Source: Planctomycetaceae bacterium | GTDB lineage: Bacteria > Planctomycetota > Planctomycetia > Pirellulales > Pirellulaceae | DNA: 50,275 nt | Reading direction: 5' to 3' | NCBI GenBank assembly: GCA_002724245.1 | Contig: PBOG01000058.1 | Span: forward strand, 1 to 50,275 | Part shown: piece after piece, positions 1 to 50,275 of the stretch | Numbering within the stretch: the first letter of the stretch is position 1 | Layout: each line of letters opens with the position of its first letter | Translations under genes and position numbers: made by a program | The notes under the pieces: generated by a model | Told to the model about the DNA's origin: nothing | The model's database searches: none | Seen by the model: only the letters and a program-made list of their open reading frames with translations

Positions 1-650
1 ACGACGTAGCCACCGGTGTGTCGTCCCTCCCAGTCTGCGGTCGGGTCGAAGGTTGGATCAAGAAACGTGTTGGGCTTGATGCGCTGCCAGTCTTTGCCAT
101 TGTTGGAACGCCACACTTCGTTATTGCAGATTCTCGGAAAATCCCGCTTGTTCCCCGGATGCCAGCCACCTAACAGGAACATCCGGTTTTGAAAGGTGAG
201 TGCCCCTGCGCCATCGCGCGGAGCGTAGGGGGCCTGGTGGGTGACATTGGTCCACTGATAATTGGGGACTGCCTGGGAGGGAGTGATTTGAAACGGTCGC
301 AGGTTCATGGCCACTGCGCCGCTGCCCGGGTTACGGATCCGAATGAGACAACGCTCGGTGACGCGGTCTGGTACGTTCCAGCGCAGCGTGCCTGCGGACA
401 GGGAGAGCGTACCGGTGGAGATAGCATTCCAGCTGGTGCCCCCGTCACCGGAAAAGTCGGCCTGGACGGCAGGGTTCCGGCCAATGTGCGTGGCGTCCCA
501 GCGAATCACGTGGACGCTACCAGCCGACCAGGATTCACCGCCCACCGGCGCGCGCAGTGAAACGTGTTCAGCTCCGGACAGCCCACCGTGCAACCAGAAA
601 ATGACGGGCAGCCAACAGAGCCGGAGCAGCGTGCGAGTAGACAGAGTCAT
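1..650 (-). CDS. Exported Kelch/sialidase-like protein, 3' part missing
   Basis: An open frame runs from an ATG at 650 to the left edge of the window (216 codons) without a stop. The N-terminus is a signal peptide (MTLSTRTLLRLCWLPVIFW, cleavage probably near LSGA). Residues of about 28-122 form a beta-sandwich module of the Ser-Thr-rich/Kre9-KNH kind, with motifs APVGGESW, HVIRWD and FSGDGGTSW. After about residue 130 a Kelch or sialidase-like propeller begins (FLLGGWHP, NEVWRSNNGKDW). Exported and probably carbohydrate- or surface-related. The active site, if there is one, lies outside the window. It reads in the same direction as the DUF1080 gene, 88 bp downstream of that gene's stop, so they may share a transcript. 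The family is assigned from motif style only. Confidence 0.7.
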   Translation of the reverse strand, partial: MTLSTRTLLRLCWLPVIFWLHGGLSGAEHVSLRAPVGGESWSAGSVHVIRWDATHIGRNPAVQADFSGDGGTSWNAISTGTLSLSAGTLRWNVPDRVTERCLIRIRNPGSGAVAMNLRPFQITPSQAVPNYQWTNVTHQAPYAPRDGAGALTFQNRMFLLGGWHPGNKRDFPRICNNEVWRSNNGKDWQRIKPNTFLDPTFDPTADWEGRHTGGYV

Positions 651-738
651 ACTGATGGCGGTGGGGAGGGAAAGGCACAACACGTCAGTTCCTGCTGGCC
701 GCGCTGCCAAGGCTGTTTCAACCAGTCTCGACCTATGC

Positions 739-1575
739 TCAGTCTCCCAGCAGTAACTGCCGGATTCCTCGGGCCAGGCGTCGCAAAGGACGTCGCGCCT
801 CGGTGGACGAGGAGCTGTGCGTGCTGGTTGCGGCGAGGTCGCGGATGCGGACGTTCTTGAACTCCACCCACATCGGGTTACCTGCGTGCAATTGGAAGGC
901 CAGGATGCCATCCAGCAGTGCTTTCTGATGGCCATCCTGGAAGTCCAGAATCAAGCGATTGTTCATGTAATGCTGGATGTGATTTCCTTTGGCGATAATC
1001 ACGACATCATTCCAATCGTCCAGCTTGAACAGTTTTTCAAAACCGGCTGCATCGATCAGCGTACCAGTTACCTGCTTGCCTTCTTCGCCCCAGATGGCTT
1101 GTTCACCGACCAGGCAGGTACGACCCCGGCCGCCTGCCAGGCCCCCTTCGTCGTAAATGAATCCGGCCACGCTGGGCAGTTTGGTTTCATTACGAATCTC
1201 GTGTTGGTAACCACGTACGATCCACTTGTTACGGTTGTTGTCACCGGTGATGCGCTGGGAGCGGTATTGAATTCCCGAGTTGTTGGTGGCATTGCAACGG
1301 AACGAAAGCCGTAGCTCAAAATCCTTGGTTTTGCCCGCGGTCCAGATGATAAAAGTGTTGCCGTTGGCCCGCGTTTCGGCGGTCGTTTCGCCGCGAATAA
1401 CGCCGTCCTTGACCGACCAGAGTCGCGGATCACCGTCCCAGCCCGTGAGATCTTTCCCGTTAAAGATCTGTTGCATCCCGTCTGGTTCGGCGGGGGCGTG
1501 TTGAGGGTCGTCTGCAGCCTGGACACTCAACGTCAGCAGTACGGTCAGTATGGACAGTGTCAAGCAGCGGATCAT
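739..1575 (-). CDS. DUF1080 (3-keto-disaccharide hydrolase-like) exported protein
   Basis: A 278-residue protein with a clear signal peptide (MIRCLTLSILTVLLTLSVQAA). The rest is one concanavalin-like jellyroll of the DUF1080/PF06439 family: IFNGKDLTGW near residue 38, WSVKDGVIRGE near 53, DFELRLSFRC near 86, NSGIQYRS near 98, WNDVVIIAKGNHIQHY and the terminal WVEFKNVRIRDL. Characterised family members act on 3-keto-glycosides; many planctomycete paralogues have unknown substrates. The final 30 residues, after RIRDLAA, are a Ser/Arg-rich tail not typical of the family and could reflect a shifted stop. The start at 1575 is the first codon of the signal peptide. It is divergent from the cytochrome-like gene at 1841. 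Confidence 0.88.
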   Translation of the reverse strand: MIRCLTLSILTVLLTLSVQAADDPQHAPAEPDGMQQIFNGKDLTGWDGDPRLWSVKDGVIRGETTAETRANGNTFIIWTAGKTKDFELRLSFRCNATNNSGIQYRSQRITGDNNRNKWIVRGYQHEIRNETKLPSVAGFIYDEGGLAGGRGRTCLVGEQAIWGEEGKQVTGTLIDAAGFEKLFKLDDWNDVVIIAKGNHIQHYMNNRLILDFQDGHQKALLDGILAFQLHAGNPMWVEFKNVRIRDLAATSTHSSSSTEARRPLRRLARGIRQLLLGD

Positions 1576-1840
1576 CGGGTGGTCTCCAGGATACAGATCA
1601 AGAAGGCAGGTTTTACGGCAGGGTGTGATTGTCCGGATTCAGTTTCCTGACGGGGAAGCTGGCTGCAGTCTATCCCGCCGATGGAGTGGAGACAAATGGG
1701 GAGCTGGGTCGATGGCAGGATTACGCCGTTTCCGCCGTGCTCGGCTTGGTTGGACCCATTTGTTGATTTTGTTACGGTGATGGGCGAGCATGGAGGTGAT
1801 AGAGATAGCATTTATTTTCCTTTTCGCAGGCAACTCACCT

Positions 1841-4800
1841 ATGCTGGATCAACTCCATAAGCAAACAGCCACGCTTCTGTTTGCCGGTGTTTTGCTCTTT
1901 GCAGTGTCGCCGTTGTGGGGCACTGACTACGCAGCGTCTGTGTTACGAGATCAGCCGATTTCGTATTTGCGTTTTGAGGAGTCGGCGGGCACCCAACTGC
2001 AGGACGCTGCCACCGCGTCGGACGGAACGCCTGCGATAGCCATGCACGACCTGGTCCAAGCGGTGCCTGGCGCGTTGCGTACAGCGGGCGCTGCACCCAA
2101 TCACTCAGCCCGCTTCACCGGTACCTCATTCGTCGAGGCGAATGCCCAGCCGGATCTCTTCGAATTCCATACCGCAATTTCGATCGAGTTTTGGATTCGG
2201 CCCACGGCCGGTGGCGAGAGAACGCAGTGCTTTATCTCCAAAGGTGAATTTACGCGTACCAACTGCAATTACTACGTTGTTTATTTCCAGGACGCTGCCA
2301 AATCAGGGCGACTTCGATTCGGGATCGCCGATGGGCATGTGGATCAGACGTCCCGGCTGGACGAAGGTGTGTTTACGCATGTGGTGGTAACTTTTGATGC
2401 CAAACTGACGGGCAACAACACCAGACTCTACATCAATGGACGCCTGGACGCGGAGAAACGTATTGAAGGGCAACCCAGAGATACTACGGGGACGCCTCTT
2501 TCGATCGGTGCGCTGCTGTACGATTTGCCGCAGCAGCCTCGGATTCAGTTTTTCGTCGGAGAGCTCGATGAGATCGCGTTCTATGATTCGGTGCTGCCCG
2601 AGTCCCGCGTTGCGGCGCATTATGCTCAGGGTAGTCCTCCGGTGATTTTTGAGTCCGCAGTGCGGCCCATCCTGGCGCGCGCTTGTTTTTCCTGCCATGG
2701 GGAGAATCAGGAAGCGGAACTCGATTTGCGTACCGTGACAAGTATGCTGCGTGGTGGGCAGAATGGCCCCGTTATTGCCCGTGGTGCGGCAGCCCAGAGT
2801 ATGCTGCTGGAACGTATCAACTTCAACGAAATGCCACCGGCTGATTTTCCCCAGCAACTCTCTGTGAAAGAACGTCGATTGATTGAGTTGTGGATCGACG
2901 GTGGGTGCCAGGCTCAGGAGGCAGTGACGTTGCCTCCGCCGGTTTCCCTCGTCAAAGCAGATGAGCGTCAGCATTGGGCATTCCAGCCCGTCAGGAGTCC
3001 TGTGCCCCCCCCCGTCAGCTCGGCCAACCAACAGTCTGTGCGGACCCCCGTCGATGCGTTCATCCAGGCGAGGTTGTCCCGGCAGGGGCTCACGCTGGCT
3101 CCGGATGCCGATCGCATGCGGTTGGCGCGGCGCCTGTTCATCGATTTGATTGGCCTGCCACCGCCACGAAGTCGCGTCGAGGCGTTTCGAGAGGACCAGC
3201 GGCCCGATGCCGTTGCGCGTTTAGTGGATGAATTGCTGGCGTCACCTCAATTCGGCATCCGTTGGGGTCGCCATTGGCTCGATGTTGTCGGGTACACCGA
3301 CACGATCAGTTTTGACGATGACTACGGCCCGCCCATCGGGTTTGTGAAAGGCAAATGGCGTTATCGCGATTATGTCATCAGCAGCTTCAATCAAGACAAG
3401 GTCACCTCGCGGTTTTTGACGGAGCAGTTAGCGGGTGATCAACTGGTCGATTGGCAGAACGCGGAGCGTTACACGCCGGAGATCATTGAATCATTAGTGG
3501 CGACGGGATATCTACGGTGTTGCGAAGATATCAGCAAAGAAGATCCCAGGCCTTTCATTATTTGGTCTGTGTTGCACGATTCCGTTGAGCAAATTGGAAC
3601 CAGTTTGCTGGGACTGACTCTAAACTGTGCTCGCTGCCACACGCATAAGTTTGAACCGCTACCGCAGCGGGACTACTACCGGCTGATGGCAATCTTGACT
3701 CCAGCGCTCAATCCAGCCATCTGGAAGGACCCACAACAGCGGGCCTTGCCGGATGTTGCTCCTGCGCGACTGGCCGAGATCAAGCAGCACAATGCTGCGG
3801 TTGACGAACGGGTCAAGCAGCAGCAAGCGGTGATTGACCGCATTCGTAGCCAGTGCGAGAACACTTTGCGCGAAGCCAAACTGGTTGCGCTTTCGGGCAT
3901 TGACCACGAAGCGGTCCGCGTCGCGTTCAAGTTGGCAGCAGACAAACGCGATGCCCAGCAAAAGGAACTCGTTGCCACACACAGTGAGGCGCTCAAAGTC
4001 ACACCGGAGGAGATTGGCGCAGCGCTCAGTGTGACAGAACGCCGAGAGATCGAGCGCAGTACGAAAGCGATCGAGACCGCCAACGGCCAGCGTCTCACCC
4101 ACGGCTGGATTCATGCGATGTACGACGTGGGGGCTCCGCCACCGACGCGGCTGTTTCAACAAGGTTCGTACCTCAACCCGCGGAGAGAAATTGCTGCCGG
4201 CTTTCTGGAAGTTCTTTCCCGGCATGACCTCACCAGTTACCTGGCACAGGTGCCGCCGGCGACCGGCAGTGGGTATCGTTTGGCGCTGGCTCGCTGGATG
4301 ACCGATCCTTCGTCTCCCGCATCCGGGTTGGTGTTGCGGGTGATGGTCAACCGCATCTGGGGAACGCTAATGGGGGCCCACATCGTGGCCACCCCGGATA
4401 ATTTAGGGTTGTCGGGAGCAACGCCCTCCCACCCCGACCTGTTGGATTGGTTGGCCAGGGATTTGCGCCGTGACGGTAGTTGGAAACAACGAATCCGCCA
4501 GATTACGGCATCCTCGGTATACCGCCAGGCTTCCTTCGGCTCTCACCCTGGCCTGACGCGGGCCCGTGGGATCGACCCCGACAATCGACTGTACTGGCGG
4601 TCCCGGCTGCGACGCGTTGAAGCTGAAGTGTTGCGTGATTCCATTCTGAGTGCAGCCGGCCAACTGGAGATGTCGATGGGGGGGCCTCCGGTGCCGCTCG
4701 AGTACTTGCCGACCGGTGAGGTGCTGGTGGCCAGGAAAGGCCTGGAAAAACCTTCGGCGCGGCAGCGCCGCAGCGTCTATCTGTTGAATCGGCGGATTTA

Positions 4801-5161
4801 TAACCCTTCATTCTTGAGTGTTTTTGACAAGCCGATTGTGACCGGTAGTGTTTGCCAACGACCGGCTTCGGCAGTGGCGTTACAATCCCTGAGTATGCTC
4901 AATGATCAGTTTGTTGTTGAGCAGGCTCGCCATCTTGCTGCGCGTGTGGCGGCCACCGCGTCTTCGACGACGGCGCAGATTGAGCAGCTGTTCTGGCTTA
5001 CCTTGTCACGCAGCCCTGCGGCCAGCGAGCTGAAGTTCTGCCAGCAGATGCTGCGTGACCAGGTCCAACTCCACCGTGCATCTAAGTCGGCCGCAGCGGA
5101 CGCGCTGGCTGAACTTTGCCAGGCGATCTTGAATCTGAATGAACAGCTCTACCTGGAATGA
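1841..5161 (+). CDS. LamG-PSCyt1-DUF1549-DUF1553 haem-binding protein
   Basis: A 1106-residue exported multidomain protein. The chosen start at 1841 opens directly on a signal peptide (MLDQLHKQTATLLFAGVLLF); an in-frame ATG at 1790 would add 17 residues. Order: LamG jellyroll about 30-265 (FVGELDEIAFYDSVL at its end), PSCyt1 with haem motif C282-x-x-C285-H286, DUF1549 about 403-615 (RLFIDLIGLPP, RWGRHWLDV) ending in a second haem motif C596-x-x-C599-H600, a charged helical linker, then DUF1553 to the C-terminus (RVMVNRIWG, LDWLARDL, FDKP, MLNDQFV). A periplasmic electron-transfer role is plausible but unproven for this family. The DUF1501 gene follows 55 bp downstream, the usual partner arrangement. 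Confidence 0.9.
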   Translation: MLDQLHKQTATLLFAGVLLFAVSPLWGTDYAASVLRDQPISYLRFEESAGTQLQDAATASDGTPAIAMHDLVQAVPGALRTAGAAPNHSARFTGTSFVEANAQPDLFEFHTAISIEFWIRPTAGGERTQCFISKGEFTRTNCNYYVVYFQDAAKSGRLRFGIADGHVDQTSRLDEGVFTHVVVTFDAKLTGNNTRLYINGRLDAEKRIEGQPRDTTGTPLSIGALLYDLPQQPRIQFFVGELDEIAFYDSVLPESRVAAHYAQGSPPVIFESAVRPILARACFSCHGENQEAELDLRTVTSMLRGGQNGPVIARGAAAQSMLLERINFNEMPPADFPQQLSVKERRLIELWIDGGCQAQEAVTLPPPVSLVKADERQHWAFQPVRSPVPPPVSSANQQSVRTPVDAFIQARLSRQGLTLAPDADRMRLARRLFIDLIGLPPPRSRVEAFREDQRPDAVARLVDELLASPQFGIRWGRHWLDVVGYTDTISFDDDYGPPIGFVKGKWRYRDYVISSFNQDKVTSRFLTEQLAGDQLVDWQNAERYTPEIIESLVATGYLRCCEDISKEDPRPFIIWSVLHDSVEQIGTSLLGLTLNCARCHTHKFEPLPQRDYYRLMAILTPALNPAIWKDPQQRALPDVAPARLAEIKQHNAAVDERVKQQQAVIDRIRSQCENTLREAKLVALSGIDHEAVRVAFKLAADKRDAQQKELVATHSEALKVTPEEIGAALSVTERREIERSTKAIETANGQRLTHGWIHAMYDVGAPPPTRLFQQGSYLNPRREIAAGFLEVLSRHDLTSYLAQVPPATGSGYRLALARWMTDPSSPASGLVLRVMVNRIWGTLMGAHIVATPDNLGLSGATPSHPDLLDWLARDLRRDGSWKQRIRQITASSVYRQASFGSHPGLTRARGIDPDNRLYWRSRLRRVEAEVLRDSILSAAGQLEMSMGGPPVPLEYLPTGEVLVARKGLEKPSARQRRSVYLLNRRIYNPSFLSVFDKPIVTGSVCQRPASAVALQSLSMLNDQFVVEQARHLAARVAATASSTTAQIEQLFWLTLSRSPAASELKFCQQMLRDQVQLHRASKSAAADALAELCQAILNLNEQLYLE

Positions 5162-5216
5162 TTCTGTTTTGAACAAGTGTGCGTTATCCATTCAATCTGT
5201 TGAGCGAACAGCAAAG

Positions 5217-6638
5217 ATGTATCTACCATTGCCAGCACGTCGCGCGTTTCTGAAACAATCCAGCCTGGGGTTCGGAGCGCTGGCGCTGTCCTGTCTGCTT
5301 GAGGATGACGTCGCTGCCGAGGCTGCCGCCGCACCCCTCGATATGTCGCCGCGGATCGGTCATTTTGCGCCGCGCGCCAAGTCCGTCATCATGTTGTTTC
5401 AAAATGGTGGCGCCAGCCAGATGGATCTGTTCGATCCTAAACCTGAATTACAGAGGCGGCATGGCCAGCAGGCCCCCGAGATCCGAGGTGGCAATGACAA
5501 TAGCCTGCAGGCTGAACCCTTGATGGGAAGCAAGTTTCGCTTTCAGCCGCGCGGCCAATCGGGGATTGAATTTTCCGAGCTGGTGCCGCATCTGGGTGCG
5601 TTGGCGGACGATCTGTGTGTGGTGCGTTCCATGTACAGCAACGATCCAAACCATCCGGGTGCCACCTATATGATGTGCACCTGTAACAACCGGCCAGGCC
5701 GACCGACCGTTGGGGCCTGGGTTACCTATGCGCTGGGGAGTGAAAATCAAAATTTACCAGGGTACGTGTTATTGCGCGACCCAGGGGTGTTTCATACCGG
5801 TGGCGGGATGCAGATCACCAATGGCTGGTTGCCGGCCATGTTTCGTGGTACCGAGTTGCGAGCCGAGGGAGATCCGGTGCTCAACCTTCAGCGGGCGGAT
5901 CCACCGCCGCTGGGTGGCCAGCGGAATAGCCTGGAACTTGTTGCGCGACTCAATGAATTGCAGCGTCGCCGTTTCCCCGACGCGTCGGTGCTGGCGGCGC
6001 GGATCAAGAACTACGAGTTAGCTGCGCGGATGCAGTTGACCGCGGCGGCTGAACTTGACCTCTCCAACGAGACTGCCGAAACGGAGCGATTATACGGCCT
6101 GGATAACCCCGAAACTGCTGCCTACGGCAGGCAGTTGATGCTGGCCCGTCGGCTGGTGGAACGTGGTGTTCGATTTGTGCAGGTGCTCTCTCCACCACCG
6201 CATAACGTGTGGGATCACCACGGTCAATTGAATACCAAGCTGCCGGCAATCTGTCGCAAGACCGATCTTCCCGCAGCCGCCTTGATTCGGGATCTGAAAC
6301 GACGGGGATTGCTGGAGGAAACGCTGGTTCTGTGGACTGGCGAATTCGGTCGTTTGCCGACCTCAGAAGGAGGCACGGGCCGTGGACATAATCCGCACGG
6401 CTTCACGCTGCTGATGGCTGGTGGCGGGCTTAAAGGCGGTCATGTACATGGAGCTACCGATCCCTTTGCGTATGCCGCAACCGAGGATCGAGTGGGCGTG
6501 CCTGACCTGATGGCCACGTTACTGCACCAGTTGGGGATCGACCACAACCGGCTCAAGTTTAATGTGCACGGGATCGATGAGACATTGACCGACGCGCGGG
6601 TGAGCAACGCCACCGTCGTACGCGATCTCTTGTTATAA
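5217..6638 (+). CDS. DUF1501 protein with Tat leader
   Basis: A 473-residue DUF1501 protein, a family distantly related to the alkaline phosphatase/sulfatase fold. The start at 5217 is preferred over 5139 because the Tat-type leader (ARRAFLKQSSLGFGALALS) begins immediately after it, and because 5139 would overlap the upstream gene. Family landmarks: MLFQNGGASQMDLFDPKP, FSELVPHL, VVRSMY, a GAWVTYALGS block, a mid-region ARRLVERGVRFVQV, DHHGQL, and near the C-terminus LWTGEFGRLPTSEGGTGRGHNP. The last two are candidate metal-ligand regions by analogy. It closely parallels the DUF1501 at 12211-13692 and is of the shorter subfamily. It probably forms an operon with 1841-5161 and the next gene. Confidence 0.9.
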   Translation: MYLPLPARRAFLKQSSLGFGALALSCLLEDDVAAEAAAAPLDMSPRIGHFAPRAKSVIMLFQNGGASQMDLFDPKPELQRRHGQQAPEIRGGNDNSLQAEPLMGSKFRFQPRGQSGIEFSELVPHLGALADDLCVVRSMYSNDPNHPGATYMMCTCNNRPGRPTVGAWVTYALGSENQNLPGYVLLRDPGVFHTGGGMQITNGWLPAMFRGTELRAEGDPVLNLQRADPPPLGGQRNSLELVARLNELQRRRFPDASVLAARIKNYELAARMQLTAAAELDLSNETAETERLYGLDNPETAAYGRQLMLARRLVERGVRFVQVLSPPPHNVWDHHGQLNTKLPAICRKTDLPAAALIRDLKRRGLLEETLVLWTGEFGRLPTSEGGTGRGHNPHGFTLLMAGGGLKGGHVHGATDPFAYAATEDRVGVPDLMATLLHQLGIDHNRLKFNVHGIDETLTDARVSNATVVRDLLL

Positions 6639-6699
6639 GGTTGTGGATTGTTCAAGCCGAGGTTGCCTGTCGCACGGCAGGAAGTGGAGAATTTCTACC

Positions 6700-8127
6700 A
6701 TGGCGAATCGAGACAGACGCGATTCGCCGATCTGGCCTGAGTGTCACCCGGCAGACCTTTCCAGACGCCGGCTCTTGCAAGCTGGATCCGTCATGTGGGG
6801 GCTTTCGCTGTCGCAGTCTTTGCGGTTGCAGACGTTGGCGGCTGCCGCCCAGCCGCAGGTTCCCGGATCGGGTCAGGCGAAATCGTGCATTGTGCTGTTC
6901 TGTTGGGGCGGCATGAGTCACCTCGAGAGCTTTGACCCCAAACCCGAGGCGCCCGCGGAAACACGCGGTGAGTTCGAGACGATCGCTACGGCCACTCCCG
7001 GCCTGCGAATGAGTGAGCACTTGCCGAATACAGCGAGGCGCAGTGAACATCTGGCGATTGTCCGGTCGGTCCACCATCTCAATACGGGCCATGGTAAAGG
7101 CATGTACTGGAATTTGACGGGACATCCGCCACCCCAGCCCGCCTCGCCGGTCAATCTGCCGCCTTCACGCAACGACTGGCCCTCTTTGGGCGCCATGGTA
7201 TCGCAGTTCCGTCAGGCGCCTCCTGGCTTTCCCGCGGCGATTCAACTGCCTTACGAAGTGACGAACGAGCATAGTTTACTGGCGGGTCAGCTCGGTGGCT
7301 GGTTGGGCAGACAGGCTGATCCGATGATTGCCAGGCCACCTTGCGGAACACCGTTTCGGGGAAATAAATACGACGCCGGCAGTGTCCCGCCCTGGGAATT
7401 TCCCACCCAGTCGGATGAACGAGGGATTCAGAACCGACACCGTTTACTCCAGCAACTCGAACGCCCGTTTGATCGCTCGATTGCGGCCGAATCTTACAAC
7501 TTCTACCGGCAGCAGGCGTTCGACCTGTTGGTCAGCCCTGAGGTCCGCCGAGCCTTTGATTTGCGGCATGAACCGGAATCGATCCACCACGCCTATGGTG
7601 ATCACCTGTGCGGTCAAAGCGTGTTAATGGCACGCCGTCTGATCGAGGCAGGAGTCCCCATCGTGACGGTGATGTGTGCGTTTGACAACCTCAGCGACCC
7701 CCGTGCCGAACATTGGGATACGCACTCCAATAATTTCAACCGGCTCAAGCACACCATGTTGCCGCTCTTCGATCGCGTTTTTCCGGCGCTCTTGGATGAT
7801 TTGGAATCGCGTGGCCAGCTTGACGAGACACTGGTAGTGGTGATTGGGGACTTTGGGCGCACACCCAAGATCAATGGGGAAGTCGGCAGAGATCACCATC
7901 CCTACTGCTACTCGGTTGTTTTTGCCGGTGGTGGAATTCGCGGGGGTCAGGTGTACGGAGCTTCTGATGCGATTGGCGCTTATCCCGCGCGGTTGCCGTG
8001 TGCGCCGCACGATCTACATGCGACCGTGTTTCACGCCCTGGGCATTCCGCTGTTGTCAGAACTCCAGGACCAGTTTGATCGGCCTCGGTACCTCTGCGAC
8101 GCGGGGCAGCCCCTGCCCTTGTTTTAG
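6700..8127 (+). CDS. DUF1501 protein with Tat leader, second in tandem
   Basis: A 475-residue DUF1501 protein of a different subfamily from its upstream neighbour, and more like the one at 45910-47361. The ATG at 6700 is preceded by a purine-rich site (GGAAGTGGAGA); 6643 would need an uncharged leader. The Tat motif is SRRRLLQAGSVMWGL. Landmarks are LFCWGGMSHLESFDPKP, AIVRSVHHL, LMARRLIEAGVPIVTV, HWDTHSNNFNRLKHTMLP, ETLVVVIGDFGRTPKIN and GRDHHPYCYS. It lies 61 bp after the preceding DUF1501 stop, suggesting one transcript. Its TAG stop (8125-8127) overlaps the TAA stop of the convergent redoxin gene (8124-8126). Confidence 0.9.
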   Translation: MANRDRRDSPIWPECHPADLSRRRLLQAGSVMWGLSLSQSLRLQTLAAAAQPQVPGSGQAKSCIVLFCWGGMSHLESFDPKPEAPAETRGEFETIATATPGLRMSEHLPNTARRSEHLAIVRSVHHLNTGHGKGMYWNLTGHPPPQPASPVNLPPSRNDWPSLGAMVSQFRQAPPGFPAAIQLPYEVTNEHSLLAGQLGGWLGRQADPMIARPPCGTPFRGNKYDAGSVPPWEFPTQSDERGIQNRHRLLQQLERPFDRSIAAESYNFYRQQAFDLLVSPEVRRAFDLRHEPESIHHAYGDHLCGQSVLMARRLIEAGVPIVTVMCAFDNLSDPRAEHWDTHSNNFNRLKHTMLPLFDRVFPALLDDLESRGQLDETLVVVIGDFGRTPKINGEVGRDHHPYCYSVVFAGGGIRGGQVYGASDAIGAYPARLPCAPHDLHATVFHALGIPLLSELQDQFDRPRYLCDAGQPLPLF

Positions 8128-8945
8128 TCGACCGACTCTGCCAGCGTTGTGGTACTTGATAGGGCTGAAATAGATAGCGATCGATTCGGTTTGAATGGAT
8201 CGTCGATGTGTGTGGGGGGTAAATGGTTACCGCGTTGCACAACCCGGGTCTTGCGTAGTGCCAATTGAATTGCTTGTTCGAGCGATTTGATGATCTGTTT
8301 TGGGTTTTCATGGTTATAGCGGGCCTGGCGGTCAGACCAGATGACTTTTTGATCTCGGCCGATGACGTACAGCAGAGGGACCATCACTCCCGCGTTGGGA
8401 GCTCCCAGTGACTCGATCATCGCATTGGATGCACCGTAACCGCTGGTCCAGCCGATATCGTATTGGTCGATTAACTCCTGGACTTTTTCCCGCGGGTCGT
8501 TGCTCAAGCTCAGGAATGTCACGCCGCGCGTTTTGTACTTGCGGTGTAGCCGCACCAGACCTGGCGCGCTCAACTTGACGCGAGGTCACCAGTCGCCCCA
8601 CAAATCGACTACGACGACCTGTCCCCGAAGACTCTCCCAATTCGTATGTGATCCATTCAGCCAGCCCGCGGCTTCCAAGGGTGGCAGTACGTCACCGGGA
8701 TTGAGTTGATGTTCCACCCGCGGCCTGGTGGGGAGCGATGCGAAGGGAGAGATTTCCGAAATGCGGTATCCCAGCGAGTGCATGATCCCCACACCGAGTG
8801 CCAGGCCCAGCAAGAACCCGATGAGGCCGGTCGCCGCCCAGATCGGCACGGAAGTTCCTTTGGGTGCAACCATGCGAATGGACAATCCGATTACCAGCAG
8901 ACAAAGCCCAACTCCGGCGACCATCAGGTAGGGGGCAAAGTTCAT
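8124..8945 (-). CDS. Membrane-anchored TlpA-like redoxin, candidate selenoprotein (TGA at 8586-8588)
   Basis: Read from ATG 8945 through an in-frame TGA at codon 120, this gives a 273-residue protein. Residues 4-24 and 33-57 are hydrophobic segments, probably a membrane hairpin. From about residue 83 a TlpA/AhpC-type thioredoxin fold follows: GDVLPPLEAAGW, WESLRGQVVVVDLWGDW, then the TGA, then PRVKLSAPGLVRLHRKY and GVTFLSLSND, a cis-Pro region GVMVPLLYVIGRDQKVIWSD, and a C-terminal helix. The TGA occupies the place of the first catalytic Cys in the usual DxWxxWCxxC signature, so selenocysteine insertion is the leading reading. The second CxxC cysteine is Val, giving U-P-R-V. Neither ORF half is a complete fold. 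Alternatives are a nonsense mutation of TGC/TGT or a sequencing error. No selA/B/C/D gene is in the window. Confidence 0.7.
8547..8572 (-). promoter_or_regulatory. Candidate bacterial SECIS stem-loop after the in-frame TGA
   Basis: On the transcribed strand, 18 nt after the TGA, a stem CGCGCC/GGUGCG (8563-8568 with 8551-8556, one G-U pair) closes a six-base apical loop AGGUCU (8557-8562). Two further pairs (A-U, G-C) extend the base past a bulged G. The loop starts 24 nt after the last base of the TGA. As I recall it, the E. coli fdhF SECIS has the same AGGUCU loop on a similarly short stem, 6 nt closer. The hairpin overlaps the codons for SAPGLVR, so part of the pairing could follow from protein sequence alone. 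Confidence 0.5.
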
Positions 8946-9278
8946 ACAGGTCAACTCACAGTCGTCGAGGCGTCGAGTTCGTCATCGTTCTGGTTCAGCT
9001 TAGTTCAAATGCCAGAACCAGGAGAGTCTTGATCATATTGAAGTGTTGAGTATTGGTCGACTGTTTACGGCTTGTTTCTCAGAAGTGTTCCTGTCCGTTC
9101 TGCCGTGGGCCAGGTCGCAGCGTGAGACGATCGAGACCGGTATCGCGAAGGCAGGCACAGTGTTATTCGCAGCGGTATTTTCATTCATAGGGTGAGAAAC
9201 AGGGAGGATTTGCGACACCCATCGTTGGCACTTGGGATGCCTGAAAACATGTTTTCGAGGAGTTGCCTCTGATCGATG
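8946..9278. other. Intergenic stretch upstream of the redoxin gene
   Basis: There is no convincing gene in these 333 bp; the short frames here lack codon bias or recognisable motifs. It holds the redoxin gene's 5' region and the 3' end of the hydrolase gene, both on the minus strand. The only structure seen is an inverted repeat GTTCTGG (8987-8993)/CCAGAAC (9012-9018) with an 18-nt loop, of unknown meaning. Confidence 0.4.
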
Positions 9279-10172
9279 CTAGTTTTTGGGAATGAGTTGT
9301 TGCGCCATCAGCCAGTGCAACGAACCTGTCTGCCAGGCGTCCCACATCGGACCACGATACCCGTTGAGTCCATGGCCACCGCTCGGTAACTCCAGATACT
9401 CTGAGGCGACCCCGCAAGCCTGCAGTGCGGTGTGGAATTTGCGACTGTTTTCCGGGACGACTACGGTGTCGTCTCGGGCGTGGGCCAGAAATGCTGGCGG
9501 CGTCTGTTTTGTCACACGCCGCTCGTTGGAAAAGAGTTCGATCATTTCGGCCGCCGGTTGGATGCCGAGCAAGTTGCGGCGGGATCCGCTGTGGGTCTGT
9601 GTACCCATGGTGATTACCGGGTAGATCAGGATCATAAAGTCGGGCCGGCAACTAACACGCAGGAGTGGGTCTGCCGCTTGCGAATCACCTCGATCAAAGT
9701 GAGTGCCGGCAGACGAGGCCAGATGTCCGCCTGCGGAAAAGCCCATCACACCGATGCGTTGTCCATCGAGTTTCCACTGGGTGGCGTTGGCCCGCGTGGT
9801 GCGGAGGGCGCGTTGCACATCACGCAGTGGCACAAACGACCGTCCCCTGGGCAGTTCGTATTCCAAGACAATGCCGGTGATGCCGTGCTGGTTGAGCCAA
9901 CGTGCGATGCCGTGTCCTTCGGGTTCGGCGACCACGGTTCCATAGCCGCCGCCCGGACAGATCACGATCGCTGCGCCATTTCGATGGGGTGCGTGGTAGA
10001 CGGTAATGACGCCCCCCTGCGCGGTGCGCTGGCCAGGCCAGAGGGACAATTTGTGTGGGGACTGCCCGGGTTCCGTGGCCATGACAATGGGACCAGCGGT
10101 TGCCAGGACGCAGGCACCCAACAGGTAGCTGCTCCAAGAGTGGCGAAACAAACAGACGGGGGCGCATCGCAT
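9279..10172 (-). CDS. Exported alpha/beta hydrolase (BD-FAE/acetyl esterase-like)
   Basis: A 297-residue alpha/beta-hydrolase. The ATG at 10172 opens a signal peptide (MRCAPVCLFRHSWSSYLLGA); a GTG at 10199 would add nine residues. The family signature is complete: oxyanion-loop CPGGGYG near residue 72, nucleophile elbow GFSAGGH with Ser146, acid Asp235 in HARDDTVV, and His267 in SGGHGL. The arrangement is that of BD-FAE/acetyl-xylan-esterase-like lipases, which deacetylate or de-esterify plant or algal polysaccharide. That would suit a polysaccharide-degrading neighbourhood, but the substrate is not evident. It is probably expressed from the 10173-10579 region and is divergent from the ASPIC/UnbV gene. 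Confidence 0.85.
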   Translation of the reverse strand: MRCAPVCLFRHSWSSYLLGACVLATAGPIVMATEPGQSPHKLSLWPGQRTAQGGVITVYHAPHRNGAAIVICPGGGYGTVVAEPEGHGIARWLNQHGITGIVLEYELPRGRSFVPLRDVQRALRTTRANATQWKLDGQRIGVMGFSAGGHLASSAGTHFDRGDSQAADPLLRVSCRPDFMILIYPVITMGTQTHSGSRRNLLGIQPAAEMIELFSNERRVTKQTPPAFLAHARDDTVVVPENSRKFHTALQACGVASEYLELPSGGHGLNGYRGPMWDAWQTGSLHWLMAQQLIPKN

Positions 10173-10579
10173 GGCAGGAATTCTTTGCGGGTTGGCCACC
10201 CACTACGGTAGTGGCATGGGTGTGGCGGGCGTTAAGTGACACGCGCCGGAAGCTGGCGGGTCAGCAGTCATTCTACTGGTCTGACTGTGGCGGCACAGGA
10301 GATGTTGTAGGAGTGGACCCGCTGCGGTCGCCTGAAGACGTGAGCCCTGCCTACCCAACACAATCGCAATCTTCAATAATAGAAGGTAAACCAGGGCTGG
10401 CTCCCTGGGGTAGTTCGGGCAGCAACTGAACCACGACCACCGCTGGGAGGAGAACTTCCGGCGTCCCACCCAGGGATATGTTTGGGCAGGTGTTTGCTGC
10501 CTCGTTCTGCCGCCGCAGTAAGAATCTCCACCGGGATCGTTGTGTTGCGAGCGGTTCCCAGCAGAAGGAATGCACTGTT
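10173..10579. other. Divergent intergenic region
   Basis: A 407-bp region between the hydrolase (minus) and the FG-GAP gene (plus), presumably carrying both promoters. I could not identify -35/-10 boxes with confidence. It contains a 56-bp imperfect inverted repeat (10304-10359) and a hairpin CCAGGG-CTGGCT-CCCTGG at 10391-10408. No coding frame here is convincing. Confidence 0.4.
10304..10359. repeat. Imperfect inverted repeat, possible REP/MITE-like element
   Basis: The ends GTTGTAGG (10304-10311) and CCTACCCAAC (10350-10359) are inverted copies apart from a CC interruption. The inner arms GTGGACCC and GTGAGCCC pair only partly. It is intergenic and non-coding. The form resembles short dispersed palindromic elements of planctomycete intergenic DNA, but no second full copy was found in this window. 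Confidence 0.35.
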
Positions 10580-12058
10580 ATGCAATGGTCCAGTATGCAA
10601 TCGTCCAGGCGGCTTGTTCGTGGTCGCTCGGCTACGGCTTTTGCAGTGATCTTGTTGAGTAGCGTTCTGGTCACTTCCCAAGTCTCGGGGCAGACACCGG
10701 TCTTCAAGGATGTGACGGGCGTCACTGGGTTGAAGGTTTCCACCGATGCCGCATGTTGGGTTGACCTGGACAACGATGGTTGGGTTGATGTCTGCGTGTC
10801 GGGTGGGGTCTGGAAAAATCAGCAGGGCCAGAAGTTTCTGCGGGTTGCCGACGTACCGACTTCAGTTGCTGCCGATTTTGACAACGATGGACTTGTCGAC
10901 CTTTTTTCCTGGGCAGCCCGGCGGTTGTATCACAATGACGGTGACATGAAGTTCAGCCCCGTTGCCTTGCCCGAGTTACCTCCGTCGGTATCACGGGGTG
11001 CCTGCTGGGGTGATTTTAATGGAGATGGGTTCGTCGATTTGTTCGTCGGTGGATATGAGGATTGGGGCAAGGGGATCACTTGGCCGTTTCAAGTCCTCAT
11101 CAACGAAAAAGGCAAGTCATTCAAACTGGCAAGGTCCGAAAGCGCGATGCGCGCCCGGGGTGTCACGGCGTGTGACTTCGACCAGGACGGAGATCTCGAT
11201 GTCTATGTTTCCAATTACCGACTGCAACCCAATTTGCTCTGGTTGAACGATGGGAAAGCTGCCTTCAAGGAATCCGCTAGACAATTTGGTGTTGTGGCAA
11301 CGTCGGCTGGTTTTGGTGGAGGCCATTCGATCGGTTCCGCCTGGGGGGATTTCAACAACGATGGCCTGATCGACTTGTTTGCCGGGAATTTCGCGCACGT
11401 CGACGGGCGCGGTGACCAACCCAAGTCGCGTTTTCTCCAGAATTTGGGTCCCGAAAAAGCCTATCAGTTCAAAGATCTGGGCACCTGTGGAGTGCACTAC
11501 CAGGAATCGTATGCCACGCCCAGCGTGGGTGATTACGACAACGATGGAAACTTGGACGTATTTTTTACGACGGTCTACGGGACTGCCTCGTTTGGTCGCA
11601 AGAACAATCCAGTTCTGTTTCGTAATAATGGACAGTTCCAGGTGACTGATGTGACTGTCGAGGCTGGGGTCGCCGGCCTGCCGCCTACCTACCAGTCTGC
11701 CTGGGCAGACTACAACAACGACGGCGCACTCGACTTGTTGAGTGGCGGGAAGTTGTTTCAAAACACGGTTCGCGGCAAGGCCTGGCTGGAAATTCGACTA
11801 CGAGGCGATGGCCGAGCGGTGAATCGTTCTGCGGTTGGGGCGCAAGTGCGCATCAAGATCGGAGATCAGGTTTATACGCGCCAGGTCGAGGCGGGTACCG
11901 GCGAGGGGAATCAAAATGACAGTCGGCTGCATTTTGGACTGGGAGGTCACCAGGGACCAGTCACGCTGGAAATCCTCTGGCCTAATAAGAGTCGACAAGT
12001 TGTCAAGAATGTGCCCACCGGACAGGTGGTTGGCTATACCTTCGTGCCAGCGCAGTAG
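10580..12058 (+). CDS. FG-GAP/VCBS repeat protein with ASPIC/UnbV C-terminus (CRTAC1-like)
   Basis: A 492-residue exported protein. The ATG at 10580 has an AGAAGGA site 8-16 bases upstream and opens a basic N-region plus hydrophobic segment (SATAFAVILLSSVLVTSQVSG). The body is an FG-GAP beta-propeller with repeated Ca-binding loops: DLDNDGWVDV, DFDNDGLVDL, DFNGDGFVDL, DFDQDGDLDV, DFNNDGLIDL, DYDNDGNLDV and DYNNDGALDL. The last roughly 80 residues match the ASPIC/UnbV module (NRSAVGAQVRIK, GTGEGNQNDSRLHFGLG, LEILWPNKSRQVVKNV). Such proteins are surface or periplasmic adhesion/binding proteins without known catalysis. The gene stands alone and converges on the DUF1501 gene at 12211. Confidence 0.9.
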   Translation: MQWSSMQSSRRLVRGRSATAFAVILLSSVLVTSQVSGQTPVFKDVTGVTGLKVSTDAACWVDLDNDGWVDVCVSGGVWKNQQGQKFLRVADVPTSVAADFDNDGLVDLFSWAARRLYHNDGDMKFSPVALPELPPSVSRGACWGDFNGDGFVDLFVGGYEDWGKGITWPFQVLINEKGKSFKLARSESAMRARGVTACDFDQDGDLDVYVSNYRLQPNLLWLNDGKAAFKESARQFGVVATSAGFGGGHSIGSAWGDFNNDGLIDLFAGNFAHVDGRGDQPKSRFLQNLGPEKAYQFKDLGTCGVHYQESYATPSVGDYDNDGNLDVFFTTVYGTASFGRKNNPVLFRNNGQFQVTDVTVEAGVAGLPPTYQSAWADYNNDGALDLLSGGKLFQNTVRGKAWLEIRLRGDGRAVNRSAVGAQVRIKIGDQVYTRQVEAGTGEGNQNDSRLHFGLGGHQGPVTLEILWPNKSRQVVKNVPTGQVVGYTFVPAQ

Positions 12059-12185
12059 GCCGGCAGCAAAGAAGTCCGGCCCCAATTTCCGCACGGCAGC
12101 ATCCTGACGGTGCATTTGAGCGACCTCGGACGACGCGACCAACCGCCTGATTGGGTGCCTGGACTGCCGCGATCTCGTGGTTGTC

Positions 12186-12206
12186 GAGACCTGTCCCGGA
12201 GGTCTC
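12186..12206. terminator. Hairpin between convergent genes, possible bidirectional terminator
   Basis: A perfect 7-bp inverted repeat GAGACCT/AGGTCTC flanks the loop GTCCCGG. It lies 127 bp after the FG-GAP stop and 5 bp beyond the DUF1501 stop on the minus strand. No T-tract follows on either strand, so intrinsic termination is only a suggestion. Confidence 0.4.
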
Positions 12207-12210
12207 CCGG

Positions 12211-13692
12211 TCAGGCGATGATTTCGGTGATCGGTTTGCCGCGGTGGGCATCGATTCGTTTGCGTCCGGGGACGCCGAGGTGCCGGGGATCCATGCCCAG
12301 TTGATGCAGTACCGTGGCATGGATATCTGTCACGTAGTGCGGGTCTTCGACCGCATAGAAGCCGAGTTCATCGGTAGCTCCGTGGGTGATCCCGCCGCGA
12401 ATCCCGCCGCCCGCCAGCCAGCACATGAATCCTTGTGGATGGTGGTCGCGGCCGGTGCCCCCCTGGGCACCGGGAGTGCGTCCAAACTCGGTTCCAAAAA
12501 CTACCAGGGTCGTATCGAGCAGGCCCCGTTGTTTCAGGTCGCGGAGCAGACCGGCAATCGGTTTGTCCACCTTGGGTGCTTCGATGTCGTATTTGCGTTT
12601 CATGTCACTGTGGCCGTCCCAGGTCCCCGCGCTGCCGGCACCGTGATACAACTGCACAAAACGCACACCATTTTCGACGAGTCTTCGGGCCGCCAGACAC
12701 TGCCTGCCAAAGGGGCGGGAATGCTCTTCGTCCAACCCATACAGACTTTGTGTGTGCGCGGTTTCGCCGGAAAAATTCATGATGCGTGGAACCGCTGTTT
12801 GCATGCCGGCGGCCAGTTCGTAGGAGCGGATGCGCGCTCGTAAGTCTGGATCTTCCGGATAGTCCACGCCGACTGCACGGTTCAGTTTGCCGATCAGATT
12901 CAGTTCCGCGGCTTGCTCCTCCGCGGTGGTGCCGTTGCCGTGTGGCGTGACAAACGGCAACGGATCGCTAAGGTCGGTCGAGAGCTTGACACCGGCATGG
13001 TGGGGGCCGAGGTAGCTTGCTCCGTGGCCGAACTCTCCACCACAGCAACCGCCGATGGAATTGCCCATGACGATGAATTTGGGGAGTTGTTGATTGAGTG
13101 AACCCAGGCCGTAAGAAGCCCAGGAACCGATGGTCGGCTGCGCCCCGTCGCGGACGTGTTGGCCGGTGTGCCAGGTGAGTTGCATGCCATGGTTGGGGTG
13201 CACGGTCCACAGTGAGCGGACGACAGCCAGGTCATCCGCGCACTCGCCGATGTGCGAAAACCAGTCGCCGACCTCCAGGCCGCATTCACCATATCTGCGA
13301 TAGCCAGTTTGGAGTGGCATAAGTTCCTTATGTGCCGGAATGGTCATCCCCTGGCCCATCAGGTTTTTTTCGATCCGTTCTTTATCGAGAAAATCGGCAA
13401 ACGGCGTTTCTGCAAACGTCTTTCCGGCATACTGGTTGAGAGCCGGCTTGATGTCGAAACTCTCCATGTGGCTGACACCGCCAGCCAGGAATAGCCAGAT
13501 CACCGATTTCGCTTTGGCCGGCCGGTGTATGACGCCCGCGGGAGCGGGTTGCGCCGTCTGGCCATCTTCCGCCAGGATCGCACCGAGTGCCAGGCCGGCG
13601 AATCCCATCCCGGCGTCCCCCAGAAACGTACGTCTGCTGGTAGCGGGCGCGTGCCGAACGATTCCAGCATCAACTTGTTTGTGTGTGCTCAT
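12211..13692 (-). CDS. DUF1501 protein with Tat leader
   Basis: A 493-residue DUF1501 protein with Tat motif SRRTFLGDAGMGFAGLALGA at about residues 19-38. Landmarks: WLFLAGGVSHMESFDIKP, FSHIGECADDLAVVRSLW, HPNHGMQLTWHTG, GSWASYGLGSLNQQLPKF, ARRLVENGVRFVQLYHG, WDGHSDM, TLVVFGTEFGRTPGAQGGTG, RDHHPQGF and a C-terminal HATVLHQLGMDPRHL. The short subfamily is shared with 5217-6638. Its ATG overlaps the TGA of the upstream PSCyt1-DUF1549-DUF1553 gene by four bases (13689-13692, ATGA), which indicates translational coupling and a shared function. The function is unknown; Tat export suggests it folds with a cofactor or metal before export. Confidence 0.92.
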   Translation of the reverse strand: MSTHKQVDAGIVRHAPATSRRTFLGDAGMGFAGLALGAILAEDGQTAQPAPAGVIHRPAKAKSVIWLFLAGGVSHMESFDIKPALNQYAGKTFAETPFADFLDKERIEKNLMGQGMTIPAHKELMPLQTGYRRYGECGLEVGDWFSHIGECADDLAVVRSLWTVHPNHGMQLTWHTGQHVRDGAQPTIGSWASYGLGSLNQQLPKFIVMGNSIGGCCGGEFGHGASYLGPHHAGVKLSTDLSDPLPFVTPHGNGTTAEEQAAELNLIGKLNRAVGVDYPEDPDLRARIRSYELAAGMQTAVPRIMNFSGETAHTQSLYGLDEEHSRPFGRQCLAARRLVENGVRFVQLYHGAGSAGTWDGHSDMKRKYDIEAPKVDKPIAGLLRDLKQRGLLDTTLVVFGTEFGRTPGAQGGTGRDHHPQGFMCWLAGGGIRGGITHGATDELGFYAVEDPHYVTDIHATVLHQLGMDPRHLGVPGRKRIDAHRGKPITEIIA

Positions 13693-16600
13693 TTGACGGT
13701 CACAAAGTCGTGGTGATTGAAGAGCGAGTGAATCAGATTTTCCCGCGCGTGCAAGCGTGGATTGGTCGAGGGGGCACTGGCATTTACCGCATCCCCCGGA
13801 ATGGTTTTATGCGTCCCCGCGGCGCGGTACACGGCTTCTCTTGATCGGAGAAAATCTTGACAGATTTGGCGCTCTATCTCGGTGGGCGGGCGGGACAGCA
13901 CTTGCTCGAAAGCGGCCTCAATGAACGCGCTGTTTTCGGGTTGTTTGTGGGACAACGATGCTGCGAGTTTACGAGATTGGACGACGGTCAATTCGCTGTT
14001 GAAGAGAGCCAGTGCCTGGTGGGGCACGATGCTGACGTGACGCGAGTAACATTCCGTTGGGTCGGCGCCATCAAAGAGCTTCAAAAACTTCATTTGTTCT
14101 TCGGGTGAGTGGTGGAAGTAGATGCTACGGCGTGGTACCGACATGCCGTCAGTGACAGGCAGGGCGGGGCCACCGAGAGTTCGATCGAGCGTTTCTGAGA
14201 CCGCCAGCACACTGTCGCGCACGACTTCTGCGTCCATCCGCTGGGCTGGCATCCGCCACACCAGGCGATTGTCCGGGTCGATCGCCAGATTGGCGGGGTC
14301 GGTCGTCGATGCGCGGCGGTAGGCCTGCGATGTCACAATTAACCGGTGCAGGTGTTTCGTAGACCAGGGTGGACAGGAAGGTCGGCCTTTTCGCCAGGAC
14401 GAGTGCCCTCCCATTGCGGTCAGGATGAGCGAAGGCTGGCGCAATTCCGCCGCCAGCCAATCGAGCAACTGTGGGTGGCTCGGAGGCTTGCCGCTGAGCC
14501 CAAAGTCAAACACGGTGTCGACCAGGGGGCGACCAAAATGCCGCAGCCAAAGGTGGTTGACCGCAACACGTGCGGTCAATGGGTTTTTCAAGTCGGCCAC
14601 CCAGCGTGCCAAGGCCAGGCGACGCCCGGAAGACGACCCGTAAACGCCCTGCAAGCCGCTGTATTTGGTCGTCGGCGGGGCGTCGACAGATTTCCGGGCT
14701 GCTGCCAGTTGACGGCTGGTCGTCTCCAGTTTTTTGGTGGCATCGGCAACCGACTTGGCGCGTTTTTCGTCTCCCTCTGGACCGTCCGCCGCGAGTATCT
14801 GGGCCCGCTGTTTTTCATGCTCAGCCAGGAACAGGGCTTCGGCGGCTTTACAGACTGCCAGCGCACGCTGTGCGCGCTGTGCGAGGATTGCCAATGCGTC
14901 ATGGCGTTTTTGGTGGGCTTCGCTTGTCTCGGGTGTCGCGTCGCTGGCTGGTGCTTCCAGGAATTTCCAGGCGTCGGCAGACCAGGTCGCCTGATGTGCG
15001 GCGAGTTCGGCGCGACGGGTTGCCAGCACCAGGCGGGCTTGTTGTCCGACCGCATTGGCGAGTCCCAGGTGCATCGGATCGGAGGTGTCCAGACGGACCA
15101 ACGGTGCGTATCGCGTGATGGCATCCTGGGGGGCCAGGGCTGTGTTGTCGGTGAGTGGGTCAATTTGCAGATAGTCAAACTCGGCTGCGGCGTTTCGTGT
15201 CCATAGCCGGAAGCCACCCGGTGCGCGATTGACCAGCTGGTAGGCCTGTTGCAACGTATCATTGATGAAAACGTTCACCAGGCGTTCACGTACCACGATG
15301 TTCAGTGTGAAGCTCTGTTGGAGTGGCACGTCGAGACCGCGGAACAGTTTGGCGACGTCATTGCGGTTTTCTTCAAAGGCGCTAAAGAATCCCAAACCCT
15401 GTTGTGGTTCACCTGTGGTCAAGAAGACCCCTTCGTTGCGGCCTCCTTTGTTGCTGCGGTCAAAGGAGATTCCCGCTTCAGCGGATTCGGTGCCAGCTAT
15501 GATTCGCAAACGCGTCTGGAGTGAAAAATTCTGGAACGGTTGCACAGGGGCGTATTCAATCCAGCAGGTTTCCCCTCCGATTGTCCGGGATTGCAACAGG
15601 CTGTCATTGTTGTGCGACCATTCTCCGGGTCCGACGTTCCAGGCCGAATGGCGTGCTGGCTGGAAGGTGTCGCGCCAGAGCGTGTCTGCGGTGGCTGCAG
15701 GGGGACTTGAGGCAGGACGCAGCAGACGCTGTTCAGTTTGTTTCAGGTAACGTTGGCCTTCTTGCACAGCTTGTTCGGACTTACGTACGGTTTCTTCGAG
15801 ACGAGCGACGGTTTGTGTCTCAATCGGCTGACGAAGATGGGGGATCCGTGCCAGGGGAGGCAGATTCACGACTTCCGGTTCGGCCCACTCTCCGAAAATC
15901 TGAGGTATGCCGGGTGTGATCTTGCGGTTTTCGTCAGGCGTTCGGTCATTGCCGCGCAGGTAGAACTTAGTGACTGCATTGCGGTTGCGGTCAAAGATCC
16001 GCGCGACGCCTGCCAGGTCGATGCCACCGGGTCCACCTCCCCCGTTATCGATGGCCACTTGCACGGGCTCAAAGATGTTGCGGAAACGGTAGTATTCGTC
16101 ATGCCAGATGGGGTCGTAGGGATGATCGTGGCATTGGACACAGGCCATCGTGATGCCCAGAAAGGCTTTTGCGGTGTGCTCAATCGTGTCGCGAATCCAC
16201 TGTTCGCGGCTGTCGGTATTTCGGTTGCGCACCAGGAATCCGGTGGCACCCAGATTGGCGGGATCGAACGGCACGAGCTCGTCGGCAGCCAGCATTTCCA
16301 TCAACATTCTCTCGTAGCCTTTATCGGCGTTGAGTGAACGGACCACCCAGTCCCGCCACTGCCAGATATTCTTCTGGCTGAAGCGGACTTGACTCTGAAA
16401 CCCGTACCAATCGCTGTAGCGCCAGACGTCGAGCCAGTGGCGTCCCCAGCGTTCGCCGTAATGCGGGCTGGCGAGCAGACGATCGACGGCCTTTACATAG
16501 GCGACTTCCGAAGGGTCGCGCAAAAATGCCTGCAATGTTTCCCGGGCCGGTGGCAGTCCGGTCAGATCCAAAGCGACGCGTCGCAACAAGACGTGAGGTG

Positions 16601-17120
16601 GCGCAGGGGGCCGCGGCGTGAGATTAGCCTGTCGCTGTCGCTGGTGGAGAAAGGCATCGATCGGGTGCAGCGTTGCTGTTCCAACACTCGTTTGTGGCAG
16701 CATGGGGCGCAGGATGGGTTGGTAGGACCAGTGGCTGCGAGGATCGTGGGCTTGTTCGTCTGCAGGTGCGCTGGCGCCTGCAGAAACCCAGTTTTTCAAG
16801 GTTTCGATTTGTGCTGCGGTCAACGGTTCCGTATCGGGCGGCATTCGCGTGTCTGAGTCGGCAGTGATGCGTTGTAGTAGCAAGCTGTCGGGAATGCTGC
16901 CGGGTGTCAGGACGGTACCACTTTCGCCTCCCCGTAGCGCTCGGTCCCTGGTGTCCAGACGCAAGTCAGCCTCGGCACGCAGTGGACCGTGGCAACGGAA
17001 GCAGTGGATTCGCAGGATGGGTTTGACATCCCGCAAGTAATCGACGGCGGCTGGCGCCTTTCCCGGGAAGCAGCACAGGACGGTGAGCAGCGGGACCAGG
17101 TGTGAACGCTGGCGTCGCAT
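13689..17120 (-). CDS. PSCyt1-DUF1549-concanavalin-DUF1553 haem-binding protein
   Basis: A 1143-residue exported protein (leader MRRQRSHLVPLLTVLCCFPG). The PSCyt1 haem motif is C40-x-x-C43-H44. DUF1549 spans about 150-350 (RVALDLTGLPP, RWGRHWLDVWRYSD) and ends in C327-x-x-C330-H331. A helical stretch (430-465) leads to a concanavalin/DUF1080-like sandwich at about 480-655, which most family members lack at this place. An Ala/Arg-rich coiled-coil-like segment (745-815) precedes DUF1553 from about 830 (RLALARWVADLKNPLTARV, HLWLRHFGRPLV). Inside DUF1553 there are about 24 extra residues (896-919). It is first in an operon with DUF1501, overlapping by four bases. Confidence 0.9.
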   Translation of the reverse strand: MRRQRSHLVPLLTVLCCFPGKAPAAVDYLRDVKPILRIHCFRCHGPLRAEADLRLDTRDRALRGGESGTVLTPGSIPDSLLLQRITADSDTRMPPDTEPLTAAQIETLKNWVSAGASAPADEQAHDPRSHWSYQPILRPMLPQTSVGTATLHPIDAFLHQRQRQANLTPRPPAPPHVLLRRVALDLTGLPPARETLQAFLRDPSEVAYVKAVDRLLASPHYGERWGRHWLDVWRYSDWYGFQSQVRFSQKNIWQWRDWVVRSLNADKGYERMLMEMLAADELVPFDPANLGATGFLVRNRNTDSREQWIRDTIEHTAKAFLGITMACVQCHDHPYDPIWHDEYYRFRNIFEPVQVAIDNGGGGPGGIDLAGVARIFDRNRNAVTKFYLRGNDRTPDENRKITPGIPQIFGEWAEPEVVNLPPLARIPHLRQPIETQTVARLEETVRKSEQAVQEGQRYLKQTEQRLLRPASSPPAATADTLWRDTFQPARHSAWNVGPGEWSHNNDSLLQSRTIGGETCWIEYAPVQPFQNFSLQTRLRIIAGTESAEAGISFDRSNKGGRNEGVFLTTGEPQQGLGFFSAFEENRNDVAKLFRGLDVPLQQSFTLNIVVRERLVNVFINDTLQQAYQLVNRAPGGFRLWTRNAAAEFDYLQIDPLTDNTALAPQDAITRYAPLVRLDTSDPMHLGLANAVGQQARLVLATRRAELAAHQATWSADAWKFLEAPASDATPETSEAHQKRHDALAILAQRAQRALAVCKAAEALFLAEHEKQRAQILAADGPEGDEKRAKSVADATKKLETTSRQLAAARKSVDAPPTTKYSGLQGVYGSSSGRRLALARWVADLKNPLTARVAVNHLWLRHFGRPLVDTVFDFGLSGKPPSHPQLLDWLAAELRQPSLILTAMGGHSSWRKGRPSCPPWSTKHLHRLIVTSQAYRRASTTDPANLAIDPDNRLVWRMPAQRMDAEVVRDSVLAVSETLDRTLGGPALPVTDGMSVPRRSIYFHHSPEEQMKFLKLFDGADPTECYSRHVSIVPHQALALFNSELTVVQSRKLAASLSHKQPENSAFIEAAFEQVLSRPPTEIERQICQDFLRSREAVYRAAGTHKTIPGDAVNASAPSTNPRLHARENLIHSLFNHHDFVTVK
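14364..14435 (-). other. In-frame insertion inside DUF1553 coding sequence
   Basis: DUF1553 normally runs LDWLA-(about 10 residues)-KHLHRLIVTS. Here 24 extra residues, including GGHSSWRKGRPSCPPW, sit between LAAELRQ and STKHLHRL (residues 896-919). The two other DUF1553 proteins in the window (1841-5161 and 47654-50275) lack them. The Cys/Pro/Arg-rich composition is unlike the surrounding domain and resembles a translated short repeat. The rest of the domain stays in frame. Confidence 0.5.
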
Positions 17121-17262
17121 CCGAGGCCTCTGTTGCGAAAGGGAGAAGTGGTGGCCCTCGGGTGTCGACGACCGCCGGTGGATGACCAGGAATTCCCTGT
17201 GCGGTACTGCCTCGTGGCAGGCTACCGCTGCGTAACATCATGCATGCTACCACAATCTGCAT

Positions 17263-17502
17263 GTGTCGGCGGGGGCAATCTCAGAGGGGACTCAACATGC
17301 CAGGAGTACCACCGCGCTGCTACGTTCTGGTCTAGCGGCGGTGTTCACGCAGACTGCCGCTGAGGCGTCGCTGCCGCCACAGGTGGCCGCCATTCGAAGT
17401 TGGCTCGACGCGCTCGATGTGACTGCCGATTTCGACGCCAACCGGTCTGGCACGATCGAGAAAATTCTGGTTCTGCAGCAGGTATTGCCCGCTGCGCGGT
17501 GA
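17263..17502 (+). pseudogene. Possible remnant with an EF-hand-like loop, in a 421-bp intergenic region
   Basis: The region 17121-17541 between two minus-strand genes holds one plus-strand frame worth noting. Its C-terminal half reads LPPQVAAIRSWLDALDVTADF followed by DANRSGTIEKIL, a good match to an EF-hand calcium loop (Asp1, Asn3, Ser5, Gly6, Ile8) except for Leu at position 12. The N-terminal half is low-complexity and has no clear leader. It may be the tail of a decayed EF-hand/dockerin-type exported protein or chance. The rest of the region holds nothing I recognise beyond the upstream region of the 17120 gene. Confidence 0.25.
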
Positions 17503-17541
17503 AGGAGTGCGCCGCTGCCGGCGTGGAGCTACCCCAGGCCC

Positions 17542-18492
17542 TCAGCGCCGGACCTCGCCCGCGACGTCCAGGATTTGTGAGTTGGGAACCGAGTTGCCGA
17601 ACGTCTGAAACTGGTCCAGGGTCCAGATCACTTTGCGAGTGACGGGGTTGATCTCGACGACCAAAGGGTTCTCAGGGCCCGCGTGGCAATTGCCAATGAC
17701 GTAGTTCCCGTTGGGGAGTACTTCCAGGGTGGTGACCCAGCCCAGGGTGATGCCTGGCAGGTCCCGTTGCTCCAGTTTCCAGACAATTTTTTTCTGCGGC
17801 GTGACTTCCAACACGCTGTGGCCATTTCCGGTTGCGATCAGAGTATTTCCGTTCCCGAGTCGCACTGCTGCGAACACCTGGTTTCCAAAGGCCTCGAGCC
17901 CATGACCGCCCCGCCGCGGTTTGCCAAAGAGCGGTACCCGGTATTCCCAGAGCAGTTTTCCTGAACTGCCGCTATATTCCCGCACCGCACCATCTTTTTC
18001 GTGGCACACCAGGTAGTTTCCTTGGGGCAGTTTGCGGACCAGGCGCGTGTCATGATGTGGATGCGGGGAGTCGACCTGGAGTTTGATCGAGTGCAGGATC
18101 TTTCCGCTGCGGTCGATCTCAATAATCCGTCGGGAGCCGGATTCGGCGATCATGATGCGGCCGTTTTCCAACGGCTGAAAGGCGTGGACCTCAATGCGTT
18201 TTCCCTGGTTACCGTTTTGCTGTGCGGCATCATACGACCAGACGACTTTGTTCGTCTGCGGGTCGAGTTCGACGACTTTGTGGCTGCCCTGTTGCAGCAT
18301 GACATGGCCATTGGCCAGGACATGGATGTCATGGATGCCCCCCCAGCGGGTTTGCCACTCTATTTTTCCGTCGGAGTCGAGGATCGCCAGCTTCTGGTTG
18401 CCCTGAAGAATGATCCGGTGACCGGCCGAGGTGTGTGTCGTCCCAGCAGCCAACAGCAGGCCGATGAACAGGATTGTAAAGGCAGGTCGCAT
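17542..18492 (-). CDS. Exported beta-propeller protein (PQQ/arylsulfotransferase-like)
   Basis: A 316-residue protein. The ATG at 18492 has a GGAG site about 8 bases upstream and opens a clean signal peptide (MRPAFTILFIGLLLAAGTTH). A longer frame back to 18693 adds an unconvincing leader. Seven or so blades carry the repeat pattern L-x-x-G-N-x-L(V/M)-(I/V)-(A/S)-x-x-x: HVLANGHVMLQQ, HAFQPLENGRIMIAES, KLPQGNYLVCHEKDG, VRLGNGNTLIATGNGH and EVLPNGNYVIGNCH, each with a VWxY or LWEY strand. This is the PQQ-like/arylsulfotransferase superfamily fold. No sulfotransferase active-site histidine can be assigned, so a binding role is as likely as catalysis. It is divergent from the broken gene at 18848. 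Confidence 0.8.
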   Translation of the reverse strand: MRPAFTILFIGLLLAAGTTHTSAGHRIILQGNQKLAILDSDGKIEWQTRWGGIHDIHVLANGHVMLQQGSHKVVELDPQTNKVVWSYDAAQQNGNQGKRIEVHAFQPLENGRIMIAESGSRRIIEIDRSGKILHSIKLQVDSPHPHHDTRLVRKLPQGNYLVCHEKDGAVREYSGSSGKLLWEYRVPLFGKPRRGGHGLEAFGNQVFAAVRLGNGNTLIATGNGHSVLEVTPQKKIVWKLEQRDLPGITLGWVTTLEVLPNGNYVIGNCHAGPENPLVVEINPVTRKVIWTLDQFQTFGNSVPNSQILDVAGEVRR

Positions 18493-18847
18493 GTGAGACT
18501 CCGAGTGGTTGAGGCCGGTGGAATCAGGCACCTGCCATGTTCCCAGGCCCAGGGTGATAACGCACCGTAGCAGTCGGGGGCGGAATGGGCACGTTTCAAC
18601 GAGTCTGTTGAACACATACCAACAACCTCGGAAATACCTTCTCGCGGTGGTCGGGTCAAGCAGAGCAGCCCACACGGGCCACGGTTTTGGCAAACTAGGG
18701 CAGGCAGCCGTTGTAGACAGCCCAGTTACCGGAATCTCGTGGAAGGGGCGTCAAAGTTTACCGCGCTGGGATGCCGATTCATTACATGGCAGACTGAAGG
18801 CGCCCGTTGGCAGATCTCTTGCACCGACCGCTGCATCGAGAGGAGAC
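18493..18847. other. Divergent intergenic region
   Basis: A 355-bp stretch between the propeller gene (minus) and the DUF1549-TPR chimera (plus). It should contain both promoters, but I see no boxes, operators or repeats I would defend. Confidence 0.35.
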
Positions 18848-19697
18848 ATGGCCGTGTCCCGATACCTCTTGGTGATTGTTTCGGTTTCCGCGTTGCTGGT
18901 TTCCTTGTTGGCGGTCCCGTTAGCGGCCGCCGCTTCGGTGGACACGGTGCTCCAGGCGGAAAATGTGGCGCTGAGTGCGGGGCATGCGCCGCTGGCTGTG
19001 GTCGATGATCTGGCGTTCTTGCGCCGCGCCAGTGCCGATCTGACGGGACGTATTCCCGACCGTACACAGGTCGACGAATTCCTCAGCTGGCCTGTGTCGG
19101 AAAGACGCGCCAGGCTGATTGATCCGTTGACGGTGGGCCAACGGTTTGCCGACCGATGGGCGTTTTTTTTCAGCGATCTATCGGCAACTTGCCAGTCAAG
19201 ATGCGGAGCACCTCGTGCAATGGAAAGGACAGGAGGCTGCGACGTACCGTGAGGTAGCCAAATATCCCGAAGCGATTGCTCTTTACAGCGAATTACTCAA
19301 GCTCGCCGTCGTCCATGCTCCAGACTGGTTGTGGGCGATTGGTACAGCGCGACAGGACGCGGGGCAATTCCCGGAGGCGATCGACGCTTACCGTCAGTGC
19401 GACGAACGATTTCCGGAAAACTACCAGCGGATGGCGACGTGTCATCGCAACCTCAAACAGCCGAAAGAAGCGCTCGACCTCTACCAGGTGCTGCGTGGCC
19501 ACCCTGCTTCGGCACCCTGGACGCAGCTGCAGATTGGTTATACTTTTGAAGAAATGAGTTCGAAAGAGCTGGTGATCAAAGCGTTCCAGGCGGTGTGCAA
19601 GAAGTTTCCCAAGGACGGGCTCGCATCGGTTGTGCACGCGCAGTTGCAGAACAAATACAAGATTTCAGTAACGCTGGGCAGTGCTAAAGACACGTAG
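18848..19697 (+). pseudogene. Truncated DUF1549 fused out of frame to a TPR protein tail
   Basis: From ATG 18848 (GAGGAGA just upstream) a signal peptide (MAVSRYLLVIVSVSALLVSL) leads into the start of DUF1549: LAFLRRASADLTGRIPD, QVDEFLSWPVSERRARLID and RFADRWAFFFSDL. Homology stops at a run of eight T (19169-19176). The frame then runs to TGA at 19250-19252 without family resemblance. In the +1 frame, from the same point to 19697, lies the C-terminal part of a tetratricopeptide protein: KYPEAIALYSELLKL, QFPEAIDAYRQCDERFP, KEALDLYQVLRGHPA and ELVIKAFQAVCKKFPKDG, ending KYKISVTLGSAKDT. Removing one T joins both halves into one frame. Neither half is complete for its family, so this looks like a deletion fusion, later frameshifted or misread. 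Confidence 0.65.
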
Positions 19698-19778
19698 TTT
19701 CAGTCTCCAATTGACGGCAGTTGGACTGCGGGTTGCCGCGCGCTGTTCGAACGATATTCCCTTGATGTGAAAGATCCA

Positions 19779-22700
19779 ATGGCACTCTACTTCTCTCGTA
19801 ATACGCGACTCGGAATCGTGACAGCCGTTACCTTGCTCAGCTTGTTGTGGTTAGCGCCAGCGGAAGCCGTTACGGTGCGCGAAGGTGAGTTGCGTGTGAC
19901 GCGCCAATGGGTAACTGCCAAGTTGGCTGGCCAGGTCGTGTCGCGGCGCCCGCAGAGTTACCTTTCGCTAGAGATGAAGTCGGGTCGTCTGCTGAAAAAC
20001 ATGGCGACTACCAAGGTGTACCACACTGAGGTGGGCGCGCTGCCGCTCAAAATACACAAGCAAACCTTCCGGCGCGGGCTGTATTGCCCGTCAACGGGAA
20101 AGATTGTCGTGCACCTGCCGAGTCCCGCGAAGCGCTTTGACGCGGTACTTGGGGTGGATAGCAATCGTGTGCAGAGCTTCTATTCCAACGCCGGTCGTGG
20201 TCGCATCATCGGTAGTGTCGAAGTGGCTGGCACGGAGCGGTTTCGCTCTAAGGTGTTGCGTGAAGGGATGCCCGGTGTGCCCGTGAGTGTCGAACTGGAC
20301 GGCACCACACGGTTCGCTCTGGTGCTACAAGATGCCGGCGGAGGGATTGTGGAGCACGTCGATTTCAACCAGGCGGACTGGGCAGATGCCCGGGTAACCA
20401 TGGAGAACGGAGAGACGGTCTGGCTGGGAGACATGCCAATTGGCCCGCTGCACAAGCCACCGACCACCGCGGTCCCTTTTTCTTTCGTCTATCAAGGCCG
20501 GCATTCGCGGGACTTTCTCAGTGATTGGGAACGTACCTATTCGGTGCGCGACTTGGATCACCATCGTCGTGAGCTGACACTTCAGTATCGCGATCCAGAG
20601 ACTGGGTTGGAGGTGCGCTGTGTTGCCATCGAGTACCTCAAGTTTCCAGTTGTCGAGTGGAAACTGTTGTTCAAGAATGCCAGTCAGAAATCGACTCCTA
20701 TCATCGAGAAAATTCTGCCTTTGGATCTTCGTCATGAACGCGACAACGAGGGAGAGTTCATCTTGTATCACAGCAACGGGAGCCCACATTCCCTGGTCAA
20801 GATGTCTGACCCGGCCGATTATGCGCCGCGTGAAACACGACTGGGAACGCAGTCGGTTCATCGGCTTTCCTCCAAAATTGGGTTGCCGGCCAGTCACGAC
20901 CTGCCGTTTTTCAACCTGGAAGCCAATGGGCGGGGAGTCATTTTTGCCATCGGTTGGCCAGGTCAGTGGGAGGCCACACTGACACGTGACCAGGGGCAGG
21001 GGATTGAGATTCAGGCCGGCCAACAGGGGACGCATTTCAAGTTGCTGCCAGGTGAGGAGGTCCGTACTCCTCTGATCGCGATGTTGCAATGGCAAGGCGG
21101 TGACTGGATTCGCGCGCAGAATGTCTGGCGGCGCTGGATGCTGGCCCACAATGTGCCACGCACTGCGGATGGCGCGCTGCCACCACAACAGATCGCTGCC
21201 GGGAGTGCAGCTTTCACGATGGAGAGCACCGGAGCCAACGTGGAAAACCAGTTGATGTTTATCAATCGCTACATCCGTGAAGGACTGCAGCTTGATTATT
21301 GGTGGATTGACGCGGGGTGGTATGACTACGAGGACTATTGGTTAAACGTCGGTACGTGGCGACCCAACAAAAAACGGTTTCCCAACGGCTTGAGCCCGAT
21401 TTCTCGGCACCTGCATCAGCACGAAAAGAAGTTGATTTTGTGGTTTTCGCCTGAATGTGTCACGCGGGGCTCGTCGATTGACCGCAACCACCCCGAGTGG
21501 TTGTTGAAAGGCGGAGCTGAATGGTGGATGGGGCACGCGTTGATTCAAGGAGAATATCCGGCACACGTGAATGATTCCGGACTGACACTGGTGGAGGATG
21601 TGGCAGCGTTTGGCATTGGTAACCCGACCGCGACGGCCATTGGTAGAACGCGACTGGCCGATGGGCAATGGCATTTGGTAACCGCCACAAGGGGGATCGA
21701 TTCCGCAGCTGGCCGTAGCGAATTGCGTGTCTACATCGATGGTAAACTGGATGCCCGCGCCTTTTCTCCGAATGTGGAGCCGATGACGGCCAACGATTCC
21801 TGGGGGGTGGGACGCCAATATCAGACGCGCGGGATCCGCGGCGACATTGATGATGTGCGAATTTTCGATTCGGCACTTTCGCCGCAACAGGTGGCGAATT
21901 TGTTTCGCGGTGAGAGCCATGTCACACCTGTTCAGCACTACGATTTCAATGGGGCCTTCGCGGATTCTGCGGGACAACGTGACGGCCAGCATATCGGCAC
22001 AGGTGGGCCGGTTTATGTCAAAGGACGGTCCGGGACAGCGGGTGATCAGTCTTTGCGGTTTAACAATGATTACGGTGTCAAGATTCCCAACCAGGTTCCC
22101 AACGATTTCACACTCTCCTGTTGGGTGCGGATGGACGCACCGCAGCCACCGCCTTATGGGCGTGGCGATTTTCGACTGGTCAACTTCGGTGACCCCGAGG
22201 CAGCGCGGGGTATGACGAACTATGTCGACGAGCAGATCAGGGAACAGGGCGTTGACCTCTATCGGCATGACGGGATTCCGCCGTTGCAGTACTGGCGTGC
22301 TAACGATGCCCCGGACCGCGAAGGGGTCAGTGAGATCAAGCACATTCAAGGCTTGCTCGGTTATTGGGATGAACTGCGCCGGCGGCACCCGATGTTACGG
22401 ATCGATATCTGCTCTGGCGGCGGTAGCCGGAATGAGCTGGAGGCTTTACGTCGAGCCGTACCGTTGTGGAGAAGTGATTACGCTTATGAAACGACAGGCA
22501 TGCAGACGCTTACCTACGGGATGTCGTTCTGGATTCCATACTTCGGAACGGGAATGAATACGTCTGATGCGTATACCTGCCGCAGCCAAATGGCGCCGGC
22601 GAACACGCTCATTTGGGACGTGCGCAATCCGGAGCTCGACTACGCGGCGTGTCGGAAACGACTGGCCGAGCGGCGTCAGGTGATTCCCTGTTATGAGGGT

Positions 22701-22997
22701 GATTTTTATCCCCTGACGGCGCATCGTACCGAAAACGATGTCTGGATGGCCTGGCAGTTTGATCGGCCAGAATCGGGAGGAGGCGTCGTTCAGGCCTTCC
22801 GTCGTCCCAATAGTTCCGTCACCTCTATGCAACTTCGGCTCCGCGGATTGGAGCCACGGGCGCGCTATCGGATACAAGATGTCGATCGACCGGAGTCGTC
22901 CGAAATGACAGGAGCTGCGCTCGCTGGCGAGGGGTTGTTGATCACGCTCAAGCAGCGGCGATCGGCAGCGTTAATCACTTATCAGCGCATCGAATAA
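19779..22997 (+). CDS. Alpha-galactosidase-like (GH36/melibiase-type) protein with inserted LamG sequence
   Basis: A 1072-residue exported protein. The ATG at 19779 opens a signal peptide (MALYFSRNTRLGIVTAVTLLS); GTG 19767 would add four residues. An N-terminal module of about 30-210 includes an NPCBM-like part (FRRGLYCPSTGKIVVHLP, FDAVLGVDSN). A GH36-type beta-sandwich follows (about 215-460). The catalytic barrel starts near 470 (YWWIDAGWYDYEDYW, GTWRPNKKRFPNG). It breaks after HPEWLL (about 575) and resumes at DFRLVNFGDPEA (about 797), with candidate nucleophile Asp in DLYRHDG and acid/base Asp in LWRSDYAYE after DICSGGGSRNELE. The intervening 220 residues are LamG-like. The likely role is release of terminal galactose from extracellular glycans. 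It converges with the FG-GAP gene, 42 bp apart. Confidence 0.85.
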   Translation: MALYFSRNTRLGIVTAVTLLSLLWLAPAEAVTVREGELRVTRQWVTAKLAGQVVSRRPQSYLSLEMKSGRLLKNMATTKVYHTEVGALPLKIHKQTFRRGLYCPSTGKIVVHLPSPAKRFDAVLGVDSNRVQSFYSNAGRGRIIGSVEVAGTERFRSKVLREGMPGVPVSVELDGTTRFALVLQDAGGGIVEHVDFNQADWADARVTMENGETVWLGDMPIGPLHKPPTTAVPFSFVYQGRHSRDFLSDWERTYSVRDLDHHRRELTLQYRDPETGLEVRCVAIEYLKFPVVEWKLLFKNASQKSTPIIEKILPLDLRHERDNEGEFILYHSNGSPHSLVKMSDPADYAPRETRLGTQSVHRLSSKIGLPASHDLPFFNLEANGRGVIFAIGWPGQWEATLTRDQGQGIEIQAGQQGTHFKLLPGEEVRTPLIAMLQWQGGDWIRAQNVWRRWMLAHNVPRTADGALPPQQIAAGSAAFTMESTGANVENQLMFINRYIREGLQLDYWWIDAGWYDYEDYWLNVGTWRPNKKRFPNGLSPISRHLHQHEKKLILWFSPECVTRGSSIDRNHPEWLLKGGAEWWMGHALIQGEYPAHVNDSGLTLVEDVAAFGIGNPTATAIGRTRLADGQWHLVTATRGIDSAAGRSELRVYIDGKLDARAFSPNVEPMTANDSWGVGRQYQTRGIRGDIDDVRIFDSALSPQQVANLFRGESHVTPVQHYDFNGAFADSAGQRDGQHIGTGGPVYVKGRSGTAGDQSLRFNNDYGVKIPNQVPNDFTLSCWVRMDAPQPPPYGRGDFRLVNFGDPEAARGMTNYVDEQIREQGVDLYRHDGIPPLQYWRANDAPDREGVSEIKHIQGLLGYWDELRRRHPMLRIDICSGGGSRNELEALRRAVPLWRSDYAYETTGMQTLTYGMSFWIPYFGTGMNTSDAYTCRSQMAPANTLIWDVRNPELDYAACRKRLAERRQVIPCYEGDFYPLTAHRTENDVWMAWQFDRPESGGGVVQAFRRPNSSVTSMQLRLRGLEPRARYRIQDVDRPESSEMTGAALAGEGLLITLKQRRSAALITYQRIE

Positions 22998-23039
22998 GAT
23001 GTCTCGGCCCACGTCGGGTGATAAGCGGTCTGGCCTCAC

Positions 23040-24260
23040 CTACTTTTCCAGGATAAATCCGTCGTGGATTTCTCGGAAACTCCTGCGTAAAGTGGTAGCC
23101 TGGTCAAATTTGCCGTTGCCGCGGCCGCGCAGCAGGGAGATGCTGTGGTGCCGGTAGTTTGCCGTGACCAGGTCAAGCAGACCATCGCCATTGGTATCGA
23201 ACGTGACGACGCCATAATTTCCCAGCGCCGTTGGGTAGTCGGTCCGCGCTGCAAAGCGTCCGCGTCCGTTGTTGAGAAAGACACTCACAAAATCTTCGGT
23301 CCAGTGGGTCACGGCAAAATCCAAGTCGTCGTCGCGGTCGAAGTCGCCAACCGCGAAGAAAACGCAATGTTTGCCTCCTTCCATCAGGCGTTCTCTTCCA
23401 AATGTGCCATCACCCCGGCCTGGAAAGAGTGAGATCGTGGAGGACGACCAGTTGGCACAGAGGATGTCGAGATTTCCGTCACCAGTGAAGTCACGGGCAC
23501 GAACGTCATTGATACGGAAGCCCGAGGTGGTGACGACACGTCTTTTCAACGCCTTCAGTTGCTTGAAAATAGACGCACCCGGACTCAACCAGAACGACAC
23601 CGTTCGCCCCAATTCATTCGGTATGAGCACGTCCAGGAAGCCGTCGCCGTTGAGGTCGGCGGTATCGATATAGTAGGCGGAAATGCCTGCGTTGACGGTG
23701 ACTGGTTTGGAGAATTTCCAGCGCCCTTGGCCACGGCGCAGATAGAGTCTGCCAGTCTTGGTGTCGCCGCTGCGACCCGTTCCGCGCGCTGTGTAGAGCA
23801 GATCGAGCAGACCGTCCTGGTCGAGGTCAGCCAGGGCGATACCCTTGGCAGCACTCTCGGTGGAAAAACGCGTCATCGCCTGGAAACGACCGTTTCCCTG
23901 GTTGCGCAGCAGCAGCACGAATTTGCCTCGACATCCGACGGCTAAATCGAGTCGTCCATCGTCGTCCAGATCGGCACTTGCGAAGTTGTAACTTCCGGCG
24001 ACGAAGCCTCTGCCTTGCGCTGGTCGCAGTGGTGTGATGGCAAGATGTTCAAAGTTTCCGCGTCCGTCACCGCGTTCGAGGGTGACCAGTCCGAGGTCGT
24101 GAAAACCGATAGCCAGATCTTGTTGGCCATTGCCCGTGAAGTCCGCCGCGAGCAGTTTGTAAGGTCCCCCCAACCGAGGCAGTGGGTCCTCTGCCTGTAA
24201 TAGTGTTGTGGTGTAGCAGCTTACCAGTAGCAGGCAGATACGAGATTTGAGGTCGTACAT
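23040..24260 (-). CDS. FG-GAP/VCBS repeat exported protein
   Basis: A 406-residue protein with a signal peptide (MYDLKSRICLLLVSCYTTTL) and an FG-GAP/VCBS beta-propeller for the rest. The calcium-loop repeats are evenly spaced: ADFTGNGQQDLAIG, ADLDDDGRLDLAVG, ADLDQDGLLDLLYT, ADLNGDGFLDVLIP, RDFTGDGNLDILCA, GDFDRDDDLDFAVT and FDTNGDGLLDLVTA. Linking strands carry the pattern LFPGRGDGTFG or LLRGRGNGKFD. No catalytic domain is visible. It is likely a periplasmic or surface binding protein. It lies 97 bp downstream of the PVC-type gene on the same strand, so the two could be co-transcribed. Confidence 0.88.
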   Translation of the reverse strand: MYDLKSRICLLLVSCYTTTLLQAEDPLPRLGGPYKLLAADFTGNGQQDLAIGFHDLGLVTLERGDGRGNFEHLAITPLRPAQGRGFVAGSYNFASADLDDDGRLDLAVGCRGKFVLLLRNQGNGRFQAMTRFSTESAAKGIALADLDQDGLLDLLYTARGTGRSGDTKTGRLYLRRGQGRWKFSKPVTVNAGISAYYIDTADLNGDGFLDVLIPNELGRTVSFWLSPGASIFKQLKALKRRVVTTSGFRINDVRARDFTGDGNLDILCANWSSSTISLFPGRGDGTFGRERLMEGGKHCVFFAVGDFDRDDDLDFAVTHWTEDFVSVFLNNGRGRFAARTDYPTALGNYGVVTFDTNGDGLLDLVTANYRHHSISLLRGRGNGKFDQATTLRRSFREIHDGFILEK

Positions 24261-24357
24261 CGAGAAGCTCCCAGAGAGTCAACTTCAATAGCGTAACTAC
24301 GGCAGCGCGATGCTGGCAGTCGGTCCAGACGATGATCGACCCACCGTTTGTTCCTGG

Positions 24358-27300
24358 CTATGGTTGTTTGCCACGGCCGTAGGCTACTCGCAAGAAGGCG
24401 ATCAGGTCCGCCACGTCCTGGGGCCCCAGTTGTTCATGCAGGTTCGCAGGCATTAACGAGACGGCTGAAGCGCGGAGGAATTCCAGATCCCGGCGGAGCA
24501 GCGTCTCGGTGGCATTTTTTTCTTTCCGCAGTGTGATACTTGTTGGCGACTCGGAAGCCAGTATCCCGGTGAACGATCGGCCGTCCTCGGTGATTGCCGT
24601 ATAGCTGCGATACTCGGGTTCAATTCGGCCGCTAGGATCGAGCAAGTCGAGCAAAATGGTCTCGTCGGGTCGGTTAATTGTTGAACCGAGTCGCGGGCCG
24701 ACCGCATGGCCTGCTGCTTTGAGTTGATGGCAGGTCAGGCAGTGTTTGGTAAACAGTCGCTCTCCGCGTTCCAGGTTGCGTGGGTTTTGTAATGCACGCT
24801 GGTAGGTATCGATTCGCCGTTGTAGTTCGGCATCCGCGGTTGCGTTAACCAGCAGGGCTTGTGCGCGTGTCGCGAGTTGTTTGTCCGGGTGGGTAAGGAG
24901 CAACTCGCGTTCGATTGCGTTGAGTTCCGTGCCACGTACCACTTCTTGTTCTAACGCGTTGAGTAATGCGGCGAGTCGATTGCTGCGGGCAAAGATCGTC
25001 CTCAACGTGATGGTCCGCAGTTCAGGTGTGAAACCTGGCCACTTCTCCAGTAACAACCCAGCGACTCGATCATCACTGGAAGCTCCCAGAGCGGTCACTG
25101 CCGCACGTTGTAGTTCCAGTGGTTGACGGAATTCCAGCAACCGATCGGCCAGAGGTGACAGCTGGTCGAAGGGCGCGCTGGCCATGACGTGGATTGCCTG
25201 GTGCCGCTCGGCTAGCGAGGCATGTTCGTCCAGGGCCCGGGCTGAGGATGCTGCAAAGATGGCTTTCAGTTGCTCCAGGTTGGCCAGCGGTAAATGGGCT
25301 GCCAGCTGGGTAGCCGGTTCGCGTACCTTGTCTATCTGGCTGGTGAGTAATCGGGTCAGAGATGCCCAACCATCTTCCGCACGCGGTACGGGCTGTTTGC
25401 CACGGGTAATGCCCTTCACAAAGCCAGCGAGTACGAGCGACTGCGAGGTGTTGTCCCGGGTGGCCAGCAGCGCCAAGGCACGTGACATCGCGGGGCCGTC
25501 TCGCTGCGCAGCAATCGTGACTGCCAATGGTTCCAGGAGCCTGCGGGCGCCAGGGCTGGGAAGCGACGACTGCAAGAGTCGCAGCAGGAGGCCACTGGAA
25601 CGGTCGCTGGCGGAACTGAGGATGGCGGCTTCCATCCAGCGTTCCTCGCCGTGTTTCTGGGCCAGTGTTGCCAGCGTTTCAAGACTTTCCTGGACGGGAG
25701 CTTCGCCCACGGTCATGGCCAGTTGCAAGCGTACCGATGGGTCGGTGTCCCCGTGCATATTGTGGATACCAGCCACGAGTTGTTCGTCTTGATCAAGCCA
25801 GGGTTCGGCGAGTCGCAACGCGTGCAGGCGAACCGTGTAATCCGTGTGCTGGAGGGCGGCTGTGATGTCGGCTGGGGTAAGCCGGCCCAGGCCAGCCAGC
25901 GCGTACAAGGCGTGCAGGCAGGCTTGCGGTGAAACATCAGCACGTAACTGTTGGGATAGCAGCGGTGCGACGGAGGTATCCTGGCGCTCGACGAGCAGGC
26001 GCTGCGCGGTAAGACGTCGCCAGAGGCTCGCGTCCGCTGTTGCGCTGACCAGTTGCTGACCGGTTAATTGAGAGAAATCGACCCACGTGCGGGGAGGCTG
26101 GTGGGTTGGTAGCAGCCGCCAAATACGACCGTGTTGACTGCCGCGTTCGAGGCCGTATTGCTGTTGCAGAAAACGTGGAATTGCGGAGTAGTCTTCGATG
26201 ATTTCCCGGTACATATCCACAATGTAGAGTGCACCCTCGGGCCCCACACGCAAGTTCATCGGGCGAAACCATTGGTCGGTGGAGGCGAGAAATTCAGACT
26301 CCTGTTCGTTTGTGGCCCGTTGTCCCTGGTATCCCGCGCCGCTCCGCTGCAGGATGCAGCGATGGACGATATTCAAGGATGGTTCACAATAAAAGAGGTT
26401 GCCCTGGTAAGCCGCAGGAAACAGTCTGTCTCCGTAGAATTCGTTACTGCATCCCCCGGAGAAGAAATTACTGTTGGTTTCACGGGCTCCATAGAATTTG
26501 ACCCAGGCGGGGTCCTGTTGCCGCTTGACTCTCCAGGGATGTGGTTGACTGATACGGAAGCCGCGGTTGTAGCTCACGGCAGAGCAGGTCGTCTCGGGCG
26601 TGGCGACGTAGGGATTGCGAGCCAGATAGCGGTGTGGCAGTGGCAATGCGTAGGTTGCCGGGCGGCCACCTGTGGAGGGAAAGCGATCCCCGGCATCGTT
26701 GATCGTCAATCCGAACGTGCCGACGCGTCCTGTGACCGGCTCGATGGCGGAACCGTCGGCCTTGATGCGAAAATCGGTATTCCCCAGCTCGACTGATTGA
26801 GCGAGTCCCGGCCCTTGGATTGTGCCGCCGGTTCCACCACCGCCGATGTAGATCCAATTATCGAGCCCCCAGCGTGGGTTGTTGATCCCGCGTTCGAGAA
26901 CACGGGTGCGAAAACCGGTAAACAGGGTTTCCCGTATTTCTGGCCTGCCGTCGCCGTCCCGGTCGGCGAGGTACAGAATGTGGGGCGCACACAACACGAT
27001 GACACCTTCCCGCGCGGGCAAGACACCGTAGCAAGGTGGCAGGTCATCGGCCCAGACGGTGGCCTTGTCCATGATTCCATCCCCGTCCGAGTCGGTCAGC
27101 AACTTGACGACGCCAAACTGACGCCGGGCAGCTTCTTCGGCGATTTTTCCCCCGCGTAATTCCCAGCGGATCCGGCGGACCTGCTTGTCGAGTACTCCAG
27201 TCTTGTTCAACTCGGTAACATCCAGGTGTCCTTCAATGTTGTAGCCATGCAACTCACATACGAAGATGCGATTGCGCTCGTCGAACGCCAGGCACGAAGG

Positions 27301-27510
27301 TTCTCGAATCAGTGGTTCACTGGCGACCAATTCGATACGAAAGCCCTTGGGCAACTGGATTCTGGCGGCGCTTTCGCTGGGAGACAGGGGTTGTGGCGCG
27401 TCGTCAGCGGGCTGGATCGAAGACCGCGGTGGGGCAGCGATACCGAGTGTGTACGTGAAGGCACTGATGAGCAGCAGAGCAGTGAAACGCCGGTTCGTTT
27501 GGCTGTGCAT
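24358..27510 (-). CDS. PVC-type CxxCH protein: dehydrogenase-like propeller, HEAT repeats, cytochrome c
   Basis: A 1050-residue exported protein. The ATG at 27510 is chosen because MHSQTNRRFTALLLISAFTY is a signal peptide; the longer frame to 27705 has no leader. The first part (about 50-440) is the membrane-bound-dehydrogenase-type beta-propeller typical of PVC bacteria: GFRIELVASEPLIREP, FDERNRIFVCELHGY, LTDSDGDGIMDKATVW, NNPRWGLDNWIYIGGG and ALYIVDMYREIIEDY. HEAT-like helical repeats fill about 480-880. The C-terminus is a c-type cytochrome with C924-x-x-C927-H928 followed by HAVGPRLG, RSYTAITEDGRSFTGIL and SLMPANLHEQL. The last is the usual Met-containing end of this family. A redox role in sugar oxidation is often assumed, not shown. 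Confidence 0.9.
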   Translation of the reverse strand: MHSQTNRRFTALLLISAFTYTLGIAAPPRSSIQPADDAPQPLSPSESAARIQLPKGFRIELVASEPLIREPSCLAFDERNRIFVCELHGYNIEGHLDVTELNKTGVLDKQVRRIRWELRGGKIAEEAARRQFGVVKLLTDSDGDGIMDKATVWADDLPPCYGVLPAREGVIVLCAPHILYLADRDGDGRPEIRETLFTGFRTRVLERGINNPRWGLDNWIYIGGGGTGGTIQGPGLAQSVELGNTDFRIKADGSAIEPVTGRVGTFGLTINDAGDRFPSTGGRPATYALPLPHRYLARNPYVATPETTCSAVSYNRGFRISQPHPWRVKRQQDPAWVKFYGARETNSNFFSGGCSNEFYGDRLFPAAYQGNLFYCEPSLNIVHRCILQRSGAGYQGQRATNEQESEFLASTDQWFRPMNLRVGPEGALYIVDMYREIIEDYSAIPRFLQQQYGLERGSQHGRIWRLLPTHQPPRTWVDFSQLTGQQLVSATADASLWRRLTAQRLLVERQDTSVAPLLSQQLRADVSPQACLHALYALAGLGRLTPADITAALQHTDYTVRLHALRLAEPWLDQDEQLVAGIHNMHGDTDPSVRLQLAMTVGEAPVQESLETLATLAQKHGEERWMEAAILSSASDRSSGLLLRLLQSSLPSPGARRLLEPLAVTIAAQRDGPAMSRALALLATRDNTSQSLVLAGFVKGITRGKQPVPRAEDGWASLTRLLTSQIDKVREPATQLAAHLPLANLEQLKAIFAASSARALDEHASLAERHQAIHVMASAPFDQLSPLADRLLEFRQPLELQRAAVTALGASSDDRVAGLLLEKWPGFTPELRTITLRTIFARSNRLAALLNALEQEVVRGTELNAIERELLLTHPDKQLATRAQALLVNATADAELQRRIDTYQRALQNPRNLERGERLFTKHCLTCHQLKAAGHAVGPRLGSTINRPDETILLDLLDPSGRIEPEYRSYTAITEDGRSFTGILASESPTSITLRKEKNATETLLRRDLEFLRASAVSLMPANLHEQLGPQDVADLIAFLRVAYGRGKQP

Positions 27511-27980
27511 CGTTCCTGCCGACAAGAAGGGAAGCTGAGTACGGGCACGCGGAGGTGGCTGCGATTCTACGCCGCGTCTTGCCATGCTGCAAAGAACGCG
27601 GGCCTGATTCTGGGGAGAGCTGCCGTAACCATCACCGCTGGCGGCGACTGAGTACAGGTCGCGCGAATGCCGTTGCCAGCAGCTGACCAGGCAGAATGCC
27701 CACACAGGGCCCTCTACGATTCTCCCTTTTTGATCGCCGGTACTCTATGATGACTGAACATACGTCAGCGAAATTCGTGCAAGTCCGTCGTTGGCCAAGG
27801 CACGTGTTGTGCTCGGGGCTGGTGGTCAGGTGGGTTCGAAACAACGTAGCGATCTGGAGCTTTGCCAGGGTTCCCGCGGGACTGGAGAGTCAACCAGCAC
27901 GGATCGCGAACGTTGCGGGTGGTTGCAGGCAACGGCAGGCTGCGCAGCACTTTCCGCAAAGGTGTGAGGGAGAGGATGAA
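27511..27980. other. Divergent intergenic region before the sulfatase
   Basis: A 470-bp region between the PVC-type gene (minus) and the sulfatase (plus). Frames extend through it from both genes but lack leaders and codon character, so I leave it non-coding. The octamer CTGAGTAC occurs twice (near 27534 and 27648). No promoter boxes could be assigned. Confidence 0.35.
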
Positions 27981-29876
27981 ATGAGGCGAATGTTGTGTAT
28001 CGTGGCTCTGGGGATTGGCTGGGTCGGGTCCGCGCTGGCGGTCGAACAGCACCCTCATAAACAGCGCCCTAATATTGTCTACATCATGGCGGACGAACTG
28101 GGTTACTACGAGTTGTCCTGTTTGGGGCATCCCCACATTCAGACCCCGTCCATCGACCGCATGGCGCGGGAGGGAATGCGTTTCACCCAGGCCTTGGCCG
28201 GTTCTTCGGTTTGTGCGCCAACTCGCTGTTGCTTGATGACCGGGAAACACAGTGGCCACACTTCGGTCCGTTCTAATGGTGGTGGCACTCCGTTGCGTGC
28301 CGAAGAGCTGACCGTGGCCTCGATTCTCAAACAGGTGGGCTATGCCACAGGCGGCTTTGGCAAATGGGGATGCGGTGGCCGTGGCTCGACGGGCGTACCA
28401 GAGAAGCATGGATTTGACGTGTTCTTTGGTTATTACGACCAGGTGCACGCGCACAGTTACTATCCTTCCTACCTGGTTCGCAACAGCATGGAAGTACCGC
28501 TGCCGGGAAATCAGGGTGGCAGCCTGGGGAAGGTTTACTCGCATTACCAAATTATCCGTGGCGCCATGGATTTTATCCGTGAGAACAAGGATCGTCCTTT
28601 CTTCTGCTACCTGCCGATTACTCCACCCCACGGCATTTTTGATATTCCCGATTCGGATCCAGCATGGCATCGCTATCGGGACCAGCCGTGGCCTGAACCG
28701 GCCCGGCGTTATGCGGCCATGGTGACGATGGTGGACCGCCAGGTTGGGGCCTTGCTGGAATTGTTGCGCAGCCTGGAGCTGGACCAAAAGACGATTGTCT
28801 TTTTTTGCGGCGACAATGGTGGCAACGACTATTTTCGTGATGCCCAACACCCACGCGGTTTTCATGCAGCGAATGTGAACCCGGCCACCGGTGTTGAATT
28901 TCGAGGCAAGAAGGGGAATCTTTACGAAGGCGGGTTGCGCATTCCGATGGTCGTCCGCTGGCCTGAAAAGGTGAAACCGCAGAGCGTCAGCAAGCAGCTC
29001 TGGTATTTTCCCGATGTACTGCCGACGCTTGCCGAGCTGGCTGGTACAGAGGCTCCTGCGGATGTGGACGGCCTCTCGATTGTCCCTACGTTGCTCGGTC
29101 CGCAGGTGGCGGGCCGCGAACAGCCACAGCACGACTATTTGTATTGGGAACTGGCGGGCCAGACTGCGGTCCGGTCGCAAAACTGGAAGGCGATCCAGCC
29201 CGGACGAAAACGCGACTGGGAGTTGTATGACCTGGCGGCAGATCCCAGTGAGCGGAACAATCTGGCAGCCGCAGAGCCGGACAGATTGAAGCAACTCAAA
29301 CTGCTTGCCAGGCAGGCGCACGAACCCGTCAGGGAAGGTGTGTTTGTCGATCGTGCGATCCATGAGAAAGATCGTCTTGCCAAGTTCGGTGGACGCCGCC
29401 GGCCGAGAACGCGGCGCAAAGTGCATGCGTTGCCCAAGCAGGGGCTGCTGGCAAACCAGGACTGGAAGATTGTCCGTTCCAGCAGTGAGTCTCGATTCAA
29501 CAAGAGATTGGCGCTCCACGCGATCGATGGAAACCCTCGTACCCATTGGCACACGGAGTTTCAGACGCAGCTGGCGCAGCATCCCCATGAACTGGTCATC
29601 GATTTAGGTCGCGTCAGATCGATCCAGGGTTTTCGCTATCTGGCGCGGCAGGACGGTGGCTGGAATGGAGCGGTCGCCCGCTGTGAGTTTTCTGTAGCAA
29701 CGGTTGCTGGGGAATTTGCGCAGCCGCTCGCGAAGGTAGAATTCAAGAAAACCAGGTCGCCACAGGAAGTGAAATGCAAGACGGTCCAAGCTAGGTATGT
29801 GCGTGTGCGTGTGCTATCCGAGGTCAACGGTGGCCCTTGGGCTTCGATTGCCGAGTTGGGAGTGGTGGGCAAGTAG
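27981..29876 (+). CDS. Exported sulfatase with C-terminal F5/8-type (discoidin) domain
   Basis: A 631-residue protein. The ATG at 27981 has a GAGAGGA site and a signal peptide (MRRMLCIVALGIGWVGSALA). The type I sulfatase core spans about 29-440. The formylglycine signature C78-A-P-T-R82 is of the Cys type (CxPxR), so an FGE/AtsB-like maturase is required. Metal-site regions are ADELGYYEL (Asp38-Glu39, where most sulfatases have Asp-Asp) and CGDNGGNDY. GKWGCGG and GKKGNLYEGGLRIPMVVRWP are also typical. From about 495 to the end there is a discoidin/F5-8C-like carbohydrate-binding domain (ALHAIDGNPRTHWHT, HELVIDLGRVRSIQGFRYL, ARYVRVRVLSEVNGGPWASIAEL). It is the first gene of the plus-strand run to 40128 and probably desulfates extracellular polysaccharide. 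Confidence 0.93.
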   Translation: MRRMLCIVALGIGWVGSALAVEQHPHKQRPNIVYIMADELGYYELSCLGHPHIQTPSIDRMAREGMRFTQALAGSSVCAPTRCCLMTGKHSGHTSVRSNGGGTPLRAEELTVASILKQVGYATGGFGKWGCGGRGSTGVPEKHGFDVFFGYYDQVHAHSYYPSYLVRNSMEVPLPGNQGGSLGKVYSHYQIIRGAMDFIRENKDRPFFCYLPITPPHGIFDIPDSDPAWHRYRDQPWPEPARRYAAMVTMVDRQVGALLELLRSLELDQKTIVFFCGDNGGNDYFRDAQHPRGFHAANVNPATGVEFRGKKGNLYEGGLRIPMVVRWPEKVKPQSVSKQLWYFPDVLPTLAELAGTEAPADVDGLSIVPTLLGPQVAGREQPQHDYLYWELAGQTAVRSQNWKAIQPGRKRDWELYDLAADPSERNNLAAAEPDRLKQLKLLARQAHEPVREGVFVDRAIHEKDRLAKFGGRRRPRTRRKVHALPKQGLLANQDWKIVRSSSESRFNKRLALHAIDGNPRTHWHTEFQTQLAQHPHELVIDLGRVRSIQGFRYLARQDGGWNGAVARCEFSVATVAGEFAQPLAKVEFKKTRSPQEVKCKTVQARYVRVRVLSEVNGGPWASIAELGVVGK

Positions 29877-29939
29877 CCCGGTGTCCTGGCTGGAATCAGG
29901 AGCGTGCAGCTGGGCTCAACGGAAGCGGAAGTGATACGC

Positions 29940-30215
29940 ATGGTGGATCGCGAGCAGATTACTACGGACTGGGGGGCCCGTGGCTTCAGTTGCGAGCTCT
30001 GGACGGATCGCCCCGGCCAACGCTGGGAAGATTTTGTGCATCCGACCGACGAGCTGGTCCTGGTACTGGAAGGTGAGATGGAGTTTGAAATCGAGGGGCA
30101 GCTGCATCACCCACCTGCTGGTGATACGTTATTGATCCCCGCAGGCGCGGTTCATTCCGCCCGTAACATCGGTACAACGAGCGCACGATGGCTGTATGGT
30201 TATCGACAGGCATAA
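29940..30215 (+). CDS. Small cupin-domain protein
   Basis: A 91-residue single-domain cupin. The ATG at 29940 follows a GGAAG site at normal spacing; GTG 29904 would add 12 residues. Cupin motif 1 is seen in VHPTDELVLVLEGEMEFEI (His and Glu ligands) and motif 2 in GDTLLIPAGAVHSARNIG (His). There is no signal peptide, so it is probably cytoplasmic, unlike its neighbours. It begins 63 bp after the sulfatase stop and ends 38 bp before the next gene, consistent with an operon. The function is not evident; small cupins act as sugar isomerases, dioxygenases or ligand-binding regulators. Confidence 0.85.
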   Translation: MVDREQITTDWGARGFSCELWTDRPGQRWEDFVHPTDELVLVLEGEMEFEIEGQLHHPPAGDTLLIPAGAVHSARNIGTTSARWLYGYRQA

Positions 30216-30253
30216 GCCCTTGCGGCAGGCAAATACAACTCAGGGTCTAAAGG

Positions 30254-31498
30254 ATGTCTACTTCGCGACGCACGCTATTGGCCGCTGCGGCAGGTTTCCC
30301 TCTGGCACAGACGGTTCTACCCGCCAACGCGCCCGCGACGCTGCGTTACGATCTGGGACTCACGGTGATTCACGAGGGGTGGGATGGCAACAAGTGTTAC
30401 GTGCATTCGCGCGCCGGTGCGATTCCTCCTTTTACCGGTGGTAATCAATCCCGTTTCCCGATCGTCGTGATGACGACGCAAAAACACTTCGTCCGCGGCA
30501 ATGATATTTTTGATGGCTTGGAGGACTTTCGCAGTTCCGATCTCGGCAGGTCGTGGCAGGGACCGGTGCCACACGCTGGTCTTCAGCGACGCCGGATGGG
30601 CCCTGGAATCGAGGTGGCGCCTTGCGATTTCACGCCGCAATGGCATGCTGCGACAGCCCGTTTGTTGGGCACAGGAAAGACGTTCTGGTACAAGGACAAT
30701 AAACAGTACAGAGACTCGCCGAGTGACCCGATTTATGCGGTTTACGATCCGCGGCGGCGCACGTGGTCTGCCTGGCAGCCGATCAAGTTGCCCGCACTGC
30801 CACAATTCAAGAATTGTAGCGCCGGCTGTACGCAGCGGTTTGACCTGCCCAGTGGCGATGTCCTGTTGCCGGTCTATTTTCGCCCGCAGCCGGCCAATAC
30901 GGATCATCGCGTGACCGTATTGCGCTGCGGTTTCGACGGCCAGACGCTACGTTATCTGCAACATGGCGACGAGCTGGAGCTGGAACAGAAGCAGGGGGAC
31001 GGACTTTCGGAGCCGTCGTTGACCCGCTTGCAAGGTCGGTTCTATTTAACCTTGCGCACGGTCGCCCGGGCTTATGTGACGACCAGTGAGGACGGTTTGC
31101 ATTATGAACCCCTGCGTCCCTGGCGATTTGATGATGGCCAGGAACTGGGAAGCTATAACACACAGCAGCATTGGGTCACACATTCGGAGGGCTTGTTCCT
31201 GGTCTACACACGCCGTGGGGTGAACAACGATCACGTATTTCGGCACCGTGCGCCGTTGTTGATGGCCCGGGTTGATCCGCAGAAGCTGGTGGTGCTGCGC
31301 GACACCGAGCAAGTCATCGTGCCCGAAACCGGGACGCGAATGGGGAATTTTGGGGTAGTGCACATCAGTCCGTTGGAGACCTGGGTAATTACGACCGAGT
31401 GGATGCAACAGCCGCCACCGGGCGGGTTTGAGAAGTATGGCAGCAACAACCGAATTTTTTGTGCGAAAATCAAATGGAACCGTGTGAACCGGTCGTAA
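30254..31498 (+). CDS. Sialidase-superfamily (BNR) exported protein
   Basis: A 414-residue protein beginning with a Tat-like leader (MSTSRRTLLAAAAGFPLAQ). The remainder is a six-bladed sialidase-type propeller: FRSSDLGRSWQGPVP is an Asp-box-like turn, and other blades carry DPRRRTWSAWQPI, LPSGDVLLPVYFRP, LSEPSLTRLQGRFYLTLRT, YVTTSEDGLHYEPLRPW and TRRGVNNDHVFRHRAPLL. The Arg triad and Tyr nucleophile of true sialidases cannot be confirmed by eye, so activity on sialic acid should not be assumed. Such proteins are common in planctomycete glycan loci. It is co-oriented with the sulfatase and cupin, and the gap to the next gene holds a short tandem repeat. Confidence 0.8.
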   Translation: MSTSRRTLLAAAAGFPLAQTVLPANAPATLRYDLGLTVIHEGWDGNKCYVHSRAGAIPPFTGGNQSRFPIVVMTTQKHFVRGNDIFDGLEDFRSSDLGRSWQGPVPHAGLQRRRMGPGIEVAPCDFTPQWHAATARLLGTGKTFWYKDNKQYRDSPSDPIYAVYDPRRRTWSAWQPIKLPALPQFKNCSAGCTQRFDLPSGDVLLPVYFRPQPANTDHRVTVLRCGFDGQTLRYLQHGDELELEQKQGDGLSEPSLTRLQGRFYLTLRTVARAYVTTSEDGLHYEPLRPWRFDDGQELGSYNTQQHWVTHSEGLFLVYTRRGVNNDHVFRHRAPLLMARVDPQKLVVLRDTEQVIVPETGTRMGNFGVVHISPLETWVITTEWMQQPPPGGFEKYGSNNRIFCAKIKWNRVNRS

Positions 31499-31560
31499 GG
31501 TGCGGCCTGGTGCGCGTTGCCAAACGCCAGGAGCGTGCGTGTCACTTGACGCGTCGCGTC

Positions 31561-31592
31561 TGGTGAAGTGGACTGGTGAAGTGGACTGGTGA
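31561..31592 (+). repeat. 13-bp tandem repeat upstream of the glycosidase-M55 gene
   Basis: TGGTGAAGTGGAC occurs at 31561-31573 and again at 31574-31586, followed by a partial third unit TGGTGA (31587-31592). It lies in the 155-bp gap between two genes, 62 bp before the next start. Probably slippage-derived. Confidence 0.8.
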
Positions 31593-31653
31593 CAGCTCGC
31601 AGAGCGCTGGTTGCACGGGCTGTGGGTTCGATGTTGACGTGGAAAGGAATGTG

Positions 31654-34176
31654 ATGGCAGTACGTACAATGGCCGCTTTGGCATTCGTGGTGATGGGGTT
31701 GTCGGTTGGTGCGGTGGCTGCCGACCCGCCGCAGCGGGTTCCCCGCACAGTGTTTAATGACGATGCACAAGTCTTGCGCGAGGCACCTGGAGAAAATCCG
31801 GCTCCTTTCATCAAGGCGTGGCTTGATCGGGAGTCGGCGGCGGTTCCCTTTTCGACCTTTGTCTTTCTGGCGAGCACGCCAGATATCTGCTTTTACAACA
31901 CGAAAGCAGGAGAAGAGTATGGGGCTCGGCGAAAAAAGGACGACTATCTTTACGTCCGCGCTATGCGGGCACTCAAGCGACAGGGTACCGATGCACTGCG
32001 GCTGGTGACCGAGCATATGCAGGCCAAGGGCAAAGAGGTACTGGCCGCTATTCGCATGAGTGATACGCATCACCGCCGGCTCAATGTGTACGACGAACTC
32101 TGTCCCCAATTTGCGATCGATCATCCCGAGTACGTGATCAAGCAGCCTGATGGCCGCACCAACGAGACAGCGTTGGACTATTCCATCGAAGCCGTCCGCG
32201 ATCACCGTATGGGAATCATGGCGGAGATCATCCATGACTACCCGGTCGACGGCCTGGAGTTGAACTTTGTCCGTTGGGCCAAGCATTTTCCGCGCGACCA
32301 GGGACGTCAGAAGGCCCCGGTCATGACGCGTTATGTGGAACGCATTCGCAAGATGATGGATTCCGCAGGCCGTACTCGAAAAAATGGGAAGCGGCTGACG
32401 TTAGGTGTCCGTGTGCCCGAATCCCTGCACGCTTGCTGGCTGGCTGGCGTCGATATTGAAACGTGGGTCAAACGCGGCTGGATCGATTTTGTGGTGGTTT
32501 CGACCTGGAACAACACCGATCCACAACTACGGGTGGATGAATTCGCGAAGTTTACCCGCCCAGCGGGTGTCGACACCATTGTGACCATGGGAAATATGAT
32601 CGGTGCTATGACCGCTGGACCGCCGGTCCCAGTGGACCGGGGAGTCGCCAAATCCGGAAAGCATGCCGCTGGTTATGTCAGCATGCTACTCAATACAGAG
32701 GAAGCCCGTGGGGCGGCAGCCAATTTTTACACCTATGGCGCGGATAGTATTTCGTTCTGGAATGTGGGTATCCATTTTGGTCGCGAAGTCACCGCTACGC
32801 CCCAGCAGCGTCGCAGGATTGAAGAATGGACGCACGCGGTCGGCAGCCCGGAACGCGTCTGGGAAGGAACTCGGACCTACCGTTTTCTGCCGATGGGCAA
32901 GGGCATTTCGTCACGGAAACCACCGGTCAGGAATTATCCCTGGTACGACGAGGGTGCGAGTCCTCTGGGGCATAAAAACAGCCCCACGCTCTTGTTTTCC
33001 GCGGACAACACAGGCAAGCGGCTCATTTTGCCATTTCGCATGGCGGACGGACGCCACGGAGAATCGCTGACGGGACGTATGACATTTTGGATTTACCACC
33101 TGGAAGAGAACGACAAGCTGGCGATCGACATCAATGGCAAGCCGATTGCCGAACGCCACCTGAAACGGTTTCCGGCGGGATCACGCCGGAGCGGATTACC
33201 CGGGACGCGGTTTGAACTGAAGCTCGAGAATTGCCCTCCGCTGCGTGGCGACAACCAGCTCGGAGTGGTTCTGAAAACGAAAGCGGTTCGCGCCCATGTG
33301 CCTTTCCTGGAAGAACTCGAAGTCACGGTGGCTGCGGATCGGAAACGGACTACGGCCGGCCCGCAGGGCGTGAAGATCTATATTGCTGTCGACAGTGAAG
33401 GACCGACCGGTGTCAACGAGTACTGGGCACGCAATCTCAAGCCAGGAGATCCGAAAGCACGGCGTTACCGTGAGCTGATGACGGATGATGTCAATGCAGC
33501 GGTGGCCGGTAGCTTCGCTGCCGGGGCGACCGAAGTGTATGTCAAAGACGATGGATTTCGAGACAAGAATCTGATTGCCGATCGTCTCGATCCACGCGCG
33601 GTCTTGTTGCCCGGTGGCGGTGGCCTGTTGCACGGGTTGGACGATACTTTTCAAGGGGTGATGCTCGTCGGTTTGCACGCGATGGAAGGCGCCGCGGATG
33701 GGGTCTTAGCGCACACCTGGTCCAGCGGCCGCCGTCGCCGTTACTGGTTCAATGAACGCGAGGGAGGAGAGGTGGCGGCCTATGCGATTGTCGCTGGCCA
33801 CGACCATCGCGTGCCGATCATTATGGTGACTGGTTGTTCTGGCGTATGCCGTGAAACGCGTGAGTTACTCGGGCCAGCCGTGGTCGGCGTTTCGGTGAAA
33901 CGGCGTCTCCAGGATGGCAGTGTCGAGCTCGATAGCCCGGAAACCACACGTCGTACGATCGCGGCCGGGGCGCGCCACGCCCTGACGCAGATCACACAGT
34001 ACCGCCCCTATCAGGTCAAGTTTCCCCTGCGCGTGCGGCTGCAACTCAAGAACCGCGAAGTGACTGATGGCTATGAGAAATGGCGGCACGCCAATAAACC
34101 GGATTGGCCCGGCAAGCGCGCTGGCCCCAATACCCTTGAGGCAATCTTGAAGACCACGAAACATATTATTTTGTAG
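31654..34176 (+). CDS. Glycosidase-like (GHL10-type) domain fused to M55 D-aminopeptidase-like domain
   Basis: An 840-residue exported protein. The ATG at 31654 follows GGAAAGGA and opens a signal peptide (MAVRTMAALAFVVMGLSVGA). Residues of about 30-400 resemble TIM-barrel glycosyl-hydrolase-like proteins of the GHL10/DUF4015 kind (YPVDGLELNFVRWAKHFP, WVKRGWIDFVVVSTW). A beta-sandwich-like linker covers about 400-565. From 573 to about 830 is an M55/DppA-like domain: KIYIAVDSEGPTGV (Asp580, Glu582), MTDDVNAAVAGSFAAGATEVYV, VGLHAM (His675), LAHTWSS, REGGEVAAYAIVAGHDHRVP and MVTGCSGVCRETRELLG. The DSHG metal histidine of M55 enzymes is replaced in KDDGF. It could act on D-amino-acid peptides such as peptidoglycan stems, if active at all. 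Confidence 0.8.
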   Translation: MAVRTMAALAFVVMGLSVGAVAADPPQRVPRTVFNDDAQVLREAPGENPAPFIKAWLDRESAAVPFSTFVFLASTPDICFYNTKAGEEYGARRKKDDYLYVRAMRALKRQGTDALRLVTEHMQAKGKEVLAAIRMSDTHHRRLNVYDELCPQFAIDHPEYVIKQPDGRTNETALDYSIEAVRDHRMGIMAEIIHDYPVDGLELNFVRWAKHFPRDQGRQKAPVMTRYVERIRKMMDSAGRTRKNGKRLTLGVRVPESLHACWLAGVDIETWVKRGWIDFVVVSTWNNTDPQLRVDEFAKFTRPAGVDTIVTMGNMIGAMTAGPPVPVDRGVAKSGKHAAGYVSMLLNTEEARGAAANFYTYGADSISFWNVGIHFGREVTATPQQRRRIEEWTHAVGSPERVWEGTRTYRFLPMGKGISSRKPPVRNYPWYDEGASPLGHKNSPTLLFSADNTGKRLILPFRMADGRHGESLTGRMTFWIYHLEENDKLAIDINGKPIAERHLKRFPAGSRRSGLPGTRFELKLENCPPLRGDNQLGVVLKTKAVRAHVPFLEELEVTVAADRKRTTAGPQGVKIYIAVDSEGPTGVNEYWARNLKPGDPKARRYRELMTDDVNAAVAGSFAAGATEVYVKDDGFRDKNLIADRLDPRAVLLPGGGGLLHGLDDTFQGVMLVGLHAMEGAADGVLAHTWSSGRRRRYWFNEREGGEVAAYAIVAGHDHRVPIIMVTGCSGVCRETRELLGPAVVGVSVKRRLQDGSVELDSPETTRRTIAAGARHALTQITQYRPYQVKFPLRVRLQLKNREVTDGYEKWRHANKPDWPGKRAGPNTLEAILKTTKHIIL

Positions 34177-34214
34177 TCCCAGACCGACGGTTGCCTGTAC
34201 TTGTTACCTTGCGG

Positions 34215-34231
34215 GCTGGCGTGCCGCCAGC
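34215..34231. repeat. Short hairpin upstream of the DNRLRE gene
   Basis: GCTGGC (34215-34220) and GCCAGC (34226-34231) form a 6-bp stem with the loop GTGCC, in the 83-bp gap between two co-oriented genes and 29 bp before the next start. It has no T-tract. It could be an attenuating or processing hairpin or a small dispersed repeat. Confidence 0.4.
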
Positions 34232-34259
34232 TTCGAGACCTCCCAGACCGGAGATCCTC

Positions 34260-36008
34260 ATGGTTAAGATCTTGACGAAGTGGTGTTTGCTGCTGCCCTT
34301 GCAGGGTGCACTGCTGTCGGCTGTTGTAGCGGGTCCGCCCGCCGTGACGCGGATTGTGATTCGCGGAGCAGAGCAGGTTACGGACGGCTGGGTGCGTACC
34401 GATGGAACGACTTCGTTTACTGCGCCAACGCTCGCTGGGCACGGACGGCCCTGGTCTGCCTATGACCACATCCTGATGCGTTTTGACCTGCAGTCTGTCC
34501 ATGCCCTGCAGCATGGTCGCGTACGAAAAGCAGTCCTGCGTTTGCACGTCCTGGAAGCCAGGAATCCTCAGCGCAAAGTGACTCAGGTGGCACCCGCGAT
34601 GACGCATTGGAATACCTGCGCGACGGTCTCCTCGCCACTGGGTGACAAGAGTGGCTGGCCGCAGCGCGCCGGTCATGCCAACGTCCAGTACACGATGCGT
34701 TCGGAACTCCAGACCGGGAAGGTTATTTGCCAGCCCGGGAAGATTGACTTCGAGATTACCGAAGTGGTTCGCCGTTGGCTCTATCGTGGCATGCCGAATT
34801 ACGGCCTGATGGTGTCGACAAGTCCGGCCATTTTTGGAAAACCTGACCAGGGGAGCTGGTCTTTGTTGTGCGCGGCATCGGAAGCCAAGGAGGGAACGAG
34901 ACCCGCGCTGATCATTGATATGGAAGGCGTGCCGCCTTCGCCGGACGAAGTGGCAAGTCGCGCATTGGCACTTTATCCGTCGGCCGCATTACCGCCCATC
35001 AAAGATCCGTATTACATGGTTTACTACAATGCGGGAAGTCGCGTGCAATGGCGACAATTACCCACGATCAATATGACGACCTACAGCGGGCAAGGCGCCT
35101 GGTTAGCACCACGGGGTGTCGCGAATCTGACCTGGGCAGAAGGTGGTCCCATCGATTGGCTGCCGGACCGGACGGCCTACCAGAACTATTACACCAATGT
35201 TGCCCAGGCAAACACGATTGGTTTTTGTGGCCACGAGTCCAACTTGCAGGGTGCTCAGCTGGGCTGGCTGGTGGATGCCTTTCGTGCTGCGGAACGTAAG
35301 TTTCCTGAGCGACTTTCTGCCTATTACTACCGTGGTGAGTCCAAGATGGCCGAGGCTGCCGGCCAGAAACACATCGACTTGTTGATTCAAGAGGGATATA
35401 CCAGCACCCACAAGCAGTTTCCATTACGGGGCTTTGCGATCAGCCTGGAAGGGATCAAAAAGCGTATCGACACGGCGCGCGCGTTTGGTGCAATCGAGCG
35501 GCATGTCGTAATGCTGGGGCACATCTGTCGTCCCGAGGATTATCATCCCGGCCACGCGCTGACTCCCGAAAACCTCGACACGTTGATCGGTGAACTGCGT
35601 CGTTACGCGCCGGAAATGCCGGGCATTGGATTTTATGGCGCTAATGGCCAGAAACTGGCCTTGGATTGTGACCGGCTGGCACATAAGCATTTCGTTAAAC
35701 CGGCGCCTGAAGTGGTTATTCTGGAGCCTCAATTTGAGGCGACGCTGGCAACTGCGCACGTAGTAATTCGTGTTGAGGCGACTGCCAAGAGTAATCGAGA
35801 GATTGCCCTATACCGGTGGTTTATCGACAATCGGTTAGTGGCGGAGACCGACCGGCCCGCATACGTGTGGGATTTGCGTGGCGAACATCCGGGACAGCAC
35901 TGGATCACGGTGCACGCAGTTGATAACGGTTTTCATCGAAGCGCAACGCAGATCCCGGTGCGCGTCGCACCTGTCCAGCGTAGGGAACCAGGAAAAGCTG
36001 GGGCATGA
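34260..36008 (+). CDS. DNRLRE-domain exported protein with Ig-like C-terminus
   Basis: A 582-residue protein. The ATG at 34260 follows GGAGATC and opens a leader (MVKILTKWCLLLPLQGALLS). Residues of about 30-225 match the DNRLRE/disaggregatase-type beta-sandwich: DHILMRFDLQSV, RKAVLRLHVLEARNP, AMTHWNT, IDFEITEVVRRWLYRGMPNYGLMV and RPALIID. The middle (about 235-505) is probably a separate alpha/beta domain (DPYYMVYYNAGS, GFCGHESNLQGAQLGWLVDAF, AYYYRGESKMAEAAG, GIGFYGANG) that I do not recognise. The last roughly 70 residues look like an Ig-like sandwich (ALYRWFIDNRLVAETDRPAYVWDL). It overlaps the next gene by ATGA (36005-36008), so the two are translationally coupled. It is likely a surface glycan-binding or processing protein. 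Confidence 0.75.
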   Translation: MVKILTKWCLLLPLQGALLSAVVAGPPAVTRIVIRGAEQVTDGWVRTDGTTSFTAPTLAGHGRPWSAYDHILMRFDLQSVHALQHGRVRKAVLRLHVLEARNPQRKVTQVAPAMTHWNTCATVSSPLGDKSGWPQRAGHANVQYTMRSELQTGKVICQPGKIDFEITEVVRRWLYRGMPNYGLMVSTSPAIFGKPDQGSWSLLCAASEAKEGTRPALIIDMEGVPPSPDEVASRALALYPSAALPPIKDPYYMVYYNAGSRVQWRQLPTINMTTYSGQGAWLAPRGVANLTWAEGGPIDWLPDRTAYQNYYTNVAQANTIGFCGHESNLQGAQLGWLVDAFRAAERKFPERLSAYYYRGESKMAEAAGQKHIDLLIQEGYTSTHKQFPLRGFAISLEGIKKRIDTARAFGAIERHVVMLGHICRPEDYHPGHALTPENLDTLIGELRRYAPEMPGIGFYGANGQKLALDCDRLAHKHFVKPAPEVVILEPQFEATLATAHVVIRVEATAKSNREIALYRWFIDNRLVAETDRPAYVWDLRGEHPGQHWITVHAVDNGFHRSATQIPVRVAPVQRREPGKAGA

Positions 36009-38353
36009 AAAGCTGGCGTACCATGACGGCGGGATCTGTGGTACGTCTGTGCCGTCCGTTCCAACGTGGCAGTTGCGCCAGTTGCTGCCTGCTGGTCGGA
36101 CTGCTACTGCTATCACCGGGGCGACCGCTTTCCGCGGTGAGCCCGGTATTGCGTCTCCGACTCGTTGTCACCACACCACTCCCCTTTGAGAACACACCGC
36201 TCGACCCCGATATCGATTTTGCCGCCTGGATTCGGCGGGCGGGCGTGGCTGCGGACCTCGATCCCAATTCGATCAAGGTGATCAATCTGGCGACCGGAAA
36301 ATCGGTTCCCGTGGCATTATCTGAAGCGTTTGCCTATGGCAGTCGTGGCCGTTTGCAGTGGGTCGTTGCTGCACCGCAGCACCATGAGTTTGAGATTCGG
36401 TTTGGCGTTACGAGGCAGCGGTCGAACCTGCGTCCGCAACGTTACACGCCACCGATCGGGGTCGGTGATTTGTTGCGTTACAACGCGGGGAAACCAGCAC
36501 CGATTACACTCTTTCAGTCGATGGGGTTGCACGATGTCACGGGTGATGGACGTGCCGATCTGGTCGGAACCTGGAACTATTTTTATCGCCCGGGCGCACC
36601 CACTGGCGGTGTGGTCTTCTATCCCGCACAGAAGTCTCCAGGGCGCTGGCATTTTGGTGACTTGCGGCGGGTACGTTATCAGGCAGGCACCGAGCTGCGG
36701 GACTTTTCCAGCCACTATAACACCACGGCCTGGGCCGATTTCAATCGTGATGGACGGGTTGATTTTGTCTACGCGCGGCCCGGAGCGGATGCGGTTCAAT
36801 TTTATCTCGACAGTGGAGAGACGGGCCCGCGTGGACAGCCGAGTTACCGTGCCAGTGATGCGGTTCCTGTCGTCGGGTACGACCCGATTCGGGCGGTCGA
36901 TTTGGATGGCGATGGAGCCCTCGATCTGGTAGTCGAGGGGCAGTACATCCGTAATCGCGGTGTAGGGTGGCCATTTCAACCCGACACGCTGGTGAAGCTC
37001 GACGTGGAGCGGAGGAGCTGCTTCTCTGATTTGGATGGGGATGGCAGACCTGATGCGGTTGGTCTGGAGAAATCATCGCTGCTGGGTGGAAACCGGCTGG
37101 TTTGGCGTCGCAACCAGGGCGGGCATCCACCAGGATTTTCTGTGGCGCAGCGGCTACCTGGAGTGGTTCGTGATGACTGCACGATGGTCGCTGCTGCTCA
37201 GGTCGGCAACCAGCAGTTGTTACTGGTGCAGTCACAGTTTCAACAGATCCATATCTATCGATTAGTGACGCACACACCTCCACGATTTGAGTATCGTGGT
37301 CGGGCGGAGTCGATGTCTGCCGTTCTGGCCTTGGGTGACCAGGCGTGGCCCTGCCTGTGCGACTGGGATGACGACGGTGACCCGGACTTGTTGATTGGCG
37401 ATGGCTACGGGCGTCCGCGGATCCTTCGCAACGATGGCAGCGGTCTGCGGCCGATGTTCGCCGAGGCCCAGCGATTGGTCGCCGATGGCGCGCCGATTCA
37501 GTTGGTACGTCACGAATTATTGGGGCCGCCCCAGAGCGGCCATAACATGGGCTATTCCTATCCCACGTTGATCGATTGGGACGGGGATGGATTGCGTGAC
37601 CTGATGTTGCCGAATGAAACGAACCGATTATTCTGGTATCGCAACATCGGGACCCCCCAGCATCCCGTGTTTGGGCAGCGACGCCAGTTGCGTTGTGCAG
37701 GGTTTCCCGATTCTGTCGAGGTGCGCGAGCGGTCACAGCGACGGGCCAGTGACCCGAAATCGAACAACGGTGTTTATCCGCTGGAACCCGAGCGGCCCTT
37801 TTATTGGCGGACCGGCGCCGGGGTCGCAGATTTTAATGGTGATGGTCTGATTGATCTGGTCACACTGGATGGGTTTCGACGGCAGGCGGTGTTGTTTGTC
37901 CAGGAACGTGGGCCAGACCGGACTTTGCGATTGCGTCGAGAGGGGACGTTGGAACTGTCCGATGGCCGCCCTCTGGATGATCGCGTGGTTGAGCGGGGAG
38001 CCCATTGGACGGAGTCGTTCAGGGCGGTGGACTGGGACCGGGACGGTTTGCAGGATTTGATCTACAGCGTGGCCGGATCGCATCATGGTACGTTGGACGG
38101 TGGTAGTATTTACCTGCTTCGTAACTGCGGCACGCGCGTGCGGCCGGTATTTGCCAGTCCGCAAACCCTGCGCTGTTTTGGCGAACCCATTCGTATTACG
38201 AATCACGGCCCGCATCCCTGGCCCGGTGACTTCAACGGAGACGGTGCCCCGGATCTGGTTGCCTGTGTGGAGTGGAGTGTTTATCCCTACTATTGCCACG
38301 CAGCGTTGATGATGCCCAAACGGCCCGAGTACACCTTGGAGCTGGTGCGCTAA
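36005..38353 (+). CDS. Large FG-GAP/VCBS repeat exported protein
   Basis: A 782-residue protein whose ATG overlaps the TGA of the preceding gene. Residues 24-45 (SCASCCLLVGLLLLSPGRPLSA) form the hydrophobic part of a long leader. About 47-140 is a small beta-domain (VLRLRLVVTTPLPFENTPLD, FEIRFGV). The rest is a repeated FG-GAP/VCBS propeller with calcium-type loops: HDVTGDGRADLVG, ADFNRDGRVDFVY, VDLDGDGALDLVV, SDLDGDGRPDAVG, CDWDDDGDPDLLIG, IDWDGDGLRDLMLP, ADFNGDGLIDLVT, VDWDRDGLQDLIY and GDFNGDGAPDLVA. No enzymatic domain is seen. The tight coupling to the DNRLRE protein suggests the two act together at the cell surface. A perfect palindrome starts at its stop codon. Confidence 0.88.
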   Translation: MKSWRTMTAGSVVRLCRPFQRGSCASCCLLVGLLLLSPGRPLSAVSPVLRLRLVVTTPLPFENTPLDPDIDFAAWIRRAGVAADLDPNSIKVINLATGKSVPVALSEAFAYGSRGRLQWVVAAPQHHEFEIRFGVTRQRSNLRPQRYTPPIGVGDLLRYNAGKPAPITLFQSMGLHDVTGDGRADLVGTWNYFYRPGAPTGGVVFYPAQKSPGRWHFGDLRRVRYQAGTELRDFSSHYNTTAWADFNRDGRVDFVYARPGADAVQFYLDSGETGPRGQPSYRASDAVPVVGYDPIRAVDLDGDGALDLVVEGQYIRNRGVGWPFQPDTLVKLDVERRSCFSDLDGDGRPDAVGLEKSSLLGGNRLVWRRNQGGHPPGFSVAQRLPGVVRDDCTMVAAAQVGNQQLLLVQSQFQQIHIYRLVTHTPPRFEYRGRAESMSAVLALGDQAWPCLCDWDDDGDPDLLIGDGYGRPRILRNDGSGLRPMFAEAQRLVADGAPIQLVRHELLGPPQSGHNMGYSYPTLIDWDGDGLRDLMLPNETNRLFWYRNIGTPQHPVFGQRRQLRCAGFPDSVEVRERSQRRASDPKSNNGVYPLEPERPFYWRTGAGVADFNGDGLIDLVTLDGFRRQAVLFVQERGPDRTLRLRREGTLELSDGRPLDDRVVERGAHWTESFRAVDWDRDGLQDLIYSVAGSHHGTLDGGSIYLLRNCGTRVRPVFASPQTLRCFGEPIRITNHGPHPWPGDFNGDGAPDLVACVEWSVYPYYCHAALMMPKRPEYTLELVR

Positions 38354-38370
38354 GTCAGACGCGTCTGACT
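38353..38370. terminator. Perfect 18-bp palindrome at the end of the FG-GAP gene
   Basis: AGTCAGACGCGTCTGACT begins at the last base of the TAA stop (38351-38353). In RNA it folds as a 7-bp stem with a CGCG loop. The position fits a terminator or RNA-stabilising hairpin between this gene and the GDPD gene 150 bp on, but no T-tract follows. A dimeric repressor site is the alternative. Confidence 0.45.
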
Positions 38371-38502
38371 GACTGCGTCTACCCTGCCGTCTGCTTGACA
38401 GGGGTGTTGGCGGCCAGTATCTACCACAGTTGTCTGGAGGCAAGTTGCCTTGCGTACACCTCTGCCGGTGTTCCCGTTCGCTACCACGAGGAGACAAGGA
38501 CT

Positions 38503-40128
38503 GTGAAACAACAAGGATTCTGGTGTCTGTTCTTGTCGCTGGTATTGGTCGTTTCAGGTGCCTTTTGTGAGAGCCGGGAACCGCAACACCTGAATGCCTG
38601 GAAACGTATGCCAACGCGTGGTATTTGTGCCCACCGAGGTGCCAGTGATACCCATCCGGAAAATACGATCGCGGCGTTTCGGGAAGCAATTCGTTTGGGT
38701 GCCCACATGATCGAGTTTGATGTAGCCCTCACGAGTGACGGCGCGCTGGTATTACTGCACGACGCGACCCTCGATCGGACCACCAATGGTACGGGACCTG
38801 TATCGGCGCAGAGTTTGAGCGAACTACAAGAGTTGGATGCGGGTGGTTGGAAAGCGGATTCTTTTCGCGGAGAACGGATTCCGACACTGGCTGCAGCGTT
38901 GGCGGTGATGCCCGATAACATCTGGCTCAACGTGCACCTCAAAGGCGGTGCGGAGTTAGCCGAGAAAGTAACGCGCGCGTTGGTCCAGCACGAACGCCTT
39001 CACCAGGCTTTTCTGGCCTGTGGTGCGGCCGCGGCGCGTGCCGCAAAACGCGTTAACCAGTCGGTGCTGATCTGTAACATGCAGGATCAGGGGAACTCGC
39101 GTAAATATGTTGACGAGACGATCGAGATGCAGGCGGATTTCATCCAGTTGTTTGGGGGTGATTCTGTCGATCCGGCACACACCCGCCTGCTGCGGGCACG
39201 GCGCGTTGCCATTAATTTCTGTTGCAGTAATCAGGCAGAGCAAGTCGCTGCCCTGTTTGAGGCGGGTGTCGAGTTTCCGTTGGTCGACCGTTTGAGTGCC
39301 ATGTTGAAAGTTTCTGACCAGGTGGGTATCGCAAGATTGCGTCCGGTTTACCGCTCGCGATTGAAACGCCCCGGTTTAGCGCGGCCGTCATCGCGCCTAC
39401 TGCAGGAACACAGGCTCGCCAAAGGGGCCGCACAGCAGGGGCTGGCACTTTCTAGAGAACAGTATTTCACCTCGACCGCGCAGTCGATTTTTCGCTACGA
39501 CACCCAGTGGCGGCTGTTGCAAGAACAGCCAATTCGCGTTGCCGGTGTCAATCACATTGGCGCGATTGATTACCACGACGGTCATCTGTGGATCGGTATG
39601 CTACATGGGCCGGTGAACGGCAAGCATGACCCTCAACTCGATCGTTCCGTGATTGCCAGGATTCGTGCGAGTGACTTGACGGTCATCCAGACCTGGGACA
39701 TCAGTCACGACGTGACCTGGATCGATCCAGTTTGTTTTGATGGACGCTATCTGTGGGTGGGCGACTTGAGCGATCTGGGAATTCACCGCTATGCCATCGA
39801 GGGTGAGAAGTTAGTTCGTCAGGGTGTATTTCGTTACCCGTCCGGAATGCACTTTTCCCAGGGTTTGCGGATTGTCGGTAACAAGCTCTACACGATTCAC
39901 ACGTTTGGTGATCAGGACGGGCTTTTCGAGTTCGATTTGCCAGAGCAACTCACAGAGGAGATCCAGCGACCCACACGCGTCTGGGCCATTGCAGAGAATC
40001 GTGCGCACCTGGAAGGCTTCGATTTCCTGCCCGGGAAGCCGCACCATATCTGGCATGCCCAGGGGGCCTATGTTGATCACTACGAGTTGGGCGAATTCAA
40101 ACGCACCGGTGGCAGCGAGCTACCTTGA
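38503..40128 (+). CDS. Glycerophosphodiester phosphodiesterase fused to a beta-propeller
   Basis: A 541-residue exported protein. The start is taken as GTG 38503 because GAGGAGACAAGG lies just upstream and a signal peptide follows at once (KQQGFWCLFLSLVLVVSGAF). Earlier in-frame starts lie inside the preceding gene. Residues of about 40-280 form a GDPD TIM barrel with all core motifs: AHRGASDTHPENTIAAF, IEFDVALTSDGALVLLHDATLDRTTNGTG (HRG, ExD and HD catalytic and metal residues) and RIPTLAAALAV. From about 310 a propeller of YxxxxLWIG-type blades follows (IDYHDGHLWIGMLHG, FDGRYLWVGDLSDLGIHRY, IVGNKLYTIHT, FDFLPGKPHHIWHA). GDPDs cleave deacylated phospholipids to glycerol-3-phosphate. The propeller is not part of the standard enzyme. 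Confidence 0.85.
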   Translation: MKQQGFWCLFLSLVLVVSGAFCESREPQHLNAWKRMPTRGICAHRGASDTHPENTIAAFREAIRLGAHMIEFDVALTSDGALVLLHDATLDRTTNGTGPVSAQSLSELQELDAGGWKADSFRGERIPTLAAALAVMPDNIWLNVHLKGGAELAEKVTRALVQHERLHQAFLACGAAAARAAKRVNQSVLICNMQDQGNSRKYVDETIEMQADFIQLFGGDSVDPAHTRLLRARRVAINFCCSNQAEQVAALFEAGVEFPLVDRLSAMLKVSDQVGIARLRPVYRSRLKRPGLARPSSRLLQEHRLAKGAAQQGLALSREQYFTSTAQSIFRYDTQWRLLQEQPIRVAGVNHIGAIDYHDGHLWIGMLHGPVNGKHDPQLDRSVIARIRASDLTVIQTWDISHDVTWIDPVCFDGRYLWVGDLSDLGIHRYAIEGEKLVRQGVFRYPSGMHFSQGLRIVGNKLYTIHTFGDQDGLFEFDLPEQLTEEIQRPTRVWAIAENRAHLEGFDFLPGKPHHIWHAQGAYVDHYELGEFKRTGGSELP

Positions 40129-40172
40129 TGCCGGGAGACAGCACTCGATTCCTCTTCTCGCAGTGGTAGCTG

Positions 40173-41477
40173 CTAGACTTCATCCAGCCGCTGGGTGGCG
40201 TCGCCGAATTGCCCCAGCTTGATACCCATTTTGTCCATCATGCTGAGGTACAGTCGGCACATCTGGCGGTCGGATTGCCCCGAGTAATCGAGGTTCTGAC
40301 CACCTTGAATCTGGCCGCCAGCGCGACCCAGCATGACGACTGGCAGTTGGGACGCATCGTGATGGCCGGTCATCATGCTTGAACAGAGCATCAGCATTGA
40401 GTTATCCAGTGCGGTCCGTTCACCTTCCTGGATGGCATCCAGTTTGCCAGCAATGTACGCCATCTGCTCCAGGAAGAATTGGTTCACCTTGAGCCAGTCA
40501 TCCGTGTCGCTATGGGAGAGCAGGTGGTGGATCATGTAGTCCACACCCAGGTGTGGAAAACGCAGCGTGCCATGGTCATTGTTGAGTTTGAGCGTACACA
40601 CACGCGTCGTGTCGGTCTGGAAAGCGAGGACCAGGATATCACTCATCAGACGCATGTGCTCGACGATGTCCTGGGGGTAACCGTCGGCGGGGCGTGGGAT
40701 GTTGGGCTTTGTTAGGGTCGGTCGCCAGCCTTGCAGTTCGCCCCGGTTTCCGGCCCGAGCAATACGCTGTTCGACCTCACGCACTGAATTCAGATATTCG
40801 TCCAGTTTTTGCTGATCCAGCCGGCTGATGTTCCGGCGGAAGTCACTGGCATCCGCCAGGACTGCATCCAGTACGCTCTTGTCACCGCGTTGCGCCGAGT
40901 CTTTGAAGAGCTGATCGAATGCCAACGCCGGGTAAACTTCCAGCGGCGTGGGAGTCGTGGGGCTGCTCCAGGAAATGTGCGAACTGTAGAGCATCGAGTA
41001 GTTCTTGTGTACCGAAGGGTTGGCCTTTTCACAGCCCAGCACCAGACTTGGCAGCTTGGTCCGATGACCGATTTGCTGTGCCACGACCTGGTCGACGCTG
41101 GTACCCGATCGGATTGTGCCGCCAGAGGAGAGCGGCGCGCCGGAAAGTAGATTTCCGGTTTGTGAACTATGAATGTTGCCTTTCAGCGCCTCGGCATTGT
41201 AGAGGCCACGAATAAATGTCAACTGATCGCGGAAATCATTAAGCGGCGCAAGCACCTTGCCCAGTTCAAGTGCGTTGCCTTCTCCTTTCGCCCACCATTC
41301 TTGTTTGTGGAAGCCGCAGCCAGAGAACAAGATGGCCATCCGTGTTGGTGCCGTACTGGCCTCTTTAGCGGCCTTACTTTCGTCCCCCCAGACACGTGAG
41401 GATTCCATCCAAGGGAGTGCCATACTTACACCGAGGCCACGTAGCATGGTGCGGCGCGAAAAGTGATGGATCGCCAT
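40173..41477 (-). CDS. DUF1552 exported protein
   Basis: A 434-residue DUF1552 protein. The ATG at 41477 follows GGAGATAGA and opens a Tat-like leader (MAIHHFSRRTMLRGLGVSMA); an upstream in-frame ATG at 41498 adds seven residues. Family landmarks are MAILFSGCGFHKQEWWAKGEG, LTFIRGLYNAEALKGNIHS, LSGAP, IRSGTSVDQVVAQQIG, LPSLVLGCE, SHISWSSPTTPTPLEVYP, LDEYLNSVREVEQRI, HMRLMSDILVLAFQTDTTRV and MLMLCSSMMTGHHDASQLPV. It is related to DUF1501 and the alkaline phosphatase fold. It lies 70 bp downstream of the DUF1592-type gene, its usual partner, so it may depend on that gene's transcript even though the partner is interrupted. Confidence 0.9.
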   Translation of the reverse strand: MAIHHFSRRTMLRGLGVSMALPWMESSRVWGDESKAAKEASTAPTRMAILFSGCGFHKQEWWAKGEGNALELGKVLAPLNDFRDQLTFIRGLYNAEALKGNIHSSQTGNLLSGAPLSSGGTIRSGTSVDQVVAQQIGHRTKLPSLVLGCEKANPSVHKNYSMLYSSHISWSSPTTPTPLEVYPALAFDQLFKDSAQRGDKSVLDAVLADASDFRRNISRLDQQKLDEYLNSVREVEQRIARAGNRGELQGWRPTLTKPNIPRPADGYPQDIVEHMRLMSDILVLAFQTDTTRVCTLKLNNDHGTLRFPHLGVDYMIHHLLSHSDTDDWLKVNQFFLEQMAYIAGKLDAIQEGERTALDNSMLMLCSSMMTGHHDASQLPVVMLGRAGGQIQGGQNLDYSGQSDRQMCRLYLSMMDKMGIKLGQFGDATQRLDEV

Positions 41478-41547
41478 GTCTCTATCTCCGTAAGACAATA
41501 CTGTGTCGGTTGGGGGAAGCAGGCTGTTGGTTAATTGACGAGCTGCA

Positions 41548-44500
41548 TTACTCGGGGATCGATTCTCTTCCTCGAATCTTGCGAAACGGGTGGCTGGTCA
41601 CAATCGCCTCGACGGCGGCGCTGAACCGAAAATCACGCGCTTCCAGTATATCTTGCATATCGGTAAGCAACGACTCATCTGATAACTGGATTTCACGGCC
41701 GAGCGCATAGCCCAGCAGTTTACGGCAAAATTGGCGGACGAAGTCATCCCGACGCTGCTCCGTCAGGTAACTGCGTAGCCCTTCCAAGCCCTCGATTCTG
41801 GTGCCATTGAACAGCGTGGTGGCTGTGTCCACCGGATCGCTACGCTGGCGTCCCACGGTGTCAAATTGTTCCAGTGCAAAGCCGTAGGGGTCAATCCGTG
41901 CATGGCATTTCGCGCAGGCCGCCACACTGCTGTGTTGCTCAATCAACTGTCGCGCGGTCAAGCCATCCGGGACGGACTCGGGGAGCTCTGGAACATTTGC
42001 GGGAGGACGTGGCAGGCGTTCTCCCAGCAGTGTTTAATAGATCCAGTTTCCACGAAGGATGGGACTGGTTCGTGAGACGCCCGATTGGCTGCTCAGCAGG
42101 GTGGCCATGCCCAATAAACCTCCGCGGCCGCGGGCCCGCATCCCTTCGATGCGCCGCCAGGTGGGGCCCTGGACTCCGTCGATCCCGTAATACTTTGCCA
42201 GGGGTTCATTGACAAAGGTGTGGTCCGCATCAAGTAACTCGAGGATCGATCCATCCTGCCGAAACATGTCCTCGAAAAACAACACTGTTTCTTCGTACAT
42301 CGCGCTGCGGAGTGTGACAAAGTTTGGATACAGTTTTTCGTTTTTCTGCGCCTCTTCGTCGAAGCCACGAAGGTGGAGCCACTGGCAGGCAAAGTGGATG
42401 GCTAACCGGCGAATGCGTTCATCAGTAAGCATCCGTCGGGTCTGTGCGAGCAGTTCTCGGTTGTCCGTGAGACGCCCTGCTTGCGCTGCACGGCGGAGAG
42501 CTGCATCCGGTCCAGCAGACCAGAGAAAGTAGCTCAGCCGCGTAGCGAGTTCGTAATCGGAGACGGGGCCTGGCTCGGTGCCCGGGCCCGGTTGTTCGCG
42601 CTTATAGAGAAAGGCGGGAGACGTCAGCAGGCGGGCCAATGTCAGCCGCACAGCCTCTGGATGTGGGAGCTCGGCCGTGCGCAATTGGCGGTAGAGACTG
42701 GCAATCGCTTCCCGTTCTGCCGTGGTCAATGGGCGCCGCCAGGCGCGATCCGCGAAATCCAGCAACGACTGGAGATGAATCGATTCGGTGTTTGCGAGGC
42801 GTGTGCGGAAGGCAGCGACACGTGCCTCGACTCCCTTTACCAGTGGTGCCCAGGCCTTGACCAGATCGGGACGATCCTGGGTCGCAAACTCCCGGATCTG
42901 TTCAAACGCGACCTGGTAGGCCAACGGTTCTTGACTGACGAACAAGAGTTCATCCCATAACCGATTGAGTTCAGCGATTTGCGCAGGGTCCAACATCAGC
43001 CGTTGCAGGTGATGGTCTTCACGGTAAAAGAGGGTCAGCGTGACGACTTCGTCGACGGGGACAATCCGGGAATAACAGAGTGACGCCGGAAACAAGTCTC
43101 GGAATGTGGCGAACTGTGCAGCGACTCGCTGCTGGGCCTGGCTACCGGGATAGACAATGATGGGGTGTTCGGGTGCGAGATCACTGGAGGGTGGCTGGGT
43201 GGAGACGACCAGCTGGGTGCTACCTTCCTGGCCGTGCTGGGGATCCAGGCGACCGGTGACGATGAGAGTTCGACCGGCCGCGAGTTGGGCCGGAATCTGA
43301 AACGCTACCACCTGCGGGGCCTGAACTACGAGATCTGCTGGTTTCACGGCATGGCCCTTGGGGTGCTTGCCAAAGCGGTCGTCGACCCGCACGTCGGGCA
43401 GCAGATCGATGCGATCGGGCGTGACTGCGAGCGCGCGAATTTGTCGATACAGTAACGCGTCGGGTGCTTTGTCATTAGCTGGTGGCGCGCCCGTGACCAG
43501 CGTCTGGATCTCTTGCGCCAACTTGGCGCGGCGGTCTGCTGGGGAGCTGCGCCAAGTGGCGAGCAGTGAATTTGCCGGGATCACAGCTAGCGGGGGAGCA
43601 GTAGAATCGATCTCTGCCACGGGACCCTTGTAGAAGTGCCACGTACCATCGTGCCCATGGCTGTCGGCGTGGGGATTGGCGGCCAGAATATCTCCCGAGA
43701 CCTCCGCGGCGAGATTCCAGACACGTTGGGGTGCGCGCGTCTCGGTAATCACGAGCTGGACCTCGGTCAGGTCACAGGCATGGTTCTGGTCCCGTGGGGC
43801 GACGAGCAGGGAAACCAGTTCTCCCTTGTTAACCGTGATTGTTTGCGCTGGCAGGGCGGCCGATCCCCGGGTGCCGAAATCACCCTTCGCGAGGGTACCG
43901 ACCGCACTTCGAGAGCGGTGCTGGACGAACCACTGCTGGCCATTGCCACACTCCGGATGGGCGTCCGCGAGACGGGCTTCGACGCGGACTTCACCGCTGA
44001 TCGGACTCTGCCAGCCAACGGCGGCAAACAGCGTTGGTGACGGATGCACGTAAACGGATCGTGGGCGAACGATGCCCGGAACACGCACTTCTTGATCGGA
44101 TGCATTGGCGATCACCGAGGGGGTTGCCGTCGTGCCCCAGCCTTTGACAAAGTCGTAGTCGCCGCCCTTGACCATCTTGCGGGTAAAGTGCCCAGTGACT
44201 TGCACCGGCTCGGCGACCCGAATCGCCAGATAACCGAGCCATGCCTTGAGTGCCGTGGCGTCAATTTTGTGTTTGGCCGCCAGATCAGTGAGGTCCGGCT
44301 GGGGATCGTCTGCTTTGCGGTCGAGGGCTGCCGAAGCCGCTGCCAGGTAGCTCGTCGTGTGGGCCAGCATCTCTTGTTTCAGCTGGAGCAGACGCTCTTG
44401 GATTCCGACCACGTGCCGCAGTGCCAGATCGGGGCGGTCTTTACCTGACAGCCGCGGATTTTCCCAGACGGCGAAATCGTGCTGGTTGCCGTCCCCGGCG

Positions 44501-45729
44501 TCGGTCCCGCTCAAGTAGACCGTGATCGTATCGCCTGCAATCCGATCGGGTAGTTTCAGCTGAAACTCCTGTTGGGGAATGGTGCGCGAGCGGGGCTGCA
44601 ACCACGCTTTGGGGCCACCGACTCGTTCAATATGACCAATCGAATTGTATGTCCAGAGAGCAGCTTGCCAGCGGGCGACTTGCCTGACGACGTTGACGGC
44701 ATCTTCTGCCGAACTCGCGTTCCAGGTCGCGCGAATCTGGTCGAGTGCGAGCGAGGGGGTGCTGCGGTTACTGACGGAGAGTACCTTCCATAGTCGCTTG
44801 AGATAGCGACTGTTGAGATGACGCTCTCGCGCCACGGCGTCGATGGACTTGCGCCCGGAACGCAGCGCCTCGCGTTCCGCCAGCGTGGCGACGAGATACT
44901 GTTCGACCGCGAAACGCCCACCTTGCTTGGTGTCAAATCGGACGGCCTGGCCGGTGGCCGCGGCGCCGTCGCTGGAATCGTTAAAGGGTTGATAGAAGGC
45001 GCGGAGCTTGGCAATCAGTGCATCGGTACGATCGCGCCGTGTGGTGTGTGGTGAGAAGCCAATTCCCGTGGGCAATAAGACCAGATGGTCGGCCACCTGC
45101 TTGGCAGCCAGCAGATACTTCTGGACCAGCGCCGGTGACATTCCCTGTGCGCTGCCGGCGTTGGTGAAGCCTTCGCCAGCGGCACCATCGACGGGAAAGT
45201 CTCTGGTTGGATTGAGTGTTTTGATACCGGTCAGGTCGCGAATCGTATAAGCGTATTCGGCGTTGTTCAATCTCCGTAACACGACGGGACCAGGGTCGCC
45301 GGCGAGGGCCTTCGCCTGGTGAGTCAGGTACTCACGGACCCAGTTTCGCAATGCGTTACTTTCCTTGTCGGTTGGCTGGGACGCGTCTTTGGGTGGCATC
45401 TGCCGACTCTCCAGCATGCGCCGAATACGTTGCCAGATTCTTGGTTGTTTTTTCACTGCGTCGATCGTGGAGAACATTTCCAGATCAATTTCGGCTTCGG
45501 TGCGGTCACCGGAGTGACAGCTGTGGCAATAACGCTTCAGTAGTGGTTGAATGCTTGTCTGGTAGGCGTGCTGCAATGCGGTATTGCGCTGTGTGTCGTC
45601 GGCTTGTTGCGCTGTCACGGCGACTGGACTGCCAGTGACGGCGAGGGCCAGCCACACGCCTGGCAAGCAGCGTATTGCGCAAGTCCATCGGATGAGGTGA
45701 CGCTTCGCGTGTCGGCAACTGGTGTCCAT
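41548..45729 (-). pseudogene. DUF1587-DUF1595-DUF1592-DUF1588-DUF1585 haem-binding protein, interrupted by TAA
   Basis: Read from ATG 45729 (leader with hydrophobic core CAIRCLPGVWLALAVTG; 45780 is an alternative start). PSCyt1 has C68-x-x-C71-H72. DUF1587 follows (LRRLNNAEYAYTIRDLTGI). A long insert of about 750 residues includes beta-sandwich regions. Then come DUF1595 (RAWRRPLTTAEREAIASLY), DUF1592 (LTSPAFLYKREQPGP, ATRLSYFLWSAGPD) and the start of DUF1588 (GLLGMATLLSSQSGVSRTSPILRG). A TAA at 42034-42036 stands where relatives have Glu in GNWxxETLLGE. The same frame resumes at once with TLLGERLPRPP, CAKCHARIDPYGFALEQFD and the DUF1585 end LGYALGREI. One G-to-T change (GAA to TAA) explains it. 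TAA is not a Sec codon, so this is recent gene inactivation or a sequence error. Confidence 0.8.
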
Positions 45730-45909
45730 CGACGGGTTCCGTATCAAGTAGTGGGTAACAGTACCCACTATTTCACGCAAATTCGGGTAGCCGGGTCAAG
45801 GGTGTTGCTGGGGATATGTGCTGCCAGCTGTACGGATTTCCTGGCGCGCGCAGCCTGCAGCCAGGCAAGGGCCCCGTTAGGACGGGAGCCGGATTGGCTT
45901 TTCTCCGAG

Positions 45910-47361
45910 ATGTTGCCGGCTTATGATAGAGACCGAACAGCTGATGGCACCGTTGCAAAGGGAGATGCGGTGTTTGCATTTGGCGGCCCAGCGGCTCAGC
46001 TTTGTCAGGGAGTTACACGCCGCGAGTGGTTGCGTGCCGGTGGCATTAGCTCGTTGGGCCTGATGTTGCCAGACCTGCTGCGGGCCGAAAACACGGACTC
46101 GCTACCAAAGGGGGCAAGCTTTGGCCGCGCCCGCTCCTGTATCTTTTGTTTCTTGTTCGGCGCCCCCGCCCACCAGGATGTCTGGGATCTCAAACCGGCT
46201 GCTGTTCCGGAAGTGCGGGGGCCATTTGATCCAATCCCGACCAGTGTCGCGGGTACTCAGGTCAGTGAACATATTCCGCGCACCGCGCAGATGGCCGACC
46301 AATTCGCATTGATTCGAAGTGTGACGCACCTCGACAGTACGCACACGGTTGCCATGCATTACATGCAGACCGGCGTCCGGCACCGCCAGCCGCAAACCAA
46401 TCCGACAAATCTACCGGATGATACACCGTGTTTTGGTGCGGTGATGAATCGACTGCACCCGAGTGATACCGTGTTGCCGGCGGCGATCAGTTTGAACGCG
46501 CCGGGTAACGAGATTCCTAGCGGCCACATCTTTCCAGGATTTTTTGCGGGCTACCTCGGTAATCGGTACGACCCGATGTTTGTACAGGACGACCCCACAC
46601 TTCCCGATTTCAGTCCGCTGCCAGTTGCCCGGAGCCTGCCACGTGACCGCTTGTATGCACGAGCGCGGTTGCTGGGGCAGTTGGATCAGATGCGCCGTCG
46701 CCTTGATCTCAATTCCGCGTTGCGCGACGCGGAAAAATTCCAGCAACGCGCGATCAGCTTACTCAGCGCGCCGGAGGCGGCCAACGCGTTTGATTTGGAT
46801 CGCGAGAAAGCCGCGGTGCGACAACGCTACGGAATGACTCCTTTTGGGCAGGGCTGCCTCCTGGCTCGACGTTTGGTGGAAGCGGGAACCCGCCTGGTCA
46901 CCGTCAACTGGGCACGCGATTACCAGGCTCGGGTTGCCGATCATTGGGACAGTCATGCCGACAACTTCAGCAAGCACAAAGAGCAGCTGATGCCTGCTTT
47001 TGATCTGGGTTACAGTGCGCTACTCGAAGATCTTCAGCAGCGCGGCCTCCTTGATGAAACGCTGGTTGTTGTGTTAGGTGAGTTTGGTCGGACACCCAGA
47101 ATTAATGCCAAAGCGGGGCGGGATCATTGGCCAGGTTGTTTTTCCATACAGCTGGCGGGAGCCGGAATCCACGGTGGGCTGTTGTACGGTGCCTCGGACA
47201 GCACGGCTGCTTGGCCAGCACGTGATCCCGTGACTCCAGAGCAAGTGGCTGCCACGATCTATCACTTGCTGGGAATTCCCCGGGACACTCGTTTTGAAGA
47301 TCTTTCCGGGCAGCCTCAGTCGCTTATCAATGCGACTCCGGTGTGGCGGCTGTTCAGCTAG
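45910..47361 (+). CDS. DUF1501 protein with Tat leader
   Basis: A 483-residue DUF1501 protein. The ATG at 45910 is the closest start ahead of the Tat motif VTRREWLRAGGISSLGLML (about residue 35 onward); the frame upstream overlaps the divergent DUF1592-type gene and looks non-coding. Landmarks are FCFLFGAPAHQDVWDLKP, ALIRSVTHLDSTH, CFGAVMNRL, RYGMTPFGQGCLLARRLVEAG, DHWDSHADNFSKHKEQLMP, LVVVLGEFGRTPRI and AGRDHWPGCFS. It is of the same long subfamily as 6700-8127. It precedes a PSCyt1-DUF1549-DUF1553 gene by 292 bp, the reverse of the order elsewhere in the window. Confidence 0.88.
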   Translation: MLPAYDRDRTADGTVAKGDAVFAFGGPAAQLCQGVTRREWLRAGGISSLGLMLPDLLRAENTDSLPKGASFGRARSCIFCFLFGAPAHQDVWDLKPAAVPEVRGPFDPIPTSVAGTQVSEHIPRTAQMADQFALIRSVTHLDSTHTVAMHYMQTGVRHRQPQTNPTNLPDDTPCFGAVMNRLHPSDTVLPAAISLNAPGNEIPSGHIFPGFFAGYLGNRYDPMFVQDDPTLPDFSPLPVARSLPRDRLYARARLLGQLDQMRRRLDLNSALRDAEKFQQRAISLLSAPEAANAFDLDREKAAVRQRYGMTPFGQGCLLARRLVEAGTRLVTVNWARDYQARVADHWDSHADNFSKHKEQLMPAFDLGYSALLEDLQQRGLLDETLVVVLGEFGRTPRINAKAGRDHWPGCFSIQLAGAGIHGGLLYGASDSTAAWPARDPVTPEQVAATIYHLLGIPRDTRFEDLSGQPQSLINATPVWRLFS

Positions 47362-47460
47362 TGCGGTGGATGCGCTTGTGCAGTTTATTGGCGGATGCAT
47401 TCCGCGGGTTTGAAGTACTGGAGACGCAGATGCTGCGGATTTTGTGATACAGTCAAGTGG

Positions 47461-47499
47461 AGTGTTACGGTATGAAATCGTAGTGTTGCGGTATGAAAT
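47461..47499 (+). repeat. Imperfect 21-bp direct repeat in the intergenic region
   Basis: AGTGTTACGGTATGAAAT (47461-47478) recurs as AGTGTTGCGGTATGAAAT (47482-47499) with one mismatch. It lies in the 292-bp gap between the DUF1501 and PSCyt1-DUF1549-DUF1553 genes, where no gene is otherwise seen. It could be a slippage duplication or a tandem protein-binding site. Confidence 0.6.
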
Positions 47500-47653
47500 G
47501 CTGCGCGCACGAATGTCTGGTATGCATTCGTGAAGCTGCGCCGCCGATTCCCGTTGGCAGGGAATTGTGGGATCCGTTATGGCGAGGTTGGACAGATTGG
47601 GTTCGCGGACCCGAACGTGAACGACCTGTCTGGTTTCTTGTTTGAAGGTGACA

Positions 47654-50275
47654 ATGCGCAAACGAGCACACGGTAATCAAACTCTGCTCTGTCGAGTGAC
47701 GTTGTGGTTCTTCGGAGCGGCAGCGTTTTCTGGCCAGATTGACGCGGCCGATCCGAGTGGCCAGAGAAGTGCGTTTTTTGAGACCAGGATTCGACCGGTC
47801 CTGGTAACGCACTGCTACCGATGCCACTCTGCTGAGGCGGCCGAGAAACAGCGCCTTAAGGGTGGGTTGCGACTTGATTCGCAGGAGGGATGGCTGCGGG
47901 GCGGGGACAGTGGACCGGTGATTGTGCCAGGCAAACCGGGGGCAGGTCAGCTACTGGCGGTATTGAGCCATCGAGAAGATCTGAAGATGCCACCGCAGGG
48001 CAAATTGCCGGTCACTGTGATTGCGGACTTTGAAAAGTGGATTCGATTGGGCGCTGTGGGGCCCCGCGCACAACCGGCGCTGGAACGCGTAACGGGTATT
48101 GATTGGTCCAGTGAACGCAAGTTTTGGTCGTTCCAGCCGCCAGTGAAACATCCTCTGCCACAGGTACAGCGAACCGACTGGCCACGCCGCGCAATCGACT
48201 ATTACATCTTAGCGCGACTGGAAACGCGCCGTTTACGCGTGGCGCAAGCGGCGTCGCGCCGGGAACTGATTCGCCGAGTGACATTTGGATTGACGGGACT
48301 GCCGCCGACCGAAAAAGAGATTGTTTCTTTTCTGCAAGACGGTTCTCCAGCGGCCTTCGAACGGGTCGTCGATCGACTCCTCAACTCGCCCCGCTATGGG
48401 GAGCGGTGGGGGCGTCACTGGCTCGATGTGGCGCGTTATGCGGATGACAAAGCGCTGGCCTATGCGAACCCTTGGCCGCATGCGTACCGCTACCGCGATT
48501 GGGTTGTCGACACCCTCAATCGCGATCTGCCTTACGATCGTTTTGTGCGTTTGCAGTTGGCGGGTGATTTACTGCAACAGCCGGTGACCGACCACGTGTT
48601 GCGATTGGGCGGACTCGGTTTTCAGGGACTCGGCGCGTTTTACCACAAAGGTTCTGTCGCCGAGCAGGTCCAGGCCGACGAACTCGACGACCGGGTCGAT
48701 ACGCTTTCGCGCGGTTTGCTGGGGCTGACGGTGGCGTGCGCTCGCTGCCATGATCATAAATACGACCCGATACCAACCCGTGACTACTACTCGCTCGCTT
48801 CAGCTTATTTCGGCGCGTCCTGGAGCGAAATTCCCCTGGTACCCAAAGAGGTGATTGCCCGCTACGACCACGGACAGCAACGTATCAAACAACAAGAGGA
48901 AAAGATTCAAACGTGGCTGCGCGGCCTGGCCGCACGTTCGGGTCGCCAGCAGTTCAGTCAACTCAGTCAGCATCTGCAGCTGGCCTGGCGGCTCAACTTG
49001 CAGGTAACAGAGGTGGCGCCGCAGACCCTGCAGGAAGCGTCGCGCAGCGCACAACTGCATCCCTACTACGTCGCCCGGTTTCGCACGTTGTTCCAGCCTG
49101 ACCAGACAAGCCCAACCGCCCAGAGATTTCCCCAGTTGGTGGAGTGGTTTACCTATGTCCGGCAGGCCTCTCGTGTTGCCGATTTCCAGACCGCTGAGCT
49201 GCCGCCCGCGGTCGTCCGCCTGGCGGACGAATTTGCGACGCTGGCAGTTAAGGCCTTAGAGGCGTATGACGATCGAGAACGTCGCTACCAGCAGGCACTT
49301 GAATCTGCGGCGGATCAAGAAACCCGGCAGCAGGTGAAACGTACTCCGTTGACCGCCGAACATGAAGCATTGCTCAAGAACCTCTGGCTCGAAAAGACCG
49401 CCCCATTGTTTGCGGAGGTCAAAGTCGCTGAGCAACAGCTGATCACGGACAAAGAGAAACCGGCACTGGTGGCGTTACGCGCAAAGCTGGAAATGCACAA
49501 ACAGGCCGCGCCACCCATGTACCCGGTTTCGCATGGAGTCGTGGGTGGTGGAAAGCCGATGCGGATTTACGTGCGGGGAAACGTAAACCGTAAAGGAGAA
49601 GCCGCACCGCCTGGGTTCTTGCAGATCCTGATGCAGAGAGACGCAGCTCCAGGCACGGCGGCGTTCACGCGGTTGGATCTAGCGAACGCCATCTGTTCGC
49701 CTGACAACCCACTTACCGCGCGGGTTATCGTCAACCGTGTGTGGCAACATCATTTCGGCCGGGGCATCGTTGCCACCGCCAGTAATTTTGGCACTGTAGG
49801 TGAGCGTCCGAGCCATCCAGAATTACTTGATACATTGGCCGTGCGCTTCATGGAGGCCGGTTGGTCACTCAAATGGCTACAGCGCGAATTGTTACTGTCC
49901 GCCACCTATCAGCTGGCCTCGACGCCCGATCCAGACAACTTGGAAGTGGATCCAGAAAATCAGTGGTTATGGCGATTCAGCCCGCGGCGACTGGATGTCG
50001 AATCCTGGCGTGATGCGGTGCTTGCGGTATCCGGTCGACTCGATGGAACCATGGCAGGCCCGGCTGCAGGAAACCTCGATACGGGGCATCTGCGGCGTAC
50101 GCTGTACTCGACCGTCAGCCGGCGAGACCCCGACAAGACCCTGATGGCCTTTGATTTTCCAGATGCGAATGTGACGAGCGAAAGACGCAATGTCACGACG
50201 CTGCCCCAGCAACAATTGTTCGTGCTCAACAGCGAGTTCATGATCCGTTCCGCGGAGGCCTTGGCGGCGCGTTTA
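47654..50275 (+). CDS. PSCyt1-DUF1549-DUF1553 haem-binding protein, 3' end beyond window
   Basis: Open from ATG 47654 to the right edge, 874 codons without a stop. The leader is basic then hydrophobic (MRKRAHGNQTLLCRVTLWFF). PSCyt1 carries C54-x-x-C57-H58, and the LKGGLRLDS and GGDSGPVIVPGKPG segments are typical. DUF1549 spans about 178-385 (LIRRVTFGLTGLPPTEKE, RWGRHWLDVARYADD, FVRLQLAGDLL) with C362-x-x-C365-H366 at its end. A helical linker runs over about 390-620. A segment with MYPVSHGVVGGGKPMRIYVRGN precedes DUF1553 (LDLANAICSPDNPLTARV, NRVWQHHFGRGIV, ASNFGTVGERPSHPELLD, RRTLYSTVSRRDP, TLPQQQLFVLNSEFM). Only the last part of DUF1553 should be missing. It probably functions with the DUF1501 gene upstream. 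Confidence 0.9.
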   Translation, partial: MRKRAHGNQTLLCRVTLWFFGAAAFSGQIDAADPSGQRSAFFETRIRPVLVTHCYRCHSAEAAEKQRLKGGLRLDSQEGWLRGGDSGPVIVPGKPGAGQLLAVLSHREDLKMPPQGKLPVTVIADFEKWIRLGAVGPRAQPALERVTGIDWSSERKFWSFQPPVKHPLPQVQRTDWPRRAIDYYILARLETRRLRVAQAASRRELIRRVTFGLTGLPPTEKEIVSFLQDGSPAAFERVVDRLLNSPRYGERWGRHWLDVARYADDKALAYANPWPHAYRYRDWVVDTLNRDLPYDRFVRLQLAGDLLQQPVTDHVLRLGGLGFQGLGAFYHKGSVAEQVQADELDDRVDTLSRGLLGLTVACARCHDHKYDPIPTRDYYSLASAYFGASWSEIPLVPKEVIARYDHGQQRIKQQEEKIQTWLRGLAARSGRQQFSQLSQHLQLAWRLNLQVTEVAPQTLQEASRSAQLHPYYVARFRTLFQPDQTSPTAQRFPQLVEWFTYVRQASRVADFQTAELPPAVVRLADEFATLAVKALEAYDDRERRYQQALESAADQETRQQVKRTPLTAEHEALLKNLWLEKTAPLFAEVKVAEQQLITDKEKPALVALRAKLEMHKQAAPPMYPVSHGVVGGGKPMRIYVRGNVNRKGEAAPPGFLQILMQRDAAPGTAAFTRLDLANAICSPDNPLTARVIVNRVWQHHFGRGIVATASNFGTVGERPSHPELLDTLAVRFMEAGWSLKWLQRELLLSATYQLASTPDPDNLEVDPENQWLWRFSPRRLDVESWRDAVLAVSGRLDGTMAGPAAGNLDTGHLRRTLYSTVSRRDPDKTLMAFDFPDANVTSERRNVTTLPQQQLFVLNSEFMIRSAEALAARL

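Follow-up and report, generated by a model that had tools for sequence, protein, structure and literature searches.

A stop codon seems to break a gene in a Planctomycetaceae genome, yet the gene is almost certainly intact and the stop most plausibly stands for selenocysteine (Sec). The gene lies on a 50,275-nucleotide stretch of DNA, contig PBOG01000058.1, which is referred to as the window; its genome is designated G000. Very probably the gene encodes a selenoprotein, a membrane-held redoxin in which SelB and a Sec-tRNA with anticodon UCA would decode codon 120, an in-frame UGA, as Sec under the direction of a downstream hairpin, and which likely works by a one-selenol cycle. As judged from sequence, what is new is a clade with a predicted two-helix anchor, in which the genus of the window lacks the partner cysteine of the active site.

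A redoxin gene interrupted by a single TGA

Read on the minus strand, the frame opens with an ATG at 8945, is interrupted solely by a TGA at 8588-8586 and closes with a TAA at 8126-8124. An earlier note on this DNA had described two minus-strand open reading frames in the same frame, split by a single TGA, and our coordinates agree: 8586-8954 (with the ATG at 8945) and 8124-8573 form one frame with the TGA between them, and translation gives no internal stop other than codon 120. Annotation by the standard code would break the gene in two at this codon. The features are as follows.

8124..8945, minus strand: gene for a membrane-anchored, TlpA/ResA-like selenoredoxin, 273 aa when read through the TGA (open reading frames, translation, PF00578, same TGA codon in the orthologue)
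8760..8936, minus strand: pair of predicted helices at the N-terminus, residues 4-26 and 35-62, regarded as membrane-spanning (AlphaFold2 model; membrane insertion and topology predicted from sequence)
8256..8693, minus strand: thioredoxin-fold redoxin domain, about residues 85-230 (Pfam, AlphaFold2, Foldseek, VIA-align)
8586..8588, minus strand: TGA, codon 120, predicted Sec where the first catalytic Cys would stand (codon alignment of homologues)
8577..8579, minus strand: codon 123, GTC (Val), at the position of the second motif Cys (homologue alignment, codon numbering)
8551..8568, minus strand: SECIS-like hairpin CGCGCCA-GGUC-UGGUGCG, 7 bp, -10.0 kcal/mol (published bSECIS model, stem scan)

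A DUF1501 gene at 6643-8127 on the plus strand converges on the selenoprotein gene, and the two overlap by four bases (8124-8127).

The product matches PF00578 (AhpC-TSA) with an E-value of 7.6e-13 and 48.9 bits, above the 26-bit cut-off. Domain boundaries and fold class were taken from an AlphaFold2 model of the window protein, with a mean pLDDT of 81.9; ten-residue blocks within residues 81-230 range from 88 to 98, except for 73 in 181-190. Structure alignment A3 comprised 74 hand-picked sequences, largely out of a list of 121. The best PDB matches returned by Foldseek are ResA and DsbE-like thiol-disulfide oxidoreductases (4nmu, E-value 1.1e-10). By VIA-align the Z-score is 17.9 for the DsbE-like 3gl3, about 17.6-17.7 for the 1-Cys peroxiredoxin AhpE and 16.9 for the ResA-like 4nmu; because AhpE falls between the other two, the fold by itself cannot tell a peroxiredoxin from a ResA/DsbE-like protein. 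The AhpC-TSA/redoxin Pfam match and the thioredoxin fold are those of a TlpA/ResA-like oxidoreductase, although the active site, UPRV, departs from the CxxC or UxxC spacing of that class. Together, the model and PF00578 confirm that the joined frames make a complete thioredoxin-like domain behind two N-terminal helices, as had been proposed. These helices would hold the product in the membrane. Basic residues lie between them in all four members of the clade described below, which, by the positive-inside rule used to orient the two-helix anchor, points to a redoxin domain outside the cytoplasm, most likely exposed on the periplasmic side.

The active site and its missing partner cysteine

The earlier note had suggested aligning homologues at the interrupted codon. 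The active-site codon of the 167 homologous hits found in fetched loci, a count that includes duplicates, is TGC in 93, TGT in 45, TGA in 27, AGC in one and TAT in one, and is therefore Cys or TGA in 165 of them; once duplicates are removed, 13 distinct TGA genes and 128 distinct Cys genes remain. With TGC or TGT in this column in most homologues, the TGA does sit at the first catalytic Cys. The gene thus shows what is looked for in a bacterial selenoprotein, a UGA within the frame at a column where a redox Cys is conserved.

Three residues further on, Cys occurs in 139 of the 141 distinct homologues. The exceptions are the window protein (UPRV) and its orthologue in a sister species of the same genus, genome G001 (UPRT); of all the homologues compared, only these two lack the partner Cys, and both have TGA. 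The earlier note was right to place the TGA at the first Cys and made no mention of the absence of the second CxxC Cys, replaced by Val123. Since the motif is UPRV rather than UxxC, the mechanism is likely to differ. Loss of the partner could also be a sign of relaxed function.

It is unlikely that Sec serves here in an ordinary two-residue TlpA reductase whose partner is a cysteine elsewhere in the protein. The one candidate, Cys15 in the first predicted helix, occurs in both the UPRV and the UPRT species, and the clade's two UxxC members have no Cys in their first helix, a distribution that would fit such a role. Cys15, however, falls within a predicted transmembrane helix and is the only Cys of the window protein, and the extra Cys of the G001 protein (AWCDQ) is Ser in the window protein. 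We prefer a one-selenol cycle, in which Sec120 would be the lone redox nucleophile of the domain, with position 123 occupied by Val in the window and Thr in the sister species. Sec120 would reduce a disulfide or a peroxide, passing into a mixed selenenylsulfide or a selenenic acid. Given a lone selenol whose partner Cys is gone, we infer that Sec120 would be regenerated by an outside thiol or a thioredoxin-like partner, not by an internal cysteine.

We propose tentatively, as a history that may well be wrong, that a lone Sec replaced the CxxC pair: Cys would have given way to Sec and the resolving Cys been lost afterwards, turning a dithiol reductase into a periplasmic, membrane-anchored one-selenol enzyme. 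If the one-selenol reading is true, the protein might act as a glutathione-peroxidase-like selenoperoxidase, to name one possibility, or as a mixed-selenenylsulfide reductase fed by an outside thiol. The two TGA genes without a partner Cys provide a testable case in which a selenol may free an enzyme from its resolving cysteine.

Conservation of the TGA and selection on the gene

A search of 98 relatives returned the G001 orthologue, which encodes a protein 74% identical to that of the window and has TGA at the same codon. Its neighbourhood resembles that of the window gene, with a hydrolase gene upstream and convergent DUF1501-like genes downstream, as judged by eye from open reading frames, with Pfam for the window genes. 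Beyond this pair, 11 distinct genes have TGA at the active-site codon, and TGA genes were found in records of Planctomycetaceae, Pirellulaceae, Pirellulales, Planctomycetales and Planctomycetota. By the NG86 method, comparison of the window gene with the G001 orthologue gives dN 0.12 and dS 1.86 for codons 1-119, and dN 0.19 and dS 0.92 for codons 121-232. A dN far below dS past the TGA implies that the downstream half is under purifying selection as protein.

These results weigh against a recent pseudogene, created by a nonsense mutation to TGA and decaying in the part that follows. The second catalytic Cys is gone as well (UPRV), which could resemble the loss of an active site. Against this, in the sister species the codon is also TGA and is followed by an intact frame under purifying selection, the same TGA recurs in the 11 other genes, and the frame of the window gene has no further internal stop, all of which makes a pseudogene highly improbable. 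The earlier note had argued both that a chance nonsense mutation would rarely strike this codon and that the downstream half is under selection; the recurrence of the TGA and the absence of decay support it on each point.

A second TlpA/ResA-like domain of the window genome has TGA at the same codon (L205, G000:C24:41842-42201:-; frame L208:46-2409:-). This paralogue sits on another contig than the window gene, keeps the partner Cys in its active site (DFWGDWUPPC) and belongs to an open frame of 788 codons that, by eye, resembles HEAT-type repeats in its C-terminal part. Its orthologue in the same-genus genome G002 (L206) has TGA too. G002, the third genome of the genus and 82% complete, has SelB, SelA and a 70-bit tRNA-Sec; no close copy of the window gene was found in it, the best match having an E-value of 8.4e-8. 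Elsewhere, one planctomycete contig has two TlpA-like domains about 1.1 kb apart (L127:4021 and L127:5117), one with TGA and the other with TGC.

A clade with a predicted two-helix anchor

An N-terminus resembling two helices is common to the window protein (L001) and the proteins of genomes G001 (L002), G081 (L005) and G003 (L020); the modelled structure is that of the window protein, and the anchors of the other three were judged by eye from the alignment. All four members found have TGA. In a tree of 72 of the 121 non-redundant domains (the 70 best-scoring and the remaining Sec rows, with 49 dropped), computed with the active-site residue masked, they form one branch with an SH-aLRT of 95, in which L020, a long row, is flagged as uncertainly placed. 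In the rest of the family Sec and Cys alternate, with seven changes, at least two of them forced, on a tree built from few columns in which 33 of 69 inner branches are open. Searches of the relatives (98 genomes), the family (241), the family of G081 (2) and one contig scan found no two-helix members beyond those of G000, G001, G003 and G081. Sample scans of the order (396) and the phylum (392), which overlap with the other scans, returned the same four at E-values of 1e-105 or better, with the next match at 1.9e-39 or worse. This adds a planctomycete clade of membrane-anchored redoxins, with TGA in all four found, to a family in which Cys and Sec alternate. Three UxxC members, L013, L007 and L147, have by eye an N-terminal signal and a lipobox-like Cys and no two-helix anchor; Sec redoxins seem to occur in two anchoring styles.

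Selenocysteine machinery

The search for selA, selB, selC and selD that the earlier note had advised recovered all four in the window genome, which thus has the full Sec machinery. The tRNA-Sec lies at C139:90145-90240 and is called tRNA-SeC, anticodon tca, by ARAGORN; it scores 70 bits with a model that also scores ordinary tRNAs up to about 59 bits and has matches in 14 of 14 control genomes. SelB (C55:9999-11894) scores 366.8 bits against a cut-off of 242.25, SelA (C55:12088-13440) 560.9 bits and SelD (C89:28294-29220) 350.8 bits, the last with an in-frame TGA of its own (motif CAGUAGK).

SelB is above the cut-off in all six genomes with TGA in the fetched best locus (G000, G001, G003, G006, G051 and G081), as against 55 of the 98 relatives overall. 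A further 20 genomes gave SelB, at an E-value of 1e-60 or better, in four of eight with TGA genes versus one of 12 with Cys at the fetched locus; these 12 controls come from no more than one family and so are not independent. SelB was not found in the other four of the eight, G141 (82% complete), G668 (85% complete), G904 and G905, of which G668 and G905 have an identical active-site stretch and may be one genome.

The SECIS-like hairpin

The bSECIS model, as given in the Fig. 2 legend of PMC13188914, within the part of that paper available, has a loop of 3-9 nt with G in its first two positions and a stem of 4-16 bp, 16-37 nt after the UGA, with a minimum free energy of -7.5 or lower. The window gene fits this model, and so does the G001 orthologue. 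The hairpin that the earlier note had pointed out after the TGA is thus present, at 8568-8551, with a 7-bp stem that starts 17 nt and a loop, GGUC, 24 nt after the UGA, and would direct insertion of Sec. A single change separates the stem of the G001 orthologue from that of the window, G.U to A-U, which keeps the pairing.

Across the family, 9 of 13 Sec genes fit the model, compared with 21 among the 128 Cys genes (Fisher's test, p 1.2e-4). In a position-free test, the longest uninterrupted stem of Sec genes exceeds that of Cys genes in length (p 5e-7), and hairpins of Sec genes are more stable (p 9e-4); these tests, position-free and published-model alike, treat the genes as unrelated. A fixed-position test (stem of at least 4 bp, 3-nt loop at 30 nt) gives 7 of 13 Sec versus 1 of 128 Cys genes at a position picked after the Sec genes had been viewed, and for this reason we place weight on the position-free test and the published model. 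No fitting hairpin was found in 4 of the 13 Sec genes, including L020 of the window's own clade. Compared with synonymous shuffles, the window hairpin is not exceptional (z -0.41; 35% of 60 shuffles equally stable). Of the fourfold sites within it, 5 of 6 are identical; the remaining compared codons give 39 of 93, a count obtained by subtraction, and the difference is too weak to stand alone. Rfam returned only a chance-level match, on the opposite strand.

Could the UGA be read without Sec, by suppression with Trp or Cys, or could regulated termination leave a short membrane peptide with a function of its own? In Sec genes, readthrough of the UGA is in competition with termination, and nothing direct speaks for such a reading. 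It is hard to credit in a genome with a dedicated tRNA-Sec(UCA), SelA, SelB and SelD, at a UGA that is followed by a SECIS-like hairpin and aligned with Cys, not Trp, in homologues. That TGC or TGT was misread as TGA in sequencing or assembly has a vanishingly small chance of being the explanation: the window assembly is fragmented (287 contigs), but an independently assembled relative with a 74% identical protein has the same TGA, and TGA alternates with TGC and TGT at this codon across the family. The predicted insertion of Sec at codon 120 is about as certain as sequence allows.

Comparison with known systems

The closest known systems are the TlpA/ResA-type oxidoreductases (PF00578/PF08534; PDB 4nmu, 1st9 and 3gl3), with which the window protein shares the thioredoxin fold, Trp116 and Trp119 before the nucleophile, and a conserved Pro190, which we take to be the cis-Pro. 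It differs from them in its two N-terminal helices and in having Sec (predicted) and Val in place of the first and the second Cys. The 1-Cys peroxiredoxin AhpE (PDB 1xvw) likewise has a single nucleophile and a similar fold (VIA-align rmsd 2.3 over 151 residues). Peroxiredoxins have Thr or Ser three residues before the peroxidatic Cys; the window protein, unlike AhpE and other 1-Cys peroxiredoxins, has Gly117 there (DLWGDWU), and membership of that group was set aside.

No NCBIfam model is above its cut-off for the window protein. NF041054 (ResA-like WAxxUGC motif-containing protein, WAxxUGC_long) describes a ResA-like protein with Sec in its motif, as in the window protein, which scores 14.5 bits against its cut-off of 300 and was not assigned to it. 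TsoY (NF047643), for which the available part of PMC13188914 uses 'UxxV', its one occurrence there, is not among the five NCBIfam matches of the window protein (E-value up to 0.1).

Related selenoproteins have been reported. A thiol-disulfide isomerase-like selenoprotein (cd02966) appears in the Sargasso Sea survey (PMC1088965) and Prx-like thiol:disulfide oxidoreductases in PMC1794560, and PMC9312934 has a family list similar to that of PMC13188914, as far as the accessible portions of these papers go. Selenoproteins reported from planctomycete isolates P1 and P2 (PMC4807772, in part) may overlap the window gene; the word 'planctomyc' does not occur in the available part of PMC13188914. The TlpA selenoproteins of algae, where the family is mostly Sec-containing (PMC7539508, by its accessible text), belong to the TlpA family like the window protein but are eukaryotic, with a hemerythrin domain reported; they were compared by description. 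A search of the literature, with most subscription journals outside its reach, found no published TlpA-like selenoprotein without the second Cys.

The earlier note had offered the gene as a candidate new selenoprotein. That it is a selenoprotein is supported by the conservation of the TGA, the machinery and the hairpin; that it is a new kind is not, since PMC13188914, in its available part, already lists Sec-containing TlpA-like, Prx-like and redoxin families. These are a 'thiol-disulfide isomerase-like protein' (cd02966, UxxC), a 'UGC-containing TlpA', a 'Redoxin family protein' (PF08534, UxxC) and a 'Prx-like thiol:disulfide oxidoreductase' (PF00578, UxxC/UxxU). In all four, Sec takes the place of the first catalytic Cys in a fold of this broad type, as is predicted for the window protein; as listed there, their motifs are UxxC, UxxU or UGC, whereas the window gene has UPRV and its sister UPRT.
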